NCBI GenBank assembly: GCA_903922175.1
Contig: CAIXSY010000192.1
Location: 1-40,421 of the forward strand
Direction: 5' to 3'
DNA from: an uncultured delta proteobacterium
GTDB taxonomy: Bacteria; Bdellovibrionota_C; UBA2361; CAIXSY01
DNA: 40,421 bases
The translations under genes and the position numbers were made by a program. Positions 1-40,421 of this stretch are shown here, one piece after another. Under the pieces are notes generated by a model. That model worked only from the letters and a program-made list of their open reading frames with translations, was not told where the DNA came from and searched no databases. How positions within the stretch are numbered: the stretch's first letter is position 1; each line of letters starts with the position of its first letter.

Positions 1-563
1 CGGTAGTAAAGAGCAGCCAGCACGCCCAGTAGGAGCATAAAGACGAGGGCACTGCCGCCATATCCTAATGCTTCGTTGTCTGCCGTCCAGTCTCCCATGG
101 CGGTGCCGAGTGTTTGAGAAAACATGATCGTTACCCAGTAGAACGTCTCGGCTTTCGGCGAACTGACCGTATTAATAGAAACGGAGCCGAGTGTTCGGTG
201 CCAGATCGCCAATGAAGCGATCAACAGGACGAAGAGTAACAACGAACCACCGCCATAGCCGATGCCAAGGGAGCGATCGGCAAAATCAGCCAACGTTGTC
301 CCTACCGTGGTCGTCGCCAGGATGGTCGTCCAATACAAAAAAGGGTGAAAGCGCTTGGCCATGATCTGTGCCACCACGGCAACGAGAAAGATCGCGGCAA
401 AGATGGCCGTTCCCACAAGATAGCCCAGGTTCATCGACATCGAGACCGCGTCACCGCCGGTTTCGCCGAGTGTCGTCGCCGCAATTTTTATAATCCAGAA
501 GATCAGGGTGACCTCTGGTACCTTGCTCAAAGCCTGTTCAGTCTGAGTTCTCGTTGTTTTCAT
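1..563 (-). CDS. COG4705-like multi-pass membrane protein (partial, C-terminus beyond the window)
   Basis: The reverse strand is open from an ATG at 561-563 to the window edge, giving 187 residues without a stop. The protein is almost entirely hydrophobic segments. It contains a motif repeated three times: TLGETGGD (about residues 31-38), TTVGTTLADF (85-94) and TLGTAMGDW (151-159). Each is followed by a glycine-rich GYGGG- or NLGY-type stretch. This internal repeat is what I recall for the uncharacterised membrane-anchored proteins of COG4705. No catalytic motif is visible and the function is unknown. The gene is divergent from the exported protein that starts at 872. The assignment rests on the repeated motif and topology; the start is the first good ATG. 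Confidence 0.7.
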   Translation of the reverse strand, partial: MKTTRTQTEQALSKVPEVTLIFWIIKIAATTLGETGGDAVSMSMNLGYLVGTAIFAAIFLVAVVAQIMAKRFHPFLYWTTILATTTVGTTLADFADRSLGIGYGGGSLLLFVLLIASLAIWHRTLGSVSINTVSSPKAETFYWVTIMFSQTLGTAMGDWTADNEALGYGGSALVFMLLLGVLAALYY

Positions 564-871
564 GCCTGGTGATGATGCTCTTAGTTTTCGACGAGGGCAA
601 TTGGGCTCGTGCGAGGAGTTGCCTCCGTATCCTCCGCGATACTAACTGTCACCTAGCACCTTCACCGCAACGCTATAGTCTCAAATGTGCTGAGTACTCA
701 GAGTACCACTGGGCGAGCCGGTGGACTCTGACCAATAGCGTACACTTAGAAAGACGGGGAGCTTGGCCTTGGATTGCGGCTCAGCGTTGACCTGTAGGCT
801 TAGCCTTCTTATTTGCTTAAGCCGCTCTCTAGTGCTAGAGTGTAATTTACACAGCCCAATTGGAGCCATCT
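564..871. other. divergent intergenic region, no gene seen
   Basis: This 308-base gap separates two divergently transcribed genes. Short ORFs here are not protein-like. It presumably holds promoters for both neighbours, but I see no convincing -35/-10 pair. A GGAG ribosome-binding sequence lies at 862-865, just before the ATG at 872. Confidence 0.5.
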
Positions 872-2209
872 ATGAAACTCTTGATCGCCGTTGTCGCCGC
901 CCTTCTGCCCTGTTTCGCAGCCGCCTTGCCCAAGGCGCCGCGGCTGCATCTCCTTTCGCGCTCGGGGTACAATACTCCGCTCGCATTTAATGGACGCGGC
1001 CAAGTGCTCCTCAGCACAGAAATGGCAAGCACCCTCACCTTCTATCTTGAGCGCTACACTCCCGGTATCGGCTGGGAAAGGATCAACAGCACGTCCGATG
1101 GATTTGTGGCGATGGGCGATACCGGAACCGTCGTCCAGAGTGGCCCCTCACTTGCCCAGCCGGGGAACACGGCGGTCTTCCGCGTCGACGTCGGCGTGCA
1201 CGAAGAGCTTTTGAATGTTCCCACGCTGGTCGGCCTCGCCCTTGGCCGTCAGGGGCAGCTCGTTGTCTGTACCCCAACGTTGCTTCTAACCCGTGCCGTA
1301 GACGGAACGGTTTCGACCATCGCCCTGCCGGAGGGCGTTAGTGCCACCGAGCTGGCTCTTCTGGGCAACGGCACTGCGGTCGTACACTACGTCACGCAGG
1401 ACTTAACCAAACATTACCTTGCTGTCCAAGATGGCAGCATCACACTTCTTGCCAACTCGGTTCTTGACGGTGAGGCAGATATCGCCGCGGCCTGGTCAGA
1501 CAGCGTTCTTTTTAGCCGTTTCGAAAACTACTATTACCGGCTTTACCAGAGCGATCTTAGGCACGCCGCGCATTCCTACCGGAAGATCAACGCCGATCTC
1601 GTCACCGGCACTGAGAGCGGCTACACGGTAACTAAATCAGACAACGGGCCGGGGATCGTCTTTCCGGACGGCACACAGCGCGACCTGGCCTGTTTATTTC
1701 CGAATTACAAACGAGTATTTCTCCACACCGAAGATAGTTACGAGCTGCTGCCGAATGGGCGCGGCCAAGTGATACTACAGGTAAGAAATATCGATCATCA
1801 GGACGAGCCGGGGAGGCTGGCTATCTTGGATCTTGCTCATGCGTCTAGAGAAAACTACTGCACACAGATATCCGTCAAGATGAATAAAGAGTGCAGTTCG
1901 GGGACGATTCAACCCGGGACAACCTGCCAAGCGTGGATCTCGGTGCGAGATTCCCACTTACATCCGATTGCCTTTCGGCAGGCGGTCGTGATCGATATGA
2001 ACGTTTGGCAGGGGGACGCCGACGGCGGATGGCTGCCCGGGCCGTACAGTATCGCAGCCAGTGCGAGGCCGAATAAAAAAGGAGGCGCGCTGCTTATGTT
2101 CCGCCCTAAAGGAGGTACGCGGGGATTCTCAATCGTCGCCCCCTTCGGCGATCCGAAATGGCGCGCCGCTACCTCAGACTTTACCCTTGCGATGGGAAAC
2201 AACCCGTAA
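872..2209 (+). CDS. exported protein of unknown function, beta-propeller-like repeats
   Basis: This is a 445-residue protein. I chose the ATG at 872 rather than a TTG four codons upstream because GGAG sits six bases before it. The N-terminus (MKLLIAVVAALLPCFAAA) is a clear Sec signal peptide. The mature part has recurring short motifs of the type NGRGQVLLS, LGRQGQLVV, LGNGTAVV and NGRGQVILQ spaced through the chain. Such spacing suggests a WD/HAF-like beta-propeller, but no family is recognised. A C-terminal region (about 325-445) contains two cysteines in a CSSG...TTC arrangement and a WLPGPYSIAAS stretch. The product is likely periplasmic or secreted. It stands alone, with an R1 repeat fragment shortly downstream. 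Confidence 0.75.
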   Translation: MKLLIAVVAALLPCFAAALPKAPRLHLLSRSGYNTPLAFNGRGQVLLSTEMASTLTFYLERYTPGIGWERINSTSDGFVAMGDTGTVVQSGPSLAQPGNTAVFRVDVGVHEELLNVPTLVGLALGRQGQLVVCTPTLLLTRAVDGTVSTIALPEGVSATELALLGNGTAVVHYVTQDLTKHYLAVQDGSITLLANSVLDGEADIAAAWSDSVLFSRFENYYYRLYQSDLRHAAHSYRKINADLVTGTESGYTVTKSDNGPGIVFPDGTQRDLACLFPNYKRVFLHTEDSYELLPNGRGQVILQVRNIDHQDEPGRLAILDLAHASRENYCTQISVKMNKECSSGTIQPGTTCQAWISVRDSHLHPIAFRQAVVIDMNVWQGDADGGWLPGPYSIAASARPNKKGGALLMFRPKGGTRGFSIVAPFGDPKWRAATSDFTLAMGNNP

Positions 2210-2246
2210 CAACGAGTCGCAAGATATATTGCTTGCACAAGGCCTT

Positions 2247-2301
2247 ATCGACGTCAGCCGTCAGCGTTCTCCGATTTATGGTTATGAGAGGCGAGCAGTT
2301 A
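2247..2301. repeat. R1 family repeat, fragment (one end)
   Basis: This fragment has the R1 heptamers (CGACGTCAGCCGTCAGCG) followed by the conserved R1 end CCGATTT...ATGAG and GGCGAGCAGTTA. The same end is seen at 9150-9173 and, in reverse, at 10954-10985. Only one arm is present. It lies between the convergent genes ending at 2209 and 2312. Confidence 0.6.
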
Positions 2302-2311
2302 GAAGCTTTTC

Positions 2312-3874
2312 CTACCACTCCGTTGGGAGGTAATCTTTGAGGAAATTCCCCCAGCTGTGTATTCCTGTCTTGAGTCCTGAAAAGATCGGGTCCATCACCC
2401 GCGCGGCGCCGTCGACGATGTCGAGAGGCGGTTGGAAGTCGTGTTCCTCTTGTTTGCGGGCTGAAATCTCTGCCGGGTCCTCGTCGGTGACCCAGCCGGT
2501 GTCGACGGCATTCATAAAGATCCCATCCTTGGCGTAGTCTCGCGCCGAGGTTAGGGTCATCATGTTGAGCGCCGCTTTGGCCATATTCGTGTGCGGGTGC
2601 CTGTCGGTTTTGGTGTGGCGTGAGAACTTGCCCTCCATCGCCGAAACGTTTACCACATGCTTTTCGTTGGTACGGTCGCGGAGCATCAAAGGTTTGAGCT
2701 TACTGCACAGGATAAAAGGGGCGATCGAATTAACGAGCTGCACCTCGAGCAGCTCCGCCGTTGGCACGTCTTGGAGCTTCATGCGCCAGCTGTTCATTCG
2801 TCGCAGATCGACCTGCTGCAGGTCGGCGTCAAGCTGCCCAACGGGAAAGAGTGTCGGATCGAGCCCCGGGGCTTCATCACAGGCATAGGGGATCTGCGAA
2901 AGCTGCGCCGCGCTGACGAGGCCCAATGATGCGGGGAGTTTGCCTTTGTGCCACTCGGAGATCCAGGTCGTTCCCTCCTCGGCATTGCCACCAACGCTAA
3001 TCTGCGTGAGCGCGGCTTTGCACTCTTCGTAGCCGTGGAGGAGCGTTTGGGCGTCAACGGGAAGCTCGTGAATGGGGAGCTCCTCGCGCTCTATGAGGTG
3101 TGCGTAAAAACCTGGAGGACGCCGTACCGTCTGCGCCGCGTTGTTAATCAAGATGTCGAGCCGCGCGTATCTTTGATCGACGTAACGTGTAAAGGCCTCA
3201 ACGCTTGGCGAGTGGCGTAGGTCGAGCCCGAAGATATCCAAGCGGCTCCCCCACTCCTTAAAATCTGCCTCGCGTGCGTAGCGCAGGGCTGCATCTCGTG
3301 GAAAGCGAGTGGTGACGATTACCTTGGCCCCCGCCCGCAGCATCATCAGCGCCGCTTGATAGCCGATCTTGAGGCGTGCGCCCGTAATCAGCGCCACCCG
3401 CCCGACAAGAGAATGCGACTGAAAGCGCTTTTCGTAGTTGAGCTTGGCGCAGGAGGGACAGAGGGAGTCGTAGAAATGGTGCACCGTGGTGAAGTCGCTC
3501 TTGCAGATATAGCACGCATCTGGAGTCTGCAGTACTCGGCTGGCTGGTTCGGCTGAGTCTCCGATCTGGCGCAGCGGAGCGACAAACAAGGAGTCCGCGC
3601 GGGCAAGACGAATGGACGTGGCCGAGCGGACCTGGCGGTCGCCCTCTTTTCGAGCCTCGTTTCGAGCGCGGCGTACGACCTTTATTCTTCGGCGCACTTC
3701 GAGCTGGTCAGGGCGCACGGCCCTCCCTGCGGCGATCAGAAAGCGAATGCGATCTTCCTTGGTTAGTTTGGAGAGGAGTAGCGAGTCTTCAACGAGAGCC
3801 TCGAGGACCCGCAGGCAATCTTGAAGCTCTTCGACGGTAATCGTGGAGGTGGTGAGGGGGGGGATGGCTGACAT
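2312..3874 (-). CDS. short-chain dehydrogenase/reductase-fold protein with N-terminal zinc finger
   Basis: A 520-residue protein. Residues 1-110 are a charged helical region. A CxxC...CxxC pair (C121, C124, C139, C142; CYICK and CPSC) looks like a zinc-binding module. From about 157 there is a Rossmann SDR domain: VALITGARLKIG (TGxxxxIG nucleotide loop), LDILINNAAQT (NNAG-like) and VVNVSAMEG (the position of the catalytic serine). The expected YxxxK reads TNMAK in HPHTNMAKAALNM, so the lysine is kept but the catalytic tyrosine is replaced. This suggests altered chemistry or a non-enzymatic role. I recall a small SDR subgroup with this same signature, but its substrate is not known to me. The gene is convergent with its left neighbour. 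No good ribosome-binding sequence precedes the ATG, so the start is less certain than the domain call. Confidence 0.85.
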   Translation of the reverse strand: MSAIPPLTTSTITVEELQDCLRVLEALVEDSLLLSKLTKEDRIRFLIAAGRAVRPDQLEVRRRIKVVRRARNEARKEGDRQVRSATSIRLARADSLFVAPLRQIGDSAEPASRVLQTPDACYICKSDFTTVHHFYDSLCPSCAKLNYEKRFQSHSLVGRVALITGARLKIGYQAALMMLRAGAKVIVTTRFPRDAALRYAREADFKEWGSRLDIFGLDLRHSPSVEAFTRYVDQRYARLDILINNAAQTVRRPPGFYAHLIEREELPIHELPVDAQTLLHGYEECKAALTQISVGGNAEEGTTWISEWHKGKLPASLGLVSAAQLSQIPYACDEAPGLDPTLFPVGQLDADLQQVDLRRMNSWRMKLQDVPTAELLEVQLVNSIAPFILCSKLKPLMLRDRTNEKHVVNVSAMEGKFSRHTKTDRHPHTNMAKAALNMMTLTSARDYAKDGIFMNAVDTGWVTDEDPAEISARKQEEHDFQPPLDIVDGAARVMDPIFSGLKTGIHSWGNFLKDYLPTEW

Positions 3875-4073
3875 AGGGAGGGTAGACTACCTAGTTTTTG
3901 TTGGGAAATCCACTAAGTGCATCTTCGTGCAGGGCTACCACAAAGTCGAATTTTTTATTGCGTTTAAAGATATTTTTCACTCCGTCGCCGGCCCAGGCTT
4001 GGTGGTGCCGCTTTCATTGCGCACTTTGTCAGGATATGCTCAATAGGTCCCACCATTTTAGCCGGAGGCATCT

Positions 4074-5711
4074 ATGTTGAAGGCCATCCTTATTGTAGCG
4101 CTTCTTGCAGTCACGGCATGCAGCGTTGTCCCTCGCGAATTGTCAAAGCACGACAAATTGCTGCTGCAGGCAGCGACTGGCTCCGAGGCTGCACCCTCGC
4201 TAAAAGAATTTGTACAGCGCCGGACGCTGTTTTCTCAGTCAAAGCTGTCGCTGGAAGACCTGCTTGCGGAGGCGCGCAAGGACCAAGATCCGTTCGTACG
4301 TGACTGGGGAGTATGGGGCCTATCATGTGAAGAGGCTGAAACGATCAAGGGCTTTTTAAAAGACCCGGCACCTGAGGTGCGAATAGCGGCTTTTTACTCT
4401 TTGCAGCGGTGTCCATTAGTCAGCGACGCGCTATGGGATCAGTATGGCGCAGTGCTGCTACGGGATCCTGCGTCCTCCGTTCGTATGGCGGCGTATCTAT
4501 CTTGCCCCGAACGAGTAATCACGCAATGCGTGCAGCAGAGTTTTGACGAAAGTGAAAGTTCGGTTCGGAAAGCCTTCTACGGGAAGCTTCCAGCGGATCT
4601 CTTTGATGATGCAGCTATTAAAAAAGCGCAGGAGCCCCAGGAATCGATGCGTAAGGTGATCGCCGGGGCGGTGCAAGACAGCGCAAATAGCATGGCGGTG
4701 GCGGAGGTGCTGCAGCGTTACGCGGGTCATGAGGCGTTGGTACCGCTCATCGAGAAGGCTCTAAGGCGAGGTGGCCTTAAGCCGGGAGAAGAGTCGCTGC
4801 TATATGCTGCATTGTTGGGGACGTCGCATGAGGCAAAGGCTAAGAAGTGGCAAGACAGTAATTGGACGAGCGATGATGAGCAGATACGATTCAACACATG
4901 GGATGCGCATACTGTCGGTAAGGTGTGCACGGGCCGTTCCTTGACTCATACCTATGGAACAGATCCCGTGAGCGGGGCAATCTTGGGATGGAAGGTGTAT
5001 AACCCTTCGACCAAAGAACCGGCGCTTCCATTTGCAGATGGCATGCGCGATCCCTCGATGCGAGTCCGCGTACTCATTGTGCAGCGCTGCGGTGTTGATG
5101 TCCCCCTATCGGCGCTCCTCGATGCTCTAGCGACGGCTCCGGATAGTTTGCGCACGGATATTTTGCGGGTGCTTGCGGTGCAAGCGGAGGTAAGAAAGCT
5201 CAGTGAATCTGAGGAAAAGCGACTGTACGAGGCTGCTCTGTATTACCGCGATAATTTCAGTGATGAAGTCGGGCTAGCGGCCGTCAATCTGCTAAAAATC
5301 ATGGAAGGAGTTGAGTCGGCCCCACACGGAGGAAACATCGAAGCCTCCGCGGGGGTGTCTGTGCAAAAAAAGTTAGTTGCCTTGAGTGAGAGTCGGGATG
5401 ATTGGGTACGATTACAGACGTATTTGGATCTGGTGGATTCACGCGACGCCACCTATTTGCCCATCTTCTTGCGCGGACTGCATGACAGCTATGATCAGGT
5501 CCGGGTAGCCAGTATAGATGGGATTCTGCTTCTCAACGATGAAAAGCTTGTACGCGCCCAAATTCCGTATATTTTAGCCTTATGCGACGATCTCTCGTTC
5601 GATGTACGTGAAGACCTCCGCCAGCTGATAGAGAGGCCTCAGCCTTTAGTTGATTCGGAGGAGGGAAAGGAGTGTTTGAAAAAATTACAGTTGGATCGGC
5701 CGGAGTTTTAG
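4074..5711 (+). CDS. HEAT-repeat lipoprotein
   Basis: A 545-residue protein starting at an ATG preceded by GGAGGC. The N-terminus has a lipoprotein signal peptide with lipobox VTAC (Cys16), so the protein is probably membrane-anchored on the periplasmic side. The body is built of helical repeats with HEAT signatures such as DPFVRDWGVWGLS, DPAPEVRIAAFYSLQR, DPASSVRMAAYLS and DSYDQVRVASIDGILLL. These usually serve protein-protein binding. No catalytic motif is seen. The gene reads alone; the transporter downstream begins after about 130 bases. Confidence 0.8.
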   Translation: MLKAILIVALLAVTACSVVPRELSKHDKLLLQAATGSEAAPSLKEFVQRRTLFSQSKLSLEDLLAEARKDQDPFVRDWGVWGLSCEEAETIKGFLKDPAPEVRIAAFYSLQRCPLVSDALWDQYGAVLLRDPASSVRMAAYLSCPERVITQCVQQSFDESESSVRKAFYGKLPADLFDDAAIKKAQEPQESMRKVIAGAVQDSANSMAVAEVLQRYAGHEALVPLIEKALRRGGLKPGEESLLYAALLGTSHEAKAKKWQDSNWTSDDEQIRFNTWDAHTVGKVCTGRSLTHTYGTDPVSGAILGWKVYNPSTKEPALPFADGMRDPSMRVRVLIVQRCGVDVPLSALLDALATAPDSLRTDILRVLAVQAEVRKLSESEEKRLYEAALYYRDNFSDEVGLAAVNLLKIMEGVESAPHGGNIEASAGVSVQKKLVALSESRDDWVRLQTYLDLVDSRDATYLPIFLRGLHDSYDQVRVASIDGILLLNDEKLVRAQIPYILALCDDLSFDVREDLRQLIERPQPLVDSEEGKECLKKLQLDRPEF

Positions 5712-5843
5712 CGCTGGGGTCGTATTCATATCCAAGAAGCCCTCTGGTACATTATTTTTCTCAGAAGCATCGTAGGGGACTGGTAGGTGAAGCCCGGTGC
5801 CTTGCTTCCCGTAACTCCCTATGCTTGGATCTCATCAAATCCT

Positions 5844-6755
5844 ATGCCTCCACGACAATCCTCCGGCACCTTCTTCTGGCTTATTCTCATAGCCGCCTTT
5901 ATTGGTGGTGGCTTGCCTGTCGCCATTCGCATCGGAGTGGAGGCGCTTAATGCGCTTGGTTTTTCGTGCGCACGTTTTGTGATCGCCGTTGTCGGCCTTG
6001 TGCCGCTGGTACTTCTCTCCGGTAGGACTCTTCGAAGCCAACTTCGCCTCTCTCCGGTGCTGCTCGGTGCTGCCCTGGCCAACTGTGGCAACGTGATCTT
6101 TTTTGCCTTTGGCGTTGCGCGCACGAGTCCGGTATTAAGCCAGATCCTCTACCTTCTCTCACCTCCCCTTATCTGCTTGGTGGAATGGCTTTTCATGCAC
6201 GAGCATATTCGCCGAATTCAAGTCTACGGGATCGTCCTCGCCACTCTTGGTGCGGGCTTAAGCATCTATGCACGTCTTTCGGGGCATCTTGCGGGGGAGC
6301 CTCTCGGTATTTTGCTGGTGGCTCTTGCCGTTCTCTCCTACTCCGGCTATCCGCTGTTATCGCGCCATGCGCGTGAACGCTACGATCCGTTGCTTCAGAC
6401 ATTTACCATGTCATGCATCACCGCCGTCGTGCTTGCCGCAGTAGCCACGCTCACGGGGCAGACCACGATCTCTTCGGCTCGAGCGCTGGTTGAGGGTTCA
6501 AGCACAGTGGCGCTGTGGCGCTTTTTGGCAGCGGCGGCATATGCCGGAATTCTTGGAGGGGCGGTCTATTACCTTTGTATTCAACGCATCGTGCGTATGG
6601 CTTCAGCCTTTTCGGCTTCAACCGTGCTCTATCTGCAGCCAGCTACAGCGGTGTTTTGGGCATGGCTGGTTGACGGCACCCTTCCCTCACCCCTCCTTGT
6701 GGGCGGAGGAGTCGTAAGTATATTCGGCGCTTGGATGACGAGCCGGAGGGGATGA
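5844..6755 (+). CDS. EamA/DMT-family transporter
   Basis: About 303 residues with ten hydrophobic segments in the two-times-five arrangement of drug/metabolite transporters (EamA domains). Typical elements are FVIAVVGLVPLVLL, ALANCGNVIFFAFGVARTSPVLSQILYLLSPPLI at the end of the first half, and SASTVLYLQPATAVFWAWL in the second half. The substrate cannot be told from sequence. The reading frame is open upstream to a GTG at 5787. I prefer the ATG at 5844, which puts the first membrane segment eight residues in, but the SD is weak for both starts. No obvious operon partner. Confidence 0.85.
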   Translation: MPPRQSSGTFFWLILIAAFIGGGLPVAIRIGVEALNALGFSCARFVIAVVGLVPLVLLSGRTLRSQLRLSPVLLGAALANCGNVIFFAFGVARTSPVLSQILYLLSPPLICLVEWLFMHEHIRRIQVYGIVLATLGAGLSIYARLSGHLAGEPLGILLVALAVLSYSGYPLLSRHARERYDPLLQTFTMSCITAVVLAAVATLTGQTTISSARALVEGSSTVALWRFLAAAAYAGILGGAVYYLCIQRIVRMASAFSASTVLYLQPATAVFWAWLVDGTLPSPLLVGGGVVSIFGAWMTSRRG

Positions 6756-6991
6756 TGTGCGTGCATCGACCGATGTTGCTTGCACTAAAGCATGCTGTTC
6801 GTCATACTACGAACGTAACTGCTCAATAACCCTGGGTAACTCTTTGTCTTGGTCCTGGTTTTGGTCGTGGTCTTTGAAACTGACGTCTTAACCATCTGGG
6901 CTAACTATCACAAAACAACTCCGGGAGCGATTTTTCTAGGCCTCATGGTAGACGCTGTAGACAAAGACAAATGCGCACAGGAAATTGATCG

Positions 6992-7663
6992 ATGAACCCG
7001 CATGATACCCTTCTTCTCTTTGATATTGACGGAACGCTGCTCCGCAGCTCGCGATTGCACAGCACCATACTAGTTTCAGCCGTTGAACATATTTATGGGA
7101 CAAAAATTTCTCACCTCACCCTGGTAACGAAGGGAAAAACCGATACACAAATTGCCATGGAATATTTGGACCTAGCCGGCGTGAGCGTAGAGGAATTTGA
7201 GCAGAAACGTGAAGAATATGTGCAGCACGCCGCAAACCTTTTTCTAGCCGCTGTGACAGCCACCGACATTGAAGTTATTGATGGCGTCAGAGAGTGCTTG
7301 GAGCTGGTTACTGAACTCGGGTACCGTGTGGGGCTCCTTACGGGAAACATTGAGGCCATCGCATGGAAAAAGATGGATTTGGGTGGCCTGCGACAGTATT
7401 TTTCACTCGGCGGCTTTGGTTCCGAAAGCACTCAACGTTATCGCCTCGTTGAATTCGCGGAACGCCGCTTCGAGAAGCTGTATGGCGACCGACCAAAGCG
7501 GCGAGTGCTTATAGGCGACACGCCGCGTGATGTCGCTGCAGCTCTTGAATCAGGATCGGATATTGTGGGTGTTGCTACCGGGCATTTCTCATCAGCTGAC
7601 CTCCACGCTGCAGGCGCATCAACCGTAATTCCAAATTTGCGAAAGCTGGTCGATGTGCTGTAA
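6992..7663 (+). CDS. HAD-superfamily hydrolase, phosphoglycolate phosphatase-like
   Basis: A 223-residue protein with the HAD motifs in order: FDIDGT at residues 9-14 (nucleophile and general acid aspartates), LLTGN (motif II, threonine) near 115, and IGDTPRD near 173 (motif IV acidic residues). Between motifs I and II is a helical cap with TKGKTDTQI, as in Gph-like phosphatases. It therefore probably dephosphorylates a small phospho-metabolite in the cytoplasm; the substrate is unknown. AGGA lies nine bases before the ATG. The next gene begins 34 bases downstream and is visibly more AT-rich. Confidence 0.85.
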   Translation: MNPHDTLLLFDIDGTLLRSSRLHSTILVSAVEHIYGTKISHLTLVTKGKTDTQIAMEYLDLAGVSVEEFEQKREEYVQHAANLFLAAVTATDIEVIDGVRECLELVTELGYRVGLLTGNIEAIAWKKMDLGGLRQYFSLGGFGSESTQRYRLVEFAERRFEKLYGDRPKRRVLIGDTPRDVAAALESGSDIVGVATGHFSSADLHAAGASTVIPNLRKLVDVL

Positions 7664-7697
7664 TATTCTGTCATGAGGATAGTGTGAGATTAGAAAT

Positions 7698-8246
7698 ATG
7701 ACTCTGCTCGCACGTTCTAATATTAATCTTAATATATTTTCCGGTGCGATTTCATTCTGGGGCCTTGTAAAGACTCCTACCTCAGAATCTCTTCAGAAGA
7801 CTATTGACGACGTGAACTCTATTTGCGAAGGGCCTCGTTTTGTTCCTCATTTGACATTCTGCTCGTCGCCCTATCCTGCCTCGGGGCAGGGTAAAAGTAA
7901 TCGCTTTAATCCGCGCGATATTATCGCACGGCTTCCAGAAGCTATTTCCTGTAGGTTTAGAGTGAGTCCCGAAGTACATTTCTCAGATAATTATACCATG
8001 TCTTGTTGTTTGATATTGGAGGAATTAGGGGAGACAACGACGAAGTATAAAGCAATAGGAGATAGTATTGTTTCGATGACTGGTGGAAGCCCCTATACGA
8101 AACCACCGCATATAAGTCTTCATTATGGTGCTATTCCTGCTGCATCCCGACAGACTGTTTCTCGACTCATTACCCAGAGTGCCCCCTCTGAAGTTGAGAT
8201 TTATAAAGTGGCCGCCGTGACAAGTGCTCCTGGAGTTATCCCATAA
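7698..8246 (+). CDS. 2H phosphoesterase superfamily protein (cyclic phosphodiesterase-like)
   Basis: A 182-residue protein with the two H-x-[ST]-x motifs that define the 2H fold: HLTF at 51-54 (FVPHLTFCSS) and HISL at 138-141 (PPHISLHYG). The N-terminal strand FSGAISFWGLVKTP also fits the family. Members act on cyclic phosphates or 2',5'-linked phosphodiesters; which one applies here is not known. Base composition is clearly more AT-rich than both neighbours, a sign of separate origin. Its end overlaps the start of the next, N-terminally truncated gene by 23 bases. The SD is weak. Confidence 0.75.
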   Translation: MTLLARSNINLNIFSGAISFWGLVKTPTSESLQKTIDDVNSICEGPRFVPHLTFCSSPYPASGQGKSNRFNPRDIIARLPEAISCRFRVSPEVHFSDNYTMSCCLILEELGETTTKYKAIGDSIVSMTGGSPYTKPPHISLHYGAIPAASRQTVSRLITQSAPSEVEIYKVAAVTSAPGVIP

Positions 8247-9018
8247 GCTTGAAGCTATTCACCAATTAACTTTTTCATTGCCGCCGCTTCTTACCCAAAA
8301 AGAGGAGCTTTTCATTACGCTGGCAGGACTTCGAGGGGCACTCTTTCCTTTCCTTGACGGCGTGTGCTCTTCCTCCTCGATCACCCTCGTTGACCTTGAA
8401 CGCCTTGGGGAGCAGTTCGGACGGCTTCATGGTTTGCCGCCTGATGCCGGCATTCGGCTTGCGGCAGAAGACTTTGGAATTGAAGAGGGTGCACGCTTCG
8501 ATCGAGCCATAGAGAAAATCCTAACCCGTCGGACGTCGGCCACGAATTCCGCGGCAGGCGCCGCGAAGGTCCGAGAGCAACTCAAGATTGTGAAAGAGGC
8601 GTCGCGAGAACTAACACGGTTGCGAGAGAATGCTCTCTTGAGCCAACAATATTTTGTGATTACTCATGGTGACGCTCACCCGGCCAATATGTTGCGCGAG
8701 GGGTCAGGAAACATTCGCCTCATTGATTGGGACTTGGCGATTCGAGCACCGGCCGAGCGCGATCTCTTTATGTTCCGAGGTCGTGATACTTTACGGTTCG
8801 AAGCGTTTTACAAAGGTTATAAGCGGTTACGCCCTGCGTTTGAAATCTCCCCTGGGCTTCTCTCGTTCTTTGCTCTGGTTCGCACGGTGAGTGACATCGC
8901 TGATTGGGCGGAGCAGCTTGCATCTCCTCATCAAGCCGAGGACGAGGCCGTCCACTCGTTGGACGGGCTGGATGAAGAGCTCGAGAGGCTGAATATAATT
9001 CTCGGAGCTCTCACTTGA
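8224..9018 (+). pseudogene. aminoglycoside phosphotransferase/choline kinase-fold protein lacking its N-lobe
   Basis: A 264-codon frame opening at GTG. It contains the APH catalytic loop HGDAHPAN (148-155) and the metal-binding LIDWD (166-170), with the usual helices between and after. The family normally starts with a 70-100 residue N-lobe holding the ATP-binding lysine. Here the frame begins immediately after a stop, inside the end of the 2H gene, at the part corresponding to the lobe linker (PPLLTQKEELF...LFPFLDG). I infer that the N-terminal part was lost, probably when the AT-rich 2H gene was placed here. The rest is intact, so an unusual short protein cannot be ruled out. Confidence 0.65.
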
Positions 9019-9112
9019 AGCGATTTGCCCATACTGCCTCTTCCGCGATGTGAAAAATGTGCATAGGGGTCGAGATGTCTTTATCACTCTATTCCCTATT
9101 CCCTTTCTCAGA

Positions 9113-9173
9113 ACCGATGACGCCGACGTCTAAGGTTGACGTCAGCGTTAGCCGATTAGGGGCGAGCAGTTAC
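9113..9173. repeat. R1 family repeat, short copy
   Basis: CGATGACGCCGACGTC, GGTTGACGTCAGCG, then the R1 end GCCGATTAGGGGCGAGCAGTTA. It is a shortened member of the R1 family, missing most of the central heptamers. Confidence 0.6.
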
Positions 9174-9204
9174 CATCAAGTTAGTTGACGTTATGACAGC
9201 TAAC

Positions 9205-9355
9205 ATCTATTGCCTCATCAGGAGTTTCCTACCTCGCTCGGCCTTCCGCCTTCGCTCGGCCTTCCGCCATCGCTCGGCCTCGCGGCCGAAGCTATGGCGA
9301 GACAGGCTGCGGCCGAAAGCTGCAGCTGCATCAGATGCAGTCGTCAGAAAGCAGA
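9205..9355. repeat. R2 family repeat, copy a
   Basis: It starts TCTATTGCCTCATCAGGAG and matches the copy at 30666-30820. The match includes a long near-identical block around GAAGCTATGGCGAGACAGG and the palindrome-rich GCTGCAG...CATCAGATGCAGTC. Inside, an 18-bp unit (CGCTCGGCCTTCCGCC plus two bases) is tandemly repeated about two and a half times. A 20-base sequence near 9433-9452, just downstream, recurs in inverted orientation at 6812-6832. The element lies 3' of glnA. Confidence 0.7.
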
Positions 9356-9453
9356 CGGCAGAGCGCTGATATCAGATCACAGATGCAAAGCCTCGTGGAC
9401 GTGCAGGTGCTGGTGCAGGGTGCACGGGGCTTCCAGGGTTATTGAGCAGTTAC

Positions 9454-10923
9454 CTAAAAGATCCCCCAAATATGCTGATTCGTCACCTCATGGTGGAAGA
9501 GGATCTCTTCGGTCTTGACGATCGTGCCGAGAGCCTTCGGGCAGCGTTCAGCCGAGGCCATTTTGCGTTCAACGAATTTCTCCTTGTTCCCCTCGCCCAT
9601 CATCTGGCCGACGAATTCGCTCTGCTTGAACAGGCGTACGGCGTCATAGATGTTGTCTGGCAGGAACTTGGTGCGCTTGCGGCGCTCTTCGGAGGTGATG
9701 GTCTCGGTCATCGGTCCTTCAATTCCGGTCTTGAGCAGGGCGAGGAAGGAGAGGTACGGATTGGCGTCCGGTGCTACCGTACGCACCTCGATACGCGCTG
9801 ATTTCTCGTTACCCAACGGGACGCGGATCATTGAGGTACGATCCACCGCCGAGGATTTAATCTGGTTCGGAGCCTCGAAATGCGGATCAAGGCGGCGGTA
9901 AGAATTGACGCTGGAGTTTAGCACCAGGCAGATATCATTAGCATTATTCAAGATGCGATCAACAAAGGTCCAGGCGCTCTTGGAGAGATTGTCTTCTCCC
10001 TTTGCATCCCAGAAGAGGTTCTTGCCCTTGCGCGAGAGTGAGATGTTGCAGTGCATGCCTGAACCGTTAATCCCCGCCACCGGCTTCGGTAAGAATGAGG
10101 CGGTACAGCCCATATTGGCTGCTACCTGTCGTGCGACGAGCTTGTAGAGCTGCACCAGATCCGCCGCCAGTAGAGCGTCGGTGTAGGTGTAGTTCAGCTC
10201 AAACTGCGAGGGGGCCACTTCGGGGTGGTCTTTCTCATTCTCAAAGCCAAGGGCACGCTGCGCCTCGGCTAGACGGTCGATAAACAGCTTGAGGGGATCG
10301 TTGGGGAGCGAGTTGAAGTAGCCGCCGCTTGAGACGAGCTTGAATCCGTTATGTGAGCGATAGCTCTGTTCGGCATTCAATCCCTCAAAGAGGAAGCCCT
10401 CGCTTTCAACCGAGACGTGGGCGATGGTGCCGTCCTTTTTGTAAAGCGCGTCGGTGAACTTAAGCAGCTCGCTGCGCATATCGGAGGCATAGGGGGCGCC
10501 GTCTCGATCTTGGATCAGGCCAAAGACGATAACTTTTCCCGGACCAAAGACGTCGCTGGGCAACCAACGAAGGGAGCCCCAGTCAATGGTGAGGCGCAGA
10601 TCGGATTCACGTACCTGCGAGAATCCGCGAATTGAGGATCCATCGAAGGTCAGATTGTCATACGACTTGAGTAAAAATTTCTTGTCGTAATCGAGCATGT
10701 GGAACTTGCCTTCGAGATCGGTGAAGCAAACCGTAACCGCCTTGAGGCGTTTTTCGTCGCTAAGCTTCTTAAGGTAGTCCTCTTGGAGTTTGTGTGCCGG
10801 GGTGTGATCGAGGATCTTCTTTTTCGCCGTGAGGTTTAGCTCTTCGAGCTCATCGTAGGGGATTTCAAGGAAGTTGCGCAGCTGAATGGCGGGAGCAATC
10901 GGGGTTATGACTGATTGGGGCAT
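9454..10923 (-). CDS. glnA: glutamine synthetase, type I (alpha-like)
   Basis: This 489-residue enzyme makes glutamine from glutamate, ammonia and ATP in the cytoplasm. Recognisable blocks are NLTFDGSSIRGF, the metal-ligand region HVSVESEGFLFEG, PEVAPSQFELNY, INGSGMHCNISL, NSYRRLDPHFEAPNQIKSS and RIEVRTVAPDANPYLSF. The GMHCN variant (Asn where the enterobacterial enzyme has a second His) and the absence of a KNLYDLP adenylylation tyrosine region point to the GSI-alpha type, as in Bacillus and Thermotoga. Control by adenylylation is therefore unlikely. The N-terminus carries about 50 extra residues. AAGGA precedes the ATG. An R1 repeat lies just upstream of the start and an R2 repeat just downstream of the stop. 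Confidence 0.95.
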   Translation of the reverse strand: MPQSVITPIAPAIQLRNFLEIPYDELEELNLTAKKKILDHTPAHKLQEDYLKKLSDEKRLKAVTVCFTDLEGKFHMLDYDKKFLLKSYDNLTFDGSSIRGFSQVRESDLRLTIDWGSLRWLPSDVFGPGKVIVFGLIQDRDGAPYASDMRSELLKFTDALYKKDGTIAHVSVESEGFLFEGLNAEQSYRSHNGFKLVSSGGYFNSLPNDPLKLFIDRLAEAQRALGFENEKDHPEVAPSQFELNYTYTDALLAADLVQLYKLVARQVAANMGCTASFLPKPVAGINGSGMHCNISLSRKGKNLFWDAKGEDNLSKSAWTFVDRILNNANDICLVLNSSVNSYRRLDPHFEAPNQIKSSAVDRTSMIRVPLGNEKSARIEVRTVAPDANPYLSFLALLKTGIEGPMTETITSEERRKRTKFLPDNIYDAVRLFKQSEFVGQMMGEGNKEKFVERKMASAERCPKALGTIVKTEEILFHHEVTNQHIWGIF

Positions 10924-10953
10924 GTCTGGTTCCTTTTAAATAAGAAAAAAACA

Positions 10954-11133
10954 TAACTGCTCGCCCCTCATAGCAGAAAATCGGATAACGTTGACGTCTA
11001 ACGTCCAACGTCGGACGTAAAACGTCGACGTCTGACGTCCGGCGTTATACGTTTGTCGTCAGCGTCATCGTTCCTCAAAAATCTTCGTCTTACGCTGAGT
11101 ATTCCAATATTCATACAGAGGGCGTGAGTAGTT
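10954..11133. repeat. R1 family repeat, full copy (a)
   Basis: Imperfect terminal inverted repeats AACTGCTCGCCC and GGCGTGAGTAGTT enclose a core of tandem heptamers: TTGACGTC, TAACGTC, CAACGTC, GGACGTA, AAACGTC, a six-base GACGTC at the centre, TGACGTC, CGGCGTT, ATACGTT and TGTCGTC. The core folds back as a stem of about 40 bases. The right flank (CCTCAAAAATC...CTGAGTAT...ATATTCA) is shared with the copy at 18779-18970. It lies between two genes on the minus strand. Confidence 0.8.
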
Positions 11134-11273
11134 ACAAAGAAATAACGTAATTTAATCTAAGAGCTAGATCAATAAGCTTAATATCGGTGAATATTAGTGT
11201 AAAGATGAGCTGTTTTCAAGTATATAAAACGACGCAGGCCCGAACTGTTCATTAACCCGGACTTAATGAGTAA

Positions 11274-12380
11274 TTACGCGCAGACCAAACTAACGGCGCG
11301 CTCCTCCCAATTAAAACGTAGGTCTGCGGCGTAGCGGCTGCACCTGTTTTGCAGCTCGGTTAGGTTGGAGCGTTGTCTGTGCAGCGCCTCGAGCTTGGTG
11401 GCTAACGTTGCCGGGCTATGTGGATCGAAGAGTAGTGTAGTATCGGGAAGAATTTCACGGATCTCTGGGATATCCGAGGCGATAACCGGAATGCTAAGTG
11501 CCAACGCTTCGAGCACTGAATTGGGGGCTCCCTCGTGCAATGATGGGTGAATGACAAGGTCCATGCCCTGCATGGCCTTGGCCAGGTCGTCAACCCAGCC
11601 AAGAAAGGTCACCCCGGCGATCTTCTTCTGCACTACGAAAGCTTTGAGCGAGTTAAGCAGTGGGCCATCCCCGGCGATGGTGAGCGTGGCGGCATCTGGG
11701 CCGCAGCGCTCCTGGAGTAGCACCAGGGCCTCAAGCAGGCGCACTATGTTCTTTCTTGCGTCGAGCACTCCCGAGGTGAAGATCTGCAGGGGGGCGGCCG
11801 GAGCACTTTTTATGCAGGAGGTAGGAGGTGGTAGTAAGGGGACGTCGTTGGGGAGGATCTCGCAGCACCGAAGCGCTCTACCGATGAATCGCTCCACCTC
11901 CGCTCTCATCGATTGGCCCATGCATACGACCACGGAGGCGCTTGAGATCCCAAGGTAGTCGATTAGGTCGCTTATCTTTCTCAAAATTGCTGGTTTGCCT
12001 GTAATTAAGTTAATTTTAAAAACGAGTGAACGTAAGAAGAGCACCAGGGGGATACGGCGTATGATTCGAGCCGGAAGGCAGATACTCGAGTAGAACGCGC
12101 CAAATACGGCGATGCGCTCAATCGGCTGGCGTAGGCAGAAGTACCATAGGTAGAGGGGGCACCAGCAGGTGAATAACGCCCAGAATATGAGACCGCAGCG
12201 CTGTTTGAGCGGAAATGGGATGCGTTGAAAATGGATGGCTGGAACGAGGCTATCTGTCGGGCGATCGAGGGCTAGGTAGTGCACCATGTGCCCCGCAGCG
12301 GCGAGGGCGTTAAGCAGGCGGTAGAGTCGTTTACAGAAGCCGCCCGGCTTATGGGTGTAGTAGATGCTTAGGATATGCAT
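11274..12380 (-). CDS. glycosyltransferase family 4 (GT-B fold)
   Basis: A 368-residue GT-B glycosyltransferase. The N-terminal half starts MHILSIYYTHKPGGF and carries a membrane-facing hydrophobic stretch (CGLIFWALFTCWCPLYLWYF). The C-terminal nucleotide-sugar domain has FTSGVLDARKNIVRLLEAL, LTIAGDGPLL and the E-x7-E signature in HPSLHEGAPNSVLEALA, followed by SIPVIASDIPEIREIL. It probably transfers a sugar onto a lipid-linked or surface polysaccharide; donor and acceptor are unknown. It is on the same strand as glnA but separated from it by 350 bases containing an R1 repeat. The IS3-like remnant begins four bases beyond its start codon. Confidence 0.88.
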   Translation of the reverse strand: MHILSIYYTHKPGGFCKRLYRLLNALAAAGHMVHYLALDRPTDSLVPAIHFQRIPFPLKQRCGLIFWALFTCWCPLYLWYFCLRQPIERIAVFGAFYSSICLPARIIRRIPLVLFLRSLVFKINLITGKPAILRKISDLIDYLGISSASVVVCMGQSMRAEVERFIGRALRCCEILPNDVPLLPPPTSCIKSAPAAPLQIFTSGVLDARKNIVRLLEALVLLQERCGPDAATLTIAGDGPLLNSLKAFVVQKKIAGVTFLGWVDDLAKAMQGMDLVIHPSLHEGAPNSVLEALALSIPVIASDIPEIREILPDTTLLFDPHSPATLATKLEALHRQRSNLTELQNRCSRYAADLRFNWEERAVSLVCA

Positions 12381-12383
12381 TAG

Positions 12384-12734
12384 GGTCCCGTCCTGAGATA
12401 AGTATACACATCAGGAGGCAGTGGTGCTATGGGACGGGACCTAAGAAGAAAGACAGTAATGGTGATAAAACGGTATAGTGAAGTGTTGAAATGCCAAGTA
12501 GTGTTAGAGTAGGAGCGTGGAGAGAGCACAACGCGGGACTTGGTTGAGCAATGCGGGATTGGTGCGCGAGGACCAGGAGCACGCGCACGATATTCTTCGT
12601 TCGGGGTTGTTGAGCAAATACAGATCACCGTCCAAACAAAACGGATCCGTTCAACACATTACTGTATTCCATCCCAGGTCCCGGCCAATATCCCCTCTAC
12701 CGCTTGAAGTGCCAGCGGAAATCAGGACGGGACC
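12384..12734. mobile_element. IS3-family-like remnant or non-autonomous derivative, 351 bp
   Basis: Perfect 13-bp terminal inverted repeats, GGTCCCGTCCTGA at 12384-12396 and TCAGGACGGGACC at 12722-12734, bound the element. A second, imperfect inverted pair (GGGACGGGACCT near 12431 and AGGTCCCGGCC near 12676) is nested inside. Starting near 12459 the plus strand reads MVIKRYSEVLKCQVVLE, stop, ERGESTTRDLVEQCGIGA. This matches the helix-turn-helix start of IS3-type OrfA transposases, with an in-frame stop. The rest of orfA and all of orfB are missing. It is therefore an inactive relic, mobilisable only in trans. Confidence 0.7.
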
Positions 12735-12788
12735 TCCCAAAGACAGGGATTTGTCTCATTCCTCGGCATTCGTTATTGTAAGAGGTAT

Positions 12789-13589
12789 ATGAAGACATTC
12801 CGAATTCTCAAGTCGTCGTTATTGGCAGTAGCCTTAGCCTTGCTTTCAGCAGGTCCCCTCCTGGCGCAGGAGGCTGGTGTCTCAGCCGGGCCGGCCGCGA
12901 TCGATACCAACGCGATCAATACCAAGCTGAGCGATGATCTGGTACATAGGCTCGAAAGCGCTGAAGATAAGGACTGGGCGGCGATCTATAAGACGTTCAC
13001 AGAGCACCCCGAGCAATATCAACCCTTTGCACTCTATGCGATGTCGCGAGCGATATTGAAGCGGGGAGACAAAGATGAATCGGCTTTTTGGTATGCCGTG
13101 GGTAAGATTCGCTCGTCGTTCGATGCTGCGCGCTGCGCGGATTATACCGCTGGGGAGTCACTCGTCATTCTGGAACAGCAGTATCCTGAGCTTAGCATCA
13201 ACTTTAAGTGTAAGTATGATCGCTTCCGTAACAGTCTGATCAAGGCTCTCGCCTGGGACGAGAAGAACCCATACAGATACGATCATCGCTGGATTAATCT
13301 TCTCGGGAGCGGTTTGAAGACGAGTGGTTCGATGTCGCTCTCCGAGGCCACGTGGCCGCAGATTCGTCAAACGACCAGAGAAGAGATGGTAAGCACCGTG
13401 CACCAACTTGAATCGCAGGGTAAGGAGCGTTGGAACAGCACGCAGCGAGGTTCTGCTCAAAAGGGGGTGGATGAATACGAGAACACCCTTAAGCGCGCTA
13501 AGGCGGAGAACAACGCCGAGTTAGAGAAGCTCCTTGAGCGTCTCAAGCGCACCAAAGATGCGTTGGAAGCCTGTTTGAAAGAGGGTTAA
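12789..13589 (+). CDS. exported protein of unknown function, C-terminal coiled coil
   Basis: A 266-residue protein with a Sec signal peptide (SSLLAVALALLSAGPLLAQ, cleavage after about residue 26). The mature part is helical, with a SEL1/TPR-like look (FALYAMSRAILKRGDKDESAFWYAVGKI). It ends in a charged coiled coil (about 220-266, ENTLKRAKAENNAELEKLLERLKRTKDALEACL). Two or three cysteines in the middle could pair. AAGAGG precedes the ATG. The GT2 glycosyltransferase starts 11 bases after the stop, so the two are probably cotranscribed. I do not recognise a family and assign no function. Confidence 0.75.
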   Translation: MKTFRILKSSLLAVALALLSAGPLLAQEAGVSAGPAAIDTNAINTKLSDDLVHRLESAEDKDWAAIYKTFTEHPEQYQPFALYAMSRAILKRGDKDESAFWYAVGKIRSSFDAARCADYTAGESLVILEQQYPELSINFKCKYDRFRNSLIKALAWDEKNPYRYDHRWINLLGSGLKTSGSMSLSEATWPQIRQTTREEMVSTVHQLESQGKERWNSTQRGSAQKGVDEYENTLKRAKAENNAELEKLLERLKRTKDALEACLKEG

Positions 13590-13600
13590 GGGAAGTTACT

Positions 13601-14554
13601 ATGTCCGAAGAACTTCTCCTAAGCATCATCATCCCAGCCTATAACGAAGAGTCTGTAATCGGCGAAACATTACGTAAGATCGGCGGTCTGGGGCTTCCTG
13701 ATTATGAAGTAATAGTCGTCGATGACGGTAGCCAGGACGGTACTGCCAAGGTAGCGGAGCAGTCCGGTGTGCGGGTGATCTCGCACCCCTACAATATTGG
13801 TAACGGTGCCGCCGTAAAGACCGGCATTCGCTCAGCTCGCGGCCGGGTCCTCGTATTTATGGACGGTGACGGCCAGCACGATCCGGCGGATATTCCGCGC
13901 TTAGTGAGTAAGATTGCGAACTACCACATGGTCGTTGGTGCACGTTCGCGCGGCTCAGAGACCCACTGGCACCGTGATATGGCGAATGCCCTCTACAACA
14001 AGTTTGCCTCGTTCGTTGCCGATTTCGAGATTAAAGATCTCACCAGTGGATTTCGCGTCATGCGCCGCGACGACGCCGTGCGTTTCTGTGACATGTTCCC
14101 CAATCGCTTCTCCTATCCGACGACCTCAACCCTGGCCTTTATCCGCTCAGGCCGGGCAGTGACCTACCTGCCGATTCAGACTAAGTATCGCGTCGGCAAA
14201 AGTAAGATTAAGCTCTTGCACGATGGGGTCGAATTTCTCCTGATTATCATCAAGATCGCCATGACATTCTCGCCGCTGCGTGTCTTTTTACCGATAAGTT
14301 CGTTCCTCTTCTTCCTCGGCCTGGCGCGTTATGTGCAGACCTTTATCGAATTTCATCGCTTCACCAATATGTCGCACCTGCTGATCAATTCAGCCGTAAT
14401 CGTCTTTATGCTCGGTCTTATCGCCGAGCAGATCGCCGCGCTGCGGATGGAGAAGGGCGACAAGCTCTTTGCTATTGAAGATCAGAAACGCTACCAGGAG
14501 TTTGAGAAGTGGTATAAGGATTCATCCGCAGGGCAAACTCCGATGAGATACTGA
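13601..14554 (+). CDS. glycosyltransferase family 2, polyprenyl-phosphate glycosyltransferase-like
   Basis: A 317-residue GT-A protein: SIIIPAYNEESVIGETL at the start, VIVVDDGSQDGT, GNGAAVKTGIRSARG, and the metal-binding DGDGQHD near 88-94. LTSGFRVMRR and LPIQTKYRVGKSK follow, as in DPM1/GtrB-like enzymes. Two C-terminal membrane segments (VFLPISSFLFFLGLARYV and INSAVIVFMLGLIAEQIAAL) anchor it. It probably loads a sugar onto undecaprenyl phosphate at the inner membrane for later transfer outside. It follows the exported protein after 11 bases in a likely operon. Confidence 0.9.
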   Translation: MSEELLLSIIIPAYNEESVIGETLRKIGGLGLPDYEVIVVDDGSQDGTAKVAEQSGVRVISHPYNIGNGAAVKTGIRSARGRVLVFMDGDGQHDPADIPRLVSKIANYHMVVGARSRGSETHWHRDMANALYNKFASFVADFEIKDLTSGFRVMRRDDAVRFCDMFPNRFSYPTTSTLAFIRSGRAVTYLPIQTKYRVGKSKIKLLHDGVEFLLIIIKIAMTFSPLRVFLPISSFLFFLGLARYVQTFIEFHRFTNMSHLLINSAVIVFMLGLIAEQIAALRMEKGDKLFAIEDQKRYQEFEKWYKDSSAGQTPMRY

Positions 14555-14621
14555 AACCGTCAACCGTTTATAGCCGATCTGCCTCTTTCCTGAGGTGGAT
14601 GACCCAGGTTACTATCAAGGC

Positions 14622-14894
14622 ATGGCACTACTCTTCGAATGGGATGCAGCAAAGGCACGGAAAAATATTCAAAAGCATCGTGTGTCATTTGAGGAGGCAA
14701 CATCAATTTTCGGAGATCCTGCAGCAGTTACCATAGAATCTCCATTTCTGGGGGGTGAATATAGGTTCGTTACTATTGGGTATTCTTCTACTGGCAGGCT
14801 TTTAGTAGTGGCGCATACCGATAGAAATGATAGAATTAGAATGATTAGCGTGCGAAAAGCCACAAAGAAAGAGAGGCAACAGTATGAGCAATGA
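14622..14894 (+). CDS. brnT: BrnT-type ribonuclease toxin
   Basis: A small protein starting MALLFEWDAAKARKNIQKHRVSFEEA, the typical BrnT opening (FEWD..K...N..KH.VSFEEA). It continues with IFGDP, YRFVTIGYSSTGRLLVVAHTDR and IRMISVRKATKKERQQYE, all family hallmarks. The BrnT fold is a RelE-like ribonuclease that stops translation under stress. I use the ATG at 14622; a GTG nine codons upstream is in frame but adds residues not seen in the family. The antitoxin gene overlaps its end by 11 bases. The composition is AT-rich relative to the GT2 gene just upstream. Confidence 0.85.
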   Translation: MALLFEWDAAKARKNIQKHRVSFEEATSIFGDPAAVTIESPFLGGEYRFVTIGYSSTGRLLVVAHTDRNDRIRMISVRKATKKERQQYEQ

Positions 14895-15105
14895 TATCGA
14901 ACCAGAATTCGACTTTTCTCAAGGTGCACGTGGAAAATATCATGCAAAGTACCTAAAGGGGACCAATGTCGTGGTTCTTGAGCCTGAGATAGCAAAAATA
15001 TTTCCCGATTCTATCGCAGTCAACAATGCGCTGCGAACATTAATCCAAGCAGCTGGCCATAACCAAACGTTGCAACGGACGCGCAAAGCGCGCCGCAGAG
15101 CCTAA
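14884..15105 (+). CDS. brnA: BrnA-like antitoxin
   Basis: A 73-residue protein overlapping brnT by 11 bases, the normal toxin-antitoxin order for this system. The body PEFDFSQGARGKYHAKYLKGTNVVVLEPEIAKIFPDSIAVNNALRTLI matches the BrnT-associated antitoxin with a ribbon-helix-helix end that binds its own promoter. The last 15 residues (GHNQTLQRTRKARRRA) are basic and unlike the family end, and may be replaced sequence. It is expected to neutralise BrnT and autoregulate the pair. Confidence 0.75.
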   Translation: MSNDIEPEFDFSQGARGKYHAKYLKGTNVVVLEPEIAKIFPDSIAVNNALRTLIQAAGHNQTLQRTRKARRRA

Positions 15106-15115
15106 CGTTCTCGGC

Positions 15116-15433
15116 TTAGTTCTTATCTCGACCAAATCCAATGGAGCGTTTGTTGGAAGGAATCGGTAGAGCCACTATTTTGCGAATGGCTTCAAAGACG
15201 ATCTTGAATTGTCTATCATAGCGTCTTTCAAGATCGTCTAGCCTCAGCATTAACTCCGAGTTATTTGCGATGAGATTTCTCAGCTGTACAAAGGTTCTCA
15301 TGATCTGAATGTTGACTTCGATTGCTCGCTCAGAGTTAAGGACGGTTGAAAGCATCGCTACACCTTGCTCAGTAAACGCAAATGGAAGTGTCCTTCGCCC
15401 TCCCCAACTTGAGGTCACAATTTGTGACCTCAA
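15116..15433 (-). pseudogene. ORF6N-domain protein, N-terminally truncated
   Basis: The reading frame encodes the second half of an ORF6N protein: EFGALRSQIVTSS, GGRRTLPFAFTEQGVAMLSTVLNSERAIEVNIQIMRTFVQLR, then a short coiled coil. Such phage/plasmid-associated DNA-binding proteins begin with IRG..VMLD.DLA.LYGV...LN..V.RN..RF, about 60 residues that are missing here. The frame stays open upstream to about 15530 but reads unrelated sequence before FLSTQEFGALRSQ. I conclude it is a 5'-deleted remnant. It lies between brnTA and the Fic gene and is convergent with brnA. Confidence 0.7.
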
Positions 15434-15559
15434 AGCGCCAAACTCTTGAGTTGAAAGAAAGTTACTTAAGCTATAACAAGTTTTGAGGGTAGGGTTTGAT
15501 TCTCCGATTAAGCTACTCCCTTGCTGAATAAGCTACTAATAAGCTACCATAGCTTTACT

Positions 15560-16612
15560 ATGAGATCTTTTTCCACTGAATTCCTCCAAAATATCGAGGT
15601 TCCCGTCGGCACCTCATGGCTGCTCGGTAGCTGTATGGAGGCGCGAGGGAAGCAGGATCTCTGGCTAAAAACAAGGCCGGACGTCCTAAAGGCATTGCGC
15701 GAGATCGCCGTAATCCAATCAGCGGAGTCTTCTAACCGAATTGAGGGAGTAACCGTAGAACGGGCGCGACTTATTCCACTACTCGAAAGGAAAATACGAC
15801 CCCGTGATCGTTCGGAAGAAGAGGTATTCGGGTATCGCAAGGCTTTAGATTGGATCCACTCAAAGCACGCATCAATCGAGATTACCCCCGCCACTATTCG
15901 TCATCTGCATTTCCTTGCGCAATCAGGGTTCTCCGGCGACGCAGGCGCCTGGAAAAAGAAGAGTAACAAAATCATTGAGATTCAAGTGGACGGGAGAAGG
16001 GCGGTTAGATTTATCCCCGTCAGCCCTAAAGAGACCCCCGCGGCTATGAAGGAGACATGCCTAGGTTACAAGCACGCTGGACAGAGCTCCCTACTACCCG
16101 ACGCCCTCGCCATCGCCTCGTTTACTCTTGATTTTCTGTGCGTTCACCCATTCAGAGATGGGAATGGACGAGTGTCTCGATTGCTCTCACTTTTACTGCT
16201 CTATCAATGCGGCTATCAGGTGGGAAGGTTTATTAGCCTAGAGAGAATCATTGAGAGCACGAAAGAGGAGTACTACGAGGCATTGCGCCAGAGCTCGGTC
16301 GGCTGGCACGAGGGTAAACACGATCCGATCCCTTACTGGAACTACTTCCTACGTTGCCTAAAGGAGGCTTATAGCGAACTTTCTAGTCGAGTTTCGATGC
16401 AGGAGGCCCACTCAGGTGGCAGTAGCGAACTCATTCGCAAAAATATTCTAGCTCAGCATTCCGCATTTACCCTCGCTGAGATAACTGAGCAGTTTAAATC
16501 TTCGAGCAATCAACTAGTAAGAAAAGTGCTCTATCAACTTAAAAGCGAGCGCAAGGTCAAGCTCGTCGGCCGCGGGCGTGGAGCTCGATGGAGGGTGCTT
16601 AAAGATAAATAG
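15560..16612 (+). CDS. Fic-domain protein (class II adenylyltransferase-like)
   Basis: About 350 residues starting MRSFSTEFLQ. The upstream TTG at 15521 is in frame but reads non-family residues. The inhibitory helix motif SSNRIEG (57-63) precedes the core, which makes it a self-inhibited class II Fic protein. The catalytic loop HPFRDGNGR (196-204) is complete, including the histidine and the Mg-binding aspartate. The C-terminus (about 290-350: FTLAEITEQFKSSSNQLVRKVLYQLKSERKV) is a winged-helix DNA-binding domain. It probably transfers AMP from ATP to a protein side chain; the target is unknown. Its neighbours are toxin-antitoxin and phage-type genes. Confidence 0.9.
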   Translation: MRSFSTEFLQNIEVPVGTSWLLGSCMEARGKQDLWLKTRPDVLKALREIAVIQSAESSNRIEGVTVERARLIPLLERKIRPRDRSEEEVFGYRKALDWIHSKHASIEITPATIRHLHFLAQSGFSGDAGAWKKKSNKIIEIQVDGRRAVRFIPVSPKETPAAMKETCLGYKHAGQSSLLPDALAIASFTLDFLCVHPFRDGNGRVSRLLSLLLLYQCGYQVGRFISLERIIESTKEEYYEALRQSSVGWHEGKHDPIPYWNYFLRCLKEAYSELSSRVSMQEAHSGGSSELIRKNILAQHSAFTLAEITEQFKSSSNQLVRKVLYQLKSERKVKLVGRGRGARWRVLKDK

Positions 16613-16929
16613 AGTCGCTATGCGCAAGCAATGAGAGTTTAAAATGCAAACTGTTGCGCCGCAGTCTGAGAAGACATTAGGCTAGAAAGAGAATGAAAAG
16701 CCCCGCTGATATTAGTAATAAATTCTTCTCGTCAATTGCACGGCGTTGTCCAATGTGCGCGAACTCGTTTTATTAAATTATTTTTCTCTACCAACCTAAT
16801 TTTTTGCACTCCGAGCGATACAAAAAATGAGCGAGAGAGGTAGACATTCTTAACCCAGGGACCTCAAGTTACTAAAAATTACTACGTCTACATACTTTCG
16901 AATAAACACCACATGGTCTTCAATAACTC
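16613..16929. other. intergenic region with one hairpin, no gene seen
   Basis: AT-rich spacer. The only structure I see is a two-part stem at 16787-16844: TCTACC pairs with GGTAGA, and inside it ATTTTTTG pairs with CAAAAAAT. The TCTACC/GGTAGA ends recall the R3 hairpin that starts 86 bases further on, so it may be a decayed relative. No ORF here is protein-like. Confidence 0.4.
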
Positions 16930-17096
16930 AACAGGTTGCTTCTGAGCGTACATTGGCGTGAAAGGTTCTTCCACCGAAGGTGGGCTAGGTCTACCCTTTT
17001 TGTGGAGTTATCAATAGCTGTAACATGGTGCAAAAAAGGGTAGACCTTCGTCTGCCCTCAATGCTCTTTCGCCTGAAAATCTCTAGCGGACGGCTG
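16930..17096 (+). repeat. R3 double-hairpin repeat, copy c
   Basis: It contains GAAGGTGGGCTAGG, the stem TCTACCCTTTT...AAAAGGGTAGA with a loop of about 33 bases (GTGGAGTTATCAATAGCTG...), then a second stem CGTCTGC...GCGGACG. The matches to 36849-37060 and 40191-40386 run through both stems. The GCGGACG end stops three bases before the stop codon of the metalloprotease gene. Confidence 0.75.
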
Positions 17097-17098
17097 CA

Positions 17099-18775
17099 TT
17101 ACCGTTTCACCACCTCGCACGGTGCAACCGTAACCGACACCGAGCGCGCTCTGCCATTTATCGGATCAGCATCGAGTTCAAGAGCGATATTGTTATCGAC
17201 AAGAATGGCGTTGGTCGCTTGCAGGGCTTGAGTCAGTGCCCGTATGCGCTGCGACTGCACAGCTGCCGCATCGAGCTGTTCAATGCAGCGGCGCATGTCG
17301 GAAGAGCTGGGGAGGCTGGGCTGGACGAGCACGGCAAGCCTGCGTGCGACGGCGATAATTGACGCTGCTCCACTGTCATACTTCTCGCGCTGAGCGAGTA
17401 AGATCGTGTGCCGTAGTTGGCGCAACAGTGCGGCTTTTTTATAGAGGCGCTTGCTCTGGGTTAAGTCACTGGTGCAGGCGTCACCGATACCATCGCGGTT
17501 TGAGTCTCGGGTGAGTGCACTGACCACACCGGGGCAGTTGTCGATCTGCTCTTCAAATGCAGCGTAGCCTGTGGGCGCATTGTCGCCAAAGCATATTCTG
17601 GCCGACTCACGACTGTCGGGAATACCATCATCGTCAGCATCTATGGCAGCCAACGTGCTCCAGGAGAGTGGATCGTCAGCAGCGCAATCTTGCGCATCCA
17701 GCACACCGTCGTTATCACGGTCGCCTTCGGGAACTCCAGGAGGGTCGAGGGCAAGGGGGCGTTCATTGCCGGGAAGGATCACGCGTACGCTTGCTGCGCC
17801 TGCCCCATGAGAGATCTGAATTATTTTTAGCGCACTAGCAGGGTCGAAGAATGACTCGCCGTCGCGTAGGGTGGCGGCGAGGACGGTCATGTTGCCAAGT
17901 CCTCGCTCAAGGTGAACGCTCACTCCCTGTTGAAAGATGCGTAACCCCGGCAGGGCCGGTGACTGTAGTTGACGATACGAAATAATATAACGCCGGCGCG
18001 GGGCGGGGGTATCAACTCGTAGCATAATCGGATCAGCTGAATCTCCAGAGGTGTAAGTTTCGAGTGCACCGAGGCGCTGCTCATAGGTGCCATAGGTTGA
18101 GATCTTTGTGGTCGAGGCGGGACTAATCCACCTAAGCTGGGCGAGCTCTGGAGCGTTAAAAAGCATCGTCCCTGATACGGGAAATCCCATGGGACTGGAG
18201 CGGTCGCCATATTCGGAGGTAATGTTGCGGCTATCGCCAAGGGCGGCGTGTCCGAGCCCTAGGTTGTGGCCGATCTCGTGCACGATCGTGTTTACCACCG
18301 GTACGAAGATCCACGAATAGTTGCCGAAGAGCTCCCCGCGCGCACGAACGCTACACCCTAAGAGGTCTGCTGGCGGGAATAGAAATACCACGTGGTCGAC
18401 CTGCTCCAGAGCGGCACGATCACTGCCAAGCATATCAAGTGCGCGATCAGACCACTGCCGGTAGGCGTTATCGCAGAGCTCTCCGCTTTTGGGCATCACC
18501 GTCACCGGGCCATAAACAAAGGGTTTGCGACTGCTCCAGCGTTTAAGCGATATCTGGTTGCTCGAGATCTGTTGGTAGGTTTCGGCCACCCCGGAGGTCC
18601 CCCAAAAGAGGTTCTCCACGGCGGCGCTGCTCAAGCCGCTTTCGACCCCCGGAATCTCAATTATCACTACCGCTACAGAGTGGCGCGAACTGCGCGCAGT
18701 CGTCTGAGCAGGGGCGATGAGCGGCATGCCTAGGATGGCCGTGACGAGGAAAGGTAATAGAAATGTTTGTTTCAC
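17099..18775 (-). CDS. secreted M11 (gametolysin-like) zinc metalloprotease with TSP3 repeats
   Basis: A 558-residue protein with a signal peptide (LLPFLVTAILGMPLIAPAQ). HEIGHNLGLGH at 166-176 is the extended metzincin zinc site, and SSPMG near 193-197 is the Met-turn. This arrangement fits peptidase family M11. C-terminal to the catalytic domain are aspartate-rich calcium-binding type 3 thrombospondin motifs: GDRDNDGVLDAQDC, DADDDGIPDS and DSNRDGIGDAC (about 345-440). A helical tail follows. The start is GTG at 18773-18775. No SD is seen except GGAG 12 bases upstream, inside the R1 repeat. The substrate could be cell-wall or matrix protein; that part is inference. Confidence 0.85.
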   Translation of the reverse strand: MKQTFLLPFLVTAILGMPLIAPAQTTARSSRHSVAVVIIEIPGVESGLSSAAVENLFWGTSGVAETYQQISSNQISLKRWSSRKPFVYGPVTVMPKSGELCDNAYRQWSDRALDMLGSDRAALEQVDHVVFLFPPADLLGCSVRARGELFGNYSWIFVPVVNTIVHEIGHNLGLGHAALGDSRNITSEYGDRSSPMGFPVSGTMLFNAPELAQLRWISPASTTKISTYGTYEQRLGALETYTSGDSADPIMLRVDTPAPRRRYIISYRQLQSPALPGLRIFQQGVSVHLERGLGNMTVLAATLRDGESFFDPASALKIIQISHGAGAASVRVILPGNERPLALDPPGVPEGDRDNDGVLDAQDCAADDPLSWSTLAAIDADDDGIPDSRESARICFGDNAPTGYAAFEEQIDNCPGVVSALTRDSNRDGIGDACTSDLTQSKRLYKKAALLRQLRHTILLAQREKYDSGAASIIAVARRLAVLVQPSLPSSSDMRRCIEQLDAAAVQSQRIRALTQALQATNAILVDNNIALELDADPINGRARSVSVTVAPCEVVKR

Positions 18776-18778
18776 AGT

Positions 18779-18970
18779 AACTGCGCACTCCTCGTAACAG
18801 AAAACGAATGACGCTGACGGCTAACGTCCAACGCCGGGCTCCGGCGAGCACCGTCGAGTCGACGTCTGACGTCGACGTTTGACGTCCGGACGTCAGCGTC
18901 AGCGATCCTCAAAAATTGCCATTTTGTGCTGAGTATCTCCATATTCACACCGAGGAGGTGAGTAGTTCCG
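18779..18970. repeat. R1 family repeat, full copy (b)
   Basis: Ends AACTGCGCACTCC and GGAGGTGAGTAGTT are imperfect inverted repeats. The core has heptamers of the NNACGTC type with a rearranged left arm (CGCCGGGCTCCGGCG insert). The right flank matches copy a (GATCCTCAAAAATTG...GTGCTGAGTATC...ATATTCAC). It fills almost the whole space between the lipoprotein stop (18981) and the metalloprotease start (18775). Confidence 0.8.
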
Positions 18971-18980
18971 TTTCAAAAGC

Positions 18981-19736
18981 CTATCTCACCAGCGCTTGGC
19001 CAATATCAATGTTAAGTATCTTTTTCGGCTTACCCGTACCAGGATCTATCTGCCCCTCTTCGACAGTAAGCTTGATCGCGAGTTTTATGAGTACGTTGCG
19101 GTCCGCCGGAATCCCGTGCAGCATAAACCTACCCGAGGCGTCACGATACGTAACCATAAAAGAGACATCGTTGATAGCTGCCGTGGTGTGGAGTGTACAA
19201 ACCCCGCTAGTGCCACTGCTATCTCGCACGCCTAGAGCAGGGATGCTTAGCACTGCCCCTTCAATCGCCTTGCCCTGTTTTGTGCGCATCGTTGCGACGA
19301 ATGTTTGCTGCGGCGCTGTGACGGGGCCTGTAGGGTCTAATTCCTCGACGACAACCGCGGTGACGATGCCGTGTAGCTCGTCAACCTCGATACGCACCTT
19401 TACCTCGGATGCATCTTGTGGGGCCCCCATAAGTATCGTTGTGGCCTCAAACGATCCGACCTGAACTAAGATCTCTTGGGAGCCTGGGGCAACCTCGCTC
19501 GTAAAGCTAAAGTGGCCGATAGCGTCGCTTCGCCCGCTATCGCCCGTAGTCAAGAGAGTGACCAGGGCATTAGGGATCCCGTTACCGTCAGTGCCGACCA
19601 CGACTCCGCTAAAGGTGGTTGGAGAGGTGCCGATCGTCCCACCGCTTGAGCCGCAGCCGCCGAAGATAGCGACGCAGCAAAACAGAACGAGCATCGAGAG
19701 CGCGCGTCCTAGGTTTTTATAGACCTCTTTTTTCAT
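18981..19736 (-). CDS. lipoprotein with carboxypeptidase-regulatory-like beta-sandwich domains
   Basis: A 251-residue protein with a lipoprotein signal (LVLFCCVAIFGGCGSSGG; lipobox FGGC, so a lipid-anchored cysteine near residue 28). The first domain, FSGVVVGTDGNGIPNALVTLLTTGDSGRSDAIGHFSFT, is a typical CarboxypepD_reg/CNA-B-like sandwich. A second similar unit, FVATMRTKQGKAIEGAVLSIPALGVRDSSGTSGVCTL, follows. No enzyme motif is present. Its ATG overlaps the stop of the DUF6502 gene (ATGA), with GGAGG just before, so the two are translationally coupled. The role is probably structural or adhesive on the outer surface. Confidence 0.8.
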   Translation of the reverse strand: MKKEVYKNLGRALSMLVLFCCVAIFGGCGSSGGTIGTSPTTFSGVVVGTDGNGIPNALVTLLTTGDSGRSDAIGHFSFTSEVAPGSQEILVQVGSFEATTILMGAPQDASEVKVRIEVDELHGIVTAVVVEELDPTGPVTAPQQTFVATMRTKQGKAIEGAVLSIPALGVRDSSGTSGVCTLHTTAAINDVSFMVTYRDASGRFMLHGIPADRNVLIKLAIKLTVEEGQIDPGTGKPKKILNIDIGQALVR

Positions 19737-20548
19737 ACTACCTCCTCGTTCTCGCTAAACACCTTGCCAAAACTACCGACAACGACGCGCATCCCCTTCC
19801 CTTTAAAGTTGGGGTCGGGATTCACATCTTGGTCATACTTGGAAAGCTTCTCGCGCACCCGCGCGTGCAGGGCGTTGCCTTCGACGAGCAGCCAGCTCTT
19901 CAGTTCAACCAGGGCCTCGGGGCGGATGCGATCGTATTCGGTGCGCAGGTGAAGGTTGCCGATATCGGGTTGATGAAAGACGTTCTCTTCGACGACGCGT
20001 GTTAGGTCGTTGATGTCGTCGCCGAGGACACGAAAGCCGGTTTCAACATCGCCGCGTGGTCGGTAGCTCTGGACGACAAGGCGTAGCCCCTCATCGCTGC
20101 GCTCTACTGCTTTAACCCGCTCGAGCTCGAAGAGCAGTGTGGCCGGGTTAAGGTCTGTGCTGATGTGATTCACGAGTCGGTTAAAATCACTCTTTTCAGA
20201 TCCGAAGCTGAGGACCCGAGGCGCTCCAGCTTTATCAATGAATTTACGGTCAGTTTGCCATTGTCCAAGTACCTTCATGATCAATGTAGGGGTTGTGTCG
20301 GTGTGTGCAGGCAGCTGTTCGAGGCGTTGCACCTCGCGTCGCCCAAGACCAGTAATTATACTGACACGGCTCAGTGAGGGTTCGTCGCCCTGCTGGCGAA
20401 GCTCATTCTTAGCACCCTCGATGAACGCTCGACGCAGGCAGGTTTCGACGTCTTGGACCTTCAGTGAATGGCGTATGCAGAAGCGCACGAGAGCCCGCGT
20501 GATCTCCCTGATGCAGGTAAGTAATATGCGCCGTTCAATCGCCAACAT
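19733..20548 (-). CDS. DUF6502 family protein, probable regulator
   Basis: About 271 residues starting MLAIERRILLTCIREITRALVRFCIRHSLKVQDVETCLRRAFIEGAKNEL. The next block, SLSRVSIITGLGRREVQRLEQ, looks like a helix-turn-helix. This N-terminal combination is how I know DUF6502. The remainder (LVVQSYRPRGDVETGFRVLGDDINDLTRVVEENVFH) is an unassigned domain. The frame is open upstream to 20722, but the extra residues are cysteine-rich and not family-like, so I start at 20548. It is coupled by a 4-base overlap to the lipoprotein gene and divergent from the ELWxxDGT protein. Confidence 0.75.
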   Translation of the reverse strand: MLAIERRILLTCIREITRALVRFCIRHSLKVQDVETCLRRAFIEGAKNELRQQGDEPSLSRVSIITGLGRREVQRLEQLPAHTDTTPTLIMKVLGQWQTDRKFIDKAGAPRVLSFGSEKSDFNRLVNHISTDLNPATLLFELERVKAVERSDEGLRLVVQSYRPRGDVETGFRVLGDDINDLTRVVEENVFHQPDIGNLHLRTEYDRIRPEALVELKSWLLVEGNALHARVREKLSKYDQDVNPDPNFKGKGMRVVVGSFGKVFSENEEVV

Positions 20549-20585
20549 TACCTTGTCTCGGTTAATAAAGCATGTGCATATAACA

Positions 20586-20614
20586 CATATATCATATATT
20601 GAAGCAGTGTGCAA
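20586..20614 (-). promoter_or_regulatory. candidate sigma-70 promoter for the DUF6502-lipoprotein operon
   Basis: On the minus strand TTGCAC (20609-20614) is followed after 17 bases by TATATG (20586-20591), 38 bases before the ATG. The region is AT-rich compared with the genes. Confidence 0.4.
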
Positions 20615-20633
20615 GAATGATGTTTTAAAGGGG

Positions 20634-20662
20634 TTGACTGGTGAATTGAATGCTGTTATATT
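20634..20662 (+). promoter_or_regulatory. sigma-70-type promoter for the ELWxxDGT exported protein
   Basis: TTGACT at 20634-20639, a 17-base spacer, then TATATT at 20657-20662. This is close to consensus and leaves a leader of about 48 bases before the ATG at 20717. It lies back to back with the candidate promoter on the other strand, 20 bases apart. Confidence 0.6.
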
Positions 20663-20716
20663 TAGGCATGGGTAGAGTGCACATGTATAGATGTTGTTTA
20701 TCTTAAAGGTGTCATT

Positions 20717-22978
20717 ATGCATAATTTTTATAAATCAGTATTCTTTGTGATTTTGGGTCTGCTCCTTAGTTTCGCTCCAATGAGTGTGTGGGCCGGAACC
20801 CGCAGCCTCAAGGAGGTAAATCTTCAGCTTGAAGATGGCGAGCTTCTGGCGAACCAGGCAGTTCTTGGACAGGCGGGAGCAAAGCTGATCATGATGATTG
20901 GCACAGCCCAAAGCTCCGATAAAACGAAGCAGTATCGCCGCTTGCTTATTGCTGTTGAAGGCACAAAGGCTGATGTCTTGGCTGACACTACTGATTTTGA
21001 CGATGACTATACTCCGGAAGGCGCTAAAGTGTTTTCCTCATTTTCTGCGGTTCCATTTGGCGCTCGCTTAATGGTACGGCTAAGCGAAGGTTGGAATAGC
21101 CGCTATCTGGTAACTGATGGGACACGCTCTGGAACAGTCGCAATATCGGAACAGCCTCTTGGAGGCGGTGATACCATCGTTGGCAATAAACTTTTCACAC
21201 AGCGCCAGGAGGGACCTTACTCTGATTTCTCCTACCTCTCGGCTCTTGATCTCGTTACCGGCCAGGTTGAAAGAATTCTTAGCCACAATCATGGAGCATT
21301 CGAGCTACAGAAGCTGGCAGACGGCTCGGCAGTGTTGGTGCGAGGGCTCGACGACCTTGGTGTAACACTTTGGAGAAGCGATGGCAGCATGGCCGGGACG
21401 AGCTTACTGATCAGGACGCCAGCGCCAAGCTATGATTTTGGTGGTTATCATAGTGCGCAGTGGCTGGTGAGACCCTCTGATGGTACCGATGGTGCCTCGC
21501 TGCGCATGTTTCAATCATTTAACTTCGCCTCCGAGGGCACGATTGCAGGATCAAAGGTACTTGATCCCGCCCCGCTGCATGATGCCTGTAGCCTAGATTT
21601 ACGTACCGCTGTAAGCTTTCAGCTTGGCGACAAAGCTATCTTTTCACGTTGTGTGGAAAGTGGAGGCACTGAGATCGCCGCTTTCAATCTCGTGTCGCTG
21701 AGCACGGAGGTTCTCACCGTCATACCGCTGGGACCAGACGGTCGACGTTTCTCTCTCTATGGGGCAAGCACGAACTCGCTCTGGCATAACTATCTGGGGC
21801 ATCTCCTCTTCTTCTCTTTCCAGCGGGCTGATAATAACTTTGAACTTTGGCGCACGGACGGTACGCCCGAGGGTACCTTCCGGCTAGCCGATCTTGGTCA
21901 ACCGATTGTTGGGAAACGTTACCTATCGCCAATCAATGGCCCAGGTGCATTTGCTACAGCTGGCGGGAATATCTACTACGCTAGCTTTGATTCTTCGATA
22001 TGGGTGTCTGATGGCAGCGTGAATGGGACCTACAAAATGAGTGGTCCGTGGTCCGCAAATCCATGGGGACCGACGCCAGGTGCCGTTACCCTGCCAGACG
22101 GGCTTCTCCTCGCATCGCTGCATGACTACCTCCTGAGCGAGCTAAAGCCAAATGAAGGGGGTAACCAGGGTAATGATAAGCTAATCTTTACGCTCTCACT
22201 CGGCATACACCAGCCCGACGTTAGCCGCGTCCCTGCTCAGGTGCTGCTGCGGATGCCTCGCTTAGGGAGCGATAGCAATATTGCATTCCTAAATCTGGAT
22301 GGGATTGCGGCAACCTCTCAATGGATTTATGTAGCTGTTGAAACCTTTCATAATGCACCGTTGCCGGGCGGTGGTATGACGACCAACCCCTACGACAAAC
22401 ATCTGCTGGTCGTTGAGAGTGACTTATGCGCAGGTGACGACGAAAAATTAGTCCCTGGGTTATGTGGCTGTGGCGTTGAAGAAAGCCCTCTACTGCTGCC
22501 CGAAATCGGGATCGATGCACCCCACGCTTCGATGTGTCTGACTTCGGAAGGAGCTGTGCTGATTGACCCCGACAGCGTCTCGGGGCCAAGCCTTGAACGG
22601 CAAACCACTCGCGGCGCCACAACCGAGCTGGCCCTCACCTTTGATGATAACATATTGCAGCACATGACAACGGGAATTGTCGTGGCTCAGGGATCGAGTT
22701 CATCAGCCGTAGAACTATCACGTGCCAATCGTTCCATGGCCAAGAAGGTTCAGGTGCAACACAATCTGCGCCTTCTGCGTGTGCGCTCGGGAAAATCACG
22801 GGCCGTTAGCGTTCACGCGCAGGGGCGTGGCCGATTCCTCGTACGCATCAATGGTGCGCTACGTTCCGGTGACAGGCTTTTGTTTGAATACGGAATTGAG
22901 GCCAGGGACCTCGTGACGAAGGCACGAGTGCTCTCGGTGGCTTCGCTTCGCAAGGGGATAGTTCGTACACGCCGATAG
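20717..22978 (+). CDS. exported ELWxxDGT-repeat protein
   Basis: A 753-residue protein with a signal peptide (FFVILGLLLSFAPMSVWA). The body has repeats of the ELWRTDGTPEGT type: LWRSDGSMAGTSLL near 220, FELWRTDGTPEGTFRL near 380 and IWVSDGSVNGTYKM near 430. This repeat family folds as beta-propeller-like blades and is found in surface or secreted proteins. After the blades comes the cysteine motif CAGDDEKLVPGLCGCG, often seen in environmental secreted proteins as CPxDxxKxxPGxCGCG. A C-terminal domain of about 150 residues has no recognised family. It has a good upstream promoter. The collagen-like gene follows after 58 bases. Confidence 0.8.
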   Translation: MHNFYKSVFFVILGLLLSFAPMSVWAGTRSLKEVNLQLEDGELLANQAVLGQAGAKLIMMIGTAQSSDKTKQYRRLLIAVEGTKADVLADTTDFDDDYTPEGAKVFSSFSAVPFGARLMVRLSEGWNSRYLVTDGTRSGTVAISEQPLGGGDTIVGNKLFTQRQEGPYSDFSYLSALDLVTGQVERILSHNHGAFELQKLADGSAVLVRGLDDLGVTLWRSDGSMAGTSLLIRTPAPSYDFGGYHSAQWLVRPSDGTDGASLRMFQSFNFASEGTIAGSKVLDPAPLHDACSLDLRTAVSFQLGDKAIFSRCVESGGTEIAAFNLVSLSTEVLTVIPLGPDGRRFSLYGASTNSLWHNYLGHLLFFSFQRADNNFELWRTDGTPEGTFRLADLGQPIVGKRYLSPINGPGAFATAGGNIYYASFDSSIWVSDGSVNGTYKMSGPWSANPWGPTPGAVTLPDGLLLASLHDYLLSELKPNEGGNQGNDKLIFTLSLGIHQPDVSRVPAQVLLRMPRLGSDSNIAFLNLDGIAATSQWIYVAVETFHNAPLPGGGMTTNPYDKHLLVVESDLCAGDDEKLVPGLCGCGVEESPLLLPEIGIDAPHASMCLTSEGAVLIDPDSVSGPSLERQTTRGATTELALTFDDNILQHMTTGIVVAQGSSSSAVELSRANRSMAKKVQVQHNLRLLRVRSGKSRAVSVHAQGRGRFLVRINGALRSGDRLLFEYGIEARDLVTKARVLSVASLRKGIVRTRR

Positions 22979-23036
22979 AGAAGTTATTAACTGATATTCG
23001 TTGTTAATTAATGTGTAGTTGTTGTTGGAGAGATAT

Positions 23037-23288
23037 ATGAAGAAGTTATTCATCGCTCTTATTGGTATCATGCAGTTGCCCGTTCTGGCGCACGCCGATG
23101 TGCTCTGTGAGCAAAAAGGGCAGGTACAGCTTGTGCGCAAGGCTACTCAATGCCCACGTAAGTGGAGCAAGGTAGACCTCAATAGTCTGGTAGTGATCAA
23201 GGATGTGACGGGGCAGAAAGGCGACACGGGAGCCCAAGGGATACAGGGCATACAGGGGCTCAAGGTGTTGCTGGCCCTCAAGGGTTAA
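23037..23288 (+). CDS. collagen-like exported protein, N-terminal part (frame broken)
   Basis: Starts at ATG 23037 with GGAG seven bases upstream. A signal peptide (KKLFIALIGIMQLPVLAHA) is followed by a short cysteine-containing domain (LCEQKGQVQLVRKATQCPRKWSKVDL). The first Gly-X-Y triplets follow (GQKGDTGAQGIQGIQG). The frame then runs LKVLLALKG and stops. The Gly-X-Y frame continues one base back from about 23258, so a single missing base or a -1 slip separates the two halves. With the slip, the triplet phase is kept exactly (GIQ GAQ GVA GPQ GLK). It is read here as the 5' part of one gene that runs to 24199. Confidence 0.75.
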   Translation: MKKLFIALIGIMQLPVLAHADVLCEQKGQVQLVRKATQCPRKWSKVDLNSLVVIKDVTGQKGDTGAQGIQGIQGLKVLLALKG

Positions 23289-24199
23289 AAGGAGACAAGG
23301 GAGAGCAAGGCATTCAAGGACTCCCCGGCGCCCAGGGAGTTAAGGGTGAACAGGGCCTGCAGGGGCTAAAAGGTGATAGTGGCGCGCAGGGCATTCAGGG
23401 AGTCGCAGGTGCAAGGGGCGATAAAGGTGAGCCGGGGGTGCAGGGTCTTAAAGGAGACGCCGGTTCGCAGGGCATTCAGGGGATCGCTGGTGCCAAGGGC
23501 GACAAAGGTGAGCCGGGAGTGCAGGGTCTTAAAGGAGACGCCGGCGCACAGGGCATTCAAGGGATCGCTGGTGCTAAGGGCGACAAGGGTGAGCTGGGAC
23601 TGCAGGGTCTTAAAGGAGACACTGGAGCGCAGGGCATTCAAGGGATAGCTGGTGCTAAGGGCGATCAGGGTCTGCAAGGTCTAAAAGGCGACAGAGGTCT
23701 CCCAGGGCTTCAAGGTCTGCAGGGGGTGAAGGGTAACAAGGGGGATACCGGCGAGCCTGGTATTGCAGGGTTTTTTAACACTGCTGACTTCATCAATGGT
23801 CACGCCACAGTTAACGAATATAGGATCAATTATGTGAGCGGCGGATACTCTGAACAGACCCCCGTTGAGATCCCCTGTACGCCGAACTTCATTACCAAGA
23901 TTACCTGCAAGCGTGCGGGTGGATCGCTGCCCATGGCTAGAATTTGTAAGTACGGTGGCCAGAACAATCAGTGCGCTGAATCTCTTGTCAGCGTGACCTT
24001 CGGGCCGCAGATAGCATACGGATTCGACTCGTACTACACCCTCGATATTAGCCTGCACACGCCGATCTATGTGGCGCCTCCTGCTAACTGCGCAGCAAGC
24101 GGTGGTGTTTATAGCAGCACGTCAAACTTCCTCTCCATTGCAAATGATGCAGCGGCCACTCCGGAGTGTGAGCTGACGATCGTCTCAATCCAGCCGTAG
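23261..24199 (+). CDS. collagen-like exported protein, repeat region and C-terminal domain (second frame)
   Basis: The frame reads uninterrupted Gly-X-Y triplets from 23261 (QGVAGPQGLKGDKGEQG) to about 23760. It then reads a C-terminal domain of about 145 residues with four or more cysteines (IPCTPNFITKITCKRAG, RICKYGGQNNQC, PPANCAAS). It has no start or signal peptide of its own, so it is expressed only if joined to the 23037 frame. Triple-helix formation, trimerisation by the C-terminal domain and surface display are expected from similar bacterial collagen-like proteins. A strong hairpin terminator follows 25 bases after the stop. Confidence 0.75.
   Translation, partial: QGVAGPQGLKGDKGEQGIQGLPGAQGVKGEQGLQGLKGDSGAQGIQGVAGARGDKGEPGVQGLKGDAGSQGIQGIAGAKGDKGEPGVQGLKGDAGAQGIQGIAGAKGDKGELGLQGLKGDTGAQGIQGIAGAKGDQGLQGLKGDRGLPGLQGLQGVKGNKGDTGEPGIAGFFNTADFINGHATVNEYRINYVSGGYSEQTPVEIPCTPNFITKITCKRAGGSLPMARICKYGGQNNQCAESLVSVTFGPQIAYGFDSYYTLDISLHTPIYVAPPANCAASGGVYSSTSNFLSIANDAAATPECELTIVSIQP
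23345..23680 (+). repeat. 81-bp tandem repeats in the collagen-like gene
   Basis: A block of nine Gly-X-Y triplets recurs every 81 bases; for example GGTGAGCCGGG at about 23425 and 23506 and GGTGAGCTGGG at 23587. The first and last units are more diverged. The near-identity of the middle units suggests recent duplication, so copy number may vary between strains. Confidence 0.75.
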
Positions 24200-24223
24200 G
24201 CTGGTAGGCGCTACTAATCAGCA

Positions 24224-24263
24224 AAAGCCTCGTGCTTCGTAACACAAGCACGAGGCTTTCTTA
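24224..24263 (+). terminator. intrinsic terminator after the collagen-like gene
   Basis: A perfect 14-base stem AAAGCCTCGTGCTT / AAGCACGAGGCTTT with an 8-base loop, followed by CTTAT. It starts 25 bases after the stop codon. Confidence 0.8.
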
Positions 24264-24354
24264 TACCGTTCGCAAAATTTCTACGGCTTTGTGAGACTGT
24301 TGAACCGACCTGCGCATTCGCGCGGAAAAGACTGGACTGGTGATGTCTACTTTT

Positions 24355-24450
24355 CAGTCAGCAGCTATCAGCTCTCTGCTGACTGCATCAGCTCGCAGTT
24401 ACAGCTACAGCCACAGCTGCGGTCGCCGCCGATAGCCTTTGCCGCACTTA
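24355..24450. repeat. R2 family repeat, diverged copy (c, reverse orientation)
   Basis: Read on the minus strand it gives AAGTGCGGC, GGCTATCGGCG and GATGCAGTCAGCAGAGAG. These align in order with the copy at 30735-30820. It also holds GCAGCTATCAGCTCTCTG-type palindromes of its own. It lies between a terminator and the cobalamin riboswitch. Confidence 0.5.
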
Positions 24451-24524
24451 ATGAATAGTTCCCGATTCTAGTTCTATCACCCAGAGATAACAGTATTTAT
24501 TTTGCCCGCCTTGGTCGCATTGAC

Positions 24525-24720
24525 GCTTTGTGCTGGGGGTGCTACGAAGCACCGTAGGAGTTCAAGGGAAGAACGGTGAAATTCCGTCACGGGCCCGCCG
24601 CTGTAACCGGATAAAGCACTCCAAGCCACTGCGCGAAGAGCGCGGGAAGGCGTGCGTTATTGTCGTCATCCCCTAGCGGGGAAGAGGCAGTAATCTGGAA
24701 GTCAGAAGACCTACTCTGTA
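24525..24720 (+). promoter_or_regulatory. cobalamin (B12) riboswitch
   Basis: The leader contains the conserved blocks in order: GGGAAGAACGGTGAAATTCC, CACGGGCCCGCCGCTGTAACC (the core with the B12-box partner), AGCCACTG followed by GGGAAGGC, and TCAGAAGACC. This is the adenosylcobalamin aptamer. It lies about 170 bases upstream of btuB. Binding of B12 is expected to shut off btuB expression and possibly the genes after it. Confidence 0.93.
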
Positions 24721-24887
24721 TTTGAGGAAGAGTTCACTTCTTCGAATGCCCTATCTTGTATTTTATCGCAGGGATTGCTCTCGGGGAGAGGAGCTAATCT
24801 TGGGAAAGTTGATGCTGCTACGCTGTTGTGTTGCTGTTCGCTGACGTAAGCGTGGTTGATGTCCCCTGCCGTTCAAGTGGGCTTTAA

Positions 24888-26816
24888 ATGTATCATTTTA
24901 ACGTGCTGGTGCGCGCATCTGTCCTGTTGGTTAGTTTCGCCTATGGGGCTGGTGGTGCTTGGGCTGAAGATCCGACGGGGGCTTCTCCGGTGGAGATTGT
25001 GGTCACTCCGAACAGGACCGAGACCCCGCTGCGCGAGGTGGCGAGCTCGGTGAGCGTCATTACGGCGGCTGATATTAAGGAAAAAGGATCGAACTCGGTT
25101 GTTGACGTGCTGCACGATATTCCGGGGGTCGATGTGGTGCAAAGCGGCGGCCCGGGTGGAAACGCTGCAGTTTTTATTCGCGGTGCCAATGCCGATCATA
25201 CCCTCGTGCTGATCGATGGGATTGAGGCTAACAATCCGATCTCACCCAACCGAGCCTTTAATTTTGCTGACCTGAGCGTTGATGATATCGAGCGCATCGA
25301 AGTGCTGCGTGGTCCACAGAGCACGCTTTATGGCTCAGATGCTCTCGGCGGGGTGATCCAGATTATCACGAAGAAGGGAACCAAGAAGACGATCGTCGGC
25401 GCTTCGGCAGAAGCGGGTTCGTATGATTCCTACACCGAAACAGCGCATGCTTCGGGCGGCAACGATCTTCGTAACTTCTCTTTTTCAGCATCGCAGCGCA
25501 ACGTGCATAGCTTCTCGGCTGCAGACAAGCGTGATGGCAATAGCGAAGCCGATGCCTATGCCAATAGCTCCTTTGCGGGACGCGTTGGTGTGACGCCTGC
25601 AAAAGACCTCGAAGGGGCCCTTTTCCTGCGCTACAACGATGCTCACACGAACCTTGACAATAGCGCTGGCGCTGGCGGTGACGATCCGAACAGGCTGCTC
25701 AAGAATCAAGAGATCTTTACGCGCGGTGAAGTGCGTAACTCTTTCTTCGATGAAACACTGAAGCAGATCTGGTTTGGCGATTACACCGAGCATCGGCTCG
25801 ACGATGACAATGATCCCGATCCGGCACACCCGCTTGATAGTCAGCGTAGCCACTATAACGGAGGCTTGTTTAAGTACGGACTGGAAAATGCTCTCCGTCT
25901 AACCTCGTACCTATCCTTACTTGGTGGGGTGGAGAATGCGGTTGAGCGCGGCAGCTCTCTTTTGGATAGCGATAGTGCCTACGGCCCCTACACCGACCAG
26001 TTCTATGGCAAAAGTCAGCGTACGACGGGCTACTTTGGCCAGGCGAGCCTCTCGCTATGCGAGGCTTTTCACAGCACGTTCGGTGTGCGCTTGGATGATA
26101 ATTCGGCGTTTGGCACGCATGCCACTTGGCGTGTAGCACCCACGTACTATGTAAGTGATAGTGGCACTAAGTTTTCGGCGAGTGTCGGAACGGGATTTAA
26201 GGCACCGTCGTTGTATCAGCTCTATTCACCGTACGGCGACCCAACGCTGCTACCGGAAAAGAGCTTGGGGATTGATGCTGGTGTCAGTCAGTCGTTTCTG
26301 GGTGAGAGTGTTACGCTCGGTGTCACCTACTTCTGGAATAGGTTTGATAACCTGGTGACCTTTAACCCAGCTACATTCGTTCTTGAAAATAGTGGCGGGG
26401 CACATACACAAGGCATCGAAGCTTCGTCTGAGTATGAAATAAGTAAGGCCTGGCAGGCGCGCGGTACCTTTACGTACACCGATACCAGTGATGATGAAAC
26501 GGGACAATCGCTGCTTCGGCGTGCACGTCTGATGTCTTCGGCACGTCTAAGCTACAAAGAGGAGGAGCGTTGGGGGGCACATGCCGAGGTTCTTGCCGTG
26601 GGGAGCCGTCCCGATAACGACTACAACAGCTATCCGCCGACTCGTACCACGTTGGCAGGCTATGCTCTGCTCAATGTTGGGGCTTTTTATGGGTTGTCCA
26701 GGAATGTTGAGCTCTATGTTCGGGCGGAAAATCTGCTTGATAAAAAATATCAGGAGGTTCTTGGTTACGGCACGGCGGGAGCTACGGGGTATATTGGGGT
26801 GAAGGTGAGGATGTAG
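24888..26816 (+). CDS. btuB: TonB-dependent vitamin B12 outer-membrane receptor
   Basis: A 642-residue protein with a signal peptide ending AGGAWA. The TonB box region EIVVTPNRTETPLREV is at the mature N-terminus. Plug-domain motifs follow: VVDVLHDIPGVDVVQSGG, AAVFIRGANADHTLVLIDG and RIEVLRGPQSTLYGSDALGGVIQIIT. The 22-strand barrel comes next and ends in RAENLLDKKYQEVLGYGTAGATGYIGVKVRM, with the family's RxxNLxDKxY. A BtuB function is supported by the cobalamin riboswitch directly upstream and the btuFDC genes downstream. It imports cobalamin across the outer membrane with TonB energy. A hairpin begins right at its stop codon. Confidence 0.93.
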   Translation: MYHFNVLVRASVLLVSFAYGAGGAWAEDPTGASPVEIVVTPNRTETPLREVASSVSVITAADIKEKGSNSVVDVLHDIPGVDVVQSGGPGGNAAVFIRGANADHTLVLIDGIEANNPISPNRAFNFADLSVDDIERIEVLRGPQSTLYGSDALGGVIQIITKKGTKKTIVGASAEAGSYDSYTETAHASGGNDLRNFSFSASQRNVHSFSAADKRDGNSEADAYANSSFAGRVGVTPAKDLEGALFLRYNDAHTNLDNSAGAGGDDPNRLLKNQEIFTRGEVRNSFFDETLKQIWFGDYTEHRLDDDNDPDPAHPLDSQRSHYNGGLFKYGLENALRLTSYLSLLGGVENAVERGSSLLDSDSAYGPYTDQFYGKSQRTTGYFGQASLSLCEAFHSTFGVRLDDNSAFGTHATWRVAPTYYVSDSGTKFSASVGTGFKAPSLYQLYSPYGDPTLLPEKSLGIDAGVSQSFLGESVTLGVTYFWNRFDNLVTFNPATFVLENSGGAHTQGIEASSEYEISKAWQARGTFTYTDTSDDETGQSLLRRARLMSSARLSYKEEERWGAHAEVLAVGSRPDNDYNSYPPTRTTLAGYALLNVGAFYGLSRNVELYVRAENLLDKKYQEVLGYGTAGATGYIGVKVRM

Positions 26817-26836
26817 GGAGGTGCTCGCACCTCCCT
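26815..26836 (+). terminator. hairpin overlapping the btuB stop codon
   Basis: A perfect 10-base stem AGGGAGGTGC / GCACCTCCCT with a 2-base spacing, beginning at the stop codon. It is not followed by a run of T, so it may attenuate transcription or protect the 3' end rather than terminate fully. Confidence 0.5.
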
Positions 26837-26944
26837 AATCGTATAGTTATATGCCATCACCATTTCTACTAAGAATAAATATTGAAGATGGGTCAGGATT
26901 GGTGAACATAGTGAGAAGTAGGAATGAATGTTGCTTGCTCGTAG

Positions 26945-27106
26945 CGACGGAGGTCCCTCCTCTCCCCTTTTGGTGGAATCATCGGTAGCTTTGGCAAAGC
27001 ACGGGAAAAGGGGAGAGTTCGGGATGACATTAAAAAAAATGTCATCCCGAGCGCAAGTCACTAGTTGGAGTGTGCTTGACTCAACTGCTAGCGAGGACCT
27101 CCGTCG
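26945..27106 (+). repeat. 162-bp palindromic element between btuB and btuF, divergent R3 relative
   Basis: Perfect 12-base ends CGACGGAGGTCC and GGACCTCCGTCG bound the element. Inside is a 12-base perfect stem CTCTCCCCTTTT / AAAAGGGGAGAG with a 34-base loop, and a second stem GGGATGACATT / AATGTCATCCC. The first stem-loop aligns without gaps to the R3 hairpin (shared GTGG, TATC-like, GCT and GCA positions in the loop). It has a compensated stem pair (A-T in R3, C-G here). Confidence 0.7.
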
Positions 27107-27190
27107 TTCGCCGAGCCCTATACCTCGTCGGACCGAGGTGAGCTTTTGCTAACGGCAGAATTAGGTAAAGGTTTCTTTTGAGAAGGTAAT

Positions 27191-28075
27191 ATGACGAAAG
27201 CATACCTCCCCTATTTAACCCTCTGCAGCGCATTGCTCCTCCTTTTACCTACGTTCGCCGCCAACGCCGACGTCGTCCCTGCCCCTACCTGCGCCCGTAT
27301 CGTGTCTTTGTCGCCGAGCGTAACCGAGACGCTGTACGTGCTTGGGCTTGGGGATTCGATCGTTGGCGTGACGCGCTATTGCCTGTACCCAGTGCAGGCT
27401 CAGGCAAAACCTAAGGTGGGAGGATTTCTTGATCCGAGTAATGAAACTATCGCCTCACTCACCCCATCGCTGGTGATTACCGTTCGCGAGCAGGAGGAGG
27501 AACGGCGCTTCCTGGAGACGCTTGGTATAAAAACATTGTCGGTTGAGCACAAAAGTATCAAGGGCATCCTCAACTCGATTGACGAGATCGCCTCTATCTG
27601 TGGCCGTGCAGAGGAGGGGCGTAGGCTGCGCGCAGATTTAGAGCAACGGGTAGAAGCCGTTCGTCAGCGGAGTGCAGGAAGGCCGCGTGTGCGGGTATTG
27701 GTCGCCGTGGGTGGTAATGAACAGGACGGTGAGCTCTCGCATCTGTTTGTCTCTGGCCGCGATGGCTACTACGACCAGATGCTCTCGATTGTCGGTGCGG
27801 ATAATGTTTATAGCGGCACGACCGCCAATCTGCCTTCGCTTTCTAAGGAGGGGCTGATTGTGCTTAATCCCGAGGTGGTGATTCAGATCGGCTCAGAGAG
27901 CGATGGGTTGCGGGTTGCCCCCGAGGCGATACTTCGAGCATGGTCTAAGCTGTCCATGATCAATGCCGTGAAAAACAAGCGAATTCATATATTTACACAG
28001 GACTTCGCCTCGATCCCAGGACCTCGCTTTGTGCTTCTCCTCGAAGAATTTGCTAGAGTTATACATCCAACCTAG
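27191..28075 (+). CDS. btuF: periplasmic B12-binding protein of the ABC importer
   Basis: A 294-residue protein with a Sec signal peptide (LLLLLPTFAANA). The mature start, ARIVSLSPSVTETLYVLGLGDSIVGVTRYCLYP, is the BtuF/FecB-type opening. VGGFLDPSNETIASLTPSLVI and ADNVYSG follow, as in class III binding proteins. It carries cobalamin from BtuB to the inner-membrane importer. GAGAAGG precedes the ATG. btuD begins 13 bases after its stop, so btuF, btuD and btuC form an operon. Separation from btuB by the palindromic element suggests that btuFDC may also have its own promoter. Confidence 0.9.
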   Translation: MTKAYLPYLTLCSALLLLLPTFAANADVVPAPTCARIVSLSPSVTETLYVLGLGDSIVGVTRYCLYPVQAQAKPKVGGFLDPSNETIASLTPSLVITVREQEEERRFLETLGIKTLSVEHKSIKGILNSIDEIASICGRAEEGRRLRADLEQRVEAVRQRSAGRPRVRVLVAVGGNEQDGELSHLFVSGRDGYYDQMLSIVGADNVYSGTTANLPSLSKEGLIVLNPEVVIQIGSESDGLRVAPEAILRAWSKLSMINAVKNKRIHIFTQDFASIPGPRFVLLLEEFARVIHPT

Positions 28076-28088
28076 GCGGCGCCAACGT

Positions 28089-28874
28089 ATGAACGAACAA
28101 GCAATCCTTAATGTCGTAAACCTTGGCGTTCGCCGTGGTAGCCGAACCATCTTGCAGCAGCTGACGTGGAGCGTTGCCAGTGGGGAGTTGCTGGCGCTCG
28201 TCGGTCCTAATGGCGCTGGCAAGACGACGCTTCTTAAATGTTTGGCGGGACTAATTGCACACACAGGAGAGGTGGCGTTGCACGGTGTCTCGCTTTCGAG
28301 CCTGGCTCGCAGGAAGTTGGCCCAGATAGTTGCCTATGTGCCGCAGAGTGTCGACCTCTCCTTTCCCTTCAGCGTGCGCGAGTTCGTTAGCTTTGGGCGC
28401 TATCCCCATCTTGAGCGCTTTTGCGGGTTACAGCCCGAGGATGAGCGCTTTGTAGAAGCTCTTCTCGAAAAGGTTGGTATTCGCTCACTTGCAGATCAAC
28501 GTGTCAGCTCGCTCAGCGGTGGTGAGCGGCAGAAGGTGCTGCTTGCCTCGGCGCTGGCGCAACAGCCGAAGCTGCTCCTTCTGGATGAGCCGACGGCCTA
28601 TCTTGATCCGAAGCGGCAGCGAGATCTTATGGCGCTGCTCCATACGCTCTGTTCCGACGGGCTCTCGGTGGTGGCGGTTACGCACGACATTAACGGTATG
28701 GGGCGTGAGGCCGATCGAATCTTGGCACTTAAAGCCGGTCAGCAGCATTTCTTGGGAACTCCTGAGGAGTTTATCCGTCCCGAAATATTGGCGGGACTGT
28801 ATGACGAGCGCTTTACGCTCTTTACTCATCCCGAGTCCAAGCGCCAGGTGGCTATTACCCATTCTACTCACTAA
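28089..28874 (+). CDS. btuD: B12 ABC importer ATPase
   Basis: About 261 residues from ATG 28089; a TTG/GTG-type upstream extension in the same frame overlaps btuF and is rejected. It has Walker A GPNGAGKT (39-46), Q-loop VAYVPQS, signature SLSGGERQK and Walker B LLLLDEP followed by TAYLDPKRQ, with the switch histidine in AVTHDINGM. This is the FepC/BtuD-type ATPase. It powers cobalamin import together with BtuC. btuC overlaps its stop codon (TAATG), which points to coupled translation. Confidence 0.92.
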   Translation: MNEQAILNVVNLGVRRGSRTILQQLTWSVASGELLALVGPNGAGKTTLLKCLAGLIAHTGEVALHGVSLSSLARRKLAQIVAYVPQSVDLSFPFSVREFVSFGRYPHLERFCGLQPEDERFVEALLEKVGIRSLADQRVSSLSGGERQKVLLASALAQQPKLLLLDEPTAYLDPKRQRDLMALLHTLCSDGLSVVAVTHDINGMGREADRILALKAGQQHFLGTPEEFIRPEILAGLYDERFTLFTHPESKRQVAITHSTH

Positions 28875-29866
28875 TGATCTCCACGATGATCTCGACAAGG
28901 CGACGCCTCATTATTTTCGGACTGGCAATGATCGCCATCCTCTTCGCTTGCCCGTTCCTTCCGCTCTCGCTCTGGGATGGGCCGGCACAGGCGGTGGCGC
29001 CGATGATCTTCTGGGAGATTCGCGTTCCACGAGTCTTGGGTGCTTTTTTGGCGGGTGCCGGGTTGGCGACCTGCGGGTTAGTCTTTCAGAGCATGTTTCG
29101 TAATGTGCTAGCGACGCCGTTTACGCTGGGGGTCTCGAGCGGCGCCGCTTTTGGGGCCAGTCTCTTCTATGCTTTGGGGTTTAATTGGTCGCTTGTTGGG
29201 CTTTCAGGCTCAGCATTATTTGCGATTCTTGGAGCACTAGGAACAACATTTCTGGTCTTTCTCCTCGGTCGCTTGCGACGCAGCGCAAACTCGGCGGAGG
29301 TCACCTTGCTTCTTTCGGGCGTGGTGATCAGTTTCTTCTTTTCAAGCCTGATCCTTCTTTTGCAGTATCTGAGTGACTTCGCTGGACTGTTTAAGATTAC
29401 ACGCTGGCTGATGGGAAGCCTCGAGCTGATGGAGTACCGCGTGGTTGTTGCCCTTCTTATCGTTGTCGTCTTTGGGGCAGTAATAAGTTTCCTGAATGCG
29501 CATGAACTTAACCTGCTTAGTGCTGGTGAGGAGTTCGCTTTAAGTAAGGGGGTGGCGGTAGTGCGCGTGCGCTGGACACTGGTGGCGGTGACCTCGCTTG
29601 TTGTCGGCGCTGTGGTTTCGTTTTGCGGTCCGATCGGCTTTGTCGGGATTATGGTGCCACACATCTGTCGAATCCTCTTTGGTCTAAATCACCGCGTCTT
29701 AAGCCCCTGTGTTTTTCTCTTCGGCGGCGCATTTTTAGTTCTCTGTGACACGCTGGCGCGGACAGCCATCGCCCCGTATGAGATACCGGTGGGGGTGATC
29801 ACCTCGCTTCTCGGCGGGCCGTTTTTCTTGTGGCTGTTGCTGCGCGGGGAGGAGGAGCAGAGTTAG
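28874..29866 (+). CDS. btuC: B12 ABC importer permease (FecCD family)
   Basis: A 330-residue protein with about ten membrane segments. Family blocks are IFWEIRVPRVLGAFLAGAGLATCGLVFQSMFRNVLATPFTLGVSSGAAFGA near the start, ELNLLSAGEEFALSKGV in the coupling loop, and FCGPIGFVGIMVPHICRILFG near 250. These define the FecCD/BtuC permeases. Its ATG overlaps the btuD stop. A hairpin follows the stop directly. Named btuC from operon context; sequence alone would not separate it from siderophore permeases. Confidence 0.92.
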   Translation: MISTMISTRRRLIIFGLAMIAILFACPFLPLSLWDGPAQAVAPMIFWEIRVPRVLGAFLAGAGLATCGLVFQSMFRNVLATPFTLGVSSGAAFGASLFYALGFNWSLVGLSGSALFAILGALGTTFLVFLLGRLRRSANSAEVTLLLSGVVISFFFSSLILLLQYLSDFAGLFKITRWLMGSLELMEYRVVVALLIVVVFGAVISFLNAHELNLLSAGEEFALSKGVAVVRVRWTLVAVTSLVVGAVVSFCGPIGFVGIMVPHICRILFGLNHRVLSPCVFLFGGAFLVLCDTLARTAIAPYEIPVGVITSLLGGPFFLWLLLRGEEEQS

Positions 29867-29888
29867 CAGGGCCCTTCGGTCCCTGCTA
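29864..29888 (+). terminator. hairpin at the end of the btuFDC operon
   Basis: TAGCAGGGCC / GGTCCCTGCTA forms a stem with one bulge and a short loop, starting at the stop codon of btuC. The T-run behind it is weak (CCTTGTT), so it is a likely but not certain terminator. Confidence 0.6.
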
Positions 29889-29958
29889 GCCTTGTTAAAG
29901 CATGGGATTGTGCGTGCATAGTATCCCCCCTCCAAGAACGATTGTATATGAGAGGAAG

Positions 29959-30198
29959 ATGCGACCTGGCGAAGTGGGGTTAAGCCTTCTTAATCCGGAG
30001 CAGTACCGATATGAATTGCTCGGAAAGATTGCTGATGATGTGAAACAAGCAGCGAAAATCTTTGCAAATAACTATTCTGTTAGCGGAATTGATACTAAGA
30101 TGCTCATCCGCCGTATCAGTGTTACCGAAGTTGAACTCTATTTGCACTATCGAGTCATAATTTTGCCGCAGGGAATGGGGTTTCTTGGGGCACAATAG
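29959..30198 (+). CDS. small protein of unknown function
   Basis: 79 residues starting MRPGEVGLSLLNPEQYRYELLGKIADDVKQAAKIFANNYSVSG. I chose the ATG at 29959 because GAGAGGA lies five bases before it; the frame also extends to an ATG at 29902 without SD. The composition is protein-like, with a helix followed by two strands (MLIRRISVTEVELYLHYRVIIL). I do not recognise the family. A second small gene starts about 100 bases downstream. Confidence 0.5.
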   Translation: MRPGEVGLSLLNPEQYRYELLGKIADDVKQAAKIFANNYSVSGIDTKMLIRRISVTEVELYLHYRVIILPQGMGFLGAQ

Positions 30199-30293
30199 AT
30201 GAGCGGGGTTTGGGCAGCGCTTAGTGCCAATCTTTTTGGCTTGAGGCAATAACCAAGCCAGGGAATTAATTTCGCAAAGAAAGATGAGAATAA

Positions 30294-30683
30294 ATGGAAA
30301 ATGACGAAATATCTAAACTGCACACGTACCAGTGGATGCAGAGCCGGATTCCTGCACTGGATGCGCTTACTGCTTTCGTGCCTGAGAAGTTGCTGCCGAT
30401 AAATTCTTCCATGAAGCAGACTTTGGACCAAATCAAAGGCGAATCACGATGGTATCCTGTTGAGGGGGGACACCGAGTTCTCATACGTGACTTTAATGAT
30501 CTCACCTACGATAGTGCCCTGTTCACGATTGAGAAAGGTGCCTGGGCTCATGAACACTGTGATATCTGTGACGAACGTATTCCACAGATGACTCTTTGCT
30601 ATGTCACAGGAGTTGATGAGCCTTATCATCTTCTATGCGTCAAGTGCTATGAAGAGAAGGTAATGTCTATTGCCTCATCATGA
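30294..30683 (+). CDS. small zinc-ribbon-like protein of unknown function
   Basis: A 129-residue protein. The N-terminal 85 residues have no recognised domain. The C-terminal part has HCDICDERIPQMTLCYVTGVDEPYHLLCVKCYEEKV, a CxxC...CxxC pair that should bind zinc. GATGAG lies before the ATG. The last residues (MSIASS) and the stop codon come from the beginning of the R2 repeat, so the original C-terminus may have been slightly different. Function unknown. Confidence 0.6.
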   Translation: MENDEISKLHTYQWMQSRIPALDALTAFVPEKLLPINSSMKQTLDQIKGESRWYPVEGGHRVLIRDFNDLTYDSALFTIEKGAWAHEHCDICDERIPQMTLCYVTGVDEPYHLLCVKCYEEKVMSIASS

Positions 30684-30820
30684 GTTTCCCCCTTCGCTCG
30701 GCCTTCCCACTTCGCCTGGCCTTGCGGCCAGTGCTTCGTGGGACAAGTGCGGCCGAAGCTATGGCGAGACAGGCTACGGCCGAAAGCTGCAGCGGCATCA
30801 GATGCAGTCAGCAGAAAACT
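30666..30820. repeat. R2 family repeat, copy b
   Basis: It starts TCTATTGCCTCATCATGAG and matches 9205-9355, with strong identity through GCGGCCGAAGCTATGG, GCGAGACAGGCT and GCAGCGGCATCAGATGC. It contains nested short palindromes (GGCCTTGCGGCC, GCTGCAGC, GCATCAGATGC). It overlaps the last codons of the small zinc-ribbon gene. The following 130 bases to 30953 contain no gene I can support. Confidence 0.7.
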
Positions 30821-30953
30821 GACTTCGGATCGCTCCCGTCTCGGCTCTCACCGATCCGAGGTATGGAGGTTGGTGAAACACCTTGCGGCGAGAGACGGAG
30901 AGAGCCGATTAAAGATAAACGCTCGTCGGTCTGAAATATCGCCTCGCTAGCCC

Positions 30954-31251
30954 TTATAACCACTCCAGCAGCGTGCTTCTCAGCGCCTCCTTGAGATCAT
31001 AAAAAGCCAGATTATGACCAGCTGTCGTCGATGTAAGGCGACGAACACGTCCCGCACCTTTGTAGGCCAACTCCAATTTAGCCGAATGGCTAGGGGGCAC
31101 CATCGTATCTTTGAGGCCATGGGCAAGGAGTAGGTCCGTTGTCTTAAGATCTTTGGGAAGTAAGGGCTCCAGGAAAGATATGCACGTCCTGCGTAAGTAC
31201 GAGGAGCGCAGCAAACCCGGCAACATAAAGAGCGAATTTTATTAGGTCCAT
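30954..31251 (-). pseudogene. alpha/beta-hydrolase pseudogene with internal deletion
   Basis: On the minus strand an ATG at 31249-31251 opens MDLIKFALYVAGFAALLVLTQDVHIFPGALTSQ, a membrane-anchored N-terminus known from serine-hydrolase-like proteins, and stops after about 34 codons. In another frame the C-terminal part follows: LLLAHGLKDTMVPPSHSAKLELAYKGAG and STTAGHNLAFYDLKEALRSTL. This has the usual D and H of an alpha/beta-hydrolase triad. The nucleophile region (about 200 residues) is missing. This is a gene reduced to its two ends by an internal deletion with a frame change. Confidence 0.65.
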
Positions 31252-31285
31252 CTATCTCAGACTATCGGTTGATTGTTCCATCTTA

Positions 31286-31370
31286 CAGGTTATAAACCTT
31301 CGGCTTTAGCCGGAAAAGCGACTTTCGGTCGCCTTCAAACCTACCGGCTTTAGTCGGTAGTGGTTTAGTT
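31286..31370. repeat. array of three short hairpins
   Basis: Three hairpins lie in a row: CGGCTTTAGCCG, GCGACTTTCGGTCGC, and a longer CTACCGGCTTTAGTCGGTAG flanked by AACC/GGTT. First and third share the CGGCTTTAG core. The compact layout resembles REP/BIME-type or IS200/IS605-end elements. No transposase is nearby. Confidence 0.55.
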
Positions 31371-31452
31371 ATTCCGACTGTTCAGTCCAACATTCCTCTG
31401 TTTATCCTATGGGTTATCTTTGCCCGAGGGATTGGTCAGTTCAGGGCGCAAG

Positions 31453-31540
31453 GATTATTTTTAACGCGAATGGGCGAAGTCACGAAGGATTACAATGCCT
31501 TACCTTCGTTCCTTTCATCCTTCGCGTTGAAAATAAAATC
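31453..31540. repeat. inverted-repeat element (about 88 bp)
   Basis: Ends ATTATTTTTAACGCGAA and TTCGCGTTGAAAATAAAAT are near-perfect inverted repeats. Inside, CGAAGGAT and ATCCTTCG form a second nested pair. The short ORF that covers it is not protein-like, so it is read as a small non-coding element. Confidence 0.5.
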
Positions 31541-31706
31541 GTAAAAGTATCGCTAGGTTATAGTGAACATTCTTACGCCCTAGTAGTTATTTATCTTTGC
31601 CTACCTCTTTTTAACGCGGTATAAACCTTGCGGCTGCTACCTGTTCATTGAGTGACGCCTCATGGGCGTGAATTTCGCTTTTGTAGTTGAGTTTGGGGAG
31701 CCTTAT

Positions 31707-32447
31707 ATGAACCAGCATCATTTATCACGTCATATCCCGGCACATCGCGCTGGTGAACGGTGGGGCGAAATGACACTACAGCATCAGCCCACGTTAGGCT
31801 GTGAATTCGATCTTCTTCCGGATTTCGAAATCGCCAGAGTAATTCGGGAGCACTCCCCTTTTCATAATCACCCGTTGACCCCGCGAGGGATTCCAGAATT
31901 TATAACGCAGGTCACGGGGGAGTTGGTAGAGCGAACGCTGGATAAGGAGACACTTCGGCAGCACTACATTGTAGCTGCATCCCTCGTCTTGTTCGCGCGC
32001 CATCTGCTGAACTTGGGAATAGAAGAGGTAAGCGTGAGTGCCTTTGAGCGACTTCTGCGACATCCTCCGCATAATATAGAGAAACCGCTTGGTCTTATCT
32101 TTAAGGCCTCGGATGGTGGTGATCTGGTAGAGTTAAATGGGGCACACCTCTCTAGTGGGGGGCTGCTTGAGGTGAGCGAAGAGTCGGAAGCTGGAGGTCC
32201 GAGATTTAAGACCAGTGATCGTGTCCAGGCTACCATTGAAGACGCTCTGCGCGAAGTGCGCGCAGAGATCTCTCATGGGTATCGGTATGCACTGCACTTT
32301 GCTTTTATCGGATATCACCACGTTTGCCTGCCTATATTTAATATTCGTTCATCCTCAGAAACGGCGGACTTAATACTGTCTGAAGAATTGCGCGTTCATC
32401 GTGGCCGGTTTTTTCTGCAGATGCCTGAGTTCTTGAGTGAATCTTGA
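31707..32447 (+). CDS. protein of unknown function
   Basis: About 246 residues from ATG 31707, chosen because GGGGAG lies seven bases before it; an ATG at 31662 is in frame but lacks SD. There is no signal peptide or membrane segment, so it is probably cytoplasmic. The sequence has an amphipathic middle (LRQHYIVAASLVLFARHLLNLGIEEVSVSAFERLLRHPP) and a helical stretch (SDRVQATIEDALREVRAEISHGYRYALHF). Histidines are frequent (QHHLSRHIPAHRAGER, REHSPFHNHP, GYHHV) and could bind metal, but no motif is recognised. It is flanked by repeats on both sides. Confidence 0.65.
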   Translation: MNQHHLSRHIPAHRAGERWGEMTLQHQPTLGCEFDLLPDFEIARVIREHSPFHNHPLTPRGIPEFITQVTGELVERTLDKETLRQHYIVAASLVLFARHLLNLGIEEVSVSAFERLLRHPPHNIEKPLGLIFKASDGGDLVELNGAHLSSGGLLEVSEESEAGGPRFKTSDRVQATIEDALREVRAEISHGYRYALHFAFIGYHHVCLPIFNIRSSSETADLILSEELRVHRGRFFLQMPEFLSES

Positions 32448-32455
32448 GCTGCCGT

Positions 32456-32605
32456 AACTAGTCAGCACTTTTAGTGAAGGCGCAGGGAAAATTCGATGAC
32501 GTTGACGTCTAATGTCTTACGCCGGACGTCCTACGTCGACGCAAGACGTCCGGCGTTAGTCGTTTGACGTCGGCATCATCGATCTTTTAGTTAAATAGTT
32601 CCCTA
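32456..32605. repeat. R1 family repeat, long copy (c)
   Basis: The core runs TTGACGTC, TAATGTC, TTACGCC, GGACGTC, CTACGTC, GACGC, AAGACGTC, CGGCGTT, AGTCGTT, TGACGTC. Its two arms (from GATGACG to GCATCATC) pair over about 40 bases with few mismatches. The outer ends are diverged from copies a and b. It lies between 31707-32447 and the O-antigen ligase gene. Confidence 0.75.
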
Positions 32606-32793
32606 GAGTACGGACTAGTTACGAGCTACCCTTCCTTGGGATCCTGCGGTAAGTATCGCCTATTGCGGCCCTAGTGGCCTACATTGCCTTCTCTCGGAGG
32701 CCGTTGTATTTTCACGGGGAGCCTTGCCGCTATAAGTTCGTGCAAGGAGGGAGCGATGTCACGCTCTTCCATGAGACAATTTAAGTACCCCCC

Positions 32794-34239
32794 ATGAGCG
32801 ACTCAGTTGGTAAACTCTTAGGTAGCATCGCCCCATCTCAAGAGCGAGCCTCTCTGTTTTTAGAGCGTCATGGCATCGTTCTTCTTTCGATTGCAGCCTT
32901 TCTCATTCCTCTAAAGCTATTGGCCGCTTATATCGTAATCATTCCCCTACTCAGCCTGTGGCTCTTTGCTCGCCTGCCCAAGCCCCAACTCTCCCCGATT
33001 CTGACTCCATTCCTGCTTTATGCGGCTATTGCATTTGTCTCTTCTTTCTTCGGGTTAGACCCGTCGCGCGCCCTGCGAGGGTTGCTATCGTTGGTCTTTT
33101 TCTCCCTCCTCGTCGGCTATAGCAGCGAGGTTTTTGGTAAGCCCAAAGGGTATTACCCGCTTTTTTTCTTATTGCTCGCGCAAGCAATTGCTGCTTTTCA
33201 AGGTGCCGTGTTTTCAGCATATCCTGATTTCATCCACCAATTGTTCCCGAAGATGGAGCGTCTCTTCCTCGGACGAATCGCCGAATCCGGTCAGATGGCG
33301 CTCTCCTTGGTTCTGGCTTTTGGGCTCTTCCTGCTTCTGGCCAAGAGGGAAAAGATGAGATCTCCTTGGCCACTTTTGACCCTGCCCAAGGCAGGCATCG
33401 GCATCGAGATCGTCGCCGCTCTTTTTGCCTGTCTATTGTTCGCTTCCCTTGGTTTCTCTTTTAATCTGGGGATCGCTGGAACGCAGAAGCTCCTCTTGCT
33501 GGGTGTTGCCTGTCTGTGGATCGCGTTGTCTTTTGGCAGATCTGTGGCTATTTTTCGTTCAGGAGAGGTAGCTCGGGCTTGGCGCGCTTTTCTCTGTTCG
33601 TTTGTAATCCCGGCGATAAGCGTCGGAGCCTTGGTTAACCTTAAGCGTGGCCCATGGGTTGGAATCGCCGTGGCGAGTGTCATACTACTCCTACGGTATG
33701 AGAGAAAGCTTGTTTTGCCCCTGCTTGCGGCGGCGCTTCTGGCAGCGACGTTGATCTCTCCCGTTCGTGCCCGTCTAGCGCAATCATCACACGACTTCTT
33801 TATATACGGTGGACGAAACGTCATCTGGCAGGTAGGAGCAGAGCTGGCACCGCGCTATCCGCTGGGAGTTGGATACAAGAATAGCCGGGTGTTGCGTGAA
33901 TACTCACAGCAGATCCCTGCGGAGTTAACCCACTTTCACAACAATGCTCTCAATATCCTTGTTGAAAGTGGTTGGATGGCGCTCCTCGCTTTTGCGTGGT
34001 GGATTATCAGGATTGTAAGAACCGGATTTAAGAAAGAGATATACGCTGGCGTGTTGGGGACGAGTGTGGCCTGTGCGGTCATCTCTTGGCAGGTAGCCGG
34101 CCTGGTGGAGTACAACGCTGGTGACAGCGAGGTGCTGCTCGTCGTCTATCTCGCCTTGGGATTGCTTGTGGCGATCGGAAAGATGGCGCAGGATGGTAGG
34201 AATGCCGTCTCCCAGAATATCGGGCAGGCGTTAGGCTGA
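32794..34239 (+). CDS. O-antigen ligase/polymerase-like membrane protein (Wzy_C family)
   Basis: A 481-residue protein with about twelve membrane segments. The large periplasmic loop contains VNLKRGPWVG, YGGRNVIWQVGAELAPRYPLGVGY and THFHNNALNILVESGWMALLAF. The arginine and the histidine in this HxHNxxLxxLxExG motif are typical of the WaaL/Wzy_C fold. It probably joins or polymerises undecaprenyl-linked surface glycan in the periplasm, or acts in glycosylation of another polymer. The exact role is not decided by sequence. It stands alone between two R1 repeats. Confidence 0.85.
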   Translation: MSDSVGKLLGSIAPSQERASLFLERHGIVLLSIAAFLIPLKLLAAYIVIIPLLSLWLFARLPKPQLSPILTPFLLYAAIAFVSSFFGLDPSRALRGLLSLVFFSLLVGYSSEVFGKPKGYYPLFFLLLAQAIAAFQGAVFSAYPDFIHQLFPKMERLFLGRIAESGQMALSLVLAFGLFLLLAKREKMRSPWPLLTLPKAGIGIEIVAALFACLLFASLGFSFNLGIAGTQKLLLLGVACLWIALSFGRSVAIFRSGEVARAWRAFLCSFVIPAISVGALVNLKRGPWVGIAVASVILLLRYERKLVLPLLAAALLAATLISPVRARLAQSSHDFFIYGGRNVIWQVGAELAPRYPLGVGYKNSRVLREYSQQIPAELTHFHNNALNILVESGWMALLAFAWWIIRIVRTGFKKEIYAGVLGTSVACAVISWQVAGLVEYNAGDSEVLLVVYLALGLLVAIGKMAQDGRNAVSQNIGQALG

Positions 34240-34251
34240 TTTCGTTAGAAG

Positions 34252-34370
34252 GTAACTATGCGCCCTCATCGACTAACGCTGACGTCAAACGTCTAGCGCC
34301 GGACGTAAAGCGTCGAGGTCAGACGTCCGGCGTTAGACGTCAGCGTTATACGATCCTCGCACTACTCCTA
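34252..34370. repeat. R1 family repeat, long copy (d)
   Basis: Core heptamers TGACGTC, AAACGTC, TAGCGCC, GGACGTA, AAGCGTC, GAGGTC, AGACGTC, CGGCGTT, AGACGTC. The arms TAACGCTGACGTC...GCGCCGGACGT and ACGTCCGGCGTTAGACG...CAGCGTTA pair almost perfectly except for one extra heptamer (AAACGTC) in the left arm. Ends are GTAACTATGCGCCC and CGCACTACTC. Confidence 0.8.
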
Positions 34371-34426
34371 TCTGTATGGGGAGACTAATTACGTACTTTT
34401 TGACTAACAACATTAAGAAGGCACCT

Positions 34427-34861
34427 ATGAAACGAGGAACAGATTATATTGGGGTGACAGTCTCTTTTCTCTGCCATGACGGCAGGGGAAAAATTCTATT
34501 GCACAAACGCACTCAAAATAGTCGTGACGAGCAAGGGAAGTGGGACAACGGTGGCGGGGCGTTGGAGTTCGGGGAGGGGTTTGAAGAGGCTGTCGCGCGT
34601 GAGATTAAAGAGGAATATTGCGCCGATGTTGTAGAGAGTAAATTTCTCTGCGCGTACAACAACCTGCGGCAGCAAGATGGCGCGCCAACACACTGGGTGA
34701 ATATTGTGTATTTTGTGCAGATTGATCCGGCGCAGGTCCGAATCGGTGAGCCGACAAAGATGGAGGAGCTTGGTTGGTTTTCTCCCAACGCCCTGCCTGA
34801 ACCGCAACATCCGACTCTTGCAAGGTGGATTGTTGAGGCGAGAAAGGCGAAGATGATTTAA
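34427..34861 (+). CDS. NUDIX hydrolase
   Basis: 144 residues from ATG 34427, preceded by AAGAAGG; an in-frame ATG at 34376 lacks SD. The Nudix box is G44-x5-E50-x7-R58-E59-I-K-E62-E63, complete in its metal-binding glutamates. The usual glycine two residues later is replaced (EEYCA). The opening YIGVTVSFLCHDGRGKILLHKRT and EELGWFSPNALPEP at the end fit the family. It probably hydrolyses a nucleoside-diphosphate derivative; the substrate is unknown. A hairpin terminator follows directly. Confidence 0.85.
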   Translation: MKRGTDYIGVTVSFLCHDGRGKILLHKRTQNSRDEQGKWDNGGGALEFGEGFEEAVAREIKEEYCADVVESKFLCAYNNLRQQDGAPTHWVNIVYFVQIDPAQVRIGEPTKMEELGWFSPNALPEPQHPTLARWIVEARKAKMI

Positions 34862-34886
34862 GTCGCTATGCTTCGCATAGCGACTT
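34860..34886 (+). terminator. hairpin terminator after the NUDIX gene
   Basis: A perfect 11-base stem AAGTCGCTATG / CATAGCGACTT with a 5-base CTTCG loop, overlapping the stop codon. No long T-run follows. Confidence 0.6.
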
Positions 34887-34942
34887 AATGGGAACAGCTT
34901 GTCTAGAGCGTAAGTTGAAGGGGAGAGATACTCCTAGGCGAT

Positions 34943-36622
34943 CTACTCAAACTCCCTCTCAAATACATCTTTCGCAAAAATCCTAACTCGCGATTCATCG
35001 TCATACGCAGTTAGAACTTGCTGCCCTGTCTTTTCGCATCTTCTTTGAACTAATTTGAGTTTACCAACAAGCTTCGTGCGGCCCTCCATCCTTTCTCGAT
35101 AGGTGGTTCGAGGAAGTGGAACCCCGAATTTTCGATAGCTTTTTATCTCCTGAGTGGTGATCCGAAATGGCTGTTGCGATTCTGCGCTTCGCACCGTGAT
35201 TGAATCATCTGAGTCGGGAAGTCCCTCGGGAAGCTCCGATGCGTTTATTGCCCCGGGAAATTCCTTGATGTCCTCTTCCCACCAGAGGAGTCCTTGGCGC
35301 CGCACTTCGTGATAGGTTAGCGGAAAGTAGCGCTGCGCGAGTGAGATATTATAGGGGTGCGCTGAAAGACGCATTGGAAAATATTGCCCCCATTCGCCGG
35401 TTTCGCGCATGTGTTCCACAAGTTTAAGAGCGAGCTTGTCATACGCGTCCTTTGAATATTGCTTGTTTAGGATGCAGTGAGATCTCTTCTGTGCGGAGAT
35501 GCACCCAAAGCATGATTTTGAACCGTGGCATAGCTGACAATACAGAAGATCCGCAACGCCGTACCAGCAACTGTCACAATACGCACAGTGGAATGCCCCA
35601 CCACCGGTCACGGTGCATTCGTAAATAAGCTCGGCCCCCTCCCCCCAACAGTAATAGTCCTGACAACTTTTGCCGGCTGTCTGAATATTAAAGCAGTAGC
35701 GCATTGATTCGGAGTCGCGCACAAGAAAGCTATCTCGGACGTCTTTACAGGAATGGAGATGATTGCCTGTGCAACGTTCCAATCGAGAGCCGGATAGATG
35801 AGGACGTGGTGATCTGTTCCAAAAAGCGAGAGTTCGCTGATGAATATCTTCTCGGGCCGAAAAAAAGTCGAGGTGAAGCGTGGCAATATATTGCTTATAC
35901 TCCTCTGCCGTGACTTGCTTATTGAAGATGTAAAACTCTTTGTGGCGAAGGTTGACGCAACCAAAGCAGCTTTTACAAGAGCGGCATCCTCTTAGGAAAT
36001 AACTCTCACTGCAATCTGCGCAGTCCTCTGAGCTCTGTAGACCGTAGCAGCGCACACAGGAGGTGCAGTCGTAACAAAGCTCGCAGTATGAGATTAAGGT
36101 GCACTCAATGCACGTGCGACAGTCCGATGCCATTTCGCAGTAGAGGGAATCCTCGACTCTGCCGGCATCGAAGACAAAATAGCAGTTGCGGAGATTATCA
36201 CTATTATTACAGAAGTCGCTATTTTCAGTTTGCACGTTGATCACGGCGAGACGGGGTACGGTGTTTGATAGCTCTTCAAACTGATCAAAGAAGGGTCGCG
36301 AGAAATCGACTTCTTGCCCATACTGCTCTGGACACCAGCCGCTTTCATCGTACCATTCTTTTACACTGATTAGTGGGAACGGGGGCGGGCGAACAAACTG
36401 GCTAAAAAGTAATTCATCCGTGGTGGTTGACCTTTGCCGAGCAACAAAGGTTTGATTTCTGAAGGAAAGCCTTCTCTGCAGTCGACAGTCAGGACAGAGC
36501 GTTGGAGCTGGAATCTCAACAGTGGCCCCTCCAAAACGGAAGGCCAGGGAAGCATAAAAGGCTTGGTCGTAATCGTCGACCGAAAATAGTGCTCTACATT
36601 GGTGGCAAGAACGCTCTTCCAT
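34943..36622 (-). CDS. very cysteine-rich protein of an uncharacterised family
   Basis: A 559-residue protein. An N-terminal zinc finger uses C6, C9, C43 and C46 (CHQC and CPDC, followed by RLQRRLSFRNQ). Next is a linker with VKEWYDESGWCPEQYGQEVDFSRPFFDQF. From about 130 to 240 and 285 to 385 come short repeats with Cys/Asp every few residues (NCYFVFDAG, LYCEMASDC, CIECTLISYCELCYDC, CADCSESYFLRGC, CFGCVNLRHKEFYIFNKQ). These read like the turns of a right-handed helix or a metal-rich coil. I recall relatives mainly from candidate-phyla (Parcubacteria-type) genomes, all without known function. There is no signal peptide. It is convergent with the NUDIX gene. Confidence 0.75.
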   Translation of the reverse strand: MEERSCHQCRALFSVDDYDQAFYASLAFRFGGATVEIPAPTLCPDCRLQRRLSFRNQTFVARQRSTTTDELLFSQFVRPPPFPLISVKEWYDESGWCPEQYGQEVDFSRPFFDQFEELSNTVPRLAVINVQTENSDFCNNSDNLRNCYFVFDAGRVEDSLYCEMASDCRTCIECTLISYCELCYDCTSCVRCYGLQSSEDCADCSESYFLRGCRSCKSCFGCVNLRHKEFYIFNKQVTAEEYKQYIATLHLDFFSAREDIHQRTLAFWNRSPRPHLSGSRLERCTGNHLHSCKDVRDSFLVRDSESMRYCFNIQTAGKSCQDYYCWGEGAELIYECTVTGGGAFHCAYCDSCWYGVADLLYCQLCHGSKSCFGCISAQKRSHCILNKQYSKDAYDKLALKLVEHMRETGEWGQYFPMRLSAHPYNISLAQRYFPLTYHEVRRQGLLWWEEDIKEFPGAINASELPEGLPDSDDSITVRSAESQQPFRITTQEIKSYRKFGVPLPRTTYRERMEGRTKLVGKLKLVQRRCEKTGQQVLTAYDDESRVRIFAKDVFEREFE

Positions 36623-36848
36623 CCATGCCAGTCTACAATGTCCAGATACACAAGGCTAGTTCTTAGTCGACAGGGAGAGTTTTACCTCGACCATAAAAAT
36701 AGGGCAAAACCGAAGGTTTTTCCATTCAAAAGAAAGGTTGCTCCAGGGCACGACATCGTTATTCTTAAGTGAAAAAACTTTCCGGTCGAGGTACTAGTTA
36801 CATCGATCACGATCACTTTTCTCCTACCCACACTTAATGAGTAAATAT
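36623..36848. other. intergenic spacer, no gene seen
   Basis: Between the Cys-rich gene and R3 copy a. Near 36832 it holds ACTTAATGAGTAA, which is also present near 11260 and, with one change, near 24447. I see no ORF or clear promoter. Confidence 0.4.
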
Positions 36849-37060
36849 CACCCTATGTCTTCCTTATGCCAGGCTGCTTCCGAGGGTACTTGGCTCTGCA
36901 TGTCAGCACGGTGTCTGCGCTGGTGGTTCTCGCACCGAAGGTGGGCTAGGTCTACCCTTTTTGTGGCGTTATCAACGGCTGCAGCATGGTGCAAGAAAAG
37001 GGTAGACCTCCGTCCGCCATCAATGCGCTTTTTGCGTCACAACTTTGTGCGGACGGTATA
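36849..37060 (+). repeat. R3 double-hairpin repeat, copy a
   Basis: The 5' part (CACCCT...TTCCTTATGC...GCTGCTTCC...TTGGCT) matches the copy at 40191-40386. Then comes the stem AGGTCTACCCTTTT / AAAAGGGTAGACCT with a 34-base loop (36962-36995). The second stem, GTCCGC...GCGGAC, follows. The last 24 bases overlap the 3' end of the GT39 gene and encode its final residues TVRTKL. Confidence 0.8.
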
Positions 37061-38875
37061 CCCAAACACTGTCCGCAAAAAGTAGCGTCCGGCGGGACGC
37101 CCATTGCGCTGCGAGCGAAACTCATAGACTTCGCCAAGTCTCGTAAAACTTGAGGCTATCTCGGGAACCTCAAGGTCGCTACGGCTACGGGCTACGAGGA
37201 GCGCGTCTTTTCCTTTGAGGTTGCCGCTGGGGAGCCAATCGTTAAACATCAGACTATCTAGGCCAATGAGGTTTCGCCCTGCTACTTCTGGTGCGGCGCT
37301 GTGGTGGGCGATGGCCGCAAGGCGTGTGTAAAAGCTAAGTTCCGCCGCTGTAAAATGTTTGTCCATGCCGACGATGAGCGGAAGTTTGCCCGTGGCGTTG
37401 CGTATGCTCAGCGCCACATTAAAAGAGTGTTCCCCAAGATTACGCCAGCCGATGAGGCGTCCGACCTTGGATGAGTACGGTACTCCGGGATACCCAAGCG
37501 CTGGATAGTAGATTACAGCGCCAAATCCGATAAGAGATGCGGGGATCATCACCAGCCAGCTTTTGTACAGATAGCGCTCGGTGTCGGTCTGAGCAGGGCC
37601 TATGCCCAGTGCAAGATGTCGAGCCATGAGGGGGAGTGCCGCCAAAAATGCCGGCCCGGCCCAGATGATCTTCGTTCCATGGCTAAGGCTAAAAAGTAGA
37701 AACACCGCTAGCGGGACAAAAAACAGCGCAGCACAAAACCGACGTGTCGCTGCTGAGACGAGGACCTCTCGCGTCGACCGCCAGTAAAGCCAACTCGCAG
37801 CCGCAATCCCGGTAGGTGTGGTCAGGACCAAGAGATGAAGCAGGTAGGAGGGCAGCCCAAAGGTAGCCACGGCATTGAGACGCCTGCTTCCTTGAAAAGC
37901 GAACGATGCCCATTGGTGGGTGGCGTTCCAGTAAATTACGGGAGAAAAAACGGCGAGGGCGACCACGACGGCGAGGTATGGCTGGGGGCGCAAAAAGTAA
38001 CGCCGCAGCGGCGGATGCCACACAAAGACAAAGAGACTAGATAGCCCGACAAGAGCGATGGTGTATTTGGAGAGCATGCCGAGACCAAGGCAGAGTCCTA
38101 AGCCGAGCCACTCTTTCCAGCAGGCCTGCTCTAGGTTCTCGCATTTTCTAATGAGGCGCAGTAAAAAGTACAAGCTTGCCGCCCACCAGGTTACCAGCGG
38201 AGCATCCGGGGTAATCGCCGTTCCAATGCCGAAGAAATAGGGCACACTTGCGAATATGGCAGCGCCGAGCCAAGCCGTGCGACGATCGAAGGCCACGTTG
38301 ACGAGCTGAAATGCAAAAAATAGAGAACCCAAGGAGCAGATCCAGGCGGGGAAGCGTACGCTAAACTCTGAGTTGCCCAGCAGCTTGACGCTGGCGGCGA
38401 TGAGCCAGGCTGAGAGTGGAGGATGATCGAGGTAGCCGAGGGCGAGATGCTGGGCATAGTTCCAGTAGTAGGCCTCTTCGGGGATAAGCTCAGGGAGGCC
38501 AATGAGGAGCAATCGTAGGAGCACGCTATAGGCAACGATGAGCTGCGCTGCCCTCGGGGTAACACCAGAACTTATCCTGCTCTGCCACGCTCGGCGCCAG
38601 ATCTCACTGAGCACTACCGCAAAGATGAAACACAGCCATGCTGGTAAGCCAAGGCGAACGAAGAGTACACCAAAAAATGCACCACGAAGCACAAGGTTAA
38701 GCAGGAGCGAGCAGAGAGCGGGCCAGATCGAATCCGGCTTAATGCTCGATGACCCTCGCCTGTCGAGTGTTAGCATTAGTGTCGATGCAACGAGGGCTAG
38801 TAGTTGACTGTCTTCAGGTCTGAGCTTTATCCAGCTCAAGCCAAAGCAGATGATGAGGTCCAGTGCTATGAGCAT
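37037..38875 (-). CDS. GT39/ArnT-like glycosyltransferase with extra N-terminal membrane domain
   Basis: A 612-residue membrane protein. Residues 1-100 form about four membrane segments resembling a GtrA-like domain. From about 105 starts the GT-C fold with the family signature PEEAYYWNYAQHLALGYLDHPPLSAWLI (EEAYYW 133-138; DHPP 150-153). TAITPDAPLVTWW (the second acidic motif) and further membrane segments follow. It transfers a sugar from a polyprenyl-phosphate donor to a surface acceptor in the periplasm. The C-terminal residues 440-600 form the soluble domain. Its ATG lies one base after the stop of the GT9 gene, so both are cotranscribed. The last six codons lie inside an R3 repeat. Confidence 0.88.
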   Translation of the reverse strand: MLIALDLIICFGLSWIKLRPEDSQLLALVASTLMLTLDRRGSSSIKPDSIWPALCSLLLNLVLRGAFFGVLFVRLGLPAWLCFIFAVVLSEIWRRAWQSRISSGVTPRAAQLIVAYSVLLRLLLIGLPELIPEEAYYWNYAQHLALGYLDHPPLSAWLIAASVKLLGNSEFSVRFPAWICSLGSLFFAFQLVNVAFDRRTAWLGAAIFASVPYFFGIGTAITPDAPLVTWWAASLYFLLRLIRKCENLEQACWKEWLGLGLCLGLGMLSKYTIALVGLSSLFVFVWHPPLRRYFLRPQPYLAVVVALAVFSPVIYWNATHQWASFAFQGSRRLNAVATFGLPSYLLHLLVLTTPTGIAAASWLYWRSTREVLVSAATRRFCAALFFVPLAVFLLFSLSHGTKIIWAGPAFLAALPLMARHLALGIGPAQTDTERYLYKSWLVMIPASLIGFGAVIYYPALGYPGVPYSSKVGRLIGWRNLGEHSFNVALSIRNATGKLPLIVGMDKHFTAAELSFYTRLAAIAHHSAAPEVAGRNLIGLDSLMFNDWLPSGNLKGKDALLVARSRSDLEVPEIASSFTRLGEVYEFRSQRNGRPAGRYFLRTVFGYTVRTKL

Positions 38876-38876
38876 A

Positions 38877-40121
38877 TCAGGCCTTACGCTGCTCTTCGGG
38901 AAGGCCTAGGGCCTTTCGGGTTGCCTGGTAAACTTCGGCCACGCTAATCGCCTTGAGGCACAGGTTTTCGGTACAGCGTGTGTGGCGGTGATTGAGCGCA
39001 GATAGGCACGGGCTGCATGAGTAGTGGGCGAAGAGCGTCGTTGCTTTTCTGCTTAGCGGACCATACAGCGCTGGGGTTTCCGGTCCATAGAGCACCACCG
39101 ATGGTAGCGCCGTTAGCGCTGCCAGATGTGCCGGGCCACTGTCGTTGGTGACGAGTACTTTGGAGAATTCGAGCAAGGTTACTACCGATCGCAGGGTTGG
39201 GGTTTTGCCGGTGAGGTCTAAGCAACGTGTTGTGCCGAGGCTGTGCTGCAATTTTTCGGCATACGGTTTCGATCCCTTGAGGCCGATGACGACGACGATG
39301 GCTTGAGGTAGGTCGCTGAGCAGCTGCTCTGCCACGGCGATAAAGTTTGACACTGGCCAGCCGCGAATAGGCAGTGCCTCGCCCGGGTCGGGGTTGAAAA
39401 CGAGGAGCCAGTTGTTTTCAGTCAGCTCCGGGCTTTCGCGTTTGAGAAGTTCCCACACCTGCGCTTTCTCAGTTGTGTTGGCGTGCAGCTGAGGAAGATC
39501 TAAAAGTTCACTACGCAGATCGTTTTTCACCAAGGGGATCTGTGTTGCCGGGGCCTGGAGTGCTTCGACCAGGGCGAGAAAATTTAGGGCGATGTGCAGG
39601 TGAGGATTGTAGGGCACGTCGTGGGTAAGCAGGTTCCCGCGGTACAGGCCCTCGTTGGTTGCGCGATGAAATCCGACGCGGCGGCACGCCCCGGAAAGAT
39701 AGGTAAGTAGCGCTGTACAGCGCGAGAAGAGTTCGAGATCGATGACGGTGTCGATGCCGATGCGGTGCAGCTGCTGCAGCGCGCGTAGGGTACTCAAACT
39801 AAAGGCAAGCAGATTCGAGTCGTCTATGACGAGGATGTTCTCGGCTGGAATCAGGTTGAGGATGGCGCAGCTCTCACTGTTCTTCCTAAAGATAAGAAAG
39901 TAGAGCTTGGCTTGAGGGAACTTGCGTTGAGCTTGGACGAGGCTGGAATAGGCCAAGATCGCACTGCCCATCTCACTTAGTTCGATGAACAGGATGTGTC
40001 GAATTGCATCCTCAGTCTGGCGCGGGGCAATAAGAGAGAAGATCGAGTGCCAAACCGAAACCAGAAAGCACAGCGGCACACCAACCCAAAAATCTATTAT
40101 CTGTAATAGTCTAACGCGCAT
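38877..40121 (-). CDS. glycosyltransferase family 9 (heptosyltransferase-like)
   Basis: A 414-residue GT-B protein. After a hydrophobic N-terminus (LQIIDFWVGVPLCFLVSVWHSIFSLI) comes ILFIELSEMGSAILAYSSL, the GT9 opening. Later blocks are VFNPDPGEALPIRGWPVSNFIAVA, VVVIGLKGSKPYAEKL, and the donor site LVTNDSGPAHLAALTALPSVVLYGPETPALYGPLS. The GT9 family adds heptose or similar sugars to lipopolysaccharide core at the inner membrane. Four cysteines near the end (CSPCLSALNHRHTRCTENLC) form a cluster common in one GT9 subgroup. It is the first gene of the pair with GT39. An R3 repeat lies 70 bases upstream of its start. Confidence 0.88.
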   Translation of the reverse strand: MRVRLLQIIDFWVGVPLCFLVSVWHSIFSLIAPRQTEDAIRHILFIELSEMGSAILAYSSLVQAQRKFPQAKLYFLIFRKNSESCAILNLIPAENILVIDDSNLLAFSLSTLRALQQLHRIGIDTVIDLELFSRCTALLTYLSGACRRVGFHRATNEGLYRGNLLTHDVPYNPHLHIALNFLALVEALQAPATQIPLVKNDLRSELLDLPQLHANTTEKAQVWELLKRESPELTENNWLLVFNPDPGEALPIRGWPVSNFIAVAEQLLSDLPQAIVVVIGLKGSKPYAEKLQHSLGTTRCLDLTGKTPTLRSVVTLLEFSKVLVTNDSGPAHLAALTALPSVVLYGPETPALYGPLSRKATTLFAHYSCSPCLSALNHRHTRCTENLCLKAISVAEVYQATRKALGLPEEQRKA

Positions 40122-40190
40122 GCGCTATGACTATAGCCCAACGGGGGGTGGAAATATAGCACTAGGTTCCTTGACCCTTGAAACGTGTAC

Positions 40191-40386
40191 TATACCGTCC
40201 GCAAAAAGTCTTGGCGTAAAAAACGCATTGATGGCGGACGGAGGTCTACCCTTTTCTTGCACCATGCCACAGCTGTTGATAACGCCACAAAAAGGGTAGA
40301 CCGAGAACCTTTCGCTCTATTGCCGTGCAGACAAGCAAAGCCAAAAACTCTCTGGAAGCAGCATAGCATAAGGAAAAAGATGGGTG
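40191..40386 (-). repeat. R3 double-hairpin repeat, copy d (inverted)
   Basis: Read on the minus strand it matches copy a from CACCCA...TTCCTTATGC through the hairpin TCTACCCTTTT...AAAAGGGTAGA to GCGGACGGTATA. A block of about 16 bases before the stem, present in copies a and c (CACCGAAGGTGGGCTA), is missing. Together with copy a it encloses the GT39-GT9 pair as inverted repeats about 3.1 kb apart. Confidence 0.8.
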
Positions 40387-40421
40387 TATCTAACCTGTTG
40401 ATTTCATGTAATAAAATGCGA

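Follow-up and report, generated by a model that had tools for sequence, protein, structure and literature searches.

What is the double hairpin that recurs in the window, the whole stretch of 40,421 bases analysed here? The initial annotation flagged it at 36849-37060, with copies at 16930 and 40191 and a distant relative at 26945, and proposed that pairing conserved despite sequence change reflects selection on structure, as in a functional RNA or a transposition substrate. In this study, we focused on what these copies are, on how their stems stay paired and on where the same hairpin occurs in other genomes.

Results

The hairpins of the window

The shared stem TCTACCCTTTT / AAAAGGGTAGA was found exactly at 16990, 36951 and 40245, with loops of 33 or 34 bases; about 1e-7 chance matches to the exact TCTA hairpin are expected in 40,421 bases. 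The TCTCCCC/GGGGAGA version of the stem ascribed to the distant relative is present at 26961 with a loop of 34 bases, and the second stem, GTCCGC/GCGGAC, was also found, its T-G wobble belonging to the 16930 copy. The loops had been said to align without gaps to that of the 26945 copy. This holds clearly for the loop of the 40191 copy (20 of 34 positions identical, equalled by 4 of 20,000 shuffles) and less strongly for that of the 36849 copy (17 of 34, equalled by 62 of 20,000). All six folded stretches, four from the window and two from elsewhere in its genome, were more stable than shuffled sequences (z -3.5 to -6.7). The span 36849-37060 does hold the double hairpin but is not that alone: it reads as the right end of a transposon. 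Position 36849 is the exact onset of a match to an upstream stretch, to which the first ~95 bases belong. The features are as follows.

36849-36947, forward strand: what is left of the sequence ahead of an IS630-family transposase gene, with GGTTCTCGCACCGAAGGTGGGCTA at its end (matches the shared leader at 80%)
36951-37006, forward strand: core hairpin TCTACCCTTTT / AAAAGGGTAGA, loop 34 (exact match, fold, model and pattern searches)
37010-37056, forward strand: terminal hairpin CCGTCCGC / GCGGACGG, right end of the element (read from the sequence; 28 copies counted)
37057-37060, forward strand: TATA, end of the terminal inverted repeat with its TA target site (TA on both sides in 10 of 10 complete elements)
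40191-40421, reverse strand: second IS630-family right end, cut by the contig end
40245-40300, reverse strand: core hairpin TCTACCCTTTT / AAAAGGGTAGA of this second end, loop 34 (exact match)
16930-17093, forward strand: third right end, more diverged, without a clear TATA
16990-17044, forward strand: core hairpin TCTACCCTTTT / AAAAGGGTAGA of this third end, loop 33 (exact match)
17049-17093, forward strand: terminal hairpin of the 16930 copy, with one T-G pair
26945-27106, forward strand: different composite repeat with outer inverted repeat CGACGGAGGTCC / GGACCTCCGTCG (26945-26956, 27095-27106; read from the sequence)
26961-27016, forward strand: core hairpin of the TCTCCCCTTTT / AAAAGGGGAGA type, loop 34 (exact match and alignment with other variants)
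27020-27049, forward strand: inner hairpin CGGGATGACATT / AATGTCATCCCG of the composite repeat (read from the sequence; fold)

The window copies are intergenic or overlap just the final bases of a gene. A mannosyltransferase-like gene (37037-38875, reverse strand) has its last codons and stop inside the transposon end (37037-37060). The 26945 composite repeat has 26 matches in the genome, 10 of them of at least 80 bases; it sits between a TonB-dependent receptor gene (24888-26816), preceded by a cobalamin riboswitch (24518-24732), and a periplasmic binding protein gene (27191-28075). The same right-flank sequence, GTACACGTTTCAAG(G/A)GTCAAGGAA, follows the 40191 copy (locus L016) and the element ends of loci L009 and L039, which suggests that the element lies within another repeat. 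Other repeats of the window are a GACGT-rich dispersed inverted repeat (10976-11073, 32487-32584, 34264-34361, 18801-18837 and 2250-2314), a duplicated pair that is 83-88% alike (9198-9367 and 30658-30834) and a diverged tandem repeat with a unit of 81 bases (23262-23671).

In the whole genome of the window (4.8 Mb, 432 contigs), BLAST matched the 116-base double hairpin at at least 40 places. A covariance model built from 30 sequences gave 145 rows with both strands counted and 91 matches with stricter filters, and exact hairpins numbered 66 in the TCTA form and 7 in the CTCTCCCC form. Where the initial annotation listed four copies, the search for more members thus found about 90 in this genome, together with relatives in eight other genomes.

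Transposase remnants and TA target sites

In many copies, the hairpin is preceded by the same stretch of up to ~280 bases. Traced outwards, this leader enters the start of a DDE_3 transposase gene on the reverse strand (locus L061 and others). The transposase fragment of L061 (1011-1487, reverse strand; DDE_3 match at 5e-22) lies between both ends of the element, and many further loci have its first residues upstream of the hairpin. The outer end of the element is GCGGACGGTATA, and the terminal inverted repeat TACCGTCCGCAAAAAGTCTTG, searched for with up to three substitutions, is present at both ends. Ten elements of the genome have both ends, with sizes of 132, 172, 183, 183, 183, 197, 197, 207, 851 and 870 bp; TA stands on both sides of all ten, and the core hairpin is present in eight and absent from two. 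A TA target site on both sides is a feature of the IS630 family, by which we mean here the Tc1/mariner-type elements with a DDE_3 transposase and a TA target. All six DDE_3 loci of the genome hold fragments only, and none is an intact transposase gene with these ends.

Because the leader runs into a transposase gene and TA is found on both sides, the copies at 16930, 36849 and 40191 are read as IS630-family right ends. The suggestion of a transposition substrate is therefore upheld, since the terminal inverted repeat of this family, TA target sites and transposase remnants are all present in the copies. We consider it probable that a single IS630-family insertion sequence and miniature elements derived from it left the three copies as decayed right ends, and that the hairpin is a separate passenger module nested in them, with arms kept complementary at the DNA level.

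A nested, exchangeable module

The hairpin of ~60 bases is a module of its own, nested at the tip of a G+C-rich hairpin or replacing it. Just inside the element end lies the G+C-rich stem AGNAGCGCGC, whose loop is a few bases, the core hairpin or another insert; some other copies have the core instead of this stem. One base pair of the subterminal stem (pair N) is G-C in 10 rows, A-T in 8, C-G in 6 and A-G in 1, counted in 25 of 27 rows after two with scores under 6 were left out. On a tree of 45 flanking sequences, itself weak (7 of 42 inner branches starred), the state of the hairpin changes 24 times, against a mean of 23.0 for shuffled states, and 161 of 200 shuffles were as low. The core was also seen at a left end (L038), inside CATCCCGAGGAGC palindromes (L022, L165) and in a repeat with CTGTCCG ends (L172, L146), and the 26945 composite repeat holds a hairpin of the same kind within another small repeat.

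Stem covariation

The compensated changes that the initial annotation reported are real. Across 27 variants, 5 of 11 stem pairs are changed on both sides (14 cells; none of 500 shuffles as high), and the compensated pairs exceed both shuffled and slid controls. Together with the stable folds and a core loop that, by alignment, is conserved between variants and partly in the related genome G007 (GTGGAGYTACCAA), this is what a functional RNA or RNA element with a selected fold would offer in its favor. An RNA fold selected on one strand is expected to favor G-U pairs. However, one-sided changes number 0 in the 27-variant set against 14 two-sided ones, leaving no G-U steps, and G-T mismatches are not commoner than A-C: 71 cores have 2 G-T, 3 A-C and 8 other mismatches in 781 cells, a set restricted to cores that have at least 8 Watson-Crick pairs and no more than 2 substitutions in either arm, and 28 terminal stems have 4 G-T, 4 A-C and 2 others in 224 cells. 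The lack of one-sided changes and of a G-T excess over A-C fits a palindrome kept perfect in DNA. In addition, no Rfam model matched over the window hairpins, nor the hairpin in 18 further loci apart from RNase P RNA matches that enclose two of the hairpins, nor the leader in L060, L062 and L064. The copies are worn, truncated transposon ends among which the hairpin is swapped freely.

Selection for a structured, functional RNA thus found no support in the window's genome, where one-sided G-U changes are lacking, G-T does not exceed A-C and the hairpin state is shuffled among flanks; we regard an RNA whose fold is selected here as very unlikely. The stem covariation is better explained by palindromic DNA change than by a working RNA, although the mismatch counts are small and a weak RNA role is possible. 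A-G at stem pair 4 in 3 of 71 cores indicates that at least some of the changes were stepwise.

Relatives in other genomes

The exact TCTA form was found on only 4 contigs of a collection of 84,980 species, a count that may omit the records of the window's own genome. Three are from Oligoflexia bacterium SSF28, which NCBI places in Bdellovibrionota, and one is from Deltaproteobacteria bacterium SJ526, both genomes of the window's class (G007 and G043 of the class set). Relatives were searched in 57 genomes by the model (45 of them of the class) and in the 45 class genomes by two pattern searches; together these gave 16 places, in eight genomes of the class besides the window's own, one of the 16 being unread (G007:C80:34931). 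As far as these searches go, the module appears to be restricted to one class of bacteria. Neither of the two patterns was found in viral_contigs, and a phage origin was rejected on these scans. An uptake signal was also rejected, single arms TCTACCCTTTTT being scarce in the other class genomes (0-4 per strand).

Five of the 16 places begin directly 3' of a tRNA or tmRNA gene. RNase P RNA encloses two others, in a different helix in each of two genomes: P3, which is the first hairpin of the model, and P12, the hairpin at model positions 127-150. Reading of tRNA trailers added hairpins next to tRNA-Thr in G015 and to tRNA-Arg in G000, the latter with a damaged right arm; in all, hairpins follow tRNA genes in 3 of 43 trailers of G007, 1 of 37 of G000 (the damaged one) and 2 of 15 of G015, where the trailers read are a subset of the listed tRNAs and part of the loci were fetched because of the hairpin. 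The inner arms differ between places yet pair with their own partners, scoring 82 against a mean of 59.6 for swapped arms (best of 5000, 77). This test covered 13 hairpins from searches that had not required inner-arm pairing, with L216 (no pattern match), L120 and L128 left out.

Two further observations were made in these genomes. A second hairpin type, TTCGACTCGG..., directly follows the CCA end of tRNA-Thr (ggt) in G000 (L210), tRNA-Ser (gct) in G015 (L131) and tRNA-Thr (ggt) in G007 (L140), and its loop CTCGCTCATGGC is common to the three genomes. On contig 67 of G007, hairpins with the loop motif GTGGAGYTACCAA, as in the window, flank one gene (L120, 1501-1561 and 2413-2473), and one of them stops ~18 bases ahead of its start codon. 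The hairpins of L120 and L128 on this contig were considered as element ends and rejected, since the frame between them looks, from its translation, like a von Willebrand A-type gene.

Discussion

IS630-family insertion sequences and their MITEs share with the window copies a DDE_3 fragment, terminal inverted repeats, TA on both sides and internal-deletion derivatives of 132-207 bp. The copies found here differ in that all are decayed and that their subterminal hairpins hold an interchangeable nested palindrome of ~60 bases. Most likely, an IS630 transposase acting on the terminal repeats would have spread the copies into TA sites, and internal deletion would have produced the miniature copies of 132-207 bp. 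The core hairpin may have travelled as a passenger exchanged between ends. The conserved core loop counts against the module as a mere passenger, since a passenger need not be conserved. Its arms would stay complementary if both arms of the DNA palindrome are rewritten together, by template switching in replication or by exchange between copies. Template-switch mutations in hairpins are predicted (PMC8794818) to change both sides of a stem perfectly in one step. Such two-sided changes are what we observed, and template switching, which is a mutation mechanism and not a family of elements, is a candidate here. The first entry of the module into the transposon ends, the flanks of tRNA genes and RNase P RNA may have depended on a palindromic mobility of its own, or on the capture of an old 3'-end element of stable RNA genes.

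It is possible, though less than probable, that the module is a palindromic element with mobility of its own, similar to the Rickettsia palindromic elements (RPE), that hairpin tips, the 3' ends of tRNA and tmRNA genes and RNase P RNA are its insertion sites, and that it invaded IS630 ends, which then multiplied it. As this concerns the origin of the module, it is compatible with the IS630-end explanation. The unrelated contexts in the window's genome and in eight others of the class, the location inside two different RNase P helices in two genomes, the occurrence of the same surroundings with and without the core and the palindromic flanks at junctions all point to such mobility. However, the element lacks an autonomous partner, few single arms occur at long distance, and the apparent gain of a hairpin could be its loss by palindrome deletion.

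RPE insert in frame in protein-coding genes and also in RNA genes such as that of RNase P. As in the present case, they are palindrome families dispersed in a genome (PMC10969869). The hairpin studied here belongs to another phylum, its window copies were not seen inserted in reading frames, and its outer arms are fixed while the inner arms are variable. The exact TCTA pattern, a query of this repeat and not of RPE sequences, was found in none of the Rickettsia contigs of the 84,980-species collection.

The tRNA-adjacent places also suit another origin, in which an old 3'-end element (a terminator, insulator or processing trailer) of the tRNA and stable RNA genes of the class was later captured and multiplied by transposon ends. 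The five places that start at a tRNA or tmRNA 3' end, the hairpins in the trailers of G007, G000 and G015, and the inner arms that vary but pair are all in line with it. Yet most tRNA genes are without a hairpin, the module also lies inside RNase P RNA, where the transcript cannot end, and its T run is within the stem, unlike that of an intrinsic terminator. We consider this origin unlikely.

Mobilisation of a REP by a Y1 (RAYT) transposase, or retroposition of an RNA by reverse transcriptase, would be an extremely unlikely origin of the module. GTAG/GGAG is present in the stem, the staggered 5' ends of the flanking sequence resemble truncation, and 37 of the 45 class genomes have Y1 genes. 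The tagged REPs, with GTAG or CGTC at the foot, are likewise short palindromes at many intergenic places, but PMC3733652 gives them 20-40 bp and an unpaired tag; the hairpins here have ~56-62 bases, their GTAG/GGAG is paired inside the stem, and no Y1 gene is linked to them. In G007, the only genome compared, none of the six contigs with a Y1 match carries a listed hairpin, and RAYT was rejected as the Y1 matches lie on contigs other than the hairpins. Retroposition, which the staggered 5' ends had raised, was rejected because RVT_1 is absent from the window's genome, whereas an identical search of 14 control genomes detected it in 3.

No description of this repeat was found in literature searches on palindromic elements and RNase P, IS630-type MITEs and Bdellovibrionota inverted repeats, which were judged by titles and the starts of abstracts and covered few subscription journals. 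It is possible, though not probable, that a class-specific palindrome, whose outer arms are fixed and whose inner arms change freely yet always pair, has colonised tRNA and tmRNA ends, two RNase P helices and transposon hairpin tips and been amplified by IS630 carriage.

These results call for caution in reading RNA selection from compensated changes in repeated hairpins, which in this case were found in worn transposon ends. The palindrome itself, seen in one bacterial class only as far as searched, can pass as a whole from one mobile repeat to another, and it is found against tRNA, tmRNA and RNase P genes. Should it prove to be mobile by itself, it would be a further case of palindromes colonising RNA genes.
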